From NCBI RefSeq assembly GCF_037081715.1, contig NZ_JAZDDH010000001.1, positions 62,001 to 126,000 of the forward strand: 64,000 nt of DNA, given 5' to 3'. This document shows positions 1-64,000 of the stretch, one piece after another. Both the position numbers and the translations under genes were made by a program. Each line of letters begins with the position of its first letter. Within the stretch, counting starts at the first letter, position 1. Under the pieces are notes generated by a model that was not told where the DNA came from, made no database searches, and saw only the letters and a program-made list of their open reading frames with translations. The stretch comes from Halalkalicoccus sp. CG83 (GTDB taxonomy: Archaea > Halobacteriota > Halobacteria > Halobacteriales > Halalkalicoccaceae).

Positions 1-38
1 TCCGCGACGTCGTCGCCGTTCAAAAGCAGCGTCTTCAT
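1..38 (-). CDS. N-terminal fragment, probable ornithine cyclodeaminase-family protein
   Basis: Only the first 12 codons are in the window (MKTLLLNGDDVA), starting at the ATG complementary to 36-38 and running off the left edge. The MxTLLLNxDDV opening resembles haloarchaeal ornithine cyclodeaminase/mu-crystallin proteins (NAD-dependent dehydrogenases acting on amino acids), but twelve residues are too few to be sure. The call is pattern recognition only. Confidence 0.3.
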   Translation of the reverse strand, partial: MKTLLLNGDDVA

Positions 39-111
39 GCCGGCAACTATCGCGAGCACCACTTAGTTCCTCCTGTAGCCCCGATCCGTCGATGCGCCGT
101 CGATCGGCCCG

Positions 112-276
112 CTATCCCGGACCCCGGTCGGCCTCCTCGAGCACCCACTCGAGCGCCTCGATGTAGCCCCGTTCCTCCGCCTCGACGGCCTCGCCGCCCT
201 CCTCGAATTCGTCGTACTCCTCGTCGTGGTCCCGAAGGTCGACTAGCCGATCGCGGATCTCCTGCTCGCTTTGCAT
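112..276 (-). CDS. small acidic protein of unknown function
   Basis: 54-residue protein starting MQSEQEIRDRLVDLRDHDEE. It is very rich in Glu and Asp (EEYDEFEEGGEAVEAEERGY) and predicted to be mostly alpha-helical, ending in EALEWVLEEADRGPG. The pattern of a charged helix, a loop and a second helix resembles the small acidic helical proteins of haloarchaea. The start is the ATG complementary to 274-276; a longer reading in the same frame upstream is Arg- and Pro-rich and looks non-coding. No enzyme motif is visible. Function unknown. Confidence 0.6.
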   Translation of the reverse strand: MQSEQEIRDRLVDLRDHDEEYDEFEEGGEAVEAEERGYIEALEWVLEEADRGPG

Positions 277-380
277 GAGCGAACTACGCATCCGGGAGAG
301 ATAAACCAACGCCCGGTATCGACGACCGTGACGGGGAAGAACGGTCCGTCGTCGTGGCGACGTGAAGGGATCGATCCGGA

Positions 381-809
381 CTACGCCATCGCCAGCGGGG
401 GTTCCTCCTCGGTCCCCGGATCGAGTTTGACGAGTCCGTCTTCGATCCAGACCGGGTACGTCTTCAAGCCTCGTTTCGCGGGGAAGCGGGGCGTGCCGTC
501 GGCGAGGTCGAACTCCCACCCGTGCAGCGGGCAACTGATGGCGGGTGCGGCCGCCTCGTCCGCTCGCGGCCTCCGGAGTGTGCCGTCGTCGGGCGTGAAA
601 CTCGCGAAACGGGAGGCGACGTGCTGGCTCGCCGAGGGCTTTCCGAACACCTTCCCCTCGCCCACCGGCCCGCCCATGTGCGGACAGGTGTTTCGTATCG
701 CGTACAGTTTCCCGTCGACGTCGAGCACCGCGATGCTCTCGCCGTTCACCGTGTAGAACCGTCGGCCGTTTCTGGGAATTTCGGATGCGTCGCCGAGCGT
801 CAGTGTCAT
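381..809 (-). CDS. Rieske [2Fe-2S] domain protein
   Basis: 142-residue single-domain Rieske ferredoxin. Both cluster-binding boxes are visible: C42-P-H44 (CPHMGGPVG) and C93-P-L-H96 (CPLHGWEFD), giving two Cys and two His ligands to one [2Fe-2S] cluster. The N-terminal beta strands (VNGESIAVLDVDGKLYAIRNT) are typical of the dioxygenase ferredoxin/NirD-like subgroup, which passes electrons to an oxygenase or reductase partner in the cytoplasm. The spacing between the boxes (48 residues) is longer than the usual 15-17 because of a loop with FTPDDGTLRRPRADEA. No oxygenase gene is adjacent, so the electron acceptor is unknown. Confidence 0.9.
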   Translation of the reverse strand: MTLTLGDASEIPRNGRRFYTVNGESIAVLDVDGKLYAIRNTCPHMGGPVGEGKVFGKPSASQHVASRFASFTPDDGTLRRPRADEAAAPAISCPLHGWEFDLADGTPRFPAKRGLKTYPVWIEDGLVKLDPGTEEEPPLAMA

Positions 810-918
810 AGGTCAGTCATGGGAATCCGGTCGACGGACCACCCGGTCCGCCGTTGGTGGGGGGGGGGCGTCTCGCTCCTTCGAGGGGTGGTCGTCCCGC
901 GGTCATGGGTTCGCGTCG

Positions 919-1266
919 CTACGACGCTCGGCGCGCCAGCGCGGCGACTCGGGCGTCGTCGGCCGAGGACCTGATGGCGCTGCGGTGGTCCGTCCACGAG
1001 GTGTAGCGCACTGCCGGGGTGCCGCCCACCAGGGCCGCAGCCTGCCTGGTCGGGACGACGACCTGGCGGGGAACTCGACGCGCCAGCGCGGCTGATCGAG
1101 CGTCGTCGGCCGAGCGCCGGATCGCGCTGCGATGGTCCGCCCAGGAGGCGTAGCGCGCCACCGGGGTGGAACCCACCATGACCGCCGCTTCCTTGGCCGG
1201 GTAGACGATTTGTCGAGGGGAGCGTTCGATCGTCTGTGCCGGAGTCTGTCCGTGTATGATTGCCAT
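919..1266 (-). CDS. protein built of two tandem 49-residue repeats, unknown function
   Basis: 115 residues: a 17-residue leader (MAIIHGQTPAQTIERSP) followed by two consecutive 49-residue units. By my count the units match at 33 of 49 positions. Shared core motifs are VGxTPxxRYxSWxDHRS and RSADDARxAALARR. The stop follows directly after unit two. I do not recognise the family. The two other frames are also open here, but this one gives a coherent repeated protein with conservative replacements (Ile/Val, Lys/Arg, Met/Leu), which supports it as the coding frame. A CATATCAA TATA-like element lies near 1302-1310 on the minus strand. The ATG at 1266 is chosen; an ATG-less extension to 1293 is possible. 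Confidence 0.5.
   Translation of the reverse strand: MAIIHGQTPAQTIERSPRQIVYPAKEAAVMVGSTPVARYASWADHRSAIRRSADDARSAALARRVPRQVVVPTRQAAALVGGTPAVRYTSWTDHRSAIRSSADDARVAALARRAS
922..1215 (-). repeat. tandem duplication, 2 x 147 nt, inside the coding sequence
   Basis: Unit 1 covers 1069-1215 and unit 2 covers 922-1068. Together they encode the two 49-residue copies of the protein above. The DNA copies are diverged but clearly alignable: the stretch around gcgtcgtcggccgag occurs in both, and so does ggtggtccg/gatggtccg followed by tcca/ccca. Confidence 0.7.
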
Positions 1267-1471
1267 ACGTGGGGTAACGCCGGCCAGAAGCATAGCCGTA
1301 GCACTTGATATGGGAGGGACCGCTCGCTGAGCCCTCTACGGGCGTCCCCGACGGTGGTCCGTTCGTCACCGTCCGAAGCGCAACGACGGCGAAGGGCGAC
1401 GAACGTTACGGTCGCGAACCGTCCTACCCAGAGAACGCGTTTTGCCCACCGACAGCGTAGTAACGCATACC

Positions 1472-2122
1472 ATGGTCGTCATTCTCAAGGTACGCGTTCC
1501 GGCCGACGCGTTCGCCCTCGGGCGCGTACTGTCGATCCCGGAGGGGGTCACGGTCGAACTCGAGACGCTCGTCGATCGAGGCGAGCGATCACGGCCGTAC
1601 CTCTGGGTGGTAGCGTCCGACGTCGACGCCGCCCTCGTCGCCGTCGGCGAGCGGACCTCGGCCGACGTGACGGCCGTAGAGGTGCTCGAGGACCGCGCGC
1701 TCGTCGCGCTCGACTGGGATGTGAACCAAGGCGACCTGTTCAACGGAATCAGACGGTGTGAGGGGCAGATCCTCACCGTCACCGGCGACCACGAGGGCTG
1801 GGAGTTCAACGTCCGGTTCTCCGCGCACGCGAACCTCTCGCGGTTCAAACGTTACTGCGAGGACGACGGGATCGAGTTCACCGTCGTGAAGATCTACACC
1901 GCCACCGTGCCCAGGGCGGACGCCACCTTCGGCATGACCGATCGTCAGCGCGAGACGGTAGTGTACGCCGTCCGAGCGGGATACTACGACGTCCCGCGTC
2001 GGTGTCGGACGAGCGACCTGGCGGATCACTTCGACGTCTCCAGTCAGGCGGTGATGGAGCGTCTGCGTCGGGGGATCACCAACCTCGTTTCTGCGACGTT
2101 GCTCTCCGAATCCGAGGCGTGA
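1472..2122 (+). CDS. Bat-like HTH-10 transcriptional regulator
   Basis: 216-residue protein with the architecture of haloarchaeal bacterio-opsin-activator-like regulators. The N-terminal ~155 residues form an alpha/beta domain (MVVILKVRVPADAFALGRVL) with no obvious cofactor motif. The C-terminus holds the HTH_10 DNA-binding domain: FGMTDRQRETVVYAVRAGYYDVPRRCRTSD, then LADHFDVSSQAVMERLRRGITNL. The ATG at 1472 is preferred over the in-frame TTG at 1442 because MVVILKV is the usual type of opening for this family. It stands alone, divergent from the repeat protein, so its targets cannot be inferred. Confidence 0.88.
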   Translation: MVVILKVRVPADAFALGRVLSIPEGVTVELETLVDRGERSRPYLWVVASDVDAALVAVGERTSADVTAVEVLEDRALVALDWDVNQGDLFNGIRRCEGQILTVTGDHEGWEFNVRFSAHANLSRFKRYCEDDGIEFTVVKIYTATVPRADATFGMTDRQRETVVYAVRAGYYDVPRRCRTSDLADHFDVSSQAVMERLRRGITNLVSATLLSESEA

Positions 2123-2329
2123 GGAGCCCGAACGAGGATGCGGATCAGATGACGCGAAGGCGATCTACCACGGTAATGGCCCAGTACGGGTTGAGTTCGG
2201 TAGTTCGCGCCGTTCACGAGAACACGGAGCTCCGCGTTCGGCGTCGAAAGAAACGGGATCGTTCACGCACCGATACGACGATCTGGACGAGGGGCAACGG
2301 CGGCCTGTGAGATCTGGCTACTGCCTATC

Positions 2330-3994
2330 TCACATCGCGCCGCCCATGCCGCCCATGCCGCCCATGCCACCCATGCCGCCGGGGGCGCCGCCCTGGTCGT
2401 CCTCCTTGTCGGTCGAGAGGTCGCCGGCGGAGATGATGTCGTCGATCTTCAGCACGAGGTTCGCGGCCTCCGTCGCGCTCGATAGCGCCTGCTCCTTCGC
2501 GTGGGCGGGCTCGACGACGCCGGCGTCGAAGGTGTCGACGATGTCGCCACTGAAGACGTTCAGGCCGGCGCGCTGGTCGCCAGACTCGTGGGCCGAGCGG
2601 AGGTCGACCAGCGTGTCGATGCTGTCGAGACCGGCGTTCTCCGCGAGCACGCGAGGGACGAGTTCGAGCGCGTCGGCGAACGCCTCGACCGCGAGCTGCT
2701 CGCGACCGGAGACGGAGTCGGCGTAGTCGCGAAGCCGCGAGGCGATCTCGACCTCGATCGCGCCGCCGCCGGCGAGCACGCGCCCGTCGGAGACGGTCTG
2801 GGCGACGACTTCGAGGGCGTCGTTGATGCCGCGTTCGAGCTCGTCGACGACGTGCTCGGTCGAGCCACGCAGCAGGAGCGTGACGCCGTGGGCGTCCTCG
2901 CCGGTGACGTAGAACAGCTCGTCGGCGTCGTCACGGACGACGTCGCCGTAGCCGAGGTCGGCGTCGGTCGCGCTGTCGAGGTCGCTGACGATCGAGGCGC
3001 CGAGCACCTCAGTGAGGAACTCCAGGTCGGACTTCTTCGCGCGCCGGACCGCGAGGATCCCCTCCTTCGCGAGGTAGTGCTGGGCGAGGTCGTCGATGCC
3101 CTTCTGACAGAAGACGACGTCGGCGCCGGTCTCCTTGATCTGCTCGACCTTCTGTTTGAGCTGTTTCTCCTCCTGGTCGAGGAACTGCTGGAGCTGGTCG
3201 GGGCTGTCGATGCTGACGTTCGTGTCGGCGTTGGCCTCCTCGACCTCGATCGGCTCGTTGACCAGCAGCACCTTCGCGTCCTCGACGGACGTGGGCATGT
3301 CGTCGTGGACGGGGTCCTTGTCGATGACTGCACCCTCGAGCAGCTCGCTCTCGCCCGCCGAGCGGCCGGTCTGGGTCTCGATCTCGAGGTACTCGAGGTC
3401 GACGACGTTGTCGCCCTCGTCGGTCTCGACGGTGACCTGGCTCACGGCGTCGACGATCAGCTGGGCGAGGTGCTCCTTGTTGAGCTCCGCGCCCTTGCCG
3501 GTCATCGAGGTCTCTGCCACCTTCTTCAGGAGCTCCTCGTCGTTGGGGTCGACGTTCTCCGCGACGTTGTCGACCTCCTGTCGGGCCTGCTCGCTCGCCA
3601 TGTGGAAGCCCTTGATGATCGCGGTCGGGTGGATCTCCTGCTCGAGGAGGTCCTCGGCGTTCTTCAGGAGCTCGCCGGCGATGGCGACGGCGGTGGTGGT
3701 GCCGTCACCCGCCTCGTTCTCCTGGGTCTCGGCGACCTCGATGATCATCTCCGCGGTGGGGTTGTCGATGTCCATCTCCTTCAGGATGGTCACCCCGTCG
3801 TTGGTGATGGTAACGCCGCCCGTCGAGTCGACGAGCATCTTGTCCATTCCCTTGGGTCCGAGCGTCGAACGGACCGCCTCGGCGACCGCACGCGCCGCCG
3901 AGATGTTGTAGTCCTGCGCGTTTCGGTCCTGTACGCGCTGGGCGTCGTCTCCCATGATGATCATGGGCTGTCCCTGTTGCATTCGCTGGCTCAT
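2330..3994 (-). CDS. ths: thermosome subunit (group II chaperonin)
   Basis: 554 residues, the usual length of archaeal CCT/thermosome subunits. It assembles into two stacked rings and folds proteins in an ATP-driven, lid-closing cycle in the cytoplasm. Visible family motifs are STLGPKGMDKMLVDSTGGVTITNDG split over the equatorial nucleotide site, ETQENEAGDGTTTAVAIAGELL with the GDGTT catalytic loop, and GGGAIEVEIASRL. The tail is the typical GGMGGMGG repeat (DNA 2335-2385). The start is ATG complementary to 3992-3994 (MSQRMQQGQPMIIMGDD); upstream sequence in frame belongs to the promoter. A TTTATATA box sits 26-30 nt upstream, so the transcript is nearly leaderless. Divergent from mcm. Confidence 0.98.
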   Translation of the reverse strand: MSQRMQQGQPMIIMGDDAQRVQDRNAQDYNISAARAVAEAVRSTLGPKGMDKMLVDSTGGVTITNDGVTILKEMDIDNPTAEMIIEVAETQENEAGDGTTTAVAIAGELLKNAEDLLEQEIHPTAIIKGFHMASEQARQEVDNVAENVDPNDEELLKKVAETSMTGKGAELNKEHLAQLIVDAVSQVTVETDEGDNVVDLEYLEIETQTGRSAGESELLEGAVIDKDPVHDDMPTSVEDAKVLLVNEPIEVEEANADTNVSIDSPDQLQQFLDQEEKQLKQKVEQIKETGADVVFCQKGIDDLAQHYLAKEGILAVRRAKKSDLEFLTEVLGASIVSDLDSATDADLGYGDVVRDDADELFYVTGEDAHGVTLLLRGSTEHVVDELERGINDALEVVAQTVSDGRVLAGGGAIEVEIASRLRDYADSVSGREQLAVEAFADALELVPRVLAENAGLDSIDTLVDLRSAHESGDQRAGLNVFSGDIVDTFDAGVVEPAHAKEQALSSATEAANLVLKIDDIISAGDLSTDKEDDQGGAPGGMGGMGGMGGMGGAM

Positions 3995-4020
3995 AGTCAC
4001 CGAGTCGTTGTTTGTGGTTC

Positions 4021-4028
4021 TATATAAA
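4021..4028 (-). promoter_or_regulatory. TATA box of the thermosome gene
   Basis: Minus-strand TTTATATA centred about 30 nt before the ATG at 3994, flanked upstream by GGAAGCAGTGG as possible BRE. The spacing predicts transcription starting about 4 nt before the start codon. The consensus-quality box fits a strongly expressed, heat-inducible chaperonin gene. Confidence 0.75.
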
Positions 4029-4319
4029 ACCACTGCTTCCGGCGGGCGTTTCGACTGCGACGTCACGAGACGATCCGCCGAGACGCCGGTTTCCCGGTGC
4101 GTCAGTCCGTGTCCATGCGAGACGGTAGCAATGTCCTTCGGGGCGAACGCGGAACGATCGTCAGGCTTTAAGTAGAATAGCAGAAGTGCGGCCGGTACCG
4201 ACGGCACCGTCGTTTCGAGCGGACCCGGATGAGCGGAACCCGCCCCCATCGACGGAACGGTCTCGGTCGCTCGGCGTAGTCCGAAGGTTCATACCCGAAG
4301 ATCGACTACAGGGGATAGT

Positions 4320-6422
4320 ATGGCCAGCGCGGAGAACCAGGAGCTCGTCGGCCGTTTCGAGGAGTTCTACCGCACGTACTATCAGAACGAGATCGGCGAG
4401 CTGGCACAGCACTATCCCAACGAACAGCGCTCGCTCTTTCTCGACTGGACCGACCTGAATCGGTTCGACCCCGACGTCGCCGACGACTACCGCAACCAGC
4501 CCGAGCAGATGCAGCCCTACGCCGAGGAGGCCCTCCGTCTCTACGACCTCCCCGTCGACGTCAGTCTCGGTCAGGCCCACGTCCGGGTCCGGAACCTCCC
4601 CGACTCGACGGAGATCCGTGAGATCCGCTCGAAGCACGTCAACACGCTGGTGGAGGTCCGGGGGATCGTCCGGAAGGCGACCGACGTCCGCCCCAAGATC
4701 GAACAGGCGGCCTTCGAGTGCCAGCGCTGTGGCACCCTCACGCGGATCCCCCAGGGCGGGGGCGACTTCCAGGAACCGCATCAGTGCCAGGGCTGTGAGC
4801 GCCAGGGTCCCTTCAGGATCAACTTCGACCAGTCGGAGTTCGTCGACGCCCAGAAGCTCCGCATCCAGGAGAGCCCGGAGGGGCTGCGCGGCGGCGAGAC
4901 CCCACAGAGCCTCGACGTCCACATCGAGGACGACATCACCGGTGAGGTCACGCCGGGCGATCACGCCCGCGTCACGGGCGTGCTCCACCTCGAACAGCAG
5001 GGCTCCGACCGCGAGAAATCCACCATGTTCGACATCTACATGGAGGGCGTCTCGGTCGAGATCGAGGAGGAGCAGTTCGAGGACATGGACATCACCGACG
5101 AGGACAAGCGAGCGATCATCGAGCTCTCGAACGATCCCGGCATCTACGAGCGGATGATCGACAGCCTCGCGCCCTCGATCTACGGTCACCGCCAGGCGAA
5201 GCTCGCGATGACGCTCCAGCTCTTCTCCGGGGTGACGAAACACCTCCCCGACGGCTCGCGTACCCGCGGCGACCTCCACATGCTGTTGATCGGGGATCCC
5301 GGGACCGGGAAGTCACAGCTGCTCCAGTACATCCGCAACATCGCGCCCCGATCGGTCTACACCTCCGGGAAGGGCTCCTCCTCGGCCGGGCTCACGGCCG
5401 CCGCGGTCCGCGACGACTTCGGCGACGGCCAGCAGTGGACGCTCGAGGCGGGCGCGCTCGTGCTCGCCGACCAGGGGATCGCCGCGGTCGACGAGCTCGA
5501 CAAGATGCGTCCCGAGGACCGTTCGGCGATGCACGAGGCGCTCGAACAGCAGTCGATCTCGATCTCGAAGGCGGGAATCAACGCTACGCTCAAGTCGCGG
5601 TGTTCGCTGCTCGGCGCGGCGAACCCAAAATATGGAAGATTCGACCAGTACGAACCGATTGGCGAGCAGATCGACCTCGAGCCCGCACTCATTTCGCGGT
5701 TCGACCTGATCTTCACGGTCACCGACAAGCCCGACCCCGACGAGGACCGCAAGCTCGCTCAGCACATCCTCCAGACCAACTACGCGGGCGAGCTCAACAC
5801 CCAGCGGACGAACCTGAGCTCGCCGGACGTCACCCGCGAGGAGGTCGACGCGGTCACCGAGCAGGTCGCCCCCGACATCGACGCCGAACTGCTGCGCAAG
5901 TACATCGCGTACGCCCAGCAGACCTGTTATCCCCGGATGACCGACGGTGCCCGCGAGGAGATCCAGGAGTTCTACGTCGACCTCCGCTCGAAGGGGGCCG
6001 ACGAGGACGCGCCCGTTCCCGTGACGGCCCGAAAGCTCGAGGCGCTCGTGCGACTAGCGGAGGCGAGCGCGCGGGTTCGACTCTCGGACACCGTCGACAG
6101 CGAGGACGCCGAACGGGTGATCGAGATCGTGCGTTCCTGTCTGCAGGACATCGGTATCGACCCCGAGACGGGCGAGTACGACGTCGACGTGATCGAGACG
6201 GGACGCTCGAAGACCCAGCGAGATCGGGTGAAGGGGATCAAACAGATCATCCGCGAGCTCCAGGAGGAGTACGACGACGAACGCGGTGCGCCCGAGGAGA
6301 AGGTCATGGAGCGCGCAGAGGAGGCGGGTATAGAACAGGACAAGGCCGAACACGAGATCCAGAAGCTCAAGAACAGGGGCGACATCTACTCACCAGGGTC
6401 GGATCATCTGCGCGTGGTCTGA
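4320..6422 (+). CDS. mcm: replicative helicase MCM
   Basis: 700 residues, full-length archaeal MCM; it forms the hexameric 3'-5' helicase that unwinds DNA at the fork. N-terminal domain A and an OB fold carry a zinc site (C134, C137, C156, C159). The AAA+ domain shows Walker A GDPGTGKS (325-332), Walker B VDELDK (390-395), sensor-1 GAANPKYG and the arginine finger in LISRFDL. A winged-helix domain follows near the C-terminus (GIKQIIRELQEEYD to DHLRVV). No intein is present, although haloarchaeal MCM genes sometimes carry one. The ATG at 4320 follows a TTCATACC element about 30 nt upstream. Its last ~85 codons are copied in the next gene. Confidence 0.98.
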   Translation: MASAENQELVGRFEEFYRTYYQNEIGELAQHYPNEQRSLFLDWTDLNRFDPDVADDYRNQPEQMQPYAEEALRLYDLPVDVSLGQAHVRVRNLPDSTEIREIRSKHVNTLVEVRGIVRKATDVRPKIEQAAFECQRCGTLTRIPQGGGDFQEPHQCQGCERQGPFRINFDQSEFVDAQKLRIQESPEGLRGGETPQSLDVHIEDDITGEVTPGDHARVTGVLHLEQQGSDREKSTMFDIYMEGVSVEIEEEQFEDMDITDEDKRAIIELSNDPGIYERMIDSLAPSIYGHRQAKLAMTLQLFSGVTKHLPDGSRTRGDLHMLLIGDPGTGKSQLLQYIRNIAPRSVYTSGKGSSSAGLTAAAVRDDFGDGQQWTLEAGALVLADQGIAAVDELDKMRPEDRSAMHEALEQQSISISKAGINATLKSRCSLLGAANPKYGRFDQYEPIGEQIDLEPALISRFDLIFTVTDKPDPDEDRKLAQHILQTNYAGELNTQRTNLSSPDVTREEVDAVTEQVAPDIDAELLRKYIAYAQQTCYPRMTDGAREEIQEFYVDLRSKGADEDAPVPVTARKLEALVRLAEASARVRLSDTVDSEDAERVIEIVRSCLQDIGIDPETGEYDVDVIETGRSKTQRDRVKGIKQIIRELQEEYDDERGAPEEKVMERAEEAGIEQDKAEHEIQKLKNRGDIYSPGSDHLRVV

Positions 6423-6440
6423 AACCTGATCCGTTGGCGC

Positions 6441-6450
6441 GGTTTTCTTT
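6441..6450 (+). terminator. T-rich tract after mcm, candidate terminator
   Basis: ggttttcttt lies 19 nt after the mcm stop codon. Archaeal termination often occurs at T-rich tracts without a hairpin; no stem is visible. It precedes the promoter of the MCM paralogue, so it would separate the two transcripts. Confidence 0.35.
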
Positions 6451-6480
6451 CGTTCTATACGATATATTTAAATAGTTAGA

Positions 6481-6487
6481 ATTTAAG
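6481..6487 (+). promoter_or_regulatory. TATA box of the MCM-like paralogue
   Basis: atttaag, centred 27 nt before the ATG at 6511, matches the spacing of a leaderless haloarchaeal promoter. A second AT-rich stretch (gatatatttaaatag, from about 6461) lies further upstream. Confidence 0.5.
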
Positions 6488-6510
6488 CGCATCAGAGATA
6501 TACCAGAGCC

Positions 6511-7674
6511 ATGACCTCGAACGAGTCCAATGCTGCCGACACACAGGACGACCACCGCCGTCTTCTCGTCCTTCTCAACGAATACGGCATCTCAGAGAAC
6601 GCTCAACGATTACTCGCGCTACAGTTGACTGGCGGGTGTATATATACTCACGGCGAACGCCACATCCGGGGAGAGATCAACATGGCCCTATTCGTCGGCT
6701 CAGAGGCAAACCAATCCGGACTGCTTGAGACACTCACCGCAATTTCGCCAGGGAGTACGACGATCAACGCAACCGGGGCGAGCTATGGCGGGCTGATCGC
6801 GAACGCATCCGGCCAATCAGTTGAGCCGGGAATCCTCCTTGATGACCAGTACGACCGATACTTCATCCATCGGGCAGGCGACCTTGGCGAACGGACGAGA
6901 CGGGCACTCAGTGGTCTGCTCGAATCGGGCACGCACACCATCACCAAATCCAACGTCCACAAGCGCCTCGAGAATCATGCGAGCTACCTGCTGACGGATA
7001 CGCCCAGATACGGCGATTGGGACAAGTACGAGCCGTTGTCCGACCAGTTACCGATCACCGGCGAACTGCTCTCGAAGTTTGATCTCGTCGTGGCCAGCCA
7101 TGAGAGTGGGCGGGTGAACTACGGCGTCGACCCGTTGACGCGCGACGCGGCGACGCAGTATCTCTCCGGGGTGCGTTCGATCACACCAGCCTTTTCAGAG
7201 GACGTACGGGAAGAACTTACCACCCGCCTCGTCTCGCTACAGGAGCGTCTGGATGATGACCGGCCCCCTGTGAAACTCCAGTTTCACTCGTTCCGGCGGT
7301 TCGTGGATGCAGCGGCGCGATTGGAGCGCTCCGAGACGGTCGAGCCACACCATATCGAGTATGCTACCTCACTTATCGAGGAAGCATTCGAAGATCTCGG
7401 GATCCTCACCGTCCCTGAGGAAGAAGAGTACGACGTCGACGTGATCGAGACGGGACGCTCGAAGACCCAGCGCGACCGCGTGAAGGGGATCAAACAGATC
7501 ATCCGCGAGCTTCAAGAAGAGTACGATGGCGAGCCCGGTGTTCCGGAAGAGAAGGTCTATCAACGGGCGGAGGAATCTGGCCTGGAGCGGAATAAGGCCG
7601 AAAACGAAATCCAGAAGCTCAAGAATAAGGGCGATGCCTATTCACCCATCGAAGATTACCTCCGGCTGGTCTAA
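6511..7674 (+). CDS. MCM-derived paralogue with a degenerate ATPase
   Basis: 387 residues that align with the AAA+ and winged-helix part of the neighbouring MCM but lack its whole N-terminal OB/zinc domain. The catalytic motifs are gone: GDPGTGKS is replaced by GSEANQSG (about 63-70), the Walker B DELDK position reads IHRAGD, sensor-1 NPKYG became TPRYG, and the arginine finger SRFDL became SKFDL. The structural block PRYGDWDKYEPLSDQLPITG is kept. The last ~80 residues (YDVDVIETGRSKTQRDRVKG to EDYLRLV) are almost the same as in MCM. It should therefore bind DNA or MCM through the winged helix but not hydrolyse ATP. It has its own TATA box and an intact frame. A regulator, a decoy subunit or a relic of a mobile replicon are all possible; function is inference. 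Confidence 0.85.
   Translation: MTSNESNAADTQDDHRRLLVLLNEYGISENAQRLLALQLTGGCIYTHGERHIRGEINMALFVGSEANQSGLLETLTAISPGSTTINATGASYGGLIANASGQSVEPGILLDDQYDRYFIHRAGDLGERTRRALSGLLESGTHTITKSNVHKRLENHASYLLTDTPRYGDWDKYEPLSDQLPITGELLSKFDLVVASHESGRVNYGVDPLTRDAATQYLSGVRSITPAFSEDVREELTTRLVSLQERLDDDRPPVKLQFHSFRRFVDAAARLERSETVEPHHIEYATSLIEEAFEDLGILTVPEEEEYDVDVIETGRSKTQRDRVKGIKQIIRELQEEYDGEPGVPEEKVYQRAEESGLERNKAENEIQKLKNKGDAYSPIEDYLRLV
7426..7674 (+). repeat. 3'-end copy of mcm (partner 6174-6422)
   Basis: The 3' ends of mcm and its paralogue align without gaps at an offset of 1252 nt. Over 6174-6259 versus 7426-7511 I count 83 of 86 bases identical, all three differences at third codon positions. Similarity then falls but stays recognisable to the stop codons. 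Upstream of 7426 the two genes are far more diverged. Confidence 0.8.
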
Positions 7675-7816
7675 ACCTGTCGAGAGACCCCATCGCTACC
7701 TCCCGAATCCCGACCGCGACACTGGGTTCGCCGATGTTACGTCCGCAGCCAGGCGAACTGGCGCCGCTGGGGGCCTTCATATGTTACTTATATTATACTA
7801 CGTTAGTAGCACAGAT

Positions 7817-8377
7817 TCAAATAGTAGTCCGGGAGAGATATTTGAAATAGAGTATAAAAGTAATCAGTATCAAATCTAAGAAAACAAGATAATTTCGAGG
7901 ATAGAATAAGCTATCCCATCGTTTTAATAGTGGGATTCTCTTTACAATCGGATTAGAGTATATATTATGGAGATTATTTGACTCGTTCTTCTCATAATAA
8001 TAGCTCCTATATGTTTCTGGGTTCTTTTCACTGTCTTCATCTAACGGAAACCAATCGTCTTGGAACTGATACGACCCGCCAATAATTCCTATCCAGAATA
8101 CTCCAATTATGAAATAGATATACAGTGGAACACCACCGACTGCTTCCCATCCTAGAATAAGTGTGTGAATTATACCATAAATGCCGGTCACCATTATAGA
8201 ATATACAATAACATATCTATCATACGTATATAATGTATAGGTGATGTATTCTTCCCTGAAATGATCTTCATAGACCGAAACGACCCGTCTCCACTTCTCA
8301 TGAAATGAAGGGCCTAAAAGTCCTAACACGAGTATGAGGAGCAATGGCGTGATTTCGAATGCTGCTTGTTCGATCAT
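7817..8377 (-). CDS. four-helix membrane protein, third gene of AT-rich operon
   Basis: 186 residues with about four hydrophobic segments: ITPLLLILVLGLLGP (9-23), YVIVYSIMVTGIYGIIHTLIL (about 55-75), IYFIIGVFWIGIIGGSY (about 86-102) and YLVFLDLILITFILYF near the C-terminus. Charged loops rich in Tyr and Glu (EYITYTLYTYDRY, YRSYYYEKNESNN) separate them. Its start overlaps the end of the preceding gene by four bases (8374-8377, ATGA), so the two are translationally coupled. I do not recognise the family. Codon usage is AT-rich, unlike the surrounding chromosome. Confidence 0.75.
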   Translation of the reverse strand: MIEQAAFEITPLLLILVLGLLGPSFHEKWRRVVSVYEDHFREEYITYTLYTYDRYVIVYSIMVTGIYGIIHTLILGWEAVGGVPLYIYFIIGVFWIGIIGGSYQFQDDWFPLDEDSEKNPETYRSYYYEKNESNNLHNIYSNPIVKRIPLLKRWDSLFYPRNYLVFLDLILITFILYFKYLSRTTI

Positions 8378-8823
8378 ACTGTTAATTCATAGGATATGTT
8401 CAATTCCCCCCAATCATTTATAATATCCATAAGAGGACTAGGATTCCCCGAGATGGGATTCTGTATTATAGATATAATTTCACTATAGTTATTTGATATC
8501 TTCATGGAGCTATGATGGATATCTATTGTGACATCCTCGTTATACTGATTAGCTGAAGGTGATGATTGGTTGATTATAAATACCTCTTTCAAGTTACCTC
8601 CTGGCTTAATGAGAAGATCAGTGCGACTGTTATTCTGGATATTAATTTCGTTATGTGTTGATTCCAAATTTATGTGTATTCTCTTATTACTATTCTTATA
8701 GCTTTCAATTTTGACTACTTGCTCGTATTGCTCTCCGTGATTTAGTTTACAACTACTACCTTTTCGCCGCAAATATGTTTTCACACGCAAACCATCGCGT
8801 GTACAATCGTCAGAACAAGACAT
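8374..8823 (-). CDS. unknown protein, second gene of AT-rich operon
   Basis: 149 residues starting MSCSDDCTRDGLRVKTYLRR. It carries three early cysteines (C3, C7, C25), then a region rich in Asn, Ser and Ile that looks beta-stranded (RIHINLESTHNEINIQNN, DVTIDIHHSSMKISNN). There is no signal peptide or membrane segment, so it is probably cytoplasmic, with a beta-sandwich-like pattern. The gap to the upstream gene is 2 nt and it overlaps the downstream membrane gene by 4 nt, so all three are one operon. Family not recognised. Confidence 0.7.
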   Translation of the reverse strand: MSCSDDCTRDGLRVKTYLRRKGSSCKLNHGEQYEQVVKIESYKNSNKRIHINLESTHNEINIQNNSRTDLLIKPGGNLKEVFIINQSSPSANQYNEDVTIDIHHSSMKISNNYSEIISIIQNPISGNPSPLMDIINDWGELNISYELTV

Positions 8824-8825
8824 AA

Positions 8826-9362
8826 TTAATACTCCGAGTTTTCTTCTCCGATATTTAGCTCTGAATAAACAACTTGTTCTGCTGTACTCAGAACATCCAC
8901 AAGTACATCTGCATCATTATTGGATGTTTCTTCGTAATATTCTTTGAATATGTCGAAATTATATGCCTCTGCAACAACAGTAAAGTTATTGGATCTTTGC
9001 TGTTCTTCCCATGATATTTCTATATCATATCCATCTACTTGGAAATGAGTGCATACGTCTAAACTCTCTTCATGATTAGATATTAAATTATCTATATTGG
9101 TACGCAGGAGATAATTTTCTTCGTCAGGCGGCTCAAAAACGGCGGTTGCCTCTCCAGAAGAAACGGCATTAAATATTTCTGAGTTTATCCAGTTGCGAAG
9201 GGTACATGATGTTTCCCACTCTGCTACAAATTCATTTTGTTCTTCTAAAGTGTCCAATATCAGGCAATATGTCGATAAATTGTCATGACTGATACCGTGT
9301 CGAATGGTAGTCGGATCAACGTCTGGTTCTAGCGTCTCCTCGGTAGCTATCTCAGCTGGCAT
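8826..9362 (-). CDS. unknown acidic protein, first gene of AT-rich operon
   Basis: 178 residues from the ATG at 9362 (MPAEIATEETLEPDVDPTTI); a GTG at 9371 could add three residues. It is soluble, acidic and Asn-rich, with alternating strand-like segments (STYCLILDTLEEQNEFVAEW, VDGYDIEISWEEQQRSNNF) and an acidic tail (VVYSELNIGEENSEY). No known domain is evident to me. As first gene it defines the operon promoter in the AT-rich sequence at 9363-9440. Possible partner of the membrane protein encoded two genes later; this is only a guess from gene order. Confidence 0.7.
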   Translation of the reverse strand: MPAEIATEETLEPDVDPTTIRHGISHDNLSTYCLILDTLEEQNEFVAEWETSCTLRNWINSEIFNAVSSGEATAVFEPPDEENYLLRTNIDNLISNHEESLDVCTHFQVDGYDIEISWEEQQRSNNFTVVAEAYNFDIFKEYYEETSNNDADVLVDVLSTAEQVVYSELNIGEENSEY

Positions 9363-9474
9363 GGGTATCACTCACACGGTGGATAGAGAGTTTGAGGTAA
9401 TATCACTATTTCGACTTCGTGAAAAAATACAATCATGTCTGTACGTAGGTTGGCTGTTCGGCGATATCACCAGA

Positions 9475-9921
9475 CTACGTCTGGTGGTTTGCGGAGATCC
9501 TCTCGGCGATATCGTCGAGTTCGTCGTCGGAGAGATCGGGTCGCGAGCCGACGATCGCGTGGATCGGGTTGCCGCCGTCGTCCTCGAATCGGGGGATGAC
9601 GTGGCCGTGGAGGTGGGGGATCTCCTGGCCGGCCGCCTCGCCGTTGTTGAACGCGACGTTCGAGGCGTCGGCGTCGATCGTTTCCTCGACGATCGGCGTG
9701 AGCCCGTAGAGCACCGAGAACACCTCGCTTGCGAGCTCCTCGGGGGTGTCGGCGAGCGTCTCGTGGTGAGCCTTCGGGATCACGAGGGTGTGGCCCGGCG
9801 CGAGCGGGTTCGCGTCGAGAAAGGCGAGGACGTTCTCGGTCTCGTGGACGGTCCGCGAGGGGATCTCGCCCGCGACGATCCGACAGAAGATACAGTCCTC
9901 GTCCGTGGGTTCGACTGACAT
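9475..9921 (-). CDS. HIT-family nucleotide hydrolase/transferase
   Basis: 148 residues with the defining histidine triad HLHGHVIPR (H103, H105, H107), whose middle His forms the nucleotidyl intermediate. The N-terminal CIFCRIVAGEIPSRTVHE includes a Cys-x-x-Cys that with later His residues can bind zinc, as in the Hint/PKCI branch. Members hydrolyse AMP-lysine, AMP-NH2 or dinucleoside polyphosphates in the cytoplasm; the exact substrate cannot be told. Length and motif order are normal. It lies 32 nt from the end of the uracil-DNA glycosylase gene on the same strand and may be co-transcribed with it. Confidence 0.93.
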   Translation of the reverse strand: MSVEPTDEDCIFCRIVAGEIPSRTVHETENVLAFLDANPLAPGHTLVIPKAHHETLADTPEELASEVFSVLYGLTPIVEETIDADASNVAFNNGEAAGQEIPHLHGHVIPRFEDDGGNPIHAIVGSRPDLSDDELDDIAERISANHQT

Positions 9922-9953
9922 ACGGGCACCGTCGACGGCCGCGACAAAGAAGG

Positions 9954-10625
9954 TTATCCCACGATGGCGTCGAGTCGCGAACGCAACGCGTCACGGTACT
10001 CCTCGGGCGTGTAACCGAGTCGGGCGATCCAGATGTTCTGATAGGAGGGGTGAAGCACCGGCACGAGAGGAACCGAGAGCGCCTCGCACTCGATCGTCTC
10101 GAGGACGTGGCCGACGAACCCGTCGAGCGAGCGGTCGTCGAGCGCGAGCAGCGTCTCGGTGGCGTGCTTACCCGTGGGGACGACGACGTCCGGACGCACC
10201 TGCTCGATCTCGGTTCGGAGATGGACGCGGCAGTTCGAGAGTTCCTCGTCGGTCGGCTCCCTGTTCGATACCTTCCCACCGTCGGAGCCCGGCTCCGACG
10301 AGCTCCCACTCGCTTCGTTCGCGGGAACGTCGGGCGGAAAACACTTCACCGCGTTCGTGTAGTAGGCGTCGGTGTAGCCGACGTCCTCCATGAGGTCGCG
10401 GATCACCCTCCCGGAGTGGCGGGCGGTGTAGGCCATCCCCGTCCAGTTGCCGCCCTTCCACCGGTCGGCCTGGGGGGTCCCGGCGCCGGGTGCCTCGCCG
10501 ACGACGATGACGGAGGAATCGAGCGGGCCGGTCCCCCACGAGATGCACTCGCGGCTCTCGGCGAGGTGGGGACATCGGGTGCAGTCGGGTTCGAGGACGT
10601 TGCGTGAATCGGGGTACTCGGGCAC
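9954..10625 (-). CDS. uracil-DNA glycosylase family protein (family 4/5-like)
   Basis: 223 residues starting at GTG 10625 (VPEYPDSRNVLEPDCTRC). It removes uracil from DNA as the first step of base excision repair. N-terminal CTRCPHLAESREC supplies Cys ligands of the usual iron-sulfur cluster. Motif A is VVGEAPGAGTPQADRW and motif B is VLHPSYQNIW. The region ASGSSSEPGSDGGKVSNREP is a hydrophilic insertion absent from the core fold, encoded by a palindromic stretch (10279-10299). The GTG is chosen because homology-like sequence begins there; the open frame upstream is compositionally non-coding. Divergent from the peroxiredoxin gene. Confidence 0.88.
   Translation of the reverse strand: MPEYPDSRNVLEPDCTRCPHLAESRECISWGTGPLDSSVIVVGEAPGAGTPQADRWKGGNWTGMAYTARHSGRVIRDLMEDVGYTDAYYTNAVKCFPPDVPANEASGSSSEPGSDGGKVSNREPTDEELSNCRVHLRTEIEQVRPDVVVPTGKHATETLLALDDRSLDGFVGHVLETIECEALSVPLVPVLHPSYQNIWIARLGYTPEEYRDALRSRLDAIVG
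10279..10299. repeat. palindrome inside the uracil-DNA glycosylase gene
   Basis: CGTCGGAGC, loop CCG, GCTCCGACG: a 9-bp stem with a 3-nt loop, falling in the insertion that encodes SSSEPGSDGG. The frame is preserved. The same stem-plus-3-nt-loop design recurs in the intergenic hairpin cluster at 11540-11733. Confidence 0.7.
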
Positions 10626-10712
10626 GACGAAAGGAAAGGGTGCGACGAGGAAAGCCGTGTCGAGTCGGATCCGGACCCCGAAGGCTATGGGTCGTCGGGC
10701 CGAGCACTGCTC

Positions 10713-11204
10713 ATGGTCGAGCAAGGGGATCGAGCGCCGGACTTCACGGTTCCGATCGCACGCGGCGGAGCGTACAACGACGTCGAGGAGTTCACCCTCT
10801 CGGAACGTCTCGGAGACGGTCCGATCGTTCTCGCGTTCTTCCCGGCGGCGTTCACCAGCGGCTGTACCGAGGAGCTCTGTACGTTTCGCGACTCGATGGC
10901 GACGTTCAACGACCTCGACGCGTCGGTCTACGGGATCAGCACCGACCTGCCGTTCGCCCAGAACACGTTCATCCAACGGGAGGGACTGAACTTCCCGCTG
11001 TTGAGCGACTACGAGCACGACGCCATCGAGGCGTACGGCGTCGTCCGCGAGGGGTTCTACGACGTCATGCGCGTCGCCGAGCGCTCGGTGTTCGTGATCG
11101 ACTGCGAGGGCATCGTCGCCTACCGCTGGGTCCGCGAGGGCGAGAACCCCGATTTCGAACGGCTCGTCGAGGAGATCCGCGGGGCCGTCGAACGGGCGAG
11201 GTGA
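10713..11204 (+). CDS. peroxiredoxin, AhpC/BCP type
   Basis: 163 residues, a cytoplasmic thiol peroxidase that reduces hydrogen peroxide and organic hydroperoxides. The peroxidatic motif PAAFTSGC places the catalytic Cys at 51, and C56 five residues on is positioned as the resolving Cys of the BCP/PrxQ subgroup (CTEELC). The thioredoxin-fold strands GPIVLAFFP and YGISTDLPFAQNTFIQ are in order. The start ATG at 10713 follows a GGCTATGGG TATA-like element near 10685. The stop overlaps the GTG of the next small ORF by the arrangement GTGA, which suggests coupled translation. Confidence 0.93.
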   Translation: MVEQGDRAPDFTVPIARGGAYNDVEEFTLSERLGDGPIVLAFFPAAFTSGCTEELCTFRDSMATFNDLDASVYGISTDLPFAQNTFIQREGLNFPLLSDYEHDAIEAYGVVREGFYDVMRVAERSVFVIDCEGIVAYRWVREGENPDFERLVEEIRGAVERAR

Positions 11205-11431
11205 CCGGTCGACGGCTCGCGATCGTGATCCGGACGATCGATCCGGCGGCCTCCGGGAGGGTCCACGAGACGCTCTGGGAGGCGTTCGAGGACGCGGACG
11301 TCGAGATTCCGTACCCCCACACCCACCTCGTCTTCGACGAGACGAGCGGTCAGGCTGGGATCGTGGTCGAACGCGAACCGCCGCTCGCCGAGGCAAGCGG
11401 TAGTGGAGAGACTGCAAGCACGGCGGACTGA
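11201..11431 (+). CDS. small ORF resembling the C-terminal tail of an MscS channel
   Basis: 76 residues starting at a GTG that overlaps the peroxiredoxin stop (GTGA). RRLAIVIRTIDPAASGR and VHETLWEAFEDADVEIPYPH resemble the cytoplasmic alpha/beta end of mechanosensitive MscS channels, where the chain closes with AGIEIPFPQ-like sequence. The membrane and beta domains of MscS are missing, so this is either a remnant or a small free-standing protein made by coupling with the peroxiredoxin. The tail EREPPLAEASGSGETASTAD is low complexity. Assignment is by similarity of a short segment only. Confidence 0.5.
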   Translation: MTGRRLAIVIRTIDPAASGRVHETLWEAFEDADVEIPYPHTHLVFDETSGQAGIVVEREPPLAEASGSGETASTAD

Positions 11432-11539
11432 GGCGATCGACGAGTGAGATCTACATGCGGGCGGCCCGGTGGCCGGCGTGAGCGCGGGCGGTACGCCCAC
11501 TGCCCGCGCGAACGGTACGGGGAAAGGCTGGCTTCGGAA

Positions 11540-11733
11540 GCGAGCGATTCCGATCGGAATCGCTCGCAAGCGGTCCTGGTGGTCTCGAGAATCGCTTCGC
11601 GATTTTCTGGACCCGAAAAGACCGCAGAGCGGTCTTTTCTTAGAAATGAAAAGGGCGAGCAGCGCGAGGTCGCTCCGCGACCTCGCTGGCGAACGGGACG
11701 CGGAGCGTCCCGTGAGCGAGGCGCGCCAGCGCC
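11540..11733. repeat. cluster of six hairpin-forming palindromes
   Basis: Stems read from the sequence: 11540-11567, a perfect 28-nt palindrome; 11587-11607, 9 bp with one G-T pair, loop TTC; 11616-11638, AAAAGACCGC stem, loop AGA; 11664-11686, GCGAGGTCGC stem, loop TCC; 11694-11712, CGGGACGC stem, loop GGA; 11720-11733, GGCGC stem, loop GCCA. The spacing is close to regular, and the stems differ in sequence, so they are not copies of one unit. Confidence 0.85.
11616..11640 (+). terminator. hairpin with T tail, candidate terminator
   Basis: A 10-bp stem (AAAAGACCGC/GCGGTCTTTT) with a 3-nt AGA loop, ending in TTTTCT. It resembles an intrinsic terminator for the peroxiredoxin transcript, and its symmetry would also serve the opposite strand. 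Archaea do not generally require such hairpins, so this is tentative. Confidence 0.35.
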
Positions 11734-11787
11734 GAGTGAGGGCTTTCGACCGATTCGCCTTTACCTGCCGGGTTGATTGGTGGGAAC

Positions 11788-14700
11788 ATGAGCAGGTTCG
11801 CCGAGGTACCCGACCAGTACGACCCCGAGGCGGTCGAACAGCGGGTGTTCGACTACTGGGACGAGGTCGACGCCTACGAACGAACGAAGGAGGCCAACGC
11901 GGACGGGGAGACGTTCTTCTTCGTCGACGGTCCGCCCTACACGTCTGGCGCGGCCCACATGGGGACGACCTGGAACAAGACGCTGAAGGACGCCTACATC
12001 CGCCACCTCCGGATGCAGGGCTACGACGTCACCGACCGCCCGGGCTACGACATGCACGGGCTGCCGATCGAGACGAAGGTCGAGGAGCGACTGGGCTTCG
12101 AGAACAAGAAGGACATCGAGGAGTTCGGGATGGAGGCGTTCATCGCCGAGTGCCAGTCGTTCGCCGACGAGCAGCTCGAGGGGCTCCAGGAGGACTTCAA
12201 GTCCTTCGGCGTCTGGATGGACTGGGAGAACCCCTACAAGACGGTGACGCCCGAGTACATGGAGGCCGCCTGGTGGGGGTTCTCACAGGTCGCCGATCGG
12301 GGACTGGTCGATCGAGGGAAGCGCTCGATCAGCCAGTGTCCCCGGTGTGAGACCGCGATCGCGAACAACGAGGTCGAGTACGAGGACGTCGAGGACCCGA
12401 CGGTGTACGTCGAGTTCCCGCTCGCCGATCGCGAGGGGAGCCTCGTCATCTACACGACGACGCCCTGGACCATCCCCGCCAACGAGTTCGTCGCGGTGAA
12501 CGAGGGACTGACCTACCAGCGAGTCCGCGCGAGTCGCGACGGCGAGAAGGACGTCCTCTACGTCGCGGAGGGCTGCGTCGAGAACGTCCTCGATAAGGGC
12601 CGCTACGACGACTACGAGATCGAGGACGAGCTTTCGGGTTCGGAGATGCTCGGCTGGGAGTACGACCACCCGCTCGTCGAGGAGGTGCCCGCGAACCCCG
12701 ACGTCGAGGGCACTCGACGGGTGTACCACGCCGACTACGTCGAGGCCGAGGACACCGGCCTCGTGCACTCCGCGCCGGGCCACGGTGAGGTGGACTTCGA
12801 GCGCGGCCGGGAGCTCGATCTGCCGGTCTTCTGTCCGATCGGCGGCGACGGCGTCTACACCAGCGAGGGCGGCGCCTACGAGGGGCAGTTCGTCAAGGAC
12901 GCCGACGGGGAGATCACGGCGGACCTGGAGGAGAAGGGGCTACTCGTCGCCTCGGGGACGCTGAGCCACTCCTACGGGCACTGCTGGCGGTGCGACACCC
13001 CCGTCCTCCAGATGGCGACCGACCAGTGGTTCATCACGATCACCGACGTCAAGGACGAACTGCTCGAGAACATCGAGGACAGCGAGTGGCACCCCGAGTG
13101 GGCGCGGGACAACCGGTTCAGGGACTTCGTCGAGAACGCGCCCGACTGGAACGTCTCGCGCCAGCGCTACTGGGGGATCCCGATCCCGATCTGGGTGCCG
13201 GAGAACTGGTCGGGCGGGATGGACGAGGCGATCGTGGTCGGCTCGCGCGAGGAACTCGCAGAACGGGTCGATCAGGAGGTCGACCCCTCCACCATCGACC
13301 TCCACCGCCCGACCGTCGACGACCTGACGATCACCGAGGACGGAACGACCTACGAGCGGGTGCCGGACGTCTTCGACGTCTGGCTCGACTCCTCGGTCGC
13401 GTCGTGGGGTACCCTCGATTACCCCGAGAAGGAGGAGGGGTTCGAGGAGCTCTGGCCCGCGGACCTCATCATGGAAGCCCACGACCAGACCCGCGGCTGG
13501 TTCTGGTCCCAGCTGGGCATGGGAACCGCCGCCGTCGGCGAGATCCCCTACGAGGAGGTGCTGATGCACGGCTTCGCCAACGACAACGAGGGCCGCAAGA
13601 TGTCGAAGTCGGTGGGCAACGTCGTCCAGCCCCACGAGGCGATCCAGCGCCACGGCGCCGACGCGATGCGCCTGTTCCTGCTCTCGGTCAACCCTCAGGG
13701 CGAGGACATGCGCTTCTCCTGGGACGAGATGGCGACGATGGAGCGGAACCTCAACATCCTCTGGAACGTCTTTCGGTTCCCGCTGCCCTACATGCGCATG
13801 GACGGGTTCAATCCGGACGAGACCGATCTCGAGAGCGTCGATTCGGACCTCGAACTCGTCGACGAGTGGATCCTCGCGCGCCTCCAGACCGTGATCCGCG
13901 AGATGAGCGAGTCCTGGGACGAGTTCCGCCAAGATCAGGCGCTCTCGGCGCTGATGGAGTTCGTCGTCGAGGACGTCTCGCGGTTCTACGTCCAGGTCGT
14001 CCGCGAGCGCATGTGGAAGGAGGAGGACAGCCCCTCGAAGAACGCGGCGTACGCGACGCTGTATCACGTCCTCACCCGAATCGTTCGACTGCTCGCTCCC
14101 TACGCGCCGTTCGTCGCCGAGGAGATACACGGTACCCTCACCGACGACGACGAAGCCGCTACCGTCCACGTACGCGAGTGGCCCGCCGTCGACGAGTACT
14201 GGGTCGACGGGGAGCTCGAGACCGACGTCGAACTGGTTCGGGCGGCCGAGGAGGCGGGATCGAACGCCCGCCAGCGGGCCGAACGCAAGCTCCGCTGGCC
14301 CGTCTCTCGCGTGGTGGTCGCCGCCGGCGACGACCGGCTGGCCGAGGCCGTCGGTCGCCGACGGGAGCTGCTCGAGGACCGGCTCAACGCCCGCGAGGTT
14401 CGAGTGGTCGCTCCCGACGAGGAGTGGGAGGAGCTCGCCTACAGCGCCCGTGCGGACATGAGCGTTCTCGGCCCCGAGTTCGGAGACCGTGCCGGCGAGG
14501 TGATGGGCGCGCTCAACGAGGCCCGAGTCGAGGAGCCCACGATCGAGGCGCTCGAGGCCGCGGTCGCGAAGGCGCTCGGCGAGGAGGTCGACCTGAGCGA
14601 GGAGATGGTCGAGTTCGTCGAGGAGACGCCCGAGGAGGTCTCTGGAACCCGGATCCGGATCGAGGGCACCGAGCGGGGCGTCGTCTACGTCGACACCGCG

Positions 14701-14985
14701 CTGACCGAGGACATCGAGAGCGAGGGCTACGCCCGCGAGGTGATCCGGCGGATCCAGGAGATGCGAAAGGAGCTCGATCTCCCTCTCGAGGCACCCATCC
14801 GCGTCGAGCTCGACATCGCGGACGACCGCGTCGCCGAGCTGGCCCGCGAGCACGAGGAGCTCATCGCGGAGGAGGTCCGCGCCGCGGAGCTCGGTACCGT
14901 CGAGGACGGCCACTGCCGCGAGTGGGACGTCGAGGGCGTCACGATGCTGATCGCGATCGAATCGCTCGCCGAGGCGTCGGCCTGA
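11788..14985 (+). CDS. ileS: isoleucyl-tRNA synthetase
   Basis: 1065 residues, normal for archaeal IleRS, which charges tRNA-Ile and edits mischarged valine. The class I signature region reads PPYTSGAAHMGTTWNKTLKD, so the classical HIGH box is HMGT here. The KMSKS loop is GRKMSKSVGNVVQPHEA. Between them are the CP1 editing domain and WYFIT-like DQWFITITDVKDEL; Cys pairs CPRCETA and CWRCDT can bind zinc. The C-terminal anticodon-binding domain follows (VDEWILARLQTVIREM). The ATG at 11788 (MSRFAEVPDQYDPEAVEQRV) is preferred to a TTG 15 nt upstream. It is preceded by the hairpin-rich spacer. Confidence 0.98.
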   Translation: MSRFAEVPDQYDPEAVEQRVFDYWDEVDAYERTKEANADGETFFFVDGPPYTSGAAHMGTTWNKTLKDAYIRHLRMQGYDVTDRPGYDMHGLPIETKVEERLGFENKKDIEEFGMEAFIAECQSFADEQLEGLQEDFKSFGVWMDWENPYKTVTPEYMEAAWWGFSQVADRGLVDRGKRSISQCPRCETAIANNEVEYEDVEDPTVYVEFPLADREGSLVIYTTTPWTIPANEFVAVNEGLTYQRVRASRDGEKDVLYVAEGCVENVLDKGRYDDYEIEDELSGSEMLGWEYDHPLVEEVPANPDVEGTRRVYHADYVEAEDTGLVHSAPGHGEVDFERGRELDLPVFCPIGGDGVYTSEGGAYEGQFVKDADGEITADLEEKGLLVASGTLSHSYGHCWRCDTPVLQMATDQWFITITDVKDELLENIEDSEWHPEWARDNRFRDFVENAPDWNVSRQRYWGIPIPIWVPENWSGGMDEAIVVGSREELAERVDQEVDPSTIDLHRPTVDDLTITEDGTTYERVPDVFDVWLDSSVASWGTLDYPEKEEGFEELWPADLIMEAHDQTRGWFWSQLGMGTAAVGEIPYEEVLMHGFANDNEGRKMSKSVGNVVQPHEAIQRHGADAMRLFLLSVNPQGEDMRFSWDEMATMERNLNILWNVFRFPLPYMRMDGFNPDETDLESVDSDLELVDEWILARLQTVIREMSESWDEFRQDQALSALMEFVVEDVSRFYVQVVRERMWKEEDSPSKNAAYATLYHVLTRIVRLLAPYAPFVAEEIHGTLTDDDEAATVHVREWPAVDEYWVDGELETDVELVRAAEEAGSNARQRAERKLRWPVSRVVVAAGDDRLAEAVGRRRELLEDRLNAREVRVVAPDEEWEELAYSARADMSVLGPEFGDRAGEVMGALNEARVEEPTIEALEAAVAKALGEEVDLSEEMVEFVEETPEEVSGTRIRIEGTERGVVYVDTALTEDIESEGYAREVIRRIQEMRKELDLPLEAPIRVELDIADDRVAELAREHEELIAEEVRAAELGTVEDGHCREWDVEGVTMLIAIESLAEASA

Positions 14986-15032
14986 TTCATATCAGCCAAA
15001 AGTAATATCTTTTCGTAAGTAATCGAGGCGGT

Positions 15033-16964
15033 ATGAACCGCCGGGCCGGCGCTCTCGCCCTGTTCTGCCTAGTGGCGTTCGTCGTCGCCGTTCCGGCGAC
15101 GGCCACGGGTACGGGCGCGGGCATCGGAGGCGAGGTGCTCCGGCTCGAACAGGAGCTCGTGGCGACCGAGGAGCCCGGCGAGATCGAGGTCGTCCTCCGG
15201 TTCGACGTGCCCGAGTCGGTGATCGAGCTTCGGACGACCGTCCCCGATGACGCGACCGTGACTGCTACTGACGGGTTCGAGTCGGCGGGCGGGGAGTACG
15301 AGTGGAACGGCGAAACGCGGACGCCGACGCTGACCTACGCCGTCCCGACGGACCGGGCGTTCGAGGAGGGAGGACTCGTGTTCGTCGACACGGGCGAGTG
15401 GGCGCTGGTCGAGCGGCCGAGGACCTCAGTCCGCTGGCGGTGGGTCGGCTCCGAGCGGGTCGTCCTCGAACGGACGACCACCGCCGAACTGGGAGCGGTC
15501 GGTACCGACTCCGCGTTTCTCGGCGATCACACAGTCGACGTCAGGGAGACGGGCCACGAGACGGTGGCGCTCGTCGTCCCCTCGGCGGCGTCACCCACGG
15601 AATCGCGGGACGCGATCCACGCCTCGATCGGGGACGCCACGGAACGCCTGCGGGTCGGCGGGCGGAGCGATCGGGTGTTCGTCGTCGTCGCACCGTCGAT
15701 CGACGGGTGGGGCGTCCGGGGACTGCAGTTCGGCGCGTCGGACGTCTGGGTGCGCGAGGACAGCCGCCTCGACGATCCGGACAACGTCTGGGTACACGAG
15801 TACGTTCACACCCGCCAGACGTACGAGGCCGATCGGGAGGTACGCTGGTTCCGGGAGGGATCCGCGACGTACTACGCGGCGCTGCTGACGTACGAACGTG
15901 GCGACGTCGAGTTCGAGGCGTTCCGCGACCGCCTCGCCAGCGGGGAACGCTCCCCCCATGCCGACGACGTCCTCGCCGATCCCACGACGTGGACCCGCGG
16001 TCCCGACTACCACAAGGGCGCGCTCGTCGCCGCCGACCTCGACCGACGGATCAGGCTGGCGAGCGGCGGCGAACGCGACCTCCAGGACGTCCTTCGGGCG
16101 ATGAACGAGCACGAAGGTATCGTGACTCAGTCGGCGTTCCTCGCGATGGTCGAGGAGGCGGGCGGTCCCGGGGTCCGCGAGGTCGCCTGGACCCACACCG
16201 AGACCCGTGACGGGCCGGTGATGTGGGACGAGCGGACCCACCACGAGGCGTTCGACCTGACCGCACCGCGGATGGAGTACCGGCTGACGGACGACCCCGT
16301 GGCGTACCGCGTCTCCGGGCCGTACCGCGAGCGTCCGCTGGCTTCCGACGAGGAACTCGTCCTCGTTCCGGGCGAGCGCCTCGAAACGACCGCGACCGTC
16401 GAGAACGCCGGCGACGCCCCCGGCGAGTACGCGACGACCGTCGCGGCCGACGGGACGAACCGAGCGATCGAGGGTCGTCTCGAACCCGGCGAGCACGCCG
16501 AGATCGGAATCGACCGGACGTTCGAGGAACCGGGGACGTACACGCTCTCGGCGGGCGACGCGAGCGTTGACGTCCGCGTCGTCGAGCCCGCCGAACCGAC
16601 CGTGACCGGCGTCGAGCCGTCGTCGTCGACCGCCGCTCCGGGCGAGGTCGTCACCCTCGTCCTCACGGTGGAGAACGATGCGGCAGTGCCGGGCCGGGCC
16701 GACCTGGAGCTCCTCGATGCCGAGGGGGTCCGCGGGAATCGGAGCGTTCGACTGGACGCCGGGGAGACGAGGACGGTCGAGTTCGCGACACGCTTCGAGA
16801 CCGCGGGCGAACACGAGCTTCGCGTCGGCGATCGATCGACGATGGTGACCGTCGAGCCTGCGTTGGTCTCGACCCAGTCCGGCTTCGGCGTTCCGGTCGC
16901 GCTCGCGGCGTTCGCGGCGGTCCTGTTCAGCGAAGCGCCCCGGCGACCGCGGGGGCGGCGCTGA
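15033..16964 (+). CDS. secreted, membrane-anchored metallopeptidase-like protein with CARDB-type repeats
   Basis: 643 residues. A signal peptide (MNRRAGALALFCLVAFVVAV, about 1-25) leads to an extracellular part. A gluzincin zinc motif is visible: H255-E-Y-V-H259 with the third ligand probably E275 in WFREGSATYY, as in M1/M61-like peptidases. Residues about 430-615 form two beta-sandwich repeats of the CARDB type (VPGERLETTATVENAGDAPG and APGEVVTLVLTVENDAAVPG). A C-terminal hydrophobic helix (PVALAAFAAVLF) and a basic tail anchor it outside the cell. The substrate is unknown. Its last 38 bases overlap the convergent prs gene. Confidence 0.8.
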   Translation: MNRRAGALALFCLVAFVVAVPATATGTGAGIGGEVLRLEQELVATEEPGEIEVVLRFDVPESVIELRTTVPDDATVTATDGFESAGGEYEWNGETRTPTLTYAVPTDRAFEEGGLVFVDTGEWALVERPRTSVRWRWVGSERVVLERTTTAELGAVGTDSAFLGDHTVDVRETGHETVALVVPSAASPTESRDAIHASIGDATERLRVGGRSDRVFVVVAPSIDGWGVRGLQFGASDVWVREDSRLDDPDNVWVHEYVHTRQTYEADREVRWFREGSATYYAALLTYERGDVEFEAFRDRLASGERSPHADDVLADPTTWTRGPDYHKGALVAADLDRRIRLASGGERDLQDVLRAMNEHEGIVTQSAFLAMVEEAGGPGVREVAWTHTETRDGPVMWDERTHHEAFDLTAPRMEYRLTDDPVAYRVSGPYRERPLASDEELVLVPGERLETTATVENAGDAPGEYATTVAADGTNRAIEGRLEPGEHAEIGIDRTFEEPGTYTLSAGDASVDVRVVEPAEPTVTGVEPSSSTAAPGEVVTLVLTVENDAAVPGRADLELLDAEGVRGNRSVRLDAGETRTVEFATRFETAGEHELRVGDRSTMVTVEPALVSTQSGFGVPVALAAFAAVLFSEAPRRPRGRR

Positions 16965-17775
16965 CCCGGCTCTCGACGCGCTCGATCGTATCGGTGCCGT
17001 AGACCGCATCGACGCCCGCGCGGGCGAGCTTCGTCCGGGCGTTGTCCGCGAGCATGGGGTGGACGCAGGTCACGAACACCCGCTCGGGGGCCCGGTTTCG
17101 GAGGACGGTGATCGCCTCGCTCATCGTCGAGCCGGTGGCGATGATGTCGTCGACGACGACGACGTCGCGACCGGCGACGTCGACGTCGCTGGGAGCGATC
17201 TCGACCTCGCTTCCCGAGCGGCGTGTCTTCTCGAAGTAGTCGGTCTCGCCGGCGCCGTGGGCGTCGCGGACGGTCTCCGCGAGCCCGACCGCGCCGGAGT
17301 CGGGCGAGAGGAAGACGGGGTCGGTCAGGTCGGGAAGCGGTTCGGCCAGCCGATCCGCGGCCGTCACCGACTCCGCGGGCGCGTCGAAGAACTCCAGAAT
17401 CGCCTCCTCGTGGGGGTCGACCGTGAGCACGCGGTCGGTTCCGGCGCTCAGCGCGCGTGCAGCGGCCCGCGCGGAGATCGGCTGGCCCGGCACGAAGGCA
17501 CGGTCCTGACGGGCGTAACCCATGTAGGGGATGACGGTCGTGATCTCCTCCACGCCGGCCTCGCGGAGCGCGTCCTGAAGCTGCAGCAGTTCGACGTGGG
17601 CGTCGCTCGAGACGGTCGAGGCGACGACTGTCGCGCGGTCGGTCTCGATTCCCGGAACGGAGGCGAGCAGCTCGCCGTCGGGGAACCGCTCGTACTCGAC
17701 GGGGGCGAGACGGTCGTCGAGCACGCTCGCGAGTTCGGCCGCGAGCGCCTGTGAGGTGGAGCCGGGTACGATCAT
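16927..17775 (-). CDS. prs: ribose-phosphate pyrophosphokinase
   Basis: 282 residues. It makes PRPP from ribose 5-phosphate and ATP for nucleotide, histidine and tryptophan synthesis. The PRPP-binding signature VVVVDDIIATGSTM is intact, and the N-terminal flexible-loop region is VIPYMGYARQDRAFVPGQPIS. The length suits the archaeal class III-like enzymes. The start is ATG complementary to 17773-17775 (MIVPGSTSQ). The 3' end runs 38 nt into the convergent peptidase gene, so both coding ends share DNA. Confidence 0.96.
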   Translation of the reverse strand: MIVPGSTSQALAAELASVLDDRLAPVEYERFPDGELLASVPGIETDRATVVASTVSSDAHVELLQLQDALREAGVEEITTVIPYMGYARQDRAFVPGQPISARAAARALSAGTDRVLTVDPHEEAILEFFDAPAESVTAADRLAEPLPDLTDPVFLSPDSGAVGLAETVRDAHGAGETDYFEKTRRSGSEVEIAPSDVDVAGRDVVVVDDIIATGSTMSEAITVLRNRAPERVFVTCVHPMLADNARTKLARAGVDAVYGTDTIERVESRVSAAPAVAGALR

Positions 17776-17857
17776 ACCGGAGGGACACCGCCCGCGTTGA
17801 ACCCGTTTTCGGATTCCGAGCCGACGGGCTGAAACCCCTGCTCGAAGAAGGGCCGGT

Positions 17858-18265
17858 ATGCACTCCTCGGACCACGCGAGGATCGGCGCGGTCGTGAGCG
17901 CGCTCGCGCTCGGCCTCCTCGCTCGCGGCCGCTCGCTCCCCGGGACGCTCGCGCTGTGGGCCTACGGCGTCCTGTTCAGCGTCTTCGTCGATCTCGATCA
18001 CTTCGCCATCGCCCGGCTGAAGACCGGCGACTGGAAACACCTCCGACGCGCGGTCACCCACCCGATCTGGGCGTTCACCAGCCAGGAGGAGGTGTTCCCC
18101 GACGTGGGCATGACGCTCGAACGGCTCGCGAGTCACGTGGTCGTCGGCACCGTTCTCACGGTCGCGCTCCGCCCGTTCAGCCGGCTGCTCTCGACGCTCA
18201 CCGCGATCACGCTCGTGGCACACCTGCTCGCGGATCTGGTCCACGAGGGTCGAAAACTGCGCTGA
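17858..18265 (+). CDS. membrane protein, YdjM-like (LexA-binding/metal-dependent hydrolase family)
   Basis: 135 residues with hydrophobic segments at about 10-22, 28-45 and 90-125. The conserved pattern is FVDLDHFAIARLKTGDWKHL followed by RRAVTHPIWAFTS, the Asp-x-Asp-His and Thr-His pair typical of YdjM/DUF457-type membrane proteins. These are often called metal-dependent hydrolases, but the activity is not well established. The start ATG at 17858 is 82 nt from the divergent prs start. It is followed closely by the truncated gene end at 18295. Confidence 0.65.
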   Translation: MHSSDHARIGAVVSALALGLLARGRSLPGTLALWAYGVLFSVFVDLDHFAIARLKTGDWKHLRRAVTHPIWAFTSQEEVFPDVGMTLERLASHVVVGTVLTVALRPFSRLLSTLTAITLVAHLLADLVHEGRKLR

Positions 18266-18294
18266 TCGGGCTTACGCCGGCTCCTTCAATCCCT

Positions 18295-18440
18295 TCAGAA
18301 AGAACTCTCAGCGGGGCGCTCGCCGAGCACTTCGGTGGCGAACCCGAGCGACTCCAGCCTCCGCTCGACGTCCTCCGGCACCGAGCCGTACGACTCAACC
18401 GAGCGACGATAGGCTGCTATAGCCCTCGATTCAGTCCCAC
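18295..18440 (-). pseudogene. C-terminal remnant of a truncated gene
   Basis: About 48 codons in GC-rich DNA encode RAIAAYRRSVESYGSVPEDV and ERRLESLGFATEVLGERPAE, then SSF and a stop at 18295-18297. The segment looks like the end of a larger protein; EDVERRLESLGF recalls the closing helix of sulfatases, which is weak evidence. At about 18440 the composition switches abruptly to AT-rich sequence and the coding signal stops, so the N-terminal part was probably lost when the HEPN-carrying insert arrived. Confidence 0.5.
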
Positions 18441-18448
18441 GTACTGTT

Positions 18449-19588
18449 TTATAATGGGTAAAAATCGATCGGTCGGAATCCAGGAGATAGACCCCATGCA
18501 CCTGGTTCGGATAAGGATTTAAAGAATGTCTTTTTGTGGTTTTCGTAGAATGCGTCTGGGAATTGATCCCAGAAGACCATACAACAAAGGTTGACAAAAA
18601 TACTACCCAGAGAATGAAATATCTGCTCGTTATGAGCAGTCGGGTTGCGGACTGCATTCAAGAATGAGAAGAGACTTTTTTCATTGTTATATTTCTCAAG
18701 TTCCTTCGAGATCGTGGTCATGTAACTACCGAGCAGGCTACGCATGTTATCCTTCTTCTCTTTAGTAAAATTATCAATACTATCAAGAGCTTTCTTTGTT
18801 GCTGGCTTAGCGTATTCGTTATGCCACAGTGGCAACGCTTCCCATAAGTAGGCTCTCTCACCGTTGACGTAGCTAGCGATTCTTTTGTGCTCCTCGACTA
18901 CCTCTCTGAGATCATCAGAAACTTCCTGCCCGGCTTCTTCCATCCTTTCGATAGTGGTTAGGTTCTTAAAATTTCTCTTTAGAGAACCATCCTTGTTCAG
19001 GGCATTACATCGTCTGCGTAGGAGCCCCTCTAAGATGGATGTAGACATTCTGATGACAATTCTGAACGAATCAATAAAGACAGCACTGTAACTAGGATTA
19101 CACTCTTTGGCGAGATGTGCCGGTATATCCATCCCTTGAGCAATTAGCGATTCTGCTCTTTTTACCATAAGACTAACCTGTAGAAGAGTGCTCAGATCTC
19201 TCAGTATATCAGAATCAAATCGTGTCATAGCATACGAGGCGTCATTATTACTTTCATTATCACCGCTAACCTGAATATAGTTGTGGATAGACATCATACA
19301 ACCAGTCCAGGACCAGTACTGGAAGTGATCTGCGTTGATTTCAGCATCCGGTGTGCGTAGAGTTACGTCACATAGGAACTTAGGCAGATACCGAAGTTCA
19401 TCAGGTGATAACATATATGCGGTTCGATCACTCAAAATTACTCGCTTCCGCAAATAGGGACGGAAAGAGTCAGATCCGTTATTAGTATTATTTCTTTCTT
19501 GCTGTGCTTCTTTGATATGCGCTTCTACTCGCTCTGAAAAGAGATCAGGGTCAAAGTTTTCCATAGTTCCTGTGTTATTCTCACTCAT
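18449..19588 (-). CDS. HEPN-like protein, putative RNase/defence protein
   Basis: 379 residues, soluble, mainly alpha-helical, AT-rich codons. Near the C-terminus is FLNAVRNPTAHNEQIFHSLG, with R314 and H319 in the arrangement Arg-x4-His that marks HEPN-domain ribonucleases; it is followed by a hydrophobic helix (IFVNLCCMVFW), as in that fold. The middle (ILEGLLRRRCNALNKDGSLK, EVVEEHKRIASYVNG) is also helical and could be the first HEPN helices. HEPN proteins act in abortive-infection and toxin-antitoxin systems, yet no partner gene is next to it. The start is the ATG at 19588 (MSENNTGTMENFDPDLFSER). The family call rests on the motif and helix pattern. Confidence 0.65.
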   Translation of the reverse strand: MSENNTGTMENFDPDLFSERVEAHIKEAQQERNNTNNGSDSFRPYLRKRVILSDRTAYMLSPDELRYLPKFLCDVTLRTPDAEINADHFQYWSWTGCMMSIHNYIQVSGDNESNNDASYAMTRFDSDILRDLSTLLQVSLMVKRAESLIAQGMDIPAHLAKECNPSYSAVFIDSFRIVIRMSTSILEGLLRRRCNALNKDGSLKRNFKNLTTIERMEEAGQEVSDDLREVVEEHKRIASYVNGERAYLWEALPLWHNEYAKPATKKALDSIDNFTKEKKDNMRSLLGSYMTTISKELEKYNNEKSLFSFLNAVRNPTAHNEQIFHSLGSIFVNLCCMVFWDQFPDAFYENHKKTFFKSLSEPGAWGLSPGFRPIDFYPL

Positions 19589-20096
19589 TCTTTAGTATAA
19601 ATGGCTCCACCGAGTTTGCATAAACATTGGCAATCGCTATCAATTATTATGATCAGCTACCTTACAGTATTTTCCAATTTTGTTTATCTATCTTATAGAT
19701 GAACGAATAATGCCCGGAAGTTTCGGCGTATTTCTATACTTGAGCCCAGTTTTTTATCCTTGGAGGATAATGGGATGTAAAATACACCACTGGATGTATT
19801 TATTCTTACTAGATCAAGCTTTAAGAGCCGAGAAACGGCACTTTGGGAAGATTAGGTTGCTCGGGACAGAATTACACTTATCTATTAGCACCTCACCTGA
19901 CATATGCTTGGAGGCTCTCGACTATCTAAGACTGTCTGACTCATGGTCTTCTTGGAGACTACAAACCGGATAGATGACTGAAGTTACCTGTTCAATATAT
20001 TTATCGACGTATTCTTCCCGCTCAGCCCACCTTTCCAAGCTGACTTATAAGCTAGAACACATCCGTTGTCGCACAGTTGCCGTAGTACAGTGTGTG
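19589..20096. other. AT-rich spacer without a supported gene
   Basis: 508 nt of low G+C between the HEPN-like gene start and the aminopeptidase 3' end. A frame at 19680-19973 is open but begins with TTG and has no family-like features. I see no RNA gene or repeat. Confidence 0.5.
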
Positions 20097-21185
20097 CTAA
20101 TTAGTTTCGAACCCGCTCTCGAAGACGAACGTGCCGTCGCGCTGGACGACCTCGCCGTCGACGTCGATCCGGGAGTCCTCCGCCATGTCGACGATCATGT
20201 CGACGTGGACGGCGCTGTCGTTGACCGCGTTCTCCTCGCCGACGCACTCGTCGTAGGCCATCCCGACCGCCATGTGGACGGTGTCGCCCATCTTCTCGTC
20301 GAACAGCATGTTGTACGTGAATCGGTCGATGTCGCGGTTCATGCCGATGCCGAGCTCGCCGAGCCGGCTCGCGCCCTCGTCGGTCTCGAGCACTTCCGTC
20401 AGGAGGTCCTCGTTCTGGGCGGCCGAGTGCTCGACCACCTCGCCGCCCTCGAACTCGAGGCGGACGTCGGTGATCTCGCGGCCCTGGTGGTAGAGCGGCT
20501 TGTCGAACAGCACCGAGCCCTCGACGCTCTCGACGACCGGCGCGGTGAACACCTCGCCGCCGGGAAGGTTGTTCTCGCCGTAGTCGTTGATCGCGCGGTT
20601 GCCCGCGACGCTCATCCGTACGTCGGTGTGCTCGCCCGAGACGATCCGCACCTCGTCGGCGGGATCGAGGATCTCGACCAGCTGTTTCTGGTGTTCGCGC
20701 TGCTCGTCCCAGTCCTTGTTGACGGCGTCCCAGACGAAGTTCTCGTAGGCCTCGGTGCTCATGCCCGCGAGCTGGGCGTTCGCGGGCGCGGGAAACTGCG
20801 TGAGACACCACCGTTTGGAGAGGCGCTCCTCGCGGATGGGCTGTTGGGCGACGGAGTACGCGGCGGTGGTCTCGGGCTGGACGTCGCTGGTCTCGGTGGC
20901 GTTCTCCGAGGAGCGCAGGTGGACGAACACGTCGGTCTGCTCCATCAGCGCCCGCTCGTGGCTCGGCGTGTCGAACTCCTCGCGCGAGCGGAGGAACGCC
21001 CGTTTGGCGCGGTCGTCGGCGTTCAGATAGATCGGGTTCGCGCCGCGATCGCCGATCACCTCGTGGAGCGCCACCGCCAGGTCGCTCGCGACCGCCGGCG
21101 CGCTGATGACGACGTTGTCGCCCTCCTGGACGTCGGTGGAGTGGTCGACGACGGTCTCGGCGTGCTCCCGAATTCGCGGATCCAT
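20097..21185 (-). CDS. M29-family aminopeptidase (AmpS/PepS type)
   Basis: 362 residues. Thermophilic aminopeptidase family M29 enzymes remove N-terminal residues from peptides in the cytoplasm with two metal ions. Family features are seen: NVVISAPAVASDLAVALHEV at the N-terminus, and LPGGEVFTAPVVESVEG with the metal-binding Glu. RFTYNMLFDEKMGDTVHMAVGMAYD and NDSAVHVDMIVDMAEDSRID carry the His/Asp ligands near the C-terminus. The ATG at 21185 (MDPRIREHAETVVDH) fits the family start; nine upstream residues in frame do not. Its stop lies at the edge of the AT-rich insert, but the protein appears full length. Confidence 0.93.
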   Translation of the reverse strand: MDPRIREHAETVVDHSTDVQEGDNVVISAPAVASDLAVALHEVIGDRGANPIYLNADDRAKRAFLRSREEFDTPSHERALMEQTDVFVHLRSSENATETSDVQPETTAAYSVAQQPIREERLSKRWCLTQFPAPANAQLAGMSTEAYENFVWDAVNKDWDEQREHQKQLVEILDPADEVRIVSGEHTDVRMSVAGNRAINDYGENNLPGGEVFTAPVVESVEGSVLFDKPLYHQGREITDVRLEFEGGEVVEHSAAQNEDLLTEVLETDEGASRLGELGIGMNRDIDRFTYNMLFDEKMGDTVHMAVGMAYDECVGEENAVNDSAVHVDMIVDMAEDSRIDVDGEVVQRDGTFVFESGFETN

Positions 21186-21271
21186 ACCCGAGGATCGGAA
21201 GCCGCCGTCCAAACCGCTTGCGGATGGCGAGGATCCACCACCTCTTTGACGGCCGCCGCGCTACCGCGCTC

Positions 21272-22300
21272 ATGATCGATCTGCGCAGCGACACGGTAAC
21301 GAGACCCGACGACCGGATGCGCGAGGCGAGCGCGAACGCCGAGGTGGGCGACGACGTCTACCGCGAGGACCCCACGGTGAACGAACTCGAGACCCGGGCG
21401 GCCGAGCTCCTCGGGAAGGAGGCCGCGCTCTTTCACCCGACGGGAACGATGGCGAACCAGGTCGCGGTGCGCACCCACACCGAGCACGGCCAGGAGGTGC
21501 TCTGTGAACGCGAGAGCCACGTCGTCAAGTGGGAGCTGGGCGGGATGGCCCAGCTCTCGGGCCTCCAGGTCCGGACGGTCGACGGCGACGGCCGCGGCGT
21601 CATAACTGCGGAACAGGTCCGCGAGGGCCACGTCGCGGAGGACCTCCACCGACCCGGAACGGGACTGCTCTGTCTCGAGAACACCCACAACAGCAAGGGT
21701 GGCGCGGCGATCGCGCCGGAGACGATCGAGGCGACGGCGGAGGCGGCCCACGAACTCGACGTCCCGGTCCACCTCGACGGGGCGCGGCTGTTCAACGCCG
21801 CGGCCGCCCTCGACGTCCCAGCCTCACGGATCGTCGAACCGGTCGACTCGGCGATGTTCTCGCTCTCGAAGGGGCTCGGCGCGCCGGTCGGTTCGATGCT
21901 CGTCGGGAGCGAGGCGTTCGTCGAGCGCGCCCGCAGGAACCGGAAACTCCTCGGTGGCGGGATGCGCCAGGCGGGCGTGATCGGCGCACCCGGACTCCTC
22001 GCGCTCGAGGAGGAGAACCGCGCCAGACTCACGGAGGACCACGAGAACGCCAGCCGACTGGCGGCGGGACTCGACGGGATCGAGGGGCTCTCGGCACCGG
22101 AGCCCGAGACGAACGTCGTGCTCGTCCGCACGGGGGGAGCCGACTACACCGCAGAGGAGTTCCTCGACGTCTGCGAGTCGGAGGGCGTCCTCGGCGTTCC
22201 GTTCGACGAGAACCTCGTCCGGTTCTGCACTCACCGCGACGTTACGGACAACGACGTCGAGCGGGCGATCGAGACGGTCGAGACGGTTCTCTCGGGCTAA
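21272..22300 (+). CDS. ltaE: threonine aldolase family PLP enzyme
   Basis: 342 residues of the beta-eliminating lyase/threonine aldolase family, which splits L-threonine or allo-threonine to glycine and acetaldehyde. Hallmarks are MIDLRSDTVTRPDDRMREAS, EAALFHPTGTMANQVAVRTH, LDGARLFNAAAALDVPAS and the Schiff-base lysine in SLSKGLGAPVGSML. The ATG at 21272 is chosen because the conserved DLRSDT motif follows directly. Divergent from the aminopeptidase. The last three bases overlap the stop of the convergent small membrane protein gene. Confidence 0.92.
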   Translation: MIDLRSDTVTRPDDRMREASANAEVGDDVYREDPTVNELETRAAELLGKEAALFHPTGTMANQVAVRTHTEHGQEVLCERESHVVKWELGGMAQLSGLQVRTVDGDGRGVITAEQVREGHVAEDLHRPGTGLLCLENTHNSKGGAAIAPETIEATAEAAHELDVPVHLDGARLFNAAAALDVPASRIVEPVDSAMFSLSKGLGAPVGSMLVGSEAFVERARRNRKLLGGGMRQAGVIGAPGLLALEEENRARLTEDHENASRLAAGLDGIEGLSAPEPETNVVLVRTGGADYTAEEFLDVCESEGVLGVPFDENLVRFCTHRDVTDNDVERAIETVETVLSG

Positions 22301-22428
22301 CGGCGCCCGCCCTCGAACCCCTGTCGGAACCCTGACAGTACCTTCCTGACGAACAGATACGAGCCGACGAGGAAGACCAGGAGGATCCCCATGAAAACGA
22401 GGTAGACGGGGTCGAGGTCGACGAGCAT
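22297..22428 (-). CDS. 43-residue single-span membrane protein
   Basis: Found by reading the minus strand of the spacer: the protein begins MLVDLDPVYLVFMGILLVFL and ends RKVLSGFRQGFEGGRR. One clear transmembrane helix (about 9-27) is followed by a basic cytoplasmic tail, a layout common among haloarchaeal small membrane proteins. The stop codon shares bases with the ltaE stop (22297-22300). Function unknown. Confidence 0.65.
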   Translation of the reverse strand: MLVDLDPVYLVFMGILLVFLVGSYLFVRKVLSGFRQGFEGGRR

Positions 22429-22508
22429 ACGCCGAACGTGTCGTGGGGAGGCCAAGAGGGTTTCGACCGTCGTAGGTTGTTAGTGGGCTTGATAATGCTG
22501 CCGTAACC

Positions 22509-22515
22509 GCTTATG
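22509..22515 (+). promoter_or_regulatory. TATA box of the DUF2267 gene
   Basis: gcttatg centred 30 nt before the ATG at 22542; the spacing predicts an almost leaderless transcript. Confidence 0.55.
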
Positions 22516-22541
22516 AGTTCACGGCGGTAGTCGGAGTTGCC

Positions 22542-22976
22542 ATGGATCACGACACCTTCATCGGTCAGGTACAGAATCGAGCCGAACTGGCTTCCCGTGG
22601 TGCGGCGCTGAGCACGAGTAGAGCGACCCTCCAGACGCTCGGCGAGCGCATCCAGGAGGGCGAGGCGACCAACCTCGCGGCACAGCTGCCCGACGAGCTG
22701 GGTCGGTTCCTCGAGGAGCACGCCGACACCACCGAGTCGTTCGAGTTCCAGGAGTTCATCTCCCGGGTCGCGGAACGCGACGAGAACCTCGGCGACGAAC
22801 ACGGCATCGACGACGACGACCTCTCGGCGGCGGCGCTGCACGCCCGCGCCGTGGTCGACGTCCTCGACGAGGCGGTCACCGAGGGCCAGATCGAGGACAT
22901 CCGCGATCAGCTCCCCAACGACTACGACGACCTGTTCGAACTCGCGGAGGTCGAACAGCACCCCGGCCAGGAGTAA
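22542..22976 (+). CDS. DUF2267 family protein
   Basis: 144 residues. MDHDTFIGQVQNRAELASRG, then TSRATLQTLGERIQEGEATN and LAAQLPDELGRFLEE form one helical DUF2267 unit. A second related unit ends with DVLDEAVTEGQIEDIRDQLP and NDYDDLFELAE. The two halves are roughly similar, as usual for this family of soluble all-helical proteins. The molecular role is not known. It is monocistronic, with its own promoter. Confidence 0.88.
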   Translation: MDHDTFIGQVQNRAELASRGAALSTSRATLQTLGERIQEGEATNLAAQLPDELGRFLEEHADTTESFEFQEFISRVAERDENLGDEHGIDDDDLSAAALHARAVVDVLDEAVTEGQIEDIRDQLPNDYDDLFELAEVEQHPGQE

Positions 22977-23028
22977 GGCGTCGTCGCTCCCCTGCGTATC
23001 GTCGTTCGATCTCCTTTCGTCGCCCCGA

Positions 23029-23532
23029 CTACAGCGTAGCCTCCTCGATGAGCGTCCCGTCGGGCTGGCGTAGCCGACAGCGGACCCCCTCCTCGACGGG
23101 TTCGAGCTCCGCGTATCCCGGCCGGTTGCCCCGCGGCTGTGCGTGACTCCCCGGATTCAGGAGGACGAGGTCGTCAGCCCTAGTGATCGACGGGCGGTGG
23201 CTGTGGCCCGAGATCACGAGGTCGGCCCCGCGTTCGCGCCCGAACATCTCGAGGCCGGTTCCCCCGCCGTCGCGCCTGTGGGTCACGGCGATGCGGAGTC
23301 CCTCCCACTCGACGGTCCGGGCGGGGGGCAGCCGGTCGCGGACGGACGGATCGTCGGCGTTACCGAAGACGGCCTCGAGCCGCGTGGCCTCCTCGTGGAA
23401 CGCCTCGAGCGCCGAGACGGTCGTGAAGTCCCCGGCGTGGATCAGTCGGTCCGCCTCGCTGATGGCATCGAGCATGTGGTCGGTCAGTTCGTGGCTGCCG
23501 TTGCTGTGGGTGTCCGAACAGACGACTATCAC
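23029..23532 (-). CDS. metallophosphoesterase, YfcE/MJ0936 type
   Basis: About 167 residues of the calcineurin-like phosphodiesterase family with a two-metal centre. Motifs in order: CSDTHSNGS, HAGDFTTVSALEAF, AVFGNADDPSVRDRLP, THRRDGGG and ISGHSHRPSI, then LLNPGSHAQPRG. The family hydrolyses phosphodiesters such as cyclic nucleotides; the substrate is not predictable. The GTG at 23532 gives the natural start VIVVCSDTH. An in-frame GTG at 23562 would add VAREWQRRP, which looks unstructured. Convergent with the DUF2267 gene. Confidence 0.88.
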   Translation of the reverse strand: MIVVCSDTHSNGSHELTDHMLDAISEADRLIHAGDFTTVSALEAFHEEATRLEAVFGNADDPSVRDRLPPARTVEWEGLRIAVTHRRDGGGTGLEMFGRERGADLVISGHSHRPSITRADDLVLLNPGSHAQPRGNRPGYAELEPVEEGVRCRLRQPDGTLIEEATL

Positions 23533-23771
23533 GGGGCGACGTTGCCACTCCCGGGCTACCACTCTTTCGTCACGGCGCTAGGACGGAACCGCACTACGGA
23601 CGACGTCGTCCCCGAGGGCATCGGATTCCCGCGAACGGACGTCCGGAGGGTCATACGACGATCGGCCGCCTAGTCCTGCCTTACGGGCGGCCGTCGACTA
23701 CGAGGGCGGATCTACACGCGTGACGGCCGGATACCGAACTCCTTTCGTTCCGGGTGTCCCGTGTTGGGGTA

Positions 23772-24731
23772 ATGGCAAGCAGCAAATCGGTCGTCATCGC
23801 CGCGCTGATCGCGAACGGCGCGATCGCCGTGTTGAAGTTCATCGGCTACACCCTCACCGGCAGCGCTGCCATGCTCTCGGAGACGTACCACTCCGTCTCC
23901 GACACGGGCAATCAGGTGTTTCTGCTCCTGGGCATCCGGTACAGCGGCCAGGAGGCCGACCGGACCCACCCCTTCGGCTACGGGAAGTCACAGTTCTTCT
24001 ACGCGTTTCTCGTCGCCGTCCTCCTGTTCGGCATCGCGGGGTGGGAGTCGGCGAAACACGGCTACCAGGCGATCGTCCACCCCCACCCGGTGACGCCCGG
24101 GACGGCCACGCTCCCCCTCCTGAACGTCACCATCCCGGCGGTGTGGGTCAACTACGCCGTACTGATCGGGGCGATCGTCTTCGAGGTCTGGGCGCTCTGG
24201 AAGGCCTACCAGGGGCTCTCGAAACAGATGGAGAAGCACGACTGGACGAGCCTCCGGGAGGCGTTCCGGAAAACCAGCGACGTGACGACGCTCACCGCGT
24301 TCACGGAGGACTCCATCGCGATGGGCGGGGCCGGCATCGCGCTGATCGGCGTCTACCTCTCGCGGGTGACCGGCAACCCCGTCTACGACGCCGTCGCCTC
24401 CTTCCTCATCGGGCTCATGCTGATGGGCTTCGCGCTCGCGCTCGCCTGGCAGAACAAGCGCCTGCTGGTCGGCGAGAGCCTCCCGAAGGAGGACGAGCGA
24501 CCGCTCCGGTCGCTCGTCGCCGACTGGGAGGGCGTCCGCGAGCTCAAGGACTTCCGGACGGTCTACTTCGGCGTCGAGCGGATCCTCGTCACCGTCGACG
24601 TCGCCTTCGAGGAGGACCTCGACGCCGAGACGATCAACCAGCGCATCTCCGCCATCGAGGCGGCGATACAGGAGCGGGAACCCCAGGTGAGGAAAGTCTA
24701 CATCGAACCCGAAGCGGCGTCCGCCGTCTGA
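23772..24731 (+). CDS. cation diffusion facilitator transporter (ZnT9-like branch)
   Basis: 319 residues with about six transmembrane helices. SETYHSVSDTGNQVFLLLGI in helix 2 and THPFGYGKSQFFYAFLVAV in helix 3 are the family signature; the metal-site residues are H and D of HSVSD. Helix 5 has FTEDSIAMGGAGIAL with Glu-Asp instead of HxxxD, as in the SLC30A9-like branch. A cytoplasmic alpha/beta domain closes the protein (VERILVTVDVAFEEDLDAET). Probably a Zn, Co or other divalent metal/proton exchanger; the ion is inferred only. The ATG at 23772 (MASSKSVVIAAL) starts just before helix 1. Confidence 0.9.
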   Translation: MASSKSVVIAALIANGAIAVLKFIGYTLTGSAAMLSETYHSVSDTGNQVFLLLGIRYSGQEADRTHPFGYGKSQFFYAFLVAVLLFGIAGWESAKHGYQAIVHPHPVTPGTATLPLLNVTIPAVWVNYAVLIGAIVFEVWALWKAYQGLSKQMEKHDWTSLREAFRKTSDVTTLTAFTEDSIAMGGAGIALIGVYLSRVTGNPVYDAVASFLIGLMLMGFALALAWQNKRLLVGESLPKEDERPLRSLVADWEGVRELKDFRTVYFGVERILVTVDVAFEEDLDAETINQRISAIEAAIQEREPQVRKVYIEPEAASAV

Positions 24732-24903
24732 CCCCGGCCACGGGGGAGCCGCCTCCGCCGACCGGCTGCACTCCGCCGGGGTTCCTGCGTCGAACGGGGC
24801 GGCCTCCGCCGCAGCCCGTCGGCTTTCGGAGCCGTTCCCGTCGGCGAGGCTGACGGGCGGGGCGGACGAAGGCTTTTAGCCGAAAGCGCGCAAGTCAGGA
24901 GTA

Positions 24904-27093
24904 GTGACTCAGTCGGCTTCGACCCCGGCGTCCATGCGATTTTTTCCGTACGACGCCCCCTACGACAACCAGCGCGAGGCGATCGAGCGGATCGGAAACG
25001 CGCTCGCCCGCGGCCAGGACGTGCTGTTCGAGGGGGCCTGTGGGACGGGAAAGACTCTCTCGGCGCTCGCGCCCGCGCTCGCGCACGCCCGCGAGACCGA
25101 CAAGACGGTCGTGATCACGACGAACGTCCACCAGCAGATGCGCCAGTTCGTCGAGGAGGCCCGCGCCATCACCCGGGAGGACCCCATCCGCGCGGTCGTC
25201 TTCCGGGGGAAGGCCTCGATGTGTCACATCGACGTCGGCTACGAGGAGTGTCAGGTGCTTCGCGATACGACACGCGACCTGGTCGACTCGGAGGTCGATA
25301 AGGCCCAACTCGAACGCAAACAGGACGAGCTCCTCGAGGCGAGCCAGGACGGCGAGTCGGGCGCGGCGGAGGCCCGAAGCGCCGTGATGGACGAGCTCGA
25401 GTCCGTCGAGGAGGACGTCGCCGACCTCCGCGAGGAGCCCACCTGCGAGCACTACTACAACAATCTCGCGAGGGACACCGACGAGTTCTACGAGTGGCTC
25501 TTCGCCGACGTCCGGACGCCGGACGAGGTCTACGAGTACGCCGAGCGCGAGACGCTCTGTGGCTACGAGCTGCTGAAGGAAGGGATGGAGGGGGTCGACC
25601 TCGTCGTCTGTAACTACCACCACCTGCTCGATCCGATGATCAGAAAGCAGTTCTTCCGGTGGCTGGATCGCGACCCCAAGGACGTGATCTGTGTCTTCGA
25701 CGAGGCCCACAACGTCGAGGACGCCGCCCGCGATCACGCCACCCGGACGCTGACGGAGAACACGCTCGACGGCGCGCTCGACGAGTGCGAGGAGAGCGAC
25801 GATCCGCGGGGCGAGGACGCCTTCGCGGTGCTCTCGGCGTTCCGCGGAGCGCTCGTCTCGACCTACGAGGACGCCCTCGGGTTCGGCGAGGAGGAACGGA
25901 TCGGCGAGAACTGGGAGGACGTCCCCGTCGCCAACGAGGAGGGCCGCGACGACCTCACGCTTGCCTTCCTCGAGGAGTACACCGGCCGGGGGATCGACCG
26001 CGACCTGGAGGCGGCCCTGGAGTTCGGCGAGGAGCTCGACGACCAGTACGAGGAGGCGTACCGCAACGGCGAGGCGCAAACGAGAGCCGAGTGTCGGACG
26101 CTTCAGGCCGCCGCGTTCGTCGAGTCGTGGCTCGAGGAGGGGACGGCGCTCGGCCAGTACCCCGTCGCCTCGATCCGCCGAGATGCCGGTACCGACGAGG
26201 TGTACGGCCGCGCGGAGCTCTACACCTGCATTCCCCGCGAGGTCGCGAGGGAGCTGTTCGAGGAGGTCCACGCGAGCGTGCTGATGAGCGCGACGCTGCG
26301 GCCGTTCGACGTGCTCGGGGACGTTCTCGGGCTCGAGGAGCCGATCACGATGGCCTACGACCTCGAGTTCCCCGAGGAGAACAGACGGACGTTCGCGGTC
26401 GAGACGCCCGCGCTGTTCGCGAGCGACCGGAACGATCCGGCGGTCCAGCGGACGATCACTCGCGTCATCGAGGACGCGATCCGCATGACGCCGGGCAACA
26501 CCCTCGTCTTCTTCCCCAGCTACCGCGAGGCCGAACGGTACCACGACCGGATCGAGACGCGGGCCGAGCGTTTCCTCGACGAACCCGGGACGCGCGCCGA
26601 GGAGCTCCGCCGCGAGTTCGTCGACGAAGGGCATGCCGCGCTGTTCACCTCGCTGTGGGGTACCCTCGCCGAGGGCGTGAGCTTCGACGCCGACGACGCT
26701 CACACCGTCCTCGTCGTCGGCGTCCCCTACCCGCACCTCGACGAGCGGATGGAGGCGGTCCAGGACGCCTACGACCAGGTCTACGGCGACTCGAACGCGG
26801 ATGCGGGCTGGGAGTACGCCGTCGAGATCCCGACGATCCGGAAGACCCGACAGGCGCTCGGGCGGGTGCTCCGCTCGCCCGAGGAGTTCGGCGTTCGGGC
26901 GCTCGTCGACAAGCGCTACACGGAGACCGCGGAACGCGAGATGGGAAAGTACAGCGTCCGGAGCGCCTTCCCCCCCGAGGAACGCCGCGAACTCATCGAC
27001 ATCGCCCCCGAGAAGCTCCAGTTCTCCATGCTCAACTTCTACGGCGACCACGACGCTTACGGCGGCGACCCGCCCGAGCCCCGCCTGGACTAA
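24904..27093 (+). CDS. XPD/Rad3-like DNA helicase with Fe-S cluster
   Basis: 729 residues, superfamily 2 5'-3' DNA helicase related to XPD. Walker A is FEGACGTGKTLSAL (44-51), the DEAH box is VFDEAHNVEDAARD (266-269), and motif VI is RQALGRVLRSPEEFGV. Four cysteines (C107, C116, C181, C219) suit the [4Fe-4S] domain, which here contains a ~60-residue acidic coiled insertion between the second and third Cys. It acts in nucleotide excision repair or removal of DNA structures. GTG at 24904 is used; an internal ATG at 24934 (MRFFPYDAPYDNQREA) is a good alternative and is preceded by a low-complexity leader. Four-base convergent overlap with the ligase-like gene. Confidence 0.93.
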   Translation: MTQSASTPASMRFFPYDAPYDNQREAIERIGNALARGQDVLFEGACGTGKTLSALAPALAHARETDKTVVITTNVHQQMRQFVEEARAITREDPIRAVVFRGKASMCHIDVGYEECQVLRDTTRDLVDSEVDKAQLERKQDELLEASQDGESGAAEARSAVMDELESVEEDVADLREEPTCEHYYNNLARDTDEFYEWLFADVRTPDEVYEYAERETLCGYELLKEGMEGVDLVVCNYHHLLDPMIRKQFFRWLDRDPKDVICVFDEAHNVEDAARDHATRTLTENTLDGALDECEESDDPRGEDAFAVLSAFRGALVSTYEDALGFGEEERIGENWEDVPVANEEGRDDLTLAFLEEYTGRGIDRDLEAALEFGEELDDQYEEAYRNGEAQTRAECRTLQAAAFVESWLEEGTALGQYPVASIRRDAGTDEVYGRAELYTCIPREVARELFEEVHASVLMSATLRPFDVLGDVLGLEEPITMAYDLEFPEENRRTFAVETPALFASDRNDPAVQRTITRVIEDAIRMTPGNTLVFFPSYREAERYHDRIETRAERFLDEPGTRAEELRREFVDEGHAALFTSLWGTLAEGVSFDADDAHTVLVVGVPYPHLDERMEAVQDAYDQVYGDSNADAGWEYAVEIPTIRKTRQALGRVLRSPEEFGVRALVDKRYTETAEREMGKYSVRSAFPPEERRELIDIAPEKLQFSMLNFYGDHDAYGGDPPEPRLD

Positions 27094-27599
27094 GCGGGCA
27101 ACGGGAAGCGAGCGGCGGACTCCTCGTGGGTCGCGTCCCAGAGGACGAGTCCGTTCACGGCCCAGACAACGGGCTCGACCTCGCGTTCGCACAGCCGTTC
27201 CCGTGCCGCCGCCGAACCTCCGCGGGCGAGCGTGACGTGGGGGACGTACGACTCGCCCTCGAGCCCCTCGACCGGCTCGAACGTCTCACAGAGCCGGTCG
27301 TGGAGCGTCTCCAGTCCGGAACCCTCGACGGCGAGGTAGACGACGGGTTCGGTACCGTGAGCCGGTCGCTCGAACGTCTCGATTCCCGTTACCCGCACCT
27401 CGAAGGGGGCCGTCCCCTCGATCGCGCGTCGGACCTCGGGAACGAGCCTGGCGTACTCGGTCGGCGTGCGTTCGCCGAGGCGTTTGACCACGAGCGTGTG
27501 GCGCCGGCGGACGCGGTCAAACCCGTAGAGGTCGGGTTCGAGTTCGCTCGCGAGGCGCTTCACCCGCCCCGGAACCGGGACGTTGAGGCTGATCGGCAC
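27090..27599 (-). CDS. 2'-5' RNA ligase-like 2H phosphoesterase
   Basis: 169 residues with two HxT/S boxes of the 2H superfamily: RRHTLVVKRLGE and YVPHVTLARGGS. These enzymes act on 2',5' or cyclic phosphodiester bonds of RNA, for instance tRNA ends. The start is GTG 27599, whose first base is shared with the TAG stop of the upstream small membrane protein (TAGTG). This overlap supports both the start choice and coupled translation. The sequence VPISLNVPVPGRVKRLASEL matches the usual beginning of the family. Confidence 0.86.
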   Translation of the reverse strand: MPISLNVPVPGRVKRLASELEPDLYGFDRVRRRHTLVVKRLGERTPTEYARLVPEVRRAIEGTAPFEVRVTGIETFERPAHGTEPVVYLAVEGSGLETLHDRLCETFEPVEGLEGESYVPHVTLARGGSAAARERLCEREVEPVVWAVNGLVLWDATHEESAARFPLPA

Positions 27600-27784
27600 T
27601 ACCGGCTCTCGAGGTACCAAAGCAGGATAAGCACGACGATCAGCAGGCCGATCAACGACCGACTGAACACTCCCGACGCGAAGCTCGCTACCTTATCGAC
27701 GAGTTCGAGGACGAGCAGGACGAGCACCAGAACGAGGACGATCCGAAGGAGGGTTTCGACGTCCGTTCTGTTCGTTAGTGACAT
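27599..27784 (-). CDS. small two-span membrane protein
   Basis: 61 residues, MSLTNRTDVETLLRIVLVLV to WYLESR, with two hydrophobic segments (about 12-30 and 42-58). The family is unknown to me. It precedes and overlaps the RNA ligase-like gene by one base, so the pair forms an operon. An AT-rich sequence upstream (tatttgaag, 27797-27805) is the likely promoter area. Confidence 0.65.
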   Translation of the reverse strand: MSLTNRTDVETLLRIVLVLVLVLLVLELVDKVASFASGVFSRSLIGLLIVVLILLWYLESR

Positions 27785-27875
27785 AATATCATGTAAATAT
27801 TTGAAGTAAAAAACCTTCCGGGGAAGCGTTGGCGAGTCAAAAGTGTTTAGTAGGAACCGATCGTTTCACCGTCCA

Positions 27876-27977
27876 ATGAGGCGGCTCGCGTCCATCGACG
27901 CTCTCGTTCTCGCGAGCGCCGCCGCCCGGCGGCCCGCAGCGCCGCGCGTCCGACGACCGCGACCGGGCCTCTTCTAG
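27876..27977 (+). CDS. possible Arg-rich leader ORF before argG
   Basis: 33 codons, ATG to TAG: MRRLASIDALVLASAAARRP then AAPRVRRPRPGLF. Eight of 33 residues are Arg, clustered at both ends, and the ORF ends 145 nt before argG. High-GC shadow frames are often Arg-rich, so the composition alone is weak support. It is listed because of its place before an arginine operon. Confidence 0.25.
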   Translation: MRRLASIDALVLASAAARRPAAPRVRRPRPGLF

Positions 27978-28087
27978 GCCCATACCCATCTCTCACCCCG
28001 ATCCCTCGATGTTCATCCACCAGTCGATTCGCCTGTTTCTCCGGTTAGCGACGCCTCTGTGCGTATTTTCCATGATTAAAAAAGAAG

Positions 28088-28095
28088 AATTTATG
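28088..28095 (+). promoter_or_regulatory. TATA box of argG
   Basis: aatttatg centred 31 nt before the argG ATG at 28123, in an A-rich stretch (ttaaaaaagaag) that stands out from the GC-rich surroundings. It predicts a leader of only a few nucleotides. Confidence 0.65.
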
Positions 28096-28122
28096 TCCCC
28101 GTAGCGGGTTCCTCCAACCAGA

Positions 28123-29409
28123 ATGAAACGTGTGGCACTCGCGTTCTCGGGCGGGCTCGACACGACGGTGTGCGTACCGCTGCTCGAGGAGGAGTACGGC
28201 TACGACGAGGTGATCGGCGTCACCGTCGACGTCGGCCAACCCGAGGAGGAGTTCCGGGAGGCAGAGGAGACCGCCGAGGCGCTCGGCCTGGAGAACCACG
28301 TGGTCGACGCGAAGGAGGAGTTCGCCTCCGTCTGTTTCGACGCGGTGAAGGCGAACGCGACCTACCAGGGCTATCCGCTGGGAACGGCGCTCGCCCGGCC
28401 CGTGATCGCCCAGGCGATCCTCGAGGTGGCGGAGGAACAGGGCTGTTCGGCGCTCGCCCACGGCTGTACGGGCAAGGGCAACGACCAGCTGCGCTTCGAG
28501 GCCGTCTGGCGCGGCTCGGACATGGAGGTCATCGCACCCGTGCGCGAACTCGGCCTCACCCGCGAGTGGGAGATCGAGTACGCCGACGAGAAGGACCTAC
28601 CCGTGGAAGCGGGCAACGAGGGCGTCTGGTCGATCGACACGAACCTCTGGAGCCGGTCGGTCGAGGGCGGCCAGCTCGAGGAGCCCAGCTACGTCCCGCC
28701 CGAGGAGATCTACGACTGGACCAGCGAGCCGACGAACGAGACCGAACTCGTCGAGATCGAGTTCGACGAGGGCGTCCCGGTCGCGCTCGACGTTCTCGGG
28801 AGCGACGCCTCCGGGAGCCAGTCGGACGCGAACGCGTCCGACGCTGGTGAGGAACTCGGTAGCGTGGAGCTGATCGAGCGGCTGAACGAGGTCGCGGGCG
28901 CCCACGGCGTCGGGCGCACCGACCTGATGGAGGACCGCATGCTTGGACTGAAAGTCCGCGAGAACTACGAGCACCCCGCGGCGACGGTGCTGCTCAACGC
29001 CCACGAGGCGCTCGAGGACCTCGTGCTCACGAAGGACGAGCGCTCCTTCAAGGTGGGCGTCGACCACGAGTGGGCCGAGAAGGCCTACGAGGGACTGCTG
29101 TTCGCGCCGCTCGTGAAGGCGCTGGACGGCTTCGTCGATACCACCCAGGAGAAGGTGACCGGGACGGTGACGATCAAGCTCGAGGGCGGGACGGCCCGCC
29201 CGGTCGGACGCGAGAGCGAGTACGCCGTCTACTCGGCGAGCGCGGCCTCGTTCAACACCGAGACGGTCGACGGCATCGCCCAGGAGGACGCCACGGGCGT
29301 CGCGAAGTACCACGGCCTCCAGGAACGCCTCTCGAACGCGGTCGCCGAGGACGTCGCGGCGAGGGACGTACCGACGGCCGCCGATGGCGGAAGCGAGACG
29401 GAGAACTGA
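28123..29409 (+). CDS. argG: argininosuccinate synthase
   Basis: 428 residues. It joins citrulline and aspartate using ATP to make argininosuccinate. The N-terminal PP-loop ALAFSGGLDTTVCVPLLEEE binds ATP, and GCTGKGNDQLRFEAVWRG is the citrulline/aspartate loop. It is longer than the usual ~400 because of a hydrophilic loop (ASGSQSDANASDAGEELG) encoded by a palindrome at 28821-28842. It is the first gene of argGH; argH starts one base after the stop. Leaderless promoter. Confidence 0.97.
   Translation: MKRVALAFSGGLDTTVCVPLLEEEYGYDEVIGVTVDVGQPEEEFREAEETAEALGLENHVVDAKEEFASVCFDAVKANATYQGYPLGTALARPVIAQAILEVAEEQGCSALAHGCTGKGNDQLRFEAVWRGSDMEVIAPVRELGLTREWEIEYADEKDLPVEAGNEGVWSIDTNLWSRSVEGGQLEEPSYVPPEEIYDWTSEPTNETELVEIEFDEGVPVALDVLGSDASGSQSDANASDAGEELGSVELIERLNEVAGAHGVGRTDLMEDRMLGLKVRENYEHPAATVLLNAHEALEDLVLTKDERSFKVGVDHEWAEKAYEGLLFAPLVKALDGFVDTTQEKVTGTVTIKLEGGTARPVGRESEYAVYSASAASFNTETVDGIAQEDATGVAKYHGLQERLSNAVAEDVAARDVPTAADGGSETEN
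28821..28842. repeat. in-frame palindrome within argG
   Basis: GTCGGACGCG, loop AA, CGCGTCCGAC: a perfect 10-bp stem, encoding part of the SQSDANASDA loop that extends this ArgG relative to usual family length. Confidence 0.7.
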
Positions 29410-29410
29410 G

Positions 29411-30907
29411 ATGGACGAGGAGTCGTCGGACGTCGTGCGCCGCGACCGCTTCAGCGGCGGCCCCGCCCGAGGCTTCCTCTCCTCGATGGACGCCGACGAG
29501 CGGATCTTCGAGGCCGATCTGGCCGTCGATCGCGCACACGTGGTGATGCTCGCCGAGCGGGGGATCGTCACCGACGACGAGGCGGGCGAGATCCTCGCGG
29601 CGCTCTCCGGCGTAGAGGAGGCGGGCTACGACGCGCTTCCCGACGGCGAGGACGTCCACGCGTCGATCGAGACCGCGGTCATCGAGCGGATCGGACCGGT
29701 CGGCGGGAAGATGCACACCGCTCGCTCACGAAACGACGAGGTGGCGACCTGCATCCGGTACCGGCTGCGCGAGGACGTCCTCGAGACGCTTCGGGCGACG
29801 CTCGTCCTTCGCGAGACGCTACTCGAGCGGGCGAACGAACACGTCGAGACCGTCATGCCCGGCTACACCCACCTCCAGCCGGCCCAGCCGACGACGGTCG
29901 CCCACTACCTGCTCTCCTACGAGCAGGCCGTCGCGCGCGATACGGAGCGACTGCTCGACGCGTACGGCCGAATCGATCGCTGTCCCCTGGGGGCGGCCGC
30001 GTTCGCGGGCACGCCGTTCGACGTCGACCGCGAGCGGACCGCAGCGCTTCTGGGGTTCGGGGCCACCCGCGCGAGCGGAACGAACGGGGACGCGTCGAAC
30101 GGCTCCGACGGCGTCCTCGGGAACTCGATGGACGCGGTCTCCTCGCGTGACTTCCTCCTCGAGACGTCGGGAGCGCTCTCGAACCTCGCGATCACCCTCT
30201 CGGGACTCGCGGAGGACCTGATCGGCTTCGCCAACAGGGGACACGTCGAGCTCGCGGACGACTACGCCTCGACCTCCTCGATCATGCCCCAGAAGAAGAA
30301 CCCCGACACGCTCGAACTGGTGCGTGCGACCGCGGGCGACGCGTCCGCGGGAACGAGCGGCCTGCTCTCGACGCTGAAGGGGCTTCCGCGTGCGTACAAC
30401 CGCGACCTCCAGCGGGCGACGCCCCACGCCTGGGAGACGGTCGACGCCGTAAGCGAGGCGACCGACGTCGCGGCCGGCGCGGTCGCGACCGCCGAGTGGG
30501 ACGAGTCCTCGCTGGCGGCGGCGGCGGCCGAGGGCTTCTCGACGGCGACGGGCGTCGCGGACGCGCTCGCGATGGAGGGACTTCCCTTCAGGACGGCCCA
30601 CGAACTGGTCGCCCGCGCCTCCGAGGCCGGCAGCGACTACGCGGCGCTCGAGGCCGCAGCGGAGGAACTGCTCGACGAGCCCCTCGACGCCTACGTCTCC
30701 CGGAAGGCGATCGAGGAGGCGCTCGATCCCGTCGAGAGCGTCGCGAGCCGCGACTCGCGCGGCGGACCAGCCCCCGACGCGGTTCGCGACCGGCTCGAGG
30801 CGGTACGAGGCGGAATCGCGGCCGACGGAGAGGCGGTCGACGAGCTCGAGGGAGCGATCATCCGCGCGGACGACGCGCTCGCCGAGGAGGTGCGTACGTT
30901 TGTCTGA
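29411..30907 (+). CDS. argH: argininosuccinate lyase
   Basis: 498 residues, fumarase/aspartase superfamily; it splits argininosuccinate into arginine and fumarate. Signature SSIMPQKKNPDTLELVRATAGD is intact, with catalytic Ser in the mobile loop, and the conserved TARSRNDEVATCIRYRLRED and PGYTHLQPAQPTT are present. The hydrophilic stretch SGTNGDASNGSDGVLGN is an insertion, also over an imperfect hairpin. The ATG at 29411 sits one base after the argG stop, so they are co-transcribed. Confidence 0.97.
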   Translation: MDEESSDVVRRDRFSGGPARGFLSSMDADERIFEADLAVDRAHVVMLAERGIVTDDEAGEILAALSGVEEAGYDALPDGEDVHASIETAVIERIGPVGGKMHTARSRNDEVATCIRYRLREDVLETLRATLVLRETLLERANEHVETVMPGYTHLQPAQPTTVAHYLLSYEQAVARDTERLLDAYGRIDRCPLGAAAFAGTPFDVDRERTAALLGFGATRASGTNGDASNGSDGVLGNSMDAVSSRDFLLETSGALSNLAITLSGLAEDLIGFANRGHVELADDYASTSSIMPQKKNPDTLELVRATAGDASAGTSGLLSTLKGLPRAYNRDLQRATPHAWETVDAVSEATDVAAGAVATAEWDESSLAAAAAEGFSTATGVADALAMEGLPFRTAHELVARASEAGSDYAALEAAAEELLDEPLDAYVSRKAIEEALDPVESVASRDSRGGPAPDAVRDRLEAVRGGIAADGEAVDELEGAIIRADDALAEEVRTFV

Positions 30908-31073
30908 ACGACTACCGCCCCGTCCGGGGCATCAACACACTACCCGAGCTTGACACGTTCGTTGGGATACGCGATTTAACCGGTTGTGGCCCGCTTAGGA
31001 GGGGGTGCAGATGTATTAATATTTTGATAAATTCGACGGGTTTATGATGGCCGATGTGGAATGGGGAGATACG

Positions 31074-31259
31074 ATGGCGAACCAAGACACCATCACGGCA
31101 GAGGACCCGCTCACCGGCGAAGAGATCGAGATCCCGGCCGACGTCGAGGTCGGCGAGATAATCGACAGCCCGGTCACCGGGGCCGAACTCGAGGTCGTCT
31201 CCACCGACCCCGTCGAGCTCGAGGAGGCGCCCGAGCTAGAAGAGGACTGGGGTGAGTGA
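31074..31259 (+). CDS. lysW: LysW-type amino-group carrier protein without zinc cysteines
   Basis: 61 residues (start MANQDTITAEDPLTGEEIEI). It ends in EDWGE, the tail whose terminal Glu gamma-carboxyl is ligated to the amino acid substrate and carries it through the following enzymes. The core GEEIEIPADVEVGEIIDSP then VTGAELEVVS aligns with bacterial LysW, but the four zinc-binding Cys are replaced (AEDPLTG and DSPVTG). ATGs at 31044 and 31047 lie in frame upstream; 31074 gives the compact start. Upstream AT-rich sequence (tattaatattttgataaat, 31014-31032) suggests a promoter separate from argGH. Confidence 0.88.
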   Translation: MANQDTITAEDPLTGEEIEIPADVEVGEIIDSPVTGAELEVVSTDPVELEEAPELEEDWGE

Positions 31260-31313
31260 GGTGGCCGCGGTCGTTACCGTACAGTGCGGAAAGCAGACCG
31301 GTAGCCGGAACCC

Positions 31314-32174
31314 ATGAACGTAGGCATTCTCTACTCCCGGATTCGTAAGGACGAGAAGCTCCTGTTGAACGAGCTTCGTGAGCGCGGCCACGAGATCACG
31401 AAGATCGACGTACGAAAACAGCAGTTCAACGTCCACGAGCCGCCGGCGGTCTTCGATGACGTCGACGTCGTGCTCGATCGGTGTCTGGCGACCAGCCGCA
31501 GCCTCTACGTCACGCGCTTCTGCGAGGCGTACGGGCTACCGGTCGTCAACGCCCCCGAGACCGCCGAGACCTGCGCCGACAAGGTGAAGAACAGCCTCGC
31601 GCTCGCGAGCGCGGGCGTGCCGACGCCGGATACGGACGTGGCGTTCACCACCGAGGCCGCCCTCGAGAGCATCGAGCGGTTCGGCTACCCCTGCGTACTG
31701 AAGCCCGTCATGGGTTCGTGGGGCCGGCTGATGGCGAAGATCGAGACCCGAAGCGCGGCCGAGGCGATCCTCGAACACAAGGAGACGCTCGGCCACTACG
31801 AGCACAAGGTGTTCTACATCCAGGAGTTCGTCGCCAAACCCGATCGGGACATCCGCGTGCTCGCCGCGGACGGCGAGCCGATCGCCGCGATGGCGCGCTC
31901 CTCGGAACACTGGCTCACCAACGCCGCGAAGGGCGCCGAGACTCGGCAGTTCGAGCCCGACGAGCGCGCGCTGGATCTGGTCGAGCGCGCGAGCGACGCC
32001 GTTGGCGGCGGCCTGCTCGGCATCGACCTGATGGAGACCGAGGACGGCTACACCGTCCACGAGGTGAACCACACCGTCGAGTTCAAGGCGCTCAACGAGG
32101 TCGTCGACAGGGACGTCCCCGCGGCGGTGGTCGACTGGCTCGAGGGCCAGGTCCCCGTCGAGGTGACGCCCTGA
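31314..32174 (+). CDS. argX: glutamate-LysW ligase (ArgX/LysX), ATP-grasp
   Basis: 286 residues of the RimK/LysX ATP-grasp family. It uses ATP to attach the amino group of glutamate (arginine route) or 2-aminoadipate (lysine route) to the C-terminal Glu of LysW. Typical blocks are GYPCVLKPVMGSWGRLMAKI, YIQEFVAKPDRDIRVLAADG and GIDLMETEDGYTVHEVNHTV. Placement among argG, argH and argF suggests the arginine branch, although a dual role is possible. The stop overlaps the argC start (TGATG). Confidence 0.92.
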   Translation: MNVGILYSRIRKDEKLLLNELRERGHEITKIDVRKQQFNVHEPPAVFDDVDVVLDRCLATSRSLYVTRFCEAYGLPVVNAPETAETCADKVKNSLALASAGVPTPDTDVAFTTEAALESIERFGYPCVLKPVMGSWGRLMAKIETRSAAEAILEHKETLGHYEHKVFYIQEFVAKPDRDIRVLAADGEPIAAMARSSEHWLTNAAKGAETRQFEPDERALDLVERASDAVGGGLLGIDLMETEDGYTVHEVNHTVEFKALNEVVDRDVPAAVVDWLEGQVPVEVTP

Positions 32175-33250
32175 TGGCGGTGGGGGAGACCGACGCGGAC
32201 GCACGGTCGAGCGAGACGCTCTCGGCCACGGTAATCGGCGGGAGCGGCTTCACCGGGGGCGAGCTCCTGCGGCTGCTCGAGGGCCACCCGAACTTCGAGG
32301 TGGCTCAGGCGACCAGCCGGTCCTACGAGAACAAGACCATTGGAGCGGTCCACCCCAACCTCCGAGGCAGCGAGCTTCGCTTCTCGGATCCCGCGGCGCT
32401 CGAATCGGTCGACGTCCTGTTCGCGGCGACGCCCCACGGCGTCTCGATGGAGCGCATCGACGCCTTCCGCGACGCCGCCGACACGGTCGTCGACCTCTCG
32501 GCGGACTTCCGGCTCGATAGCAAAGAACAGTACGAGCAGTGGTACGACGGCCACGACGCACCCGAACACCTCGAGGAATCGGTGTACGCCCTCCCCGAAC
32601 TCACCCGCGAGGAACTTCCCGGCGCGGAACTGATCGCCGCGGGCGGCTGTAACGCGACCGCGACGATCCTCGGGCTCTATCCGCTGTTCGAGGCCGGCAT
32701 CCTCGACGGGAGCGAGCAGGTCGTCGTCGACGTGAAGGTCGGCTCCTCGGAGGGGGGCGCCGGCGGCGGCGAGGCCTCCTCACACCCCGAACGTTCGGGG
32801 ATCGTCCGGCCGTACGCGCCGACTGGTCACCGCCACGAGGCGGAGATCGAGCAGGAGCTCGGACTCTCGGTGTCGTTCACCGCCCACGCGGTCGACATGA
32901 TCCGCGGGGCCTCGGCCACGTGTCACGTCTTCCCGAACGAGCCGGTCTCGAAGGGCGAGCTCTGGAAGGCCTATCGGGGAAGCTACGCCGAGGAGCCGTT
33001 CATGCGGATCGCTTCCGGCGGAAGCGGCGTCTACCGCTACCCCGAACCGAAGGCGGTCGCCGGGACCAACTACGGCGACGTCGGTTTCGAGCTCGATCCG
33101 GCCAACGGGAGGCTCGTGGTCTTCTCGGCGATCGACAACATGATGAAGGGCTCGGCGGGCCAAGCGGTCCACGCCGCCAACGTCGCGCTCGGCTTCGAGG
33201 AGACCGCGGGCCTCGAGTTCCAGGGACTCCACCCCGTGGGCGCTCCATGA
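32174..33250 (+). CDS. argC: LysW-gamma-glutamyl/aminoadipyl phosphate reductase
   Basis: 358 residues, NADPH-dependent semialdehyde-forming reductase of the ArgC/LysY type. The Rossmann motif GGSGFTGGELLRLLEGHP and the catalytic Cys in IAAGGCNATATILGLYPL are clear; GHRHEAEIEQEL contains the conserved His. The ATG at 32174 is read over an extended upstream frame because of the TGATG overlap with argX. Its own stop overlaps the ATG of a 26-codon ORF leading into argB. Confidence 0.95.
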   Translation: MAVGETDADARSSETLSATVIGGSGFTGGELLRLLEGHPNFEVAQATSRSYENKTIGAVHPNLRGSELRFSDPAALESVDVLFAATPHGVSMERIDAFRDAADTVVDLSADFRLDSKEQYEQWYDGHDAPEHLEESVYALPELTREELPGAELIAAGGCNATATILGLYPLFEAGILDGSEQVVVDVKVGSSEGGAGGGEASSHPERSGIVRPYAPTGHRHEAEIEQELGLSVSFTAHAVDMIRGASATCHVFPNEPVSKGELWKAYRGSYAEEPFMRIASGGSGVYRYPEPKAVAGTNYGDVGFELDPANGRLVVFSAIDNMMKGSAGQAVHAANVALGFEETAGLEFQGLHPVGAP

Positions 33251-33327
33251 CCCGGATCGGCTTCACGAAGCTTCATTTCCCTCCGTTCGATAGCAATCCC
33301 ATGAGATCGCAGGAGGCAGCGGCATGA
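33247..33327 (+). CDS. 26-residue bridging ORF between argC and argB
   Basis: ATG overlaps the argC stop (ATGA) and its own TGA overlaps the argB ATG (ATGA). The peptide reads MTRIGFTKLHFPPFDSNPMR then SQEAAA. It carries no recognisable domain. Its evident property is that ribosomes finishing argC can continue through it to argB without a gap. Confidence 0.45.
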   Translation: MTRIGFTKLHFPPFDSNPMRSQEAAA

Positions 33328-34169
33328 CGGTGGTGGTGAAGATCGGCGGCGCGCGAGCGGTGAACCCCGAGGGGGCGCTCGCGGACGTCGCACGGCTGAC
33401 CGAGGAGGGCGAACGGGTCGTCGTCGTCCACGGCGGCTCGACCGCGGTCGATGACCTTCTGGAACGCCTCGGTACCGAACCGGAGTACGTCACGACGCCC
33501 GGCGGCGTCACGGGTCGGTTCACCGACGAGGCGACGATGGATGCGTTCACGATGGCGATGGCGGGACAGGTGAACACCGACCTGGTCGCGGCGCTTCGGG
33601 GCGTCGGCGTCGACGCCCTCGGACTCTCGGGCGTCGATGGCGGCCTCCTCACCGGTCCGCGAAAGTCCGCGGTTCGGGTGGTCGAGGACGGCCGCAAGAG
33701 GATCAAGCGCGGCGACCACTCGGGAAAGATCACGGACGTGAACGCCGGCCTGCTGGAGACGCTGCTCGTCGACGGCTACACGCCGGTCGTGAGCGTGCCG
33801 ATGCTCGCGGACGACGGCGTTCCCGTCAACGCTGACGCCGACCGATCGGCGGCGGCGGTCGCGGGCGCGCTGGGTGCATCGCTCGTGGTGCTCACCGACG
33901 TCGAGGGCGTCTACGAGGACCCCGACGACGAGTCGACGCTGATCGACGCGGCCGAGACGCCCGCCGATCTCGAGCGAGTCGAGGCCGCCGCGGAGGGGTT
34001 CATGACGAAGAAGGTGATGGCCGCGAAGGAGGCGCTCTCGGGCGGCGCGCGCGAGGTGATCGTCTCGGACGCGAACGGCGAGGAGCCGATCCTCGCGGCG
34101 CTCGACGGCCGCGGCACCCGCTTTACGCCGGGCGCGCTCGCCGAGGAGAGCGAGGAGGTCGAGGCATGA
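33324..34169 (+). CDS. argB: LysW-gamma-glutamate/aminoadipate kinase (N-acetylglutamate kinase family)
   Basis: 281 residues of the amino acid kinase fold. It phosphorylates the LysW-bound substrate's side-chain carboxylate. VVVKIGGARAV and VVVVHGGSTAVDDLLERLG form the nucleotide and substrate loops; LVVLTDVEGVYEDPDD and EGFMTKKVMAAKEAL complete the set. The ATG at 33324 overlaps the bridging ORF. Its stop overlaps a further 20-codon ORF. Confidence 0.94.
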   Translation: MTVVVKIGGARAVNPEGALADVARLTEEGERVVVVHGGSTAVDDLLERLGTEPEYVTTPGGVTGRFTDEATMDAFTMAMAGQVNTDLVAALRGVGVDALGLSGVDGGLLTGPRKSAVRVVEDGRKRIKRGDHSGKITDVNAGLLETLLVDGYTPVVSVPMLADDGVPVNADADRSAAAVAGALGASLVVLTDVEGVYEDPDDESTLIDAAETPADLERVEAAAEGFMTKKVMAAKEALSGGAREVIVSDANGEEPILAALDGRGTRFTPGALAEESEEVEA

Positions 34170-34228
34170 TCGACGACGCGCTCTCGGCGGGCGACGACCG
34201 AACGACGCTCGGGGGTGGACGGCCGTGA
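34166..34228 (+). CDS. 20-residue bridging ORF between argB and argD
   Basis: Reads MIDDALSAGDDRTTLGGGRP. Its ATG overlaps the argB stop (ATGA) and its TGA overlaps the GTG start of argD (GTGA). Together with the ORF at 33247 it keeps every junction from argX to argF overlapped. Confidence 0.45.
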   Translation: MIDDALSAGDDRTTLGGGRP

Positions 34229-35364
34229 GCGGGTTCGTCTTCTCCGAGAAGCCGATCCGCATCGAGCGCGGCGAGGGGCCCTATCTCTACGCCGACAACG
34301 AGACGGAGTACCTCGACTTCGGCGCGAGCTACGCGGTGGCGGCGGTCGGCCACTGCCACCCCCGCGTCGTCGAGGCCGCGACGGCACAGTTGGAACGGCT
34401 GATGTTCGTCCAGGCTTCCTATCCCAACGACGCCCGCGACGCCTGCTACGAGAAGCTGGCAGCGGTCGCGCCGGATGGCATAGAAAACGTCTGGCTCTGT
34501 AACTCGGGGACGGAGGCCAACGAGGCGGCGCTGAAGTTCGCCCGCAGCGCGACGGGTAGGAAGAAAATCGTCGCTACCCGCCGGGGCTTTCACGGCCGGA
34601 CGATGGGCGCGCTCGCCGCGACCTGGAAACAGAAGTACAAGAAACCGTTCGAGCCCCTGGCGGGGGCCTTCGAAGCCGTACCGTACGGCGACAGCGAGGC
34701 GCTCGCGGAGGCGGTCGACGAGGAGACCGCGGCGGTGATCGTCGAGCCGATCCAGGGCGAGGGCGGGATCAACCCCGCGCCGGAGGGCTACCTCGAGGCC
34801 GCGCGCGAGCAGTGTGACGAGACCGGCGCGGCGCTCGTCTTCGACGAGATCCAGACCGGGCTGGGACGCACCGGCGAGTTCTGGGCGTGCGAACACGACG
34901 GCGTAGTGCCCGACGTCCTCACGAGCGCGAAGGGGCTCGCGAGCGGCCTCCCGGTGGGGGCGACGCTCTGTCGCGACTGGATCGCGGAGAACGCCGGGCC
35001 CCACGGTTCGACCTTTAGTGGAAATCCCGTCGTCTGTGCGGCGGCGAACGCGACGCTCGACGTACTCGTCGAAGAGGAACTGCCCACACACGCGGCCGAG
35101 ATGGGGACGTACCTCCACGAGGAGCTCGAGGCCGCGGACCTGCCCATCCGCGACGTCCGCGGGCGCGGGCTGATGACCGGCGTCGAGGTGAAACGCGGGT
35201 CGAACCGACTGCTGAAGGAGCTCGCGTTGAACCACCGGGTGCTCGCGCTGCCCGCGGGCCGGTCGGTCCTGCGACTGCTGCCTCCGCTCGTGATCGAGGA
35301 GGAGCACGTCGATCGGGTCGTCGGCGCGATCGGCGACGTCGTGAGCACGACGGCCGAACGATGA
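34225..35364 (+). CDS. argD: LysW-gamma-ornithine/lysine aminotransferase
   Basis: 379 residues, class III PLP aminotransferase. VWLCNSGTEANEAALKFARS binds the PLP phosphate, VFDEIQTGLGRTGEFWACE holds the PLP aspartate, and TSAKGLASGLPVGATL contains the Schiff-base Lys. It converts the LysW-bound semialdehyde to the amine with glutamate as donor. The start is GTG 34225 (SGFVFSEKPIRIERGEG), shown by the GTGA overlap. The stop overlaps argE. Confidence 0.95.
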   Translation: MSGFVFSEKPIRIERGEGPYLYADNETEYLDFGASYAVAAVGHCHPRVVEAATAQLERLMFVQASYPNDARDACYEKLAAVAPDGIENVWLCNSGTEANEAALKFARSATGRKKIVATRRGFHGRTMGALAATWKQKYKKPFEPLAGAFEAVPYGDSEALAEAVDEETAAVIVEPIQGEGGINPAPEGYLEAAREQCDETGAALVFDEIQTGLGRTGEFWACEHDGVVPDVLTSAKGLASGLPVGATLCRDWIAENAGPHGSTFSGNPVVCAAANATLDVLVEEELPTHAAEMGTYLHEELEAADLPIRDVRGRGLMTGVEVKRGSNRLLKELALNHRVLALPAGRSVLRLLPPLVIEEEHVDRVVGAIGDVVSTTAER

Positions 35365-36395
35365 GCGACGCGAGCGTCGGACGCGGGCTGCTGGTCGATC
35401 TGGTCTCGATCGACTCGCCGTCGGGCGAGGAGCGCGAGGCCGCCGAGCGTCTCGTCGCCTTCTTCGAGGAACACGACCGGGAGGCGTGGCTCGACGAGGT
35501 GGGCAACGTCCGTGCCCCGGCCGACGACCGTCTCCTCTTGACCTCCCACGTCGACACCGTTCCCGGAGAGATCCCCGTCCGCACCGAGGACGGCGTCCTC
35601 TGGGGCCGCGGCAGCGTCGACGCGACCGGCCCGCTTGCGGCGATGGCGGTCGCGGCCGTCGAGACGGGTGTGAGCTTCGTCGGCGTCGTCCGCGAGGAGA
35701 CCGACTCCCGGGGCGCGTGGCACCTCATCGAGGAGCGCGAGGCGCCCGACGCACTCGTCAACGGCGAGCCGAGCGGCTGGGACGGAATCACGCTGGGCTA
35801 CCGGGGCATGCTCTCGGGCACGTACGTCGCCACCTCGGAGTCGGGCCACACCTCCCGGCCGGAGCCCAACGCCATCCAGCACGCGGTCCGGTGGTGGAAC
35901 CGGGTCGAGGAGGCGTTCGCACCCGACGAGGACGAGGAGTGGGGGCCGGTGTTCGAGCGAGTCACGACGAAACCGGTCAAGATCGAGGGCGGGACAGACC
36001 CCGACGGGCTCTCGGTCTCCGCGACGCTCGACGGGCAGTTCCGCATCCCTCCCGACACGACGCCCGACGAGGTTCGAGAGATCGCGGACGGCCGGCTGGA
36101 GGAGGGGACGGTGAACTGGGGGCGGCCGATCCCGCCAGTGATGGAGAGCCCGCGAACCGACCTCGCACGAGCGTTCCGGGTCGCGATCCGCCAGACGGGC
36201 GGTGACCCTCGCCTCCTTCGCAAGACGGGAACGAGCGACATGAACGTCTACGCGTCGGCGTGGGAGTGCCCGATGGTCACCTATGGCCCGGGCGACTCCG
36301 ACCTGGATCACGCCCCCGACGAACGTCTCAACCTCGCGGAGTTCGACCGCTCGATCGCGGTCCTGGAGGCGGTGGGCGAACGGATCAGACCATGA
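35361..36395 (+). CDS. argE: LysW-gamma-ornithine/lysine carboxypeptidase
   Basis: 344 residues of the M20 metallopeptidase family. It hydrolyses the LysW-ornithine (or lysine) isopeptide bond to release the free amino acid and recycle the carrier. LTSHVDTVPGEIPVRTEDG and WGRGSVDATGPLAAMAVAA supply the metal ligands His and Asp; VGVVREETDSRGAWH has the catalytic Glu, and RKTGTSDMNVYASAWECPMV is also typical. ATGA overlap on both ends. Confidence 0.94.
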   Translation: MSDASVGRGLLVDLVSIDSPSGEEREAAERLVAFFEEHDREAWLDEVGNVRAPADDRLLLTSHVDTVPGEIPVRTEDGVLWGRGSVDATGPLAAMAVAAVETGVSFVGVVREETDSRGAWHLIEEREAPDALVNGEPSGWDGITLGYRGMLSGTYVATSESGHTSRPEPNAIQHAVRWWNRVEEAFAPDEDEEWGPVFERVTTKPVKIEGGTDPDGLSVSATLDGQFRIPPDTTPDEVREIADGRLEEGTVNWGRPIPPVMESPRTDLARAFRVAIRQTGGDPRLLRKTGTSDMNVYASAWECPMVTYGPGDSDLDHAPDERLNLAEFDRSIAVLEAVGERIRP

Positions 36396-37324
36396 CACGA
36401 CACTACCTCGACGTCGACGACCTGAGCGCAAACGAGCTGGAGACGGTGCTCGATCTGGCGGTCGAGTACAAGGAGAAACAACGGGAAGGCGTCCCGCATC
36501 CCGATCTGGAGCGGCGAACGCTGGGAATGCTCTTCCAGAAGCCGAGCACGCGAACCCGCGTCTCCTTCGAGACGGGGATGACGCAGTTCGGCGGCCACGC
36601 GATCTTCCTCGGTGCGGACGACATCCAACTGGGTCGGGGCGAGCCGCTGAAGGACACCGCGCGTACCCTCTCGCGCTACGTCGACGCCGTCGTCGCCCGC
36701 GTGTTCAGCCACGAGAACGTCGAGGAGCTCGCGCGCTACGCGAGCGTCCCGGTCGTGAACGGACTGACCGACGACGCCCACCCCTGCCAGACGCTCGCTG
36801 ACCTGCTGACGATCCGCGAGTACGCCGCCACGACGGACGGGAGTTCGTCGAACGCGCTCGACGGCGTCTCGGCGGCGTGGGTCGGCGACGGCAACAACGT
36901 GTGCCAGTCGTTCGCGATCGGTTGTGCGCTCGCGGGGATCGACCTGACGATCGCGACGCCCTCGGGCTACGGGATCGACGAGGACGTGATCGACCGAGCT
37001 GCCGACCTGGGCACCGCGCCGACGATCACTACCGACCCAGCAGCGGCGGTCGAGGGGGCGGACGTCGTCTACACCGACGTCTGGATCAGCATGGGCCAGG
37101 AGGACGAACGCGACCTCCGGCTGGGAGACTTCGAGGGTTTTCGGCTCGACGAGAGGCTACTCACGAACGCGCCCGACGCGGCGGTGATGCACTGTCTACC
37201 CGCCCACCGCGGCGAGGAGATCTCCGAGGACGTGCTCGAGGGCGAGCGATCGCTCGTCTTCGACCAGGCGGAGAACCGGCTCCACGCCCAGAAGGCGTTG
37301 CTCGCGTGGCTGCTCGATCGGTGA
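36392..37324 (+). CDS. argF: ornithine carbamoyltransferase
   Basis: 310 residues. It makes citrulline from ornithine and carbamoyl phosphate. The carbamoyl-phosphate loop is FQKPSTRTRVSFETGMTQFG, DDAHPCQTLADLLTI binds phosphate and substrate, and MHCLPAHRGEEIS carries the ornithine-site HCLP motif. The start ATG at 36392 overlaps the argE stop. It closes the operon: with argGH upstream the window encodes every step from glutamate to arginine except carbamoyl phosphate synthesis. Confidence 0.96.
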   Translation: MTRHYLDVDDLSANELETVLDLAVEYKEKQREGVPHPDLERRTLGMLFQKPSTRTRVSFETGMTQFGGHAIFLGADDIQLGRGEPLKDTARTLSRYVDAVVARVFSHENVEELARYASVPVVNGLTDDAHPCQTLADLLTIREYAATTDGSSSNALDGVSAAWVGDGNNVCQSFAIGCALAGIDLTIATPSGYGIDEDVIDRAADLGTAPTITTDPAAAVEGADVVYTDVWISMGQEDERDLRLGDFEGFRLDERLLTNAPDAAVMHCLPAHRGEEISEDVLEGERSLVFDQAENRLHAQKALLAWLLDR

Positions 37325-37400
37325 GGCGTCGAAACGAGGAATACGTATCCGGGGATCCCCGAAGGCGATTCGGGGTCCGTTCGGCGGACCGCGACTACGG

Positions 37401-40400
37401 TCAAGCGACCGAGCGTCGCGCCGCGTAGAGGTGGCGAACCGCCCCGAGGGTGAACGCGAACGCCCCGAGGATCATCGGCGTGTCACCGAGCGTTCGCGTC
37501 CACAGCAGCGTCTGAACGTGCGACTGCTCGTAGAACTCGAGGCTTCGAGCCGCGTCGTAGCCGTCGGTGTAGGCGGTCCGCAGCTGCAGGAACCCGACCG
37601 GGAGCAGCGACGCGACGGTCATGATCGTGAGCCCGGCGTTAGTGAGCCAGAACGCCCCGCGGAACCAGGTCGGATTCCAGACCGCCTCGGGCGTGACCAT
37701 CCGCAGGACGTAGGCGCCGAGGCCGAGCGCGAGCAGTCCGAACGCTCCGAACGTCGCCGTGTGAGCGTGTGCGACGGTCAGGTAGGTCCCGTGTTCGTAG
37801 TAGTTGATCACCGGCAGATTGACGAAAAAGCCCAGGACGCCGCCGCCGACGAAGTTCCAGACGCTACTGCCGATGATGAACAGGAGCGGCAGCGTGTAGG
37901 GGAACGCCTCGCCCTGGGCCTTCAGCGACCGGTACTCCCCGAGGCTCCGGTAGAGGACGAACACCAGGGGGACGAACTCGAGCGTCGAGAAGGTCGTCCC
38001 GATCGGGACCCAGAGGTCGGGCAACCCGACCCACCAGTAGTGATGCGAGACGCCGACGATTCCTGCCGCCATGATGGTGAACACCTCGAAGAGGATCGCC
38101 TTCTCGGCGTCGGCCCGCTCGACGAGATCCATCGACACCAGCGCGACCGAGATCACGGCGGTGACGAAGAACTCGAAGACGCCCTCGACCCACATGTGGA
38201 CGACCCACCAGCGCCAGAACTCCGTCACTGCCATGTTCGTCTCCGGCGTGTAGAGCATGCTCGCGCCGAACATGAGCGCGATCGACCCACCCGCGTACAT
38301 CATGAAGTGACTCAGGCCGGTCGGGGTCTCGTCCAATCGCCTGACGCTACGGAGGACGAGACCCGTCCAGCCGCCGAGCGCGCCCAGCAACAGCAGCTTC
38401 CAGAACCGGCCGGTCTCGAGGTACTCGAGGCCCTCTGAGCCGAGCCACCACCAGAGTTCGCCCTCCTCGGGCGTGCCGAACGCGCCCTGGATTCCGAGCC
38501 AGACGCCGGCGAACGCGCCGACCGTCGCGATCACGAGCGCTCCCAAAAGGGCGGTCGCGCCCGCGGCCTGCCAGGGCGGGTCCCGCTCTGCGAACAGTCC
38601 CGGAAGGAAGAGGCCGCCAGCGAGCCACAGCGTCGTGATCCAGAGCACCGCGAGGTTGACGTGCCAGGTGCGGCCGACGGAGAAGGGCACCAGCGAGACG
38701 ACGTCGATGCCGAGCGCGTCGCCGATGCCGAAGAGGCCGGTGCGCTCGACGTAGTAGTGGGCGAGCAGCGCTCCGACGAGCGCCTGGACGACGAACAGCG
38801 CGCCCGCGACGGGGACGTACCACGCCGCGGCGTACTGGCTCGGCGTGATCGACACCTCGTCGGGCGAGGGCACGTCGACCGCCTCGGTCGCCGGTTCGGC
38901 GAAGTCGAACGCGTGGTAGGCCCACACGCCGATGCCGCCGCCGGCGACGAGCAACACGACGCTGATCGTGCTCCAGACGAGCACCTGACCGGTCGGCCGG
39001 TTCCCGGTTCCGGGCACGTACGGCCAGTCGTTCGTGTAGGAGTGATCGGACCCCGGACGGTCGGTGTGGGACATCCACGCCGTCCAGAGCGCGAAGTCGG
39101 CGATCCGTGCCGCCTGATCGGGCGACTCGACGAAGTTCTGGGGAATCCCCCGTTCGGGAGCGCCCCCGTAGTACCGGTCGACGTACCGATCGCGGATCCG
39201 GCGGTGGGCGTAGACCTCGGCCGCCGAATACCGGGCGATCGATCCCCGGGGGGCGTCGGCGTCGAGTTCCCGTTCGACGCGGTCCTCGACGGCGGCCCGC
39301 CCGTCGGCGTCGAGCGCCTCGAAGGACTCGGCCCCGCGCCGTCGGGCGTAGTACTCGCGCATGAACTCGGCCTTCAGCGCCAGGGCGTCCGCGGTGAGAT
39401 CGACCCCGAAGTACGATCCGTTCCCGAGGATCGACCCGTGGTTCATGAGGCCGTTCGCCTGGAACGCCTTCTTGCCCGCGCGCACCTGCTCTGCGGTGAC
39501 GACCCGCTCCCCGTTCGGCCCCCGGATCTCGTCGGGAATCGGCGGGGCGCGCTCGCGGGACGCCCACGCCCCGAGCGTCATCGCGACGAGGTTGGCGACG
39601 AACAGCACGACGAGCGCCCGTGCTCCCGTCCGCTCGGAGTCCAGCGCGGAGCGAAGCGACGCGAGGTCGAGATCGCCCGTTCCGGTCTCCAGTGGGAGAG
39701 TGGACAGCAGTTCGAGGAGAACGCGTCCGATCGGCGGACCTCCGTCCGCTCCGTCCGCCAGAGCGGACGCTAGCTCCGGGAGTATCCCACCCAAGGACCG
39801 TTCGATCGTCCCGTTCTCCGAGAGGAGAGCCATCGCCGCGAGCGCCATCGCGGCGGTCGAACGACCGGCACTCTCGCTCCCCGTCTCGGTCAACCTCCTC
39901 CTCGAACGGGGTAGCCCCTCCTCCAGAGCGCGTTCGATTCCGTGAGCGACTTCCACGGCGTCCCGCTGGAGGAGCTCGTCGAGCGTTCGGCCGAGGGGCC
40001 GGTCGTCTTCGACGTCGAGTTCCGCCCGGAGTCGGGACCGAACGTCGCTGAGGACGTGATCGATCGAAGGATCCACGTCGGCTCGCGGTTCCGAGTCCCT
40101 CGAACGCTCGTCACCGACCCGTTCGAGCAACCGATTCGGATCGACGTCCTCTGCGGCTAGCTCGTCTCGAATCACCTCGCGCGTCCGGTCGTTCAGACGA
40201 GTTCCGTCCAGATCGTATCGTCGCAGGAACGCCTCGAACGCACGATCGGAGAGCCCGTCCGCGCGGAGCTCGGGGTAGCGTCTCCCGATCAGTTCCCCGA
40301 ACAGGTCGTCGAAATCGCCGACGAGGGCGCCTACGGCGCCGTCATCGGGCCCGAACGCGCGTTCGCGTACCTCGTCGCGAACCCGCGTCGAGAGGTCTTC

Positions 40401-40505
40401 GACGGCCTCAGCGCCGGTCTCGAGACGATCCGCCACGTAGTCGCTCGCGCGCCGACGTCGTTCGTCGATGAGGTCCGTATCCGCAAGGGCGTGCGTGATT
40501 TCCAT
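37401..40505 (-). CDS. norZ: quinol-dependent nitric oxide reductase with a long N-terminal extension
   Basis: 1034 residues. The C-terminal ~745 form a qNOR: it takes electrons from quinol and reduces NO to N2O in the membrane. TM1 is at about 296-314, then the extracellular quinol domain (APPIPDEIRGPNGERVVTAEQ). The haem-copper-like core follows: H615 (TWHVN), H770 and E774 (HMWVEGVFEFF), H821/H822 (GVSHHYWWVG), and H913/H915 (AHAHTATFGAFG), as haem and FeB ligands. Residues 1-285 are an additional acidic, helix-rich soluble domain with no known match. The start ATG at 40505 is the only good one; codon bias is even across the extension. In denitrification or NO defence. Confidence 0.93.
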   Translation of the reverse strand: MEITHALADTDLIDERRRRASDYVADRLETGAEAVEDLSTRVRDEVRERAFGPDDGAVGALVGDFDDLFGELIGRRYPELRADGLSDRAFEAFLRRYDLDGTRLNDRTREVIRDELAAEDVDPNRLLERVGDERSRDSEPRADVDPSIDHVLSDVRSRLRAELDVEDDRPLGRTLDELLQRDAVEVAHGIERALEEGLPRSRRRLTETGSESAGRSTAAMALAAMALLSENGTIERSLGGILPELASALADGADGGPPIGRVLLELLSTLPLETGTGDLDLASLRSALDSERTGARALVVLFVANLVAMTLGAWASRERAPPIPDEIRGPNGERVVTAEQVRAGKKAFQANGLMNHGSILGNGSYFGVDLTADALALKAEFMREYYARRRGAESFEALDADGRAAVEDRVERELDADAPRGSIARYSAAEVYAHRRIRDRYVDRYYGGAPERGIPQNFVESPDQAARIADFALWTAWMSHTDRPGSDHSYTNDWPYVPGTGNRPTGQVLVWSTISVVLLVAGGGIGVWAYHAFDFAEPATEAVDVPSPDEVSITPSQYAAAWYVPVAGALFVVQALVGALLAHYYVERTGLFGIGDALGIDVVSLVPFSVGRTWHVNLAVLWITTLWLAGGLFLPGLFAERDPPWQAAGATALLGALVIATVGAFAGVWLGIQGAFGTPEEGELWWWLGSEGLEYLETGRFWKLLLLGALGGWTGLVLRSVRRLDETPTGLSHFMMYAGGSIALMFGASMLYTPETNMAVTEFWRWWVVHMWVEGVFEFFVTAVISVALVSMDLVERADAEKAILFEVFTIMAAGIVGVSHHYWWVGLPDLWVPIGTTFSTLEFVPLVFVLYRSLGEYRSLKAQGEAFPYTLPLLFIIGSSVWNFVGGGVLGFFVNLPVINYYEHGTYLTVAHAHTATFGAFGLLALGLGAYVLRMVTPEAVWNPTWFRGAFWLTNAGLTIMTVASLLPVGFLQLRTAYTDGYDAARSLEFYEQSHVQTLLWTRTLGDTPMILGAFAFTLGAVRHLYAARRSVA

Positions 40506-40751
40506 GGGAACTCACACCTGTCGGTAGTCTCCTCGGAACAGTATCGTGGTGTTCGTTCACACCTGTTAAATCCAGTGTCGATCGAGGCTCCCGTCGACCG
40601 TTCGCGTTCCGCTCACGATCCCCGATTCTCACCGCGGCACTTCTTCGGTCGCACGTCTCGTTGGAGGTCTTCGACCAAAGCGATGAGACGGACGACGGTT
40701 CTCGACCGCGCGTCCGACGAGCGTGAAGGCGCTTGCGCGATCCGTGGACGC
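40506..40751. promoter_or_regulatory. norZ upstream region with a repeated 10-mer
   Basis: tcacacctgt occurs at 40512-40521 and again at 40557-40566, 45 nt apart, in direct orientation directly before the norZ start. A TTTAAC-like element overlaps the second copy on the minus strand. This could be a regulator binding pair for nitric oxide control, but the motif is short. Confidence 0.35.
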
Positions 40752-41225
40752 TCAACGGACGGCCGCGTAGACGACGCCGAGCACGAGTCCGTAGACCGCG
40801 TGGCCCACGAGGCTCATGGGACTGAAGTTCGGCAGCGGCGGCGCGCCGGGGAAGCCGACGGCGCCGAGCCAGATCGGCATGACGATCGCCGCGAGGACGA
40901 CCCAGAGGACGGCCCCGTAGACGAGGCCGGCCCCGGCGGCTCGTCCCGTTCCCTCGAGACCGGCGCGACCGGCGAGCCCTCCGAAGACGACGCCCAGGAC
41001 TGCGCTGTTCGACATGTGGATGATCCAGCCGGCCAGCCCCGCGGGGCCCTCGATCCCGTACAGGGCGGGGATCGCCACCTCGATCACGGGCGTCATCATC
41101 GCCGACAGCATCGCGCCGAAGACGAGGCCGCCGGCCAGCCCGCCGACCAGTCCGGCCTGCCAGGGAACGAGCGTGGTCCGTGATTCCGTGCTTGTGGGTT
41201 CGTGTGTGGTGGTCTCTGATACCAT
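40752..41225 (-). CDS. four-helix membrane protein near norZ
   Basis: 157 residues with about four hydrophobic helices in Gly/Ala-rich sequence: AGLVGGLAGGLVFGAMLSAM, IIHMSNSAVLGVVFGGLAG, AGLVYGAVLWVVLAAIVMPI and LVGHAVYGLVLGVVYAAV. A short hydrophilic, Thr-rich N-terminus precedes. I do not know its function. It lies on the same strand just upstream of norZ, separated by 246 nt, and has a promoter with a palindrome, so co-regulation with NO metabolism is plausible. Start ATG at 41225. Confidence 0.8.
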   Translation of the reverse strand: MVSETTTHEPTSTESRTTLVPWQAGLVGGLAGGLVFGAMLSAMMTPVIEVAIPALYGIEGPAGLAGWIIHMSNSAVLGVVFGGLAGRAGLEGTGRAAGAGLVYGAVLWVVLAAIVMPIWLGAVGFPGAPPLPNFSPMSLVGHAVYGLVLGVVYAAVR

Positions 41226-41232
41226 GTGGTTT

Positions 41233-41253
41233 GATACGACGTATCACGATAAA
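41233..41253 (-). promoter_or_regulatory. promoter with overlapping palindrome for the norZ-side membrane protein
   Basis: gataaa at 41248-41253 reads TTTATC on the minus strand, about 26 nt before the ATG at 41225. Between it and the start lies a perfect inverted repeat GATAC-GAC-GTATC (41233-41245), placed where a bound repressor would block initiation. Confidence 0.55.
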
Positions 41254-41348
41254 CCGGTTTGTCACTCGTGCGTCGCCCGTGCAGTACACCAGAAGGGCTA
41301 TACGAGCGTACGGGACGGCTTATGTCGCTCGCGGTCCTGACACCGACA

Positions 41349-41600
41349 ATGGTCGAAGCGATCCGCGCGAAGCCGGGTGAGCTGACCGCGGACGACGTCG
41401 TCGACGCCCTCGACTCTGGTCGCCGGGTCCTGATCACCGTCGAGGTCGTCGGCACCGAGAAGCAGGTCGCCCTCCGGCGCCGCGGCGACGTCTACTACTG
41501 CGACACGCCGACGACGCTCCACACCCACGACACCGAGTCGGGAATCCGGACGTGTCTGGAGAGTCAGGGCTACGTGCGCTCCGAGGGGAGCGAGGATTAG
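41349..41600 (+). CDS. small acidic protein of unknown function
   Basis: 83 residues starting MVEAIRAKPGELTADDVVDA. It has a beta-rich middle (RRVLITVEVVGTEKQVALRR) and a segment GDVYYCDTPTTLHTHDTESG with one Cys and two His; the end is GYVRSEGSED. There is no membrane segment. TATA-like ctatacg at 41298-41304 would give a short leader; an in-frame ATG at 41322 is an alternative start. It sits between a divergent membrane gene and a regulator gene, with 24 nt to the latter, and is probably in its operon. Confidence 0.65.
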   Translation: MVEAIRAKPGELTADDVVDALDSGRRVLITVEVVGTEKQVALRRRGDVYYCDTPTTLHTHDTESGIRTCLESQGYVRSEGSED

Positions 41601-41624
41601 TCGCTCCAGCCCGAAGGGACGAAC

Positions 41625-42002
41625 ATGCCGGCACCGAACGAACGGATGGAGGAGCTCATGATCGCCGACGAACTGGAGTTCCAACACGTACTGGAGTGCG
41701 TGTTCGACGTCCAGAAGCACGAGAGCCGAACCTACCTCGCGCTGCTCGACGCGCCGGGGAGCACCGTCGCCGAACTCGCGGAGGACCTCGAGCGCGACCG
41801 GAGCAACGTCAACCGGTCGCTCGGAACGCTCGTCGAGAAGGGGCTCGCGGAACGCGAGCGTCGCCTGCTCGATGCCGGCGGCTACGTCTACCAGTACACC
41901 GCCGTCCCGCTGCCGGAGGCCAGAGAACGGATGCACGAGGCCGTCGAGGAGTGGAGCGCGCAGGTCCACGAGCGGATCGACGAGTTCGGCTCGGCACGGT
42001 AG
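41625..42002 (+). CDS. TrmB/MarR-like winged-helix regulator
   Basis: 125 residues. The winged-helix DNA-binding domain is at about 35-80: ESRTYLALLDAPGSTVAELA, then EDLERDRSNVNRSLGTLVEK, with the wing GLAERERRLLDAGGYVYQYT. Flanking helices (ADELEFQHVLECVFDVQKHE and MHEAVEEWSAQVHERIDEF) probably make a dimer. No ligand domain is present. It could control the adjacent small protein and the NO-related genes on the other strand; that is inference from position. Confidence 0.85.
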   Translation: MPAPNERMEELMIADELEFQHVLECVFDVQKHESRTYLALLDAPGSTVAELAEDLERDRSNVNRSLGTLVEKGLAERERRLLDAGGYVYQYTAVPLPEARERMHEAVEEWSAQVHERIDEFGSAR

Positions 42003-42093
42003 TCGCGGTTTCCTCGAGTCGTGCCGGCGGTCACGAGGCGCAGTCGGTCGCGAACCCGCTTCCTTTTGGCCGCCCGGCGTCTCTCACCCGACG

Positions 42094-43350
42094 ATGAGCA
42101 TGGAACTCGACGCGCCGGCGCCCGAGGAGCCCGCGGTCGCCGAGGACGGCGTCTGGCTCGAGTGCATCGAGACCGGCGAGCAGTACGCGCCGTTCGAGGG
42201 GATCAGATACCGGAGCGACGCGGGCGGGCTGCTCGAGGTTCGTTACGCCGATCTCCCCGACTTCACGGACTTCTCGGGCCGGGGCGTCTGGCGCTACGCC
42301 GACGCGCTCCCGGTCGAGCGCGAGGTGACGATCGACGAGGGCGACACCCCGCTCTACGAGGTGCCCCGGCTTGAGGAGGAACTCGGCGTCGAGTCGCTGC
42401 GGGTGAAACACGAGGGGATGAACCCGACGGGGAGCTTCAAGGACCGGGGCATGACCGTCGGCGTCGGCGTCGCGCGCCGGCTGGGGGTCGAGCGCCTCGC
42501 CTGTGCCTCGACGGGCAACACCAGCGCCGCGCTCGCTGCCTACGGGGCGCGTGCGGGCATGGAAACGCTCGTGCTGTTGCCCGCGGGCAAGGTGGCCGCC
42601 GGCAAGGTCGCCCAGGCGAGCCTCCACGGCGCGCGCATCCTCGAGGTCGACGACAACTTCGATACGTGTCTCGACATCGTCCAGAACCTGGCGAACCGGG
42701 GCGAGGCGTACCTGCTCAACTCGCTCAACCCGTTCCGTCTCGAGGGCCAGAAGACGATCGGCCTCGAGATCCTCGAGGCGTTCGAGGACGACTACGGCCG
42801 GTTTCCCGACCGTATCTGTCTGCCGGTGGGTAACGCGGGCAACACCGCGGCGCTGTTCAAGGCGTTTCGCGAGCTCGTCGCGGCGGGGGCGATGGAGACC
42901 GAACAGGTTCCCAAGCTGACGGGCGTGCAGGCCGAGGGGGCCGCGCCGATGGTCGAGGCGATCGAGGACGATCGGGAAGCGGTCGAGCGCTGGGAGACGG
43001 TCGAGACCCGCGCGACCGCGATCCGCATCGGTAACCCGGTCAACGCCCCGAAGGCCCTCCCCGGAATTCGCGAGACCGGCGGCACCGCCGTCGCCGTGAG
43101 CGACGAGGAGATCACCGACGCCCAGCGCTCGCTCGCGGAGGAGGGCGTCGGCGTCGAGCCCGCCTCGGCGGCGTCGGTGGCAGGTCTGCGAAAGCTCCGA
43201 GAGGAGGGCGTCGTCGGAAGCGAGGAGGACGTCGTCTGTCTCACGACCGGCCACCTGCTGAAGGACCCCGACGCCGCGGCGGCGGCCGGCGCGGACCCCG
43301 AGCCGGTCGCCGGCGACACCGACGCCGTGCTGGAACACCTCGCGGAGTGA
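42094..43350 (+). CDS. thrC: threonine synthase
   Basis: 418 residues, PLP enzyme converting O-phosphohomoserine to threonine. The N-terminal region (LECIETGEQYAPFEGIRYRS) resembles the degenerate zinc-ribbon found in haloarchaeal ThrC. The PLP lysine is in HEGMNPTGSFKDRGMTVGVG, SGxSSA-like CASTGNTSAALAAYG follows, and VGNAGNTAALFKAF binds the PLP phosphate. The ATG at 42094 (MSMELDAPAPEEPAV) is taken; an upstream open frame overlaps the regulator gene and is non-coding. Confidence 0.95.
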   Translation: MSMELDAPAPEEPAVAEDGVWLECIETGEQYAPFEGIRYRSDAGGLLEVRYADLPDFTDFSGRGVWRYADALPVEREVTIDEGDTPLYEVPRLEEELGVESLRVKHEGMNPTGSFKDRGMTVGVGVARRLGVERLACASTGNTSAALAAYGARAGMETLVLLPAGKVAAGKVAQASLHGARILEVDDNFDTCLDIVQNLANRGEAYLLNSLNPFRLEGQKTIGLEILEAFEDDYGRFPDRICLPVGNAGNTAALFKAFRELVAAGAMETEQVPKLTGVQAEGAAPMVEAIEDDREAVERWETVETRATAIRIGNPVNAPKALPGIRETGGTAVAVSDEEITDAQRSLAEEGVGVEPASAASVAGLRKLREEGVVGSEEDVVCLTTGHLLKDPDAAAAAGADPEPVAGDTDAVLEHLAE

Positions 43351-43366
43351 GGACCTGTCGGCCGAG

Positions 43367-44971
43367 CTACAGCGTTCGCCGTACCGCGTCGGCGCCGTCG
43401 AGCGTGATGTATCGGGCCTCGATGATCCGTTCGTCGGCCTCGAGCCGATCGATCACCTCCTCGGGAACCTTCTCGTCGAGGTCGTAGACGGTGATCGCCT
43501 CCCCGCCGATCGACTCGCGGGCGTTGAACATCCCCGCGATGTTGACGTCGTTGTCGCCGAGCGTGGTCGCCACCAGCCCGATCACGCCGGGCTCGTCGTA
43601 GTTTCGCGAGATCAGCATGTGGCCGTGCGGGATGGCGTCGACCCGGAAGCCGTCGATCCGAACGATGCGGGGGTCGTCGCCGGCGAACAGCGTCCCCATC
43701 ACGTCGAGGGTCTCCTCGCCGTCGCCGACGCTGACGGTGATGGCACTGCGGAAGTCCTCGGACTGGTGGGTCTTGGTCTCGGTCACCTCGACCCCGCGAT
43801 CCTCCGCGATCTGCGGGGCGTTGACCGCGTTGACCTGCCACTCGAGCGGCGAGAAGACGCCCTTCAGCGCGCTCGCAGTCACGAGGTCGATCTCCTCCTC
43901 GGCGATCTCGCCCTCGTAGCGGACGTCGACGCTCTCGATCCGCCCGTCGAGCAGCTGGGTGGCGATCGTCCCCGCGGTCTCTGCGATCTCGATGTACGGC
44001 CGCACGCGGGGGAAGGCGCTCTCGTCGATCGAGGGGGCGTTCAGCGCGTTCAGTACGGGCTCCTCGTTGAACGCCGCGAGCACCTGTTCCGCCGTACTGA
44101 CCGCGACGTTCTCCTGGGCGGCCTCGGTCGAGGCGCCCAGATGCGGCGTAACGATCACGTCCTCGACGTCGAGCAGGGGGTTGTCGGGCGAGACCGGCTC
44201 CTCCGCGAAGACGTCGATCGCCGCGCCCGCGAGCGTGCCGTCCTCGACCGCGCGTGCGAGCGCCGCCTCGTCGACGACGCCACCGCGAGCGCAGTTGACG
44301 AGGTAGCCGCCCTCGAGCCGGGCGAGCTCGTCGTCGCTGATGAGGTCCTCCGTCTCGGGCGTCAGCGGCGTGTGGACGGTGAGGAAGTCCGCCCGGTCGA
44401 GACACGCCTCGAACTCGACGAGCTCCGCACCCAACCGGTCCGCGCGGTCCTCGGAGATGTACGGATCGTAGGCGACGAGATCCATCCCCAAGCTGCGCAG
44501 GCGTTTCGCGACCTCCTGGCCGACGCGGCCGAGACCGACGATCCCCAGCGTCTTGTCGTTGACCTCGGTGCCGAGGAAGTCGCCCTTCGCCCACTCGCCG
44601 GCCTTGAGCCGGGCGTGGGCCTGCGGGATCGAGCGCGCCGACGCGAACGTCATCGCCACGGTGTGTTCGGCGGCGGCCCGGACGTTGCCCTCGGGGGCGT
44701 TAGCGACGATCACGCCGTGTTCGGTCGCGGCGTCGATGTCGATGTTGTCGACGCCGATGCCCGCCCGGCCGACGATGATCAGGTCCTCGCCCGCCGCGAG
44801 GACCTCCTCGGTGACTTGGGTGCCCGATCGGACGATCAGCCCGTTGACGTCGCCGATCGCGTCCACGAGCGGGTCGCCGTCGAGCTCGTAGTCCGTGACG
44901 ACCTCGTGGCCGCTCTCGCGCAGCCGTTCGAGCCCCGCATCCGCGATGGGGTCCGTGACCAGAATCCTCAT
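43367..44971 (-). CDS. serA: D-3-phosphoglycerate dehydrogenase
   Basis: 534 residues, the long SerA form. It oxidises 3-phosphoglycerate, the first step of serine synthesis. The N-terminal catalytic domain starts MRILVTDPIADAGLERLRES; the NAD motif is GLGRVGQEVAKRLRSLGMDL; catalytic His is in VTPHLGASTEAAQENVAV. An intervening substrate-binding domain (about 320-440) and a C-terminal ACT domain (VRIDGFRVDAIPHGHMLISR to ITLDGADAVRRTL) allow feedback by serine. Start at ATG 44971. Convergent with thrC. Confidence 0.96.
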   Translation of the reverse strand: MRILVTDPIADAGLERLRESGHEVVTDYELDGDPLVDAIGDVNGLIVRSGTQVTEEVLAAGEDLIIVGRAGIGVDNIDIDAATEHGVIVANAPEGNVRAAAEHTVAMTFASARSIPQAHARLKAGEWAKGDFLGTEVNDKTLGIVGLGRVGQEVAKRLRSLGMDLVAYDPYISEDRADRLGAELVEFEACLDRADFLTVHTPLTPETEDLISDDELARLEGGYLVNCARGGVVDEAALARAVEDGTLAGAAIDVFAEEPVSPDNPLLDVEDVIVTPHLGASTEAAQENVAVSTAEQVLAAFNEEPVLNALNAPSIDESAFPRVRPYIEIAETAGTIATQLLDGRIESVDVRYEGEIAEEEIDLVTASALKGVFSPLEWQVNAVNAPQIAEDRGVEVTETKTHQSEDFRSAITVSVGDGEETLDVMGTLFAGDDPRIVRIDGFRVDAIPHGHMLISRNYDEPGVIGLVATTLGDNDVNIAGMFNARESIGGEAITVYDLDEKVPEEVIDRLEADERIIEARYITLDGADAVRRTL

Positions 44972-45093
44972 GTCCGAGAGGTTCCACCCGTCGAGGTTAA
45001 CGCTTGTGTCATCGGCAGCGCTGGCCCCTCGGGACGGGAATCGGTACCGATGCTCGTTACGGATCGATGGCGCGGGAGCGCTAGTTCGACGGT

Positions 45094-45427
45094 ATGGCCG
45101 ACGCCTTCGGTCGGATGGTCGAGGACTTCCACAGGGAACGGCTCGTCGAGCACCCGATCTACCGCCGTGACGACGGACGGGTGGACGGGGCACACCTGGA
45201 GGGATACTTCGCCGGGTACGACGACTGGAGCTCGCTCGCGTCCGGTCGGATCCGGACTCGCCTACCGGCGGTTCCGCGTCGAGTACGACGGCTGCGTGGG
45301 TCCGTGGATCGACCTGCTGACGGCGGGTGAACGGGTGCTGGAAGCGTTCGAGACGCCGTGGACGGTCGAGTCGACGTTGCGAAGCGAGGGCGATACGTAT
45401 GCCGTCGTGCTGGTCCGCGACGCGTGA
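45094..45427 (+). pseudogene. decayed SAM-dependent methyltransferase (central deletion and frameshift)
   Basis: The first ~50 codons (MADAFGRMVEDFHRERLVEH, then HLEGYFAGYDDWSSL) resemble the start of haloarchaeal class I methyltransferases. Near 45240 the frame that continues sensibly switches: RSRPVGSGLAYRRFRVEYDG and WTVESTLRSEGDTYAVVLVR match the C-terminal end of the same type of protein. The SAM-binding glycine-rich centre, about 130 residues, is missing. So an internal deletion joined the ends out of frame. It lies between serA and serB on the plus strand. Confidence 0.6.
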
Positions 45428-45524
45428 GCCGCGAGACGGCCGCCGGTCCGTTGCCGGCGAGGAGCCGTCCGCCAGCTGACGGGGCGGAACTGACAAGTGT
45501 CTCAGGCACCTGCTGGTGGCTACT

Positions 45525-45899
45525 ATGGCCGTCCCGAAGTTGGGATCGATCCCCGGAAGCGACGTGGTAAGCAGGACGCTCGGCCGGCTCGGTCGGCTGT
45601 TTACGAGCGGCGATGGAAACCGGGACGAGGAGCCGAGCGAGTGGCGACGCGTCGAGCGCACCCGCGATCGGACGAAGTGGCGCAACGGGGAGACCGGACA
45701 GCTCGTCGTCTGCAAGCGCCAGTACGAGGACGAGTGGACGGCGAAGGCCAAACCCGCGCTCGTCGACGGCGAGCCGGTCGATCTCAGTCTCACCGCCGGA
45801 CCGACCTCTCGGGAGATCGCCGAGTTCCTCGCCCGCCAGTACATGGCCCACGAGCTCGTGCTCGCGCCGGTCACCGCCATGCGGCCGCGCTGGCACTGA
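45525..45899 (+). CDS. conserved-type protein of unknown function
   Basis: 124 residues from ATG 45525 (MAVPKLGSIPGSDVVSRTLG). The middle holds RTKWRNGETGQLVVCKRQYE and KPALVDGEPVDLSLTAGPTS, and it ends with ARQYMAHELVLAPVTAMRPR. Mixed alpha/beta, no membrane helix or catalytic motif. A GTG nine bases upstream could be used. It sits 61 nt before serB on the same strand, so it may be co-transcribed. Family not recognised. Confidence 0.7.
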   Translation: MAVPKLGSIPGSDVVSRTLGRLGRLFTSGDGNRDEEPSEWRRVERTRDRTKWRNGETGQLVVCKRQYEDEWTAKAKPALVDGEPVDLSLTAGPTSREIAEFLARQYMAHELVLAPVTAMRPRWH

Positions 45900-45940
45900 C
45901 GCCGGCGAGATCCGGACCGAGAGGGCAGCCTTCAAACCCC

Positions 45941-45960
45941 CCGGGTTCGAACCCCGGCCA
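45941..45960 (+). promoter_or_regulatory. palindrome/T-arm-like stem directly before serB
   Basis: GGGTTCGAACCC (45943-45954) is a perfect 12-bp palindrome ending 6 nt before the serB ATG. Read as RNA it also forms a CCGGG/CCCGG stem with the 7-nt loop TTCGAAC, which fits a tRNA T-arm, but no other tRNA parts are present. An operator is the simplest reading. Confidence 0.4.
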
Positions 45961-46641
45961 ATGACCCTTGTCGCGTTCGACTTCGACGGGACGCTCTCGG
46001 ATTCGGAGATGACCGTGCTGCTCGGCGAGCGCCTCGGCGTCGCCGACGAGATGGCCGAGATCACCGAGCGCGCGATGAACGACGAGATCGGATACGCCGA
46101 GAGCCTGCGCGAACGGGCCTCGCTACTGGAAGGACTGGGCGAGGAGGAGGCGGAGGCCGCCTACGGCGAGGTCCGACTCAGACCGGGCACGGCCGAACTG
46201 ATCGAGGCGCTCAACGAGGCGGGCGTCCACACCGCCGTCCTCACCGGCGGGTTCAAGCGCGGCGTCGAGCGGGCGCTCGAGCGCGAGGACGTGGCCGTCG
46301 ACTCGATCATCGCGAACCGCCTGCCCCTCGAGGAGAGCGAGGCCCAGGGGGCCTCGGAGTCGAGCGGGCGACGTCCGCGAGCGCTGACCGGCGCGGTCGA
46401 GGGCCCGCTGATCGAGGGGACCAAGGACGACGCGCTCGCGGACTTGGCCGACGCACAGGGCATCGTGATGGCCGAGACCGTCGCCGTCGGCGACGGCGCG
46501 AACGACCTCCCGATGCTGCAGGTCGCGGGACTCGCCGTCGGTTTCCTCCCGAAGCCCGCCGTCGAGCCCCACTGCGACGACGTAGTCGAGGACATGGCGG
46601 AACTCCGGAAGCTGTTCGAGGATCGGGGAATCCTCGCGTAA
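45961..46641 (+). CDS. serB: phosphoserine phosphatase
   Basis: 226 residues, HAD superfamily. It dephosphorylates phosphoserine, the last step of serine synthesis. Motif I AFDFDGTLSDSEM gives the nucleophile Asp, motif II AVLTGGFKRG the Ser/Thr (Thr here), motif IV VAVGDGANDLPMLQVAG the Mg-binding acids. A hydrophilic insertion (ESEAQGASESSGRRPRA) lies between motifs II and III, encoded by a palindromic stretch (46339-46355). The ATG at 45961 precedes the conserved FDFDGT directly. It functions with serA nearby. Confidence 0.93.
   Translation: MTLVAFDFDGTLSDSEMTVLLGERLGVADEMAEITERAMNDEIGYAESLRERASLLEGLGEEEAEAAYGEVRLRPGTAELIEALNEAGVHTAVLTGGFKRGVERALEREDVAVDSIIANRLPLEESEAQGASESSGRRPRALTGAVEGPLIEGTKDDALADLADAQGIVMAETVAVGDGANDLPMLQVAGLAVGFLPKPAVEPHCDDVVEDMAELRKLFEDRGILA
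46339..46355. repeat. in-frame palindrome within serB
   Basis: GAGGCCC, loop AGG, GGGCCTC: a 7-bp stem with a 3-nt loop, encoding the EAQGAS part of the hydrophilic insertion. Confidence 0.65.
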
Positions 46642-46694
46642 CCCTTCCCCGTGGCTCGCCCGACGCCCGAAATTTTCGAGTTGTTGTGGATGAA

Positions 46695-46702
46695 AGTATA
46701 TG
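46695..46702 (+). promoter_or_regulatory. TATA box of the three-span membrane protein gene
   Basis: agtatatg centred 27 nt before the ATG at 46726, a leaderless arrangement. Confidence 0.6.
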
Positions 46703-46725
46703 CCCGCTCGACGGCGAACGGGGGT

Positions 46726-47079
46726 ATGATCTGGCAGGACCTCGTCTTTCTGATCGGCAGCGCGCTCTCGATCGTCTTCCTGGCGCCGACGCTTCGCGAC
46801 TCCGACGCACGGGTGCCGCTCGCGACCAGCGTGCCCTCGATGGTGATCGGGCTCATCTACGGCGCGACGTTCGCGTCGCTTGGTATGGGTCTCTCGGCGG
46901 TGGGGTCGGCGGCGGCGCTGATGTGGCTGCTGATCGGGCTGTTGCGCTCGCCGCCCTCGTCGGAAACGGTATCGAACCGACGGGGCCGCACGGCGCTGTT
47001 CGCCGACGACCTGCATCGATGGTGTCGGCGTAGGCTCGTCCGACGCGACGTCGGCGGCCGATACGTGTACGAACCGTAA
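46726..47079 (+). CDS. three-span membrane protein
   Basis: 117 residues starting MIWQDLVFLIGSALSIVFLA. Three hydrophobic helices at about 4-22, 35-52 and 56-72 are followed by a basic cytoplasmic tail (SNRRGRTALFADDLHRWCRR). Short membrane proteins of this type are widespread in haloarchaea; no function is known to me. The ATG at 46726 is chosen by the TATA spacing; the frame is open further upstream but overlaps serB's end. Confidence 0.75.
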   Translation: MIWQDLVFLIGSALSIVFLAPTLRDSDARVPLATSVPSMVIGLIYGATFASLGMGLSAVGSAAALMWLLIGLLRSPPSSETVSNRRGRTALFADDLHRWCRRRLVRRDVGGRYVYEP

Positions 47080-47115
47080 CGCAGTAGTCCCCCTCGTCCG
47101 TCGGTTCTACCGTTC

Positions 47116-47274
47116 ATGACTCCTACACTGCTTCACACGGGCGTCGGTCACCCCGATCTTGCACTACTCGTCCTGACGGCGATCCTCTCGTTCGCCGCCG
47201 GGACCGGTATGGGCGCGTACGCGGCACTCAAGGGGAAGCTGTCGAAGCTGACCGGCGAGCCGACCGAGAACTGA
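47116..47274 (+). CDS. 52-residue single-span membrane protein
   Basis: MTPTLLHTGVGHPDLALLVL begins the protein and KLSKLTGEPTEN ends it. One hydrophobic helix with a Gly-rich end (LVLTAILSFAAGTGMGAYAAL). The stop lies 5 nt before the metX end on the opposite strand. Found by reading the spacer; too short for routine calling. Function unknown. Confidence 0.6.
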   Translation: MTPTLLHTGVGHPDLALLVLTAILSFAAGTGMGAYAALKGKLSKLTGEPTEN

Positions 47275-47278
47275 GTCG

Positions 47279-48487
47279 CTACCGGGGAAAGAGGCTCGCG
47301 TGGACCGGCGCGAAGTCGACGTCCACGCCGTCGTCCTCCGCGGTGTCGGTGATCGCTCGTCCCGCCAGTCCCTCGTCGAGGAAGTCCGCGAGCGGCGGGC
47401 CGACCTTCTCGGGCTCGACGAGGAAGGCGTCGTGGCCGTGGTCCGACTCGACGACGTGGTGGGCGACGTCGCCGTCGCCCGCGCGAAACGCCCGTGCGAG
47501 GGTTTCCGACTGTTCGACGGTGAAGTGCCAGTCGCCGGTGAAACTCATTAGGAGCGCCTCGCCCGCGAACGCCGCGAGCGCGTCGGCGTCGGACTCGTGG
47601 CCCGCCGAGAGGTCGTAGTTGTCCATCGCCCGCGTGAGGTAGAGGTAGCTGTTGGCGTCGAACCGGTCGACGAACTTCCGCGCCTGGTAGTCGAGGTACG
47701 ACTCGACGTCGCGGTACGGGAAGAAGTCCGCGGCGGGGTCGGCGGGGAACGCCTCTCGGTGGGCGTCCCGTCCCGCAGAGCGGCGGTCGAACTTCCGGGC
47801 CATCGACGCCTTCGAGAGGTACATCATGTGGCCGAGTTGGCGCGCGAGCGCGAGGCCGTCGTCGGGCTCGGGGCCGCCGTAGTAGTCGCCGCCCTGCCAG
47901 TTCGGGTCGGTGGTGATCGCCCGGCGGGCGACGGCGTCGAAACCGAGACACTGCGCGTCGAGCCGGGCGGCGGTGGCGACGGGCGCGACCCGGCGGACGT
48001 CGTCCGGGTAGCGCATCGCCCAGTCGAGGACGTTCATCCCGCCGACCGACCCGCCGACGACCGCGTGGAGCCGGCCGACGCCGAGTTCGTCGAGCAGCCG
48101 ACGCTGGGCGCGGGTCCAGTCGGCGACGGTCACCGGCGGGAACTCCGTGCCGTAGGGCTCGCCGGTCTCGGGGTTCTCGCTGGACGGGCCCGAGGAGCCG
48201 TAGCACGACCCCGGGACGTTCGCGCAGACGACGTAGTAGTCGGCGGTGTCGATCGCCTTGCCCGGACCGACGATGTCGCTCCACCACGCGGCGGCCTGTC
48301 CGGCCGTGTCGTCGCGGCGATGCCCGGTGAGGTGGGCGCTGCCGGTGAGCGCGTGACAGACCAGCACCGCGTTATCGCCGTCGAACTCGCCGTAGGTCTC
48401 GTAGGCGAGCTCGAGATTCGGAATCGACTCGCCACACTCGAAGCGGAACTCGCCGAGCTCCGCGACGTCACGGACCGCCTCGGTCAT
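47279..48487 (-). CDS. metX: homoserine O-acetyltransferase
   Basis: 402 residues, alpha/beta hydrolase fold. It acetylates homoserine with acetyl-CoA for methionine synthesis. The nucleophile elbow is [20 protein letters not shown], with Ser in the usual GxSxGG; the oxyanion region is [19 protein letters not shown]. Aspartate and His lie near the end ([14 protein letters not shown]). The ATG at 48487 overlaps the stop of the upstream metY (ATGA), so the two form an operon. Confidence 0.95.
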
Positions 48488-49764
48488 ACCGCCTCCGTCG
48501 CGTGCTCGATCGCCCGGTCGAGGTCGACCACGATGTCCTCGGGGTCCTCGATGCCGACCGACAGCCGGATCAGGTCGGGCGTGACGCCGCTCGCGCGACG
48601 TTCCTCCTCGGAGAGCTGTCCGTGAGTGGTCGAGGCGGGGTGGATGATCAGCGACTTGGCGTCACCGATGTTGGCGAGGAAGCTGACCAGTTCGACCGCC
48701 TCGCAGACGCGCTTTCCGCCCTCGTAGCCGTTCTCGAGGCCGAACGCGATCATGCCGCCGAAGCCGCCGTCGAGGTACTCCCTCGCCTGGTCGTGGGTCT
48801 CGTGGCTCTCGAGGCCCGGATACGTGACCCACGCCACGTCGGGGTGTTCGGCGAGGTACTCCGCGACGATCGCGGCGTTCTCGCAGTGGCGCTCCATCCG
48901 CAGCGGGAACGACTCCAGTCCCTGCAGGGTCTGCCAGGCGTCGAAGGGGGCCTGTTGGGCGCCGAGCGCGCGTAACGATCGGAACCGAACCGCGGCGGCG
49001 AAGGGCGCCTCGGGGAAGTCGCGACTGAAATCGGTGTCGTGGTAGGCCGGGTTCGGCCCCGAGAGCTCCTCGTAGCCCTCCCAGTCGAAGCTGCCGCCGT
49101 CGATCAGCGCGCCGCCGACCGTCGTTCCCGAGCCGTGGAGCCACTTGGTCGTCGACTCCCAGACCAGGTCGGCGCCGCGTTCGAGCGGTCGACAGAGGTA
49201 GGGCGTAGCGAAGGTGTTGTCGACGAACAGCGGGACGCCGTTCGCGTGGGCGATCTCGCCGATCCGTTCGAGGTCCGGCGTGACGAGCGACGGGTTGCCG
49301 ATCGTCTCGCAGTGGACGAACGCCGTCTCGTCGTCGATCGTTTCCTCGTACTCCTCGTAGTCGAGCGTGTCGACGAACCGGGGCTCGATCCCGCGACGGC
49401 CGGCGACGTGGTTGAGGTAGGCGGTCGTACCGCCGTAGATCGACGAGGAGGTGACGACGTTGTCGCCGGGTGCGGCGAGCAGGAACGTCGCGGCGTCGAA
49501 CGCCGCCATTCCCGAGGCGGTGGCGACGGCCTCCTCCCCGCCCTCGAGCGCGGCGAGGCGCTCCTCGAGGGCTCGAACGGTGGGGTTGCTGATCCGCGAG
49601 TAGATGTCACCCTCGGCCTTCAGCGCGTAGAGGTCGGCAGCGTGGTCCGCGTTCTCGAAGGCGTACGACGTGGTCTGGTAGATCGGCGTCGCACGCGCTC
49701 TCGTGGTCGGATCGGCGTGTGCGCCGGCGTGGACGCTGTGCGTCCTCGGTCCCCACTCACTCAT
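48484..49764 (-). CDS. metY: O-acetylhomoserine sulfhydrylase / aminocarboxypropyltransferase
   Basis: 426 residues of the Cys/Met PLP family. It makes homocysteine from O-acetylhomoserine and sulfide. Signature sequences are [60 protein letters not shown] and the PLP lysine in [20 protein letters not shown]. The ATG at 49764 ([16 protein letters not shown]) is set by the TATA box 30 nt upstream. It forms one operon with metX. Confidence 0.95.
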
Positions 49765-49790
49765 GTGTAGGACGCATATCACCGCGTTCA

Positions 49791-49798
49791 GTTATAAC
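49791..49798 (-). promoter_or_regulatory. TATA box of metY-metX
   Basis: gttataac centred 30 nt before the ATG at 49764; a good match in an otherwise GC-rich region. Confidence 0.65.
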
Positions 49799-50087
49799 CA
49801 GCAATAACGGCAAGATTCGCATCATGACGGACGTCGTTGACACACGGCCGGAGCTCGAGCGGACGAGGGCGAGCAAGCAAACCGGGCCCGCCGATGGCTC
49901 CGGTCGGCGACCTCGTGGCGTTCGGCCTGCCCCGGCGAGACTACCACTCACAGCCCTCGGTACCGCTGGAGCCGTCCAGGGTCCGGGACGGACCGTCCAC
50001 CGATCCCGACGGCGAAACGGGCCGCGATGAACGAAACATCAACTTTTCGTGACTGTGAACTAAAGGCCGCTCCGCCCTACGGAGGGT
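49799..50087. other. spacer without a supported gene
   Basis: 289 nt upstream of the protease gene. Two short plus-strand frames are open (to 50030 and 50052), but they are Arg/Pro-rich and lack family features. aactaaagg at 50058-50066 is a possible TATA region for the protease gene at 50088. Confidence 0.45.
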
Positions 50088-51323
50088 ATGGTAGAGATCC
50101 CCGAATCGGTTCGCGACCGGCTCGAGTCGCTACCCCACGTCGTCGGCACCGGCGTCGGTAAGAAGCGAGTGGACGGACGGAAGACGGACGAGGACTGCGT
50201 CGTAGTCTTCGTCGACCGAAAGGTCGCCGAGACGCAACTCGACGACGAGGAGGTCGTTCCCCGGTCGGTCGACTGTGACGGCGAGACGCTCCCGACCGAC
50301 GTTCAGGAGGTCGGTGACGTCACCGCGCTGGCGGCCGAGCCAGCACGGGAGGCCGAGCGCACCGAGCGGCTCCGGCCCGCGCCGGCCGGCGTCTCGCTCG
50401 CCCACCCGTCGGTCAGCGCCGGGACCATGGGCTCGACGCTGCTCGAGACCGAGAGCGGCGACCGGGTGGTCCTGACGAACGCCCACGTCGCCGCGCCGAT
50501 CGGGGAGGCGAGCGAGGGCGACCTCGTGCTCCAGCCGGGTCCCGCGGACGGGGGCGACGCGAGCGACGAGATCGGTCGGCTCCTCGAGTGGACCGAGGTC
50601 ACCACCGAGGCGCCCAACGCGACCGACTCGGCGCTCGTCTCGGTCGATCCCGACGACGTCGAGGAAGAGGTGCTCGGGATCGGACCGCTGGTCGGCTTCA
50701 CGGAACCCGCCATCGACGCCGACGAGGAGTACACGAAGAGCGGCCGAACGACGGGCGTCACGACGGGCGAGCTCCGCGGGCGTGACGCCCGCATCCGAGT
50801 CGGCGGGTACGGCGCCCGGCCCGCCGTCTTCGAGGGCGTCGACCTGTTCACGCCGATGGGCGAGGGTGGCGACTCGGGGAGCCTGATCGGGATCGACGAC
50901 GGCGGGTTCCGCGCGACGGACCTGCTGTTCGCGGGCAGCCCCGAGGCGACGATCGGAGTCCCGATCGCGGCGCTCGAGGCCGAACACGGAGAACTGTCCG
51001 TCGTCGGCGAAAGCGGGAACGGCGAGGACGGAGGTGACGTTCCCGACGAGACCGACGAGGACGGTCCGGCCGGTGGCTTCGGACGACGGCTCCGTGACCG
51101 GCTCGAACGCCATCACGGCGACGTCCGCGAGGAGAACGGGGCATTCCGAGTGGACGCGTGGCCCCTCGACCTGCTCGTCGTTCCCGGCGAGGATCCCGAT
51201 TGGGCCGCCGAGCGGGCGCGCGGATCGGACGCCGACGCGGTCGCCATCGCCGTGCCCGTCGACACGGACGGCCGGCTTCCCGCGATTCCAGCGGGCGTCG
51301 CCGTCGTGCGGGTCGACCCGTAG
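50088..51323 (+). CDS. NAL1-like trypsin-fold serine protease
   Basis: 411 residues. A complete chymotrypsin-type triad is visible: H133 in VVLTNAHVAAP, D180 in NATDSALVSV and S263 in GEGGDSGSLIG. The N-terminal region (ESVRDRLESLPHVVGTGVGK) is the small domain that opens NAL1-like bacterial and plant proteins. No signal peptide or membrane helix is seen, so it appears cytoplasmic. A further C-terminal domain (about 340-411, RRLRDRLERHHGDVREENGA and VAIAVPVDTDGRLPAIPAGV) is unassigned. Substrate unknown. Confidence 0.82.
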   Translation: MVEIPESVRDRLESLPHVVGTGVGKKRVDGRKTDEDCVVVFVDRKVAETQLDDEEVVPRSVDCDGETLPTDVQEVGDVTALAAEPAREAERTERLRPAPAGVSLAHPSVSAGTMGSTLLETESGDRVVLTNAHVAAPIGEASEGDLVLQPGPADGGDASDEIGRLLEWTEVTTEAPNATDSALVSVDPDDVEEEVLGIGPLVGFTEPAIDADEEYTKSGRTTGVTTGELRGRDARIRVGGYGARPAVFEGVDLFTPMGEGGDSGSLIGIDDGGFRATDLLFAGSPEATIGVPIAALEAEHGELSVVGESGNGEDGGDVPDETDEDGPAGGFGRRLRDRLERHHGDVREENGAFRVDAWPLDLLVVPGEDPDWAAERARGSDADAVAIAVPVDTDGRLPAIPAGVAVVRVDP

Positions 51324-51367
51324 ACCGACCGTACGGGTTAGGTGAGTGGGACCCGTAGCGGGGAGCA

Positions 51368-52567
51368 GTGACGTCTCCGAGACGCGACCGGATCGCCCTG
51401 GCGAGCGTGATCTTCGTCGTGCTGCTCGCGCAGGTGGTGCTGTATCCGGGGATCGCTGGACTGGTCGCGGCGCTCGGCGCGAGCACCGACCTCGACGCGA
51501 GCATGTGGTTTCTCGTCGCCGAGTTCTCGGCGTTCGTCGTCTGTGCGAGCCTCTGGGGGGCCGCGAGCGATCGTGCCGGACGGCGGGCGCCCTTCATCGC
51601 CGCCGGGGCGCTCGGCGGGGCGACGGGCTACCTCCTGCTCGCGATCCTTCCCGGCGTCGTCGACGTCCGCTTCGCCCACGTGCTCGCGATCCGCGTCGGC
51701 CAGGGCGCAATGACGATCGCCGCCTTCTCGCTCGCGATCACGATGCTGATGGACCTGCCGGGCGGCCACGGGAAGAACATGGGCGCGGCGGGCATCGCGA
51801 TCGGGCTGGGAACCGCGAGCGGCGCGCCGTTGGGTGGCCGGCTCGCCGCGATCGATCCGCTCGTCCCGCTGTGGGCCGCCGGGGGACTGCTGCTCGCGGT
51901 CGTCCCCCTTCTAGTGCTCATCGACGACCGTGCGCCCGCCCCCGACCGACGGAGCGCCCGGGAGATCGTCGGCGGACTCGCGCGGACGCCGACGCTCGGG
52001 CTGCCCTACGCCTTCGGGTTCGTCGACAGGCTGACGGCGGGCTTCTTCGCGCTCGTGGGCGTCTTCTACTTCCAGGAGACGTTCGGGATCGGCCCCGCCG
52101 AGACCGGGATCGTCCTCGGGCTGTTCTTCGCGCCGTTCGCGCTGCTCCAGTATCCCATGGGCGTGCTCTCCGATCGGATCGGCCGGACGGTCCCGATCGT
52201 GGTCGGCTCGGTCTGCTACGGCGGCTCGATCGTGCTCGTCGGACTCGTGCCGACGCTCGAACTCGCGCAGGCGTCGATGGTGCTCGTGGGGGTGCTCGGC
52301 GCGCTGGTCGCGCCCGCGACGATGGCGCTGGTGACCGATCTCGCCCGGGATAGCGAGCGCGGCGCGGCGATGGCCGGCTTCAACATCGCGGGCAGCCTGG
52401 GTTTTCTGACCGGCTTTCTCCTGGGTGGTACCGTCGCGAGCACCTACGGCTATCTCGCCGCCTTCCTCGTCGTTGGCGGCCTCGAAGTACTGATCGCCGC
52501 GGTCGCCGTGCCGCTCTTTCTGCGCGTCGACCTCCCGCTGGAGGCGTCGTTCCAGCCCGAGCGGTAG
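51368..52567 (+). CDS. MFS transporter
   Basis: 399 residues with twelve hydrophobic segments, major facilitator superfamily. The conserved loop between helices 2 and 3 is WGAASDRAGRRAPFIAAGAL, and the pseudo-repeat in the second half is MGVLSDRIGRTVPIVVGSVC. Its closest-looking relatives are drug/solute exporters of the TetA/YajR-like type, but the substrate is not known. The start is GTG 51368 (TSPRRDRIALASVIFVVLLA). It is in the same direction as the protease, 44 nt downstream, and may share its transcript. Confidence 0.88.
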   Translation: MTSPRRDRIALASVIFVVLLAQVVLYPGIAGLVAALGASTDLDASMWFLVAEFSAFVVCASLWGAASDRAGRRAPFIAAGALGGATGYLLLAILPGVVDVRFAHVLAIRVGQGAMTIAAFSLAITMLMDLPGGHGKNMGAAGIAIGLGTASGAPLGGRLAAIDPLVPLWAAGGLLLAVVPLLVLIDDRAPAPDRRSAREIVGGLARTPTLGLPYAFGFVDRLTAGFFALVGVFYFQETFGIGPAETGIVLGLFFAPFALLQYPMGVLSDRIGRTVPIVVGSVCYGGSIVLVGLVPTLELAQASMVLVGVLGALVAPATMALVTDLARDSERGAAMAGFNIAGSLGFLTGFLLGGTVASTYGYLAAFLVVGGLEVLIAAVAVPLFLRVDLPLEASFQPER

Positions 52568-52735
52568 GAACGCGGTCGACGTGGTAGAAGACCCGTCACG
52601 ACGGTCCGTCGAAACCTTCGGTGACCGATAGAAATGGCGTGCTGAATACGGCGGGTGGAGTCAGCACCTGGTTGCTAGTAGCTTCCGAGGATTTCAACGG
52701 ATTCCGGATGTCGAGTTTCGAACGGCGTACCTCTC

Positions 52736-53389
52736 CTATCCAGGTCCGAAGGCCGCGATGTCGGCCCCCACCGTCGCCAGTGCGTCGGCGGGGTTCGGGT
52801 CGTCGTCGGCCAGATGCGTGTACCGGTGTTCCGGGATGCTCGACAGTGCTGCCGTGACGGCCTCGCTGTACGTCTCGACGCCCGGTTCCGTCGGGTCATC
52901 GCCGCCCCAGACGTCCCGAATGACCGTCATCGAATCGATGCGCACTTCCAGCGTGCGTGGTTCGTAGCGAGCCGCCAGTTCGGAGAGTCCGAGCTGGAGG
53001 GCGACGTATTCGGCGGTGTTGTTCCCCGTCCGGGAGCCGACGGGTCGGCCGAGACGGGCGAGTTGGTCCTCCGCAGCGTCCATGATGACGGCGCCCGCAC
53101 CTGCAGGACCGGGGTTGCCGCGTGAACTGCCGTCGACGTAGAGGACGAACGCGTCGCTCGTCGGCTCGGGGACGGGTGGCCGGGTGAGTCCCGACGTCAG
53201 CAGGCGTTCGAGTGCGCGACGCAACTCGGCCGGGGTGGTCGCGGGGTCGAAGAGACCGCCGTAGCCGGGGACGGCGTCGTCGATGGCGTCGATGGCGGCC
53301 GCCACCTCGTAGCCGACGCCCGCGAGCACCTCGTCGACGAGCGTGGCGAGCGGCGAGAGGTGTTCGGCCGGGAGGGGGTCGTCGGTCAC
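52736..53389 (-). CDS. rnhA: ribonuclease HI-family protein
   Basis: 217 residues. It cleaves RNA in RNA-DNA hybrids. The catalytic acids are in place: D86 (YVDGSSRGNPGPAGAGAV), E127 (NNTAEYVALQLGL), D152 (RIDSMTVIRDV) and D202 (NPADALATV). The N-terminal ~75 residues form a helical extension (PLATLVDEVLAGVGYEVAAA) seen in haloarchaeal RNase HI proteins. The GTG at 53389 is chosen; an in-frame start at 53467 would add a Gly/Arg-rich leader. A CTATATGG box at 53471-53478 would give a leader of about 55 nt. Confidence 0.85.
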   Translation of the reverse strand: MTDDPLPAEHLSPLATLVDEVLAGVGYEVAAAIDAIDDAVPGYGGLFDPATTPAELRRALERLLTSGLTRPPVPEPTSDAFVLYVDGSSRGNPGPAGAGAVIMDAAEDQLARLGRPVGSRTGNNTAEYVALQLGLSELAARYEPRTLEVRIDSMTVIRDVWGGDDPTEPGVETYSEAVTAALSSIPEHRYTHLADDDPNPADALATVGADIAAFGPG

Positions 53390-53478
53390 GCCACTGCCCC
53401 CTTCGGGCTTCGGTTCCGGACCCTCACACCCTCGTTTCCGACTGATCCCGTTGTCCGGTCGCACCACTCCATATAGGT

Positions 53479-53689
53479 CCTCGGTGGGTGAGTGGGATAA
53501 TCTCTTCAGGTACTACCGGTACGGGCCGTTTCGAATCAGTCGGCCCCGTGAGGTCCTCAGCGGCTGATACGAACGGCCTGCCGAATCTAGCGAGCGCTCG
53601 TTACTAGTTAGGCGAGATCCGGGTCAACCGGGAGATACGCGCCCTGTGTCCGGCACGAGGGCCGCGTCCTACCACCGATCGAGTGTTTT
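53479..53689. other. spacer without a gene between rnhA and the remnant
   Basis: Over 200 nt of GC-rich sequence beyond the rnhA promoter. No reading frame with protein-like composition, RNA gene or long repeat is visible. Confidence 0.5.
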
Positions 53690-53879
53690 CGGGAACCGCC
53701 GACGGGCTGGAGACGTTCGTCGACGGGCTGATGGCGGGACGCTCGTGACGGTCGTCCTCGCCTGGCGCGGCGGCTACTGGGGGCTGCTCGGACGGCTCCA
53801 CTACCCGCTGGTGGTGCTGGCGCTCCTCGTCCTTCTGGACGTGCTTCGCTACCGGAGCCTGCTCGGATTCAACGTCTGA
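53690..53879 (+). pseudogene. remnant of a membrane-anchored serine hydrolase C-terminus
   Basis: 53743-53879 encodes VTVVLAWRGGYWGLLGRLHY and PLVVLALLVLLDVLRYRSLL then GFNV, resembling the last transmembrane segment of haloarchaeal beta-lactamase-type serine hydrolases (…GRLHYTLVALA…YWNLLGF). Immediately upstream another frame reads FSGTADGLETFVDGLMAGRS before a stop. The pieces are in different frames and the catalytic domain is absent, so this is probably a relic rather than a gene. Confidence 0.4.
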
Positions 53880-53970
53880 GGACCGGATCGCGGCCGAAGA
53901 GCCGCCGGTACTTGACCTGCCGGCAAGGGCAGGCCGCCACCTTGTTCGTCTTCCGGCGTTGAGTATACCC

Positions 53971-54459
53971 ATGTCATCAGGCTCAGGCGGCATCCCCGAT
54001 CCGCTTCGAAAAAGCTTGGAGCAGGGTCTGGAGGCGGCGTTCGCCGTCGACTCGCTCTCGCAGCTCGCGGACGCCGTCGACTTCGAGGGGCTCGCCGCGG
54101 GCGACCCCGACGCGATGGACTTCGAGCGCATGGGAGAGCTGGTCGGCCAGATGGGCGGCAGGCTCGTCGTCAAGCGGACCCTCGGGCGGTTCACGCCCGG
54201 TCAGCTCGCCGAACAGACCGTCGGCTACGCGATCGGCGGCGCGATCGGTCGCGAGGGCGGACGGCTCATCCTCAGGGTAGTCGAGGACCAGCGCGGCGAC
54301 CCGATCGAGGTCGACATCGAGGTCGAGGAGGAGACCGACGTAGAGGAGTTCGACGAGTTCACCGACCTCGACGAGGAGGACGGGGACGACGAGGGCTTCG
54401 AAGTCGACATCGGCGGCCCCGAGGACGGCGGGGACGGCGACGCGGACGACGGACGGTAG
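53971..54459 (+). CDS. acidic protein of unknown function
   Basis: 162 residues from ATG 53971 (MSSGSGGIPDPLRKSLEQGL). Helical N-terminal part with GELVGQMGGRLVVKRTLGRF and a Gly-rich segment (TVGYAIGGAIGREGGRLILR) that could contact a membrane. The last ~45 residues are a disordered acid tail (EEFDEFTDLDEEDGDDEGFE). No recognisable domain. A TTG 12 nt upstream is in frame but less likely. Monocistronic by position. Confidence 0.75.
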   Translation: MSSGSGGIPDPLRKSLEQGLEAAFAVDSLSQLADAVDFEGLAAGDPDAMDFERMGELVGQMGGRLVVKRTLGRFTPGQLAEQTVGYAIGGAIGREGGRLILRVVEDQRGDPIEVDIEVEEETDVEEFDEFTDLDEEDGDDEGFEVDIGGPEDGGDGDADDGR

Positions 54460-54656
54460 ACCGACGCTCGCGCGACGGACGTTTTCTACGGACGCTCCGG
54501 GGTCGGAGACCGAACGATAGCCTCGCTCGTCGGTGCGCCCCCGGGCAGACGCGGCCCCGGCGTGCCGACCGTCCGGCGTCGCGCCGCCGGGCCACCGGGC
54601 ACCCGCCCGTGACGATAGGACTACGGGCACCCGGCTCGTAGCGGATCGGTACGAAC

Positions 54657-55061
54657 GTGTTGCCAGGCTCTACCGCGGCGCCGGTGCGGACGGACGGGAG
54701 CGGAGACGAGACCGACCGAACGCATCTCGTCTGTCCGTCGTGCGGCGAACGTCACCCGGTCGACTCGGAGGCGCCGATCGAGTGGCGCTGTCCCCGGTGT
54801 CGGATCCTGATCAAACAGACCGACAGGATCGAGGCGCTCGTCCAGTTCGCCGACCGCAACAGCGTGACGGACCACATCGACGTCCCCGATCGCTGCCGGT
54901 ACTGCGAGAGCGAGCGCGTCACCTCCTGGACCACCGAGGACGAGGAGTGGGTTCGCCACCGGTGCCAGGAGTGTCGGCGCGAGTGGACCGAGAACACGGG
55001 TCGGCTGGCCGCGTTCTTCGACTGGGGGGCGAACTACCTCCGAGTGCGGGGTTGGCTCTGA
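54657..55061 (+). CDS. zinc-ribbon protein
   Basis: 134 residues. Two zinc sites are visible: CPSCGERHPVDSEAPIEWRC followed by PRC as one four-Cys ribbon, and CRYCESERVTSWTTEDEEWV ending RHRCQEC as the second; a Trp-rich end (FFDWGANYLRVRGWL) follows. The second ribbon resembles the TFIIS-type C-ribbon of RNA polymerase-associated factors. The start is uncertain: GTG 54657 is listed, while GTG 54684 would give a shorter leader. Role unknown. Confidence 0.7.
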   Translation: MLPGSTAAPVRTDGSGDETDRTHLVCPSCGERHPVDSEAPIEWRCPRCRILIKQTDRIEALVQFADRNSVTDHIDVPDRCRYCESERVTSWTTEDEEWVRHRCQECRREWTENTGRLAAFFDWGANYLRVRGWL

Positions 55062-55164
55062 GACGCTCCGACGGCGTCGCCACGTCGGTAGTCCCACCCG
55101 ATCGAACCGGCGGGGGTGTGAACGAGGACCCCAACCTTTTCTCCGTAGCCGGTGAGGGGCCGGC

Positions 55165-56337
55165 ATGGCGCCACGGATCACCCGGATCGAGGTGACGGAG
55201 TTCTCCTACCCGCTCGAGGACGTTGGCACCGACGAGAACGGATTCAACCTGATCTACGAGCCGGGATCGACGCTCGAGAGCTCGACGCTCGCGCTCAGGG
55301 TACACACCGACGCGGACGTGACCGGCGAGTACGTCCTGGTCACCTCGACCTCGTCGGACCAGATCGCCACGTGCGCGAAGTACCTCGTCGGCAGGAACCC
55401 GCTGAAACGCGAGCGTCACTGGAGCGAGCTCAAGCGCGGGCTCCGCAAGTACGACCGGATGGGGATGGGACCGCTCGACGTCGCGCTGTGGGACCTCGCG
55501 GGCAAGCTCTACGACGCGCCGATCCACGAACTGCTCGGAACCTACCGCGAGCGGATCCCGGCGTACGCCTCGACGTATCACGCCGACGACAACGGCGGGC
55601 TCGACTCCCCGGAGGCGTACGCCGACTTCGCCGAGGACTGTCTCGAGCTGGGCTACTCGGGCTTCAAGATCCACGGCTGGGGCGGCGGCGACGACGCCCG
55701 GGAGGTGGGCCGCGAGATCGAGACCGTCCGAGCGGTCGGCGAGCGCGTCGGCGAGCGGATGGACCTGATGCTCGATCCCGCCTGCGAGTACGAGACGTTC
55801 GCCGACGCGCTGACCGTCGGGCGGGCGTGTGACGAGCAGGAGTTCTTCTGGTACGAGGACCCCTACCGCGACGGCGGGATCTCCCAGCACGCTCACCGGA
55901 AGCTGCGCCAGCAGCTCGAGACGCCCATACTGCAGACAGAACACGTCCGCGGGTTCGAGCCGTTCACCGACTTCATCGCGAACGAGGCGACCGATTTCGT
56001 CCGCGCCGATCCGGAGTACGACGCGGGCATCACGGGCGCGATGAAGCGCGCGAGGGTCGCGGAGGGGTTCGGCCTCGACGTGGAGTTCCACGCGCCGGGA
56101 CCCGCCCAGCGCCACTGCATCGCCGCGACGCGCAACGCGAACTACTACGAGCTCGCGCTGGTACATCCGGACTGTGACAACACCCAGGCGCCGGTCTACG
56201 AGGGTGGCTACACCGACCAGCTCGACGCGATCGACGACGACGGCACGGTGCCGGTCCCCGACGGCCCGGGACTAGGCGTCGAGTACGACTGGGAGTACAT
56301 CGAGGAGCACGCACTCGGCGAGCGGACCTACGAGTGA
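55165..56337 (+). CDS. enolase-superfamily (mandelate racemase/muconate lactonizing type) enzyme
   Basis: 390 residues, capping domain plus TIM barrel. Catalytic features are the Lys in YSGFKIHGWGG, metal ligands in LMLDPACEYE, FWYEDPY and LQTEHVRGFEPF, and the base His near VEFHAPGPAQRHCIAATRN. Such enzymes abstract the alpha-proton of a carboxylate, for example sugar acid dehydratases. The substrate cannot be assigned. A run of hydrophilic residues precedes YERxP-like YRERIPAYASTYHADDNGG. It precedes an ECF transporter operon by 96 nt; the link is unknown. Confidence 0.9.
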   Translation: MAPRITRIEVTEFSYPLEDVGTDENGFNLIYEPGSTLESSTLALRVHTDADVTGEYVLVTSTSSDQIATCAKYLVGRNPLKRERHWSELKRGLRKYDRMGMGPLDVALWDLAGKLYDAPIHELLGTYRERIPAYASTYHADDNGGLDSPEAYADFAEDCLELGYSGFKIHGWGGGDDAREVGREIETVRAVGERVGERMDLMLDPACEYETFADALTVGRACDEQEFFWYEDPYRDGGISQHAHRKLRQQLETPILQTEHVRGFEPFTDFIANEATDFVRADPEYDAGITGAMKRARVAEGFGLDVEFHAPGPAQRHCIAATRNANYYELALVHPDCDNTQAPVYEGGYTDQLDAIDDDGTVPVPDGPGLGVEYDWEYIEEHALGERTYE

Positions 56338-56388
56338 ACCCGAGTAACAGGCGTTAAGTGGGGCCTGCGAGACCGTACGTGTAACGTC

Positions 56389-56433
56389 ATGGCATCGACT
56401 GATTCACAGCGGTTCGATCGGGGAGGCCGCTGA
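56389..56433 (+). CDS. 14-residue leader ORF coupled to the ECF S-component
   Basis: ATG 56389 to TGA 56433 reads MASTDSQRFDRGGR. Its stop overlaps the ATG of the next gene (TGATG). A GTTAAG element about 30 nt upstream (near 56352) is a plausible TATA box, so this mini-ORF would be the first thing translated. Confidence 0.4.
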   Translation: MASTDSQRFDRGGR

Positions 56434-57074
56434 TGGCGGGGGAGTCGTCGTCGATCACGGAGCGCGCGTCCGAGCGGTTCACGACGCTCGCGTGGGTGTT
56501 GATCCCCGTCGCCGTCGGGATCAACGTCGTCGGCGGGACGGTCACGAACTTCCTTCGGATCCCGGTCTACCTGGACGTGATCGGGACGATCCTGCTCGCG
56601 CTCCTGGCGGGTCCGCTCGTCGGGGCCGTCGGCGGGATCCTGACGAACCTCGTCCTCGGGGTGACGCGCTCGCCGACGATCATCCCGTTCGCGGTGGTCA
56701 ACGCCGCGATCGCGCTCGTCGCGGGCTTCTTCGCGATGCGTGGCTGGTTCCGGATCCACGAGACCCGTGACTACGCGAAGCTCGCGGGCGTCGGCGTGGT
56801 GGTGGCGCTCACCTCGATCGTCATCAGCCTCCCGATCGTCGTCACGCTGTTCGGCGGGCTGACCGGCACCGCACCCGACATCGTCGTCGGGGCCTTCCTC
56901 GCGGCGGGCTTCGACCTCGTGCCCGCGGTGCTGGCCTCCCAGCTCGTCATCGAGCCGATCGACAAGATCTCGAGCGTCGTGATCGCGTACTTCATCGCGA
57001 AGTCGGTCCCCGAGCGGTATCGCCCCTCCTTCGGCCAGCGGGCGCTCGGACGCGACCGCGATCGCGATCGATGA
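56433..57074 (+). CDS. ECF transporter substrate-binding (S) component
   Basis: 213 residues with about six membrane helices. TLAWVLIPVAVGINVVGGTV and LRIPVYLDVIGTILLALLAG followed by PLVGAVGGILTNLVLGVTRS is the typical S-component pattern. The protein binds a small vitamin, nucleobase or nucleoside and passes it to EcfT/EcfA. It is followed by EcfT (4-nt overlap) and EcfA (4-nt overlap), and the next, convergent gene is a nucleoside hydrolase. That makes nucleosides or their bases the likeliest cargo, by inference. Confidence 0.85.
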   Translation: MAGESSSITERASERFTTLAWVLIPVAVGINVVGGTVTNFLRIPVYLDVIGTILLALLAGPLVGAVGGILTNLVLGVTRSPTIIPFAVVNAAIALVAGFFAMRGWFRIHETRDYAKLAGVGVVVALTSIVISLPIVVTLFGGLTGTAPDIVVGAFLAAGFDLVPAVLASQLVIEPIDKISSVVIAYFIAKSVPERYRPSFGQRALGRDRDRDR

Positions 57075-57943
57075 GCACGCCGAGCGCGAACCCGAAAGCC
57101 GAGACGGACACGGCGACGGATATCGACGTCGAGGCGCTGATCGAGAACGCCGAGGGGGCGGACTCGCTGTTCGAGTACCGTCCCGGCTCGAGCGTCCTCC
57201 ACCGCCTCAACCCGGTGACCAAGCTCGTCTGCAGCCTCGCGCTCGTCGTGATCGCCTTCACCCTGCCGAACTTCTGGGGCCCGCTCGCGCTCTCGGTCGT
57301 CCTCCTCGGGCTCGTCCTCCTCGCGGGCGTCGCGAAGCCCGTCCTCGCGGCCGTTCTCGCGGTGGGAGCGCCGCTCGCGCTCTCGCTGGTGGTCATCCAG
57401 GGGCTGTTCTACCCCGAGAACGAGACCGTCCTCGTCGCGATCGGCGTGCCCGTGATCGATCAGCTCGCGTTCTACAGCGAGGGCGTCGAGTTCGCGCTGT
57501 TGGTCCTGTTTCGCCTGACGGTGTTGATGATCGCGCTGCTCGGGACGATCGTCACGACTCACCCGAAGAAGCTGACGGTCGCGCTGATGGAGAAGGGCGT
57601 CTCGAGCAAGATCGCGTACGTCTTCATGGCCGCGCTGCAGTTCATCCCACAGATGCAGCGACGTGCACGCTCGATCCTCGACGCACAGCAGGCACGGGGG
57701 CTCGACACCACCGCGAGCCTCGCGAGCCGCCTCAAGTCCTACGTCGCGCTGATGGCGCCGCTGCTGATCGGGACGCTGATCGCGACCGAGACCCGTGCGC
57801 TCGCGCTCGAGTCGCGCGGGTTCACCCGAAAGGGAGAGCGCACGTACCTGCTCGACGTCTCGGACGGCACGTTCGACAGGGCGCTTCGCTGGCTGTCGGT
57901 CCTCGCCGCGATCGCCGTCGTCGTCTGGAGGGTCGCGCCGTGA
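57071..57943 (+). CDS. ecfT: ECF transporter transmembrane protein EcfT
   Basis: 290 residues. It scaffolds the S component and the ATPase. The N-terminal signature FEYRPGSSVLHRLNPVTKLV is typical for EcfT, followed by four to five helices (SLALVVIAFTLPNFWGPLAL, LVLLAGVAKPVLAAVLAVGA). Coupling-helix motifs with Ala-Arg-Gly, as in DAQQARGLDTTASLASRLKS and ETRALALESRGFTRKGERTY, contact the ATPase. The start overlaps the S gene (ATGA) and the stop overlaps ecfA (GTGA). Confidence 0.93.
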   Translation: MSTPSANPKAETDTATDIDVEALIENAEGADSLFEYRPGSSVLHRLNPVTKLVCSLALVVIAFTLPNFWGPLALSVVLLGLVLLAGVAKPVLAAVLAVGAPLALSLVVIQGLFYPENETVLVAIGVPVIDQLAFYSEGVEFALLVLFRLTVLMIALLGTIVTTHPKKLTVALMEKGVSSKIAYVFMAALQFIPQMQRRARSILDAQQARGLDTTASLASRLKSYVALMAPLLIGTLIATETRALALESRGFTRKGERTYLLDVSDGTFDRALRWLSVLAAIAVVVWRVAP

Positions 57944-59649
57944 CCCGGATCGCCTTCGAGGACGTCGCCTGGGAGTATCGGACGGGCGACGGGCTCGCGC
58001 TCTCGGGAGTCGACCTGGAGATCGAGTCGGGCAGCTTCGTCGGCGTGACCGGTCCGAGCGACGCCGGAAAGTCCACGCTCTGTCGGCTGATCCCCGGCTA
58101 CATCCCCCACTACTTCGACGGCGATCTGGAGGGGAGCGTCCGGGTGGGTGATCGCGACGTGAGCGAGGCCTCCATCGGCGAACTCGCCGAACGCGTGGGG
58201 ATGCTCTTCGAGAACCCGTTCGACCAGCTGACGGGCGCGAGCACCACCGTGATCGAGGAGGTCGCCTTCGGCCTCGAGAACCTCGGTTACCCGCGCGAGG
58301 AGATAATCGAACGCTCGGTCGAGAGCCTCCGACGAGTGGGAATCGAGGAGCTGATCGATCGCAATCCTCAACGGCTGTCGGGCGGCCAGTCCCAGCGGGT
58401 CGCGCTCGCCTCCGTGCTCGCGATGGCGCCGGACGTGCTCGTGCTCGACGAGCCGACCTCGCAGCTCGATCCCCACGGCGCCGACGCCGTCTTCGACATC
58501 GTCGCCGACATGAAGGAGCAGGGCTACACCGTGGTCGTCGTCAGCCAGCGCCTCGACCGGCTGGCGCCCCACCTCGACCGACTGCTCGTCGTGGACGAGG
58601 GCAAGGTCGTCCACGACGGCACCCCGGAGAAGGTCTTCACGACGCCGGGGATCGACGAGCTGATCGACGTCCCCGAGGCGGTTCGGGTGGGCCGCCGGCT
58701 GCACGGGTCCGACGGCGCCCCGGAAAGCGTGCCGCTGTCGGTCGCCGAGGCCATCGAGGAGCTCCGTCCGCACGTCGCGAGCGTCACGAGCGAGGCCGGC
58801 GACCGCTCCGACGACGGAACTCGATCCGAAACCGACGGGCCGGCGCCCGCCGGCGACCCGCGCGTCGTCCTCGAGGACGTCCGACACGTCTACGAGGGCG
58901 GCGTCGAGGCGCTCTCGGGCGTCAGCCTCGAGATGTCGTCGGGGTGTGTCTGTCTCGTCGGGCAGAACGGCGCGGGCAAGACGACGTTCGTCAAGCACAT
59001 GAACGGGCTGCTCGAGCCCTCACAGGGAGTCGTCCGGATCGAGGGGATCGACACCCGCGAGGCCCGCGTCGCCGAACTGGCGCGCCACGTCGGGCTCTCC
59101 TTCCAGAACCCCGACGACCAGCTCTTTCACGACACGGTCGACGAGGAGATCAGATACGGCCCCGAGAACCTCGGGTTCGACGACGAACGGGAGGACGAGA
59201 CGGTCGAACGGGCGATCGAACGCCTCGACCTCGAGGACGTCCGCGGGCGCAACCCCTACGATCTGGGAATGCCCCGCAGGAAACGCGTGGCGGTCGCCTC
59301 GGTGCTCGCGATGGACACCGACACCGTCGTCCTCGACGAGCCCACTGGCGGACAGGACGCCCCCGGAACCGCCCTCCTCGGAGCCGCGATCGAGCGGCTG
59401 GTCGAGGCGGGGAAACTCGTCGTCGTCATCACCCACGACGTCGGCTTCGCACGCCGATACGCCGACCGCGTGATCGCGCTCGGCCAGGGCGAGGTACTGC
59501 TTGACGGAACCGCGCGGGAGGTGTTCGGTCGACCCGACGTGCTCGCCGAGACCGACGTCGATCCGCCGACGGTCACGAGGATCGGCCACGAACTCGGTCT
59601 CCCGACCGTGCTCTCGATCGACGAACTGTTCGGGTACGTAAACGATTAG
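57940..59649 (+). CDS. ecfA: ECF transporter ATPase, two NBDs fused
   Basis: 569 residues with two ABC domains in one chain. NBD1: Walker A GPSDAGKST (38-46), signature LSGGQSQRVALAS (146-158), Walker B VLVLDEPTSQLD, and H-loop position Q203 (VSQRLDRL). NBD2: Walker A GQNGAGKTT (341-349), signature replaced by LGMPRRKRVAVAS (442-454), Walker B TVVLDEPTGGQD, and H499 in VITHDVGFA. So one composite ATP site is canonical and the other is degenerate. The start is GTG 57940, overlapping ecfT. Convergent overlap with the nucleoside hydrolase (59646-59649). Confidence 0.94.
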   Translation: MTRIAFEDVAWEYRTGDGLALSGVDLEIESGSFVGVTGPSDAGKSTLCRLIPGYIPHYFDGDLEGSVRVGDRDVSEASIGELAERVGMLFENPFDQLTGASTTVIEEVAFGLENLGYPREEIIERSVESLRRVGIEELIDRNPQRLSGGQSQRVALASVLAMAPDVLVLDEPTSQLDPHGADAVFDIVADMKEQGYTVVVVSQRLDRLAPHLDRLLVVDEGKVVHDGTPEKVFTTPGIDELIDVPEAVRVGRRLHGSDGAPESVPLSVAEAIEELRPHVASVTSEAGDRSDDGTRSETDGPAPAGDPRVVLEDVRHVYEGGVEALSGVSLEMSSGCVCLVGQNGAGKTTFVKHMNGLLEPSQGVVRIEGIDTREARVAELARHVGLSFQNPDDQLFHDTVDEEIRYGPENLGFDDEREDETVERAIERLDLEDVRGRNPYDLGMPRRKRVAVASVLAMDTDTVVLDEPTGGQDAPGTALLGAAIERLVEAGKLVVVITHDVGFARRYADRVIALGQGEVLLDGTAREVFGRPDVLAETDVDPPTVTRIGHELGLPTVLSIDELFGYVND

Positions 59650-60545
59650 AGGGCCGACTCGATCGCCTCGGCGAGCGCGGCGCGAAAGCGCACCTCGTCG
59701 AGGTCGGTCGCGACGCGGCCGTTCTCCGGTTCGTCGGTGACGCCGTACTCGTCGGCGAGCAGCGCGCCCCGGGCGGGCCCGTCTCCCGTCTCGATCTCGA
59801 ACGCCCGTTCCTCGACGGTGAGCACGTCGTCGGCGATGCCCGCGATCACCGCCGCGTCGTGGATCGGCGAGTGCTCGAGCCCGTAGCGTTCACGGACGTC
59901 ATCCGGGTAGTAGGTGAGCCACTCGCGAACCGTCTCGCCGCGCGGGCCCGAGAGGTCGAGCGTGGCCGGATCGATCGTCGCGCGCGTGGTCACGCCGAGG
60001 CCAACGAACGTCGGTCGGGCGCTCTGGAGGACGCGACTCGCGGCGTCGGGATCCGCGTGGAGGTTCGCCTCGGCGGCCGGCGTCCGGTTGCCCGGCGCGT
60101 AGACGGCGCCGCCCATCACCACGATCTCACTGAGGTACTCGGGGAGGTCGGGGTCGATCGACAGCGCGAGCGCGATATTCGTGAGCGGGCCGATCGCCGC
60201 GATCGTCAGGTCGCCGTCCTCCCGGGCACGCTCGACGATGAACTCCGCGGCCGACGCGTCGATCGGCTCCTCGGAGGACGGGGGAAGCCCGCCCCGCAGG
60301 CCGCCCTCGCCGTGGATGAACTCCGCGGTGTCCTGGCGCTTGACGAGCGGCCGGTCGGCGCCGCGGGCGACCGGGAGATCGCACTCGAGGAACTCGAGGA
60401 TCGAGAGGGCGTTACGGGTGGTGTTCTCGATGGAGGTGTTGCCGGCGACGGTCGTCAGTCCGACGACGTCGAGGTCGGATTCGAGCGCGAGCAACAGCGC
60501 GAGCGCGTCGTCGCAGCCCGGATCGGTGTCGATAAGCAGGGACAT
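59646..60545 (-). CDS. nucleoside hydrolase
   Basis: 299 residues of the inosine-uridine-preferring family. It hydrolyses the N-glycosidic bond of nucleosides to base and ribose. The calcium site is LIDTDPGCDDALALLLAL, then VAGNTSIENTTRNALSILEF, IAAIGPLTNIALALSIDPDL and IVVMGGAVYAPGNRTPAAEANLHADPDAA (read in parts). The substrate class (IU, CU or IAG) is not certain. It ends 4 nt inside ecfA, tail to tail. Salvage with the ECF system is likely. Confidence 0.94.
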   Translation of the reverse strand: MSLLIDTDPGCDDALALLLALESDLDVVGLTTVAGNTSIENTTRNALSILEFLECDLPVARGADRPLVKRQDTAEFIHGEGGLRGGLPPSSEEPIDASAAEFIVERAREDGDLTIAAIGPLTNIALALSIDPDLPEYLSEIVVMGGAVYAPGNRTPAAEANLHADPDAASRVLQSARPTFVGLGVTTRATIDPATLDLSGPRGETVREWLTYYPDDVRERYGLEHSPIHDAAVIAGIADDVLTVEERAFEIETGDGPARGALLADEYGVTDEPENGRVATDLDEVRFRAALAEAIESAL

Positions 60546-60596
60546 GGCCCCGCCTACGGCGGCCGAACAGTAAAGGTTCAGTCGGGGTTCGAGGGA

Positions 60597-61709
60597 TTAG
60601 AGGCCGGCGACGTCCTCGATGGCGTCCGTGAGCGCCCGGATCGACTCCGCATCGTGTTCGCCCATGTGACCGATGCGGAACGTCTCCTCGCCGAGTTGCG
60701 AGCCATAGCCGTTCGAGAAGACCATGTCGTACTCCTCGCTCACGGCGTCGATGGTCGCGGCGACGTCGATGCCCCGCGTGTTCTCGATACAGCTCACGGT
60801 CTGGGACTCGTAGCCCTCTTCGGAGAACGTATCGAAGTGTTCGTGCGCCCACTCGCGGGTGTACTCGGCCATCTCGCGGTGGCGTTCGTCCCTCCCTTCG
60901 TGACCCTCCTCGATCATGTGTTTCATCTGTTTGCGGTAGGCGAGCATCACCGGAATGGCCGGCGTCGAATGGGTCTGGCCCTTCCGGTCGTAGTAGTCGA
61001 GCGAGCGCTGGAAGCCGCCGTACCACGACGCCGAGTCCTTCCCGAGTTCGCGCTCGTAGGCGTCGTCGCTCACGACGCAGACCGCGAGCCCCGGTGGCAT
61101 CGCGAAGGCCTTCTGGACCGAGGTGAAGATGACGTCGATTCCATGCCTATCGATGTCGACGTAGTCGCCGCCCAGCGCCGAGACGGCGTCGACGACGAAG
61201 TACGTCTCGGGAAACTCGGCGACGACGTCGCCAATCTCCTCGATCGGGTTGCGGACGCCGGTCGAGGACTCGTTCATCACGCAGGTGACGGCGTCGTACT
61301 CGGCGTCGCTCTCCTCTAAGGCCTCGCGGACGTCCTCGGGCTTGACCGCCTTCCCCCACTCGTACTCGAGGGTGTCGACGCGCTTGCCGAGGCGTTCGGC
61401 GACGTCGGCCTGGCGTTCGCTGAAGCTCCCACAGGTCGTCACGAGGACGTCCTCGTCGACGAGATTGAGGATCGAACTCTCCATGAACTCCGTCCCCGAG
61501 GCCGTGAGGACGACGACGTCGTTGTCGGTACCGAGGAACTGCTTGGTGTCCTCGACGATCGTGGTGTAGAGGTCGGTCATCCGATCCATCCGGTGGCCGA
61601 ACATCGGCTGGGCCATCGCCTCGATGACGTCCTCGCGCACCTCCGTCGGACCCGGGATGTACAGCGTCTTCTCGTCGTAGTCGTCCGTGTACTCGCGTCC
61701 GTCGGTCAC
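60597..61709 (-). CDS. class V aminotransferase (alanine/serine-glyoxylate type)
   Basis: 370 residues, PLP fold type I. The N-terminus is EYTDDYDEKTLYIPGPTEVR. The PLP lysine is in DVIFTSVQKAFAMPPGLAVC, and DAVSALGGDYVDIDRHGIDV holds the PLP aspartate. It belongs to the AGXT/SPT branch, which moves an amino group between alanine or serine and glyoxylate or pyruvate; phosphoserine transamination is also possible in archaea. The start is GTG 61709, which overlaps the stop of a 16-residue upstream ORF (GTGA). Confidence 0.9.
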   Translation of the reverse strand: MTDGREYTDDYDEKTLYIPGPTEVREDVIEAMAQPMFGHRMDRMTDLYTTIVEDTKQFLGTDNDVVVLTASGTEFMESSILNLVDEDVLVTTCGSFSERQADVAERLGKRVDTLEYEWGKAVKPEDVREALEESDAEYDAVTCVMNESSTGVRNPIEEIGDVVAEFPETYFVVDAVSALGGDYVDIDRHGIDVIFTSVQKAFAMPPGLAVCVVSDDAYERELGKDSASWYGGFQRSLDYYDRKGQTHSTPAIPVMLAYRKQMKHMIEEGHEGRDERHREMAEYTREWAHEHFDTFSEEGYESQTVSCIENTRGIDVAATIDAVSEEYDMVFSNGYGSQLGEETFRIGHMGEHDAESIRALTDAIEDVAGL

Positions 61710-61756
61710 GCGAACCACCGCTTGTCGAGGTCGAGTGACGGGAACTGCTCGTCCAT
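61706..61756 (-). CDS. 16-residue leader ORF before the aminotransferase
   Basis: Reads MDEQFPSLDLDKRWFA from the ATG at 61756; its TGA overlaps the GTG start of the aminotransferase. It is plausible as a conserved leader peptide because composition is not GC-shadow-like (Trp, Phe, Asp). Confidence 0.4.
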   Translation of the reverse strand: MDEQFPSLDLDKRWFA

Positions 61757-61915
61757 ACCCCGCCCTTCGCCCGCGAGGGGATAAGCCCCGTGGATGGCTG
61801 CAAATGCCGCCATCGTATCGGCTCCCGCCCACGCAAGCACCACGACTTACCCATGTACGTTGCAACCTACCAACACTATGTGGGCCACCAGCCGGACACG
61901 GTTCGGAGGGGAGCA

Positions 61916-62653
61916 ATGAACGGATCGCGCAGGGCGTTCCTGGCGGCGACCGGAGCGGCCGTCGCGACCGGGATCGGGGGCCAGCCCGCCGCGAGCACGA
62001 ACGCGGAAGCGAAAACGGCCGAGGGGGTCGCCGTGAGCGGGGACGCGCCGGCGCTAGCCGACGTTCTCGGAAGGTTCGAGCGGGAGCATCCCGACGTCCG
62101 GGTCTCGGCCGTCGACGGAAAGTTCGATCGGTTCCTCCGGAGCGAGACGGACGTCCACCACGCGACCCGCCCGATGACCGCCGACGAGCGCGAACGCGCG
62201 AGCGAGAACGGCGTCGAGTTCACCGTCGCCGAACTCCCCCTCGGCGGGATCGCGGCGCTCGGGCAGGGCGAGGGCTGGTGTCGGTGTCACCGGGAGCGCG
62301 ACGGGGACGCCTTCGAGGACAGGGACGGCGTCGCGACCTGGAGCGAGCTCCCCGGAAAGGTGCCCGCGGACCTCGATCCGGCGGACCTGCCCGAGGAGGG
62401 AACGGACGTCCTCGTCTGCGGAACCAGGCCCCACCAGTACGCCACCGGCCACGGCGGCGTCGGCCTCTACGAGGCCGCGCCGGCCGCGTTCGCTCCGTTC
62501 GACGGAGGGGACGACCGGCTGACGCCGGTGGTCGGAGTCGAGTTCGCCTACGTCGACCGGGCGGCGCTCGAACGTGAACCGGTCGCGGCGCTCTCGCGGT
62601 TCCAGGAGGCCGCAACGAGCGACGTCGAGCCCTTTCCCATCGACGACGGCTGA
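61916..62653 (+). CDS. TAT-exported PstS-like substrate-binding protein
   Basis: 245 residues. The N-terminus MNGSRRAFLAATGAAVATGI has the twin-arginine motif and a hydrophobic stretch, so it is exported folded. ALADVLGRFEREHPDVRVSA and VHHATRPMTADERERASENG resemble the phosphate-binding PstS fold, but the protein is shorter than PstS (about 320) and no pst genes are next to it. GWCRCHRE adds a Cys pair. The ligand is unknown. The ATG at 61916 is chosen as the first Met before the RR motif. Confidence 0.7.
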   Translation: MNGSRRAFLAATGAAVATGIGGQPAASTNAEAKTAEGVAVSGDAPALADVLGRFEREHPDVRVSAVDGKFDRFLRSETDVHHATRPMTADERERASENGVEFTVAELPLGGIAALGQGEGWCRCHRERDGDAFEDRDGVATWSELPGKVPADLDPADLPEEGTDVLVCGTRPHQYATGHGGVGLYEAAPAAFAPFDGGDDRLTPVVGVEFAYVDRAALEREPVAALSRFQEAATSDVEPFPIDDG

Positions 62654-62754
62654 TCGGCGAGCGCGCGGATCGATACCACCCGTCGACGAACAGAGGAATC
62701 CATGCGAATTTATTTAGTTAATTTCATGTGATAGTATAATTATTTCGTAGAGTG

Positions 62755-62762
62755 TATTTATT
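62755..62762 (+). promoter_or_regulatory. TATA box of the manganese catalase gene
   Basis: tatttatt in a strongly AT-rich stretch (62706-62762). The ATG is at 62800, which leaves a leader of about 15 nt. Confidence 0.55.
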
Positions 62763-62786
62763 GACTCTCGTTCCGTCCGTGGAGAC

Positions 62787-62791
62787 GGAGG
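62787..62791 (+). promoter_or_regulatory. Shine-Dalgarno site of the manganese catalase gene
   Basis: ggagg lies 8 nt before the ATG at 62800. Most genes here look leaderless, so this clear site is unusual and fixes the start against an upstream in-frame codon. Confidence 0.6.
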
Positions 62792-62799
62792 AAAGAGAG

Positions 62800-63630
62800 A
62801 TGTTCTATCACGATAACGAACTTCAGTACCCGGTCGAGGTGGAGGAGCCGGACCCGGCGTTCGCCAGGATGCTCCAGCAGGCGATCGGCGGCGTCGAGGG
62901 CGAGATCCGCGTGTTCATGCAGTACCTGTTCCAGGGGATGAACCAGCCGCCGGAGAACCAGGGGATGCGGATGCTGCTCTACGAGACGGCGATGGAGGAG
63001 CTCGGCCACGTCGAGATGCTCGCGACGGCGGTCGCGAAGAACCTCGAGGGCGCGCCGGTCGGCCTGCGCGAGGAGATGTCCCAGGACGGCGCGGTCAACG
63101 CCGCGATGCACGGCTACCTGCCCCGGCAGTTTCTCTCGGCGGGCTTCGGCGCGATGCCCGAGGACAGCCAGGGCAACCCGTTCAGCACGGACCACGTCTA
63201 CGCGAGCGGCAACCTTGCGGGCGACCTGTACGCGAACGTGACCGCCGAGGCCACCGGGCGAACGCTCGCGACGCGGCTCTGGGAGATGACCGACGACCCG
63301 GGCATGAAGGACATGCTGTCGTACCTGATCGCCCGGGACACGATGCACCAGAACCAGTGGCTCGCCGCGCTGCAGGACCTCGGCGACCCGGACGACGCGT
63401 TCGACCACCTGCCGGTGCCCGACAGCTTCCCCCAGGAGGAGGAGAACCAGGAGTTCGACTACCAGTTCCTCTCCACGACGAGGGAGCCGACCGACGACCC
63501 CGAGCAGCCGTGGACGACGGGCGACTCGGTCGACGGCGAGGGCGAGTTCTCGTTCGGCCGCCAGCCCGGCGGCGGCGAGCCCGAACTCCCCTCGCCGGAC
63601 CCGCGGACGTACAACGACCCGACGGAGTAA
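62800..63630 (+). CDS. manganese catalase
   Basis: 276 residues, di-manganese catalase of the ferritin-like superfamily, which destroys hydrogen peroxide. The helix-bundle ligands are Glu and His in GGVEGEIRVFMQYLFQGMN, TAMEELGHVEMLATAVAKN and AEATGRTLATRLWEMTDDPG with ARDTMHQNQWLAALQDL. The C-terminal tail (SVDGEGEFSFGRQPGGGEPE) is typical. The start MFYHDNELQYPVEVEEPD is fixed by the Shine-Dalgarno site. It works with the window's peroxiredoxin against peroxide. Confidence 0.94.
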   Translation: MFYHDNELQYPVEVEEPDPAFARMLQQAIGGVEGEIRVFMQYLFQGMNQPPENQGMRMLLYETAMEELGHVEMLATAVAKNLEGAPVGLREEMSQDGAVNAAMHGYLPRQFLSAGFGAMPEDSQGNPFSTDHVYASGNLAGDLYANVTAEATGRTLATRLWEMTDDPGMKDMLSYLIARDTMHQNQWLAALQDLGDPDDAFDHLPVPDSFPQEEENQEFDYQFLSTTREPTDDPEQPWTTGDSVDGEGEFSFGRQPGGGEPELPSPDPRTYNDPTE

Positions 63631-63672
63631 CTCACACCTGTCCGTCCCGCCTTTTTCGCCGGCCGCAGTCCT

Positions 63673-64000
63673 ATGAGCGTCGCGCCCGAACGGCCGGGGA
63701 TGACCGACGACCTTCGAGTGATCGTCTCCGGCGGGTCGATGGGCGGGCTGTTCGCGGCGCTCGCGCTTCGCGAGGCGGGCTGTGCGGTGGACGTCTTCGA
63801 GCGCGCGTCGGGCGAACTCGAGAGCCGCGGGGCGGGCATCGTCGCCCAGCCGCGGATGATGAAGTACCTAAAGGAGCGCGGAGTCGCGGATCCTGACGAG
63901 CTTACCCTCACTGCCGATCGCCGGGAGTACCTCGAGCGCGACGGAAGCCTCCGTCGGGAGCGCGCCGACTCGATGGCGTTCACCGCGTGGGACGCGCTCT
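63673..64000 (+). CDS. FAD-dependent monooxygenase, 5' part
   Basis: About 109 codons before the window ends. LRVIVSGGSMGGLFAALALR is a Rossmann FAD-binding motif, followed by EAGCAVDVFERASGELESRG and AGIVAQPRMMKYLKERGVAD, as in 2,6-dihydroxypyridine- and salicylate-hydroxylase-like enzymes. They insert oxygen into aromatic rings using NAD(P)H. ATG 63673 (MSVAPERPGMTDD) is taken; ATG 63700 is an alternative. Truncated at the right edge. Confidence 0.85.
   Translation, partial: MSVAPERPGMTDDLRVIVSGGSMGGLFAALALREAGCAVDVFERASGELESRGAGIVAQPRMMKYLKERGVADPDELTLTADRREYLERDGSLRRERADSMAFTAWDAL

Follow-up and report, generated by a model that had tools for sequence, protein, structure and literature searches.

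A truncated, ATPase-dead MCM protein beside mcm in Halalkalicoccus sp. CG83 has relatives on haloarchaeal plasmids and a winged helix of host type

Introduction

Inactive MCMs, N-terminal-only MCMs, and plasmid-encoded MCMs are already known. In eukaryotes, MEI-218/MCMDC2 and MCM-BP are MCM-derived proteins with degenerate ATPase motifs and non-helicase roles. Control of active enzymes by enzyme-dead relatives is familiar in signaling but, to our knowledge, hardly so for archaeal replicative helicases, and we know of no plasmid family or winged-helix (WH) exchange for MkaMCM2, the MCM2 of Methanopyrus kandleri. MkaMCM2 (PDB 3F8T) resembles the truncated protein described here (tMCM) in being inactive, having internal deletions, and lacking a conserved Walker A motif (PMC2933578); it differs in being a single methanogen protein with a structure that includes N-terminal subdomains (PMC4619765), and the two are likened by description only. 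3F8T was absent among the PDB sequence matches listed for tMCM.

The haloarchaeal N-terminal-only MCMs (outliers of 312-315 amino acids; PMC3972481) are also pieces of MCM, and proteins of the same kind occur on plasmid-vesicle plasmids, but they represent the opposite half (MCM_N plus OB); a C-terminal-only, ATPase-dead form is absent among the 39 proteins of that study. Archaeal MCMs of plasmids and viruses (the pHALXA03 MCM, encoded near a Cdc6 gene, HJTV-4, and BJ1) are carried by mobile elements, as tMCM is, yet they are full length, and those included in our tree fall outside the tMCM clade. The inactivated RecJ/Cdc45 homologues of Halobacteria, which are enzyme-dead and proposed to persist as a structural subunit in replication (PMC3307487), offer a parallel from a separate enzyme family. 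The eukaryotic MCM derivatives are cellular proteins with other roles. A C-terminal-only, ATPase-dead plasmid MCM family with an exchanged host-type WH was not found in the open-access literature; the tMCM family, the elements that carry it, and the history of its WH are new here.

Results

The window analyzed is a 64,000-nucleotide stretch of the Halalkalicoccus sp. CG83 genome. It contains the host mcm gene (4320-6422, + strand), which encodes the 700-amino-acid replicative helicase with every motif intact, and, 88 bp beyond the mcm stop codon and on the same strand, the gene for the 387-amino-acid tMCM (6511-7674), recognized from Pfam matches, motifs, a tree, and a structural model. The first-pass annotation had claimed an intact frame and a dedicated TATA box, and both stand: the ORF starts with ATG, has no internal stop codons and GC1/2/3 values of 0.64/0.40/0.70 (GC3 coding-like), and a TATA-like TTTAAATA (6467-6474, + strand; a consensus match only) lies 36 bp upstream of the ATG. 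Further downstream, three AT-rich orphan ORFs on the minus strand (7817-8377, 8374-8823, and 8826-9371) complete the low-GC island to which tMCM belongs, with GC dropping to 35-60% vs. ~66% in the surroundings. No Pfam or NCBIfam families were found for these ORFs, no match was found for the one searched against plasmids, and their sequences provided no evidence for a role as tMCM partners. Relative to sister genomes G001 and G004, the adjoining block (9454-17808, with HIT, UDG, peroxiredoxin, and ileS genes) has the opposite orientation, and one breakpoint of this inversion coincides with the tMCM island. No clear match in the window was found for the ~8 kb downstream of mcm in those sisters.

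The domain content of tMCM is that of the C-terminal half of an MCM. Pfam matches to the MCM P-loop domain (PF00493; 2.8e-16, 59.8 bits, above the cut-off of 23.3) and the archaeal MCM winged helix (MCM_WH_arc, PF21120; 4e-6, 27.2 bits vs. a cut-off of 26.1) confirmed the AAA+ scaffold and WH noted at first pass, while MCM_lid (PF17855; 4.5e-5, 24.3 bits) scored slightly below its cut-off of 27.4. Pfam gave no MCM_N or MCM_OB match, in agreement with the reported absence of the entire N-terminal half; the A/Zn/OB tier is missing and the ORF is too short for one. The AAA+ core (amino acids 1-200; 6511-7110, + strand, as are all features of the gene) has the shortened helix-2-insert region typical of the family and is ATPase-dead. 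Alignment with the neighboring mcm product bore out the loss of Walker A, Walker B, the sensor-1 Asn, and the arginine finger. Walker A is degenerate (GDPGTGKS to VGSEANQS, amino acids 62-69, 6694-6717, with Gln68 in place of Lys), the Walker B acidic pair Asp-Glu has become His120-Arg121 (6868-6873; VDELD to IHRAG), sensor-1 Asn is Thr164 (7000-7002), and the arginine finger is Lys189 (7075-7077; SRFD to SKFD). The sensor-2 TAR of the neighbor is missing as well. Retained is the pre-sensor-1 (PS1) hairpin Lys146 (6946-6948), invariant in all eight intact tMCMs; in active MCMs, this Lys faces the DNA channel. A linker of 30 residues, vs. 71 in the host mcm product, precedes the probable AAA lid domain (Pfam match at amino acids 215-292; 7153-7386), and the protein ends in a WH domain (7426-7674) whose nearest relative is the host mcm WH (6174-6422).

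The AlphaFold2 model of tMCM (mean pLDDT 72.6), biased toward MCM because its input alignment consisted of real MCMs and a single relative, contains an AAA+ core, a PS1 hairpin (strands 141-146 and 149-154), lid helices, and a WH. Its best match among solved structures is the archaeal MCM 6mii (Z 27.4, rmsd 3.3 over 287 residues). By its P-loop and WH matches over the Pfam cut-offs, tMCM belongs to the MCM family; with neither the N-terminal tier nor the catalytic residues, it does not qualify as an MCM replicative helicase, and catalysis is excluded by its sequence.

Searches covered the window's genome, its relatives, the order, and the class, with up to ~390 genomes each, and found tMCM relatives to be few and patchily distributed. 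An intact 388-amino-acid copy is present in sister genome G006, which also has a broken copy (contig C85), as does G003 (contig C17); two of the four Halalkalicoccus copies are therefore broken. Proteins of ~400 amino acids are encoded in G052 and G188 (Natronorubrum texcoconense), G392 has two in tandem, and plasmid copies occur in Natrinema pallidum (pNPA70) and N. thermotolerans (A29). The sites thus comprise Halalkalicoccus contigs, one AT-rich contig, and four plasmids or plasmid-like contigs. None of the eight intact tMCMs has the Walker A Lys, the Walker B Asp, or the arginine finger, and four of them lack the sensor-1 Asn. The expectation of orthologues with the same motif losses next to mcm held in part: such relatives exist, but among those read only the window's gene lies beside mcm. 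Its position had been taken as potentially meaningful, and this found no support, as the gene lies elsewhere in both other Halalkalicoccus genomes that have it and sisters G001 and G004 have no tMCM at their mcm locus. Separately, a similar membrane-protein-like gene (MVD.[TS]GH...; L034 9556-10110 and L035 9958-10548) lies ~1.5-2 kb from both broken Halalkalicoccus copies.

For intact pairs, dN/dS came to 0.27 between the window and G006, at a dS of 1.4, and to 0.24 between N. pallidum and N. thermotolerans, at a dS of 0.9; both ratios are well under 1. The corresponding mcm values were 0.08, 0.13, and 0.05. These ratios indicate that the tMCM family is under constraint, weaker than that on mcm.

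In a mixture-model tree of 40 AAA+ domains, the eight tMCM domains formed one clade (support 100/99). Two deletions accompany this grouping: one leaves 11 residues in the helix-2-insert region of 8/8 tMCMs, where all 33 other MCMs compared have 18-21, and the other leaves a linker of 30-32 residues past the arginine finger, where the others have 56-71. The window protein has its AAA+ domain in the clade and carries both deletions, which together define a tMCM. Forcing the Halalkalicoccus tMCM pair to group with Halalkalicoccus mcm cost 21.8 log units and was formally unrejected (AU p 0.09); an origin of the pair from that mcm is disfavored because both deletions are common to all tMCMs. As judged from sequence, the eight truncated, ATPase-dead proteins share a single AAA+ origin.

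The WH has a separate history. The last ~82 codons of tMCM (7426-7674) share 79% DNA identity with the tail of the neighboring mcm, whereas the AAA+/lid remainder has ~31% protein identity to the host MCM. A single WH clade for the eight tMCMs was rejected (AU p = 0.0004; 0.0002 without the G392 pair). Instead, the window WH pairs with the window mcm (95/83) inside a Halalkalicoccus clade (100/99), that of G006 groups with Halalkalicoccus mcm (seven-row clade, 100/99), that of Natronorubrum with its own family's mcm (81/97), and one of the two in G392 with G392 mcm (94/77). WH identity is highest, or tied, for the own host group in 8/8 tMCMs (0.80, 0.58, 0.57, 0.69, 0.58, 0.54, 0.42, and 0.52, the hosts for N. 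pallidum and N. thermotolerans being other strains of each species), and no host-matching signal was detected in the AAA+/lid where it was measurable. A host-matching permutation over four host groups gave 1 of 24, a result to be read with the short domain (79 columns) and the non-independence of one three-member family in mind. Within the window, the mcm tail (6174-6422) has 30 sites unlike all four sister mcms; tMCM shares the private base of the window mcm at 14 of these and has the sister base at 11. The WH exchange between tMCM and mcm in the window is recent by this comparison, with a mosaic pattern from which the direction is indeterminable; the window mcm may itself have been altered. 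The first-pass label of MCM paralogue does not extend to an origin from the neighboring mcm, to which the WH tail alone is close, through recent exchange.

An ORF7-type subtilase and an ORF25-type packaging ATPase are hallmarks of pR1SE-like plasmid-vesicle elements (apHPV), on which MCM proteins are the most frequent replication genes (PMC10818511). The ORF7 type was found on 4/4 tMCM plasmids or plasmid-like contigs and the ORF25 type on 3/4, with both on the Natronorubrum, G052, and A29 elements and ORF7 alone on pNPA70. On three of the four (pNPA70, A29, and the Natronorubrum contig), tMCM adjoins a conserved ~390-amino-acid gene, and the same three encode a Cdc6/Orc-type protein. An N-terminal-only MCM is also encoded by A29 and the G052 contig; an obligate split-MCM pair was rejected, with this partner on just 2/4 elements. 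N-terminal-only MCM genes on plasmid-vesicle elements (L234 12001-12945, L246 13191-14150, and L247 15682-16641) lie directly downstream of the ORF25-type ATPase. The G052 contig was considered as a tailed virus on account of a PCNA-like gene, an assignment overruled by its subtilase, ORF25-type ATPase, and N-terminal-only MCM, and by gene content it groups with the plasmid-vesicle elements.

A viral origin for tMCM was rejected: matches in the phage collection were MCM helicases at 20-27% identity, the seven viral-contig loci were MCMs (six full length, one partial) with scores far below those of tMCMs, and an AAA+-only scan produced no matches. A role in a defense system was also set aside, no usable PADLOC match having been found. 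The window's genome yielded no ORF25 relative and, for ORF7, distant subtilases far from tMCM and no convincing relative; tested for apHPV core genes, the window tMCM came out negative. The occurrence of relatives on plasmids and plasmid-like contigs favors the earlier suggestion of a former mobile replicon, and we infer a plasmid-to-chromosome route for the window gene.

Discussion

We consider the evidence about evenly poised on whether tMCM represents a pseudohelicase family of haloarchaeal mobile elements, mainly pR1SE-like, that docks through its host-type WH. Such a protein would carry a WH like that of the host MCM on an inert AAA+ scaffold and would, without unwinding DNA, bind the partners of that MCM, either the AAA+ domains of Orc1/Cdc6 or the MCM ring at its C-terminal tier. 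PMC5333045, citing Samson 2016, describes the WH of Sulfolobus islandicus MCM as binding the ATPase domain of Cdc6-1 and this binding as required for initiation at oriC1. On plasmids, tMCM could then recruit, hold, or divert the host initiation machinery to the benefit of the plasmid; an adaptor or decoy at initiation is proposed because the protein is motor-less, its WH is of host type, and the element has its own Cdc6. The chromosomal Halalkalicoccus tMCM may have been domesticated to modulate mcm loading, or it may be a remnant left stranded. A more specific version, which we hold tentatively and regard as doubtful, makes tMCM a replication effector of mobile elements, with an inert AAA+ chassis and an exchangeable, host-derived docking domain by which Orc1/Cdc6 would be captured or blocked. 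On entry into a new host lineage, the WH would be overwritten by recombination with the host mcm, and tMCM would keep mimicking the local helicase; on some elements, an N-terminal-only MCM might supply the other half of a split, motor-less MCM. The WH exchange could also be a neutral outcome of sequence similarity.

A family that holds on to one inert scaffold but trades docking domains with its hosts would document directly how plasmids and hosts compete or cooperate over replication initiation. It would also allow the MCM surface that recruits the helicase to be identified by a simple genetic test in tractable haloarchaea, and tMCM could plausibly serve to hijack host replication or to block it.

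The best surviving alternative, a possibility we would not favor, is that the chromosomal tMCM is a functionless, decaying relic and that selection on the family acted on plasmids; the broken copies in G006 and G003, the missing gene at the mcm locus of sister species, and the AT-rich orphan island around tMCM are all consistent with this, but the intact frame, coding-like GC3, TATA-like box, and low dN/dS of the window/G006 pair argue otherwise. It is rather unlikely that tMCM poisons the ring by using its AAA+ faces to insert itself into the hexamer of the host MCM, with a dominant-negative effect on helicase activity. The predicted AAA+ fold, complete with lid and PS1 hairpin, and the absence of catalytic residues acting in cis as well as of those acting in trans would suit such an activity, yet the absent N-terminal tier and the shortened helix-2-insert and linker make the fit into a ring doubtful, and the AAA+/lid, so distant from the host MCM, shows no host-matching. 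Retention of the WH and PS1 Lys would also be compatible with a DNA-binding accessory or transcription factor that uses these alone and binds no MCM partner, an improbable explanation that accounts for neither the retained AAA+ scaffold nor the host type of the WH. Local tandem duplication of the 3′ half of mcm followed by decay has adjacency, shared strand, and the WH identity to recommend it and is nonetheless scarcely credible, recent duplication of mcm being rejected by an AAA+ clade that spans other families and by the deletions common to it.

Full-length MCMs with degraded motifs (a Halorussus pelagicus plasmid, G038, and G342) fall outside the tMCM clade and lack its deletions, and the ATPase has therefore been lost more than once. 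The loci L042, L008, L051, and L144, outside the tMCM clade, encode MCMs of full length in which Walker B, the arginine finger, or both are degraded, and in some of them Walker A too, as separate ATPase losses. Remote dead-MCM fragments without a WH are present on a Haladaptatus caseinilyticus plasmid and in G018 (L060 3731-4606 and L040 8046-8768, the latter on the minus strand).
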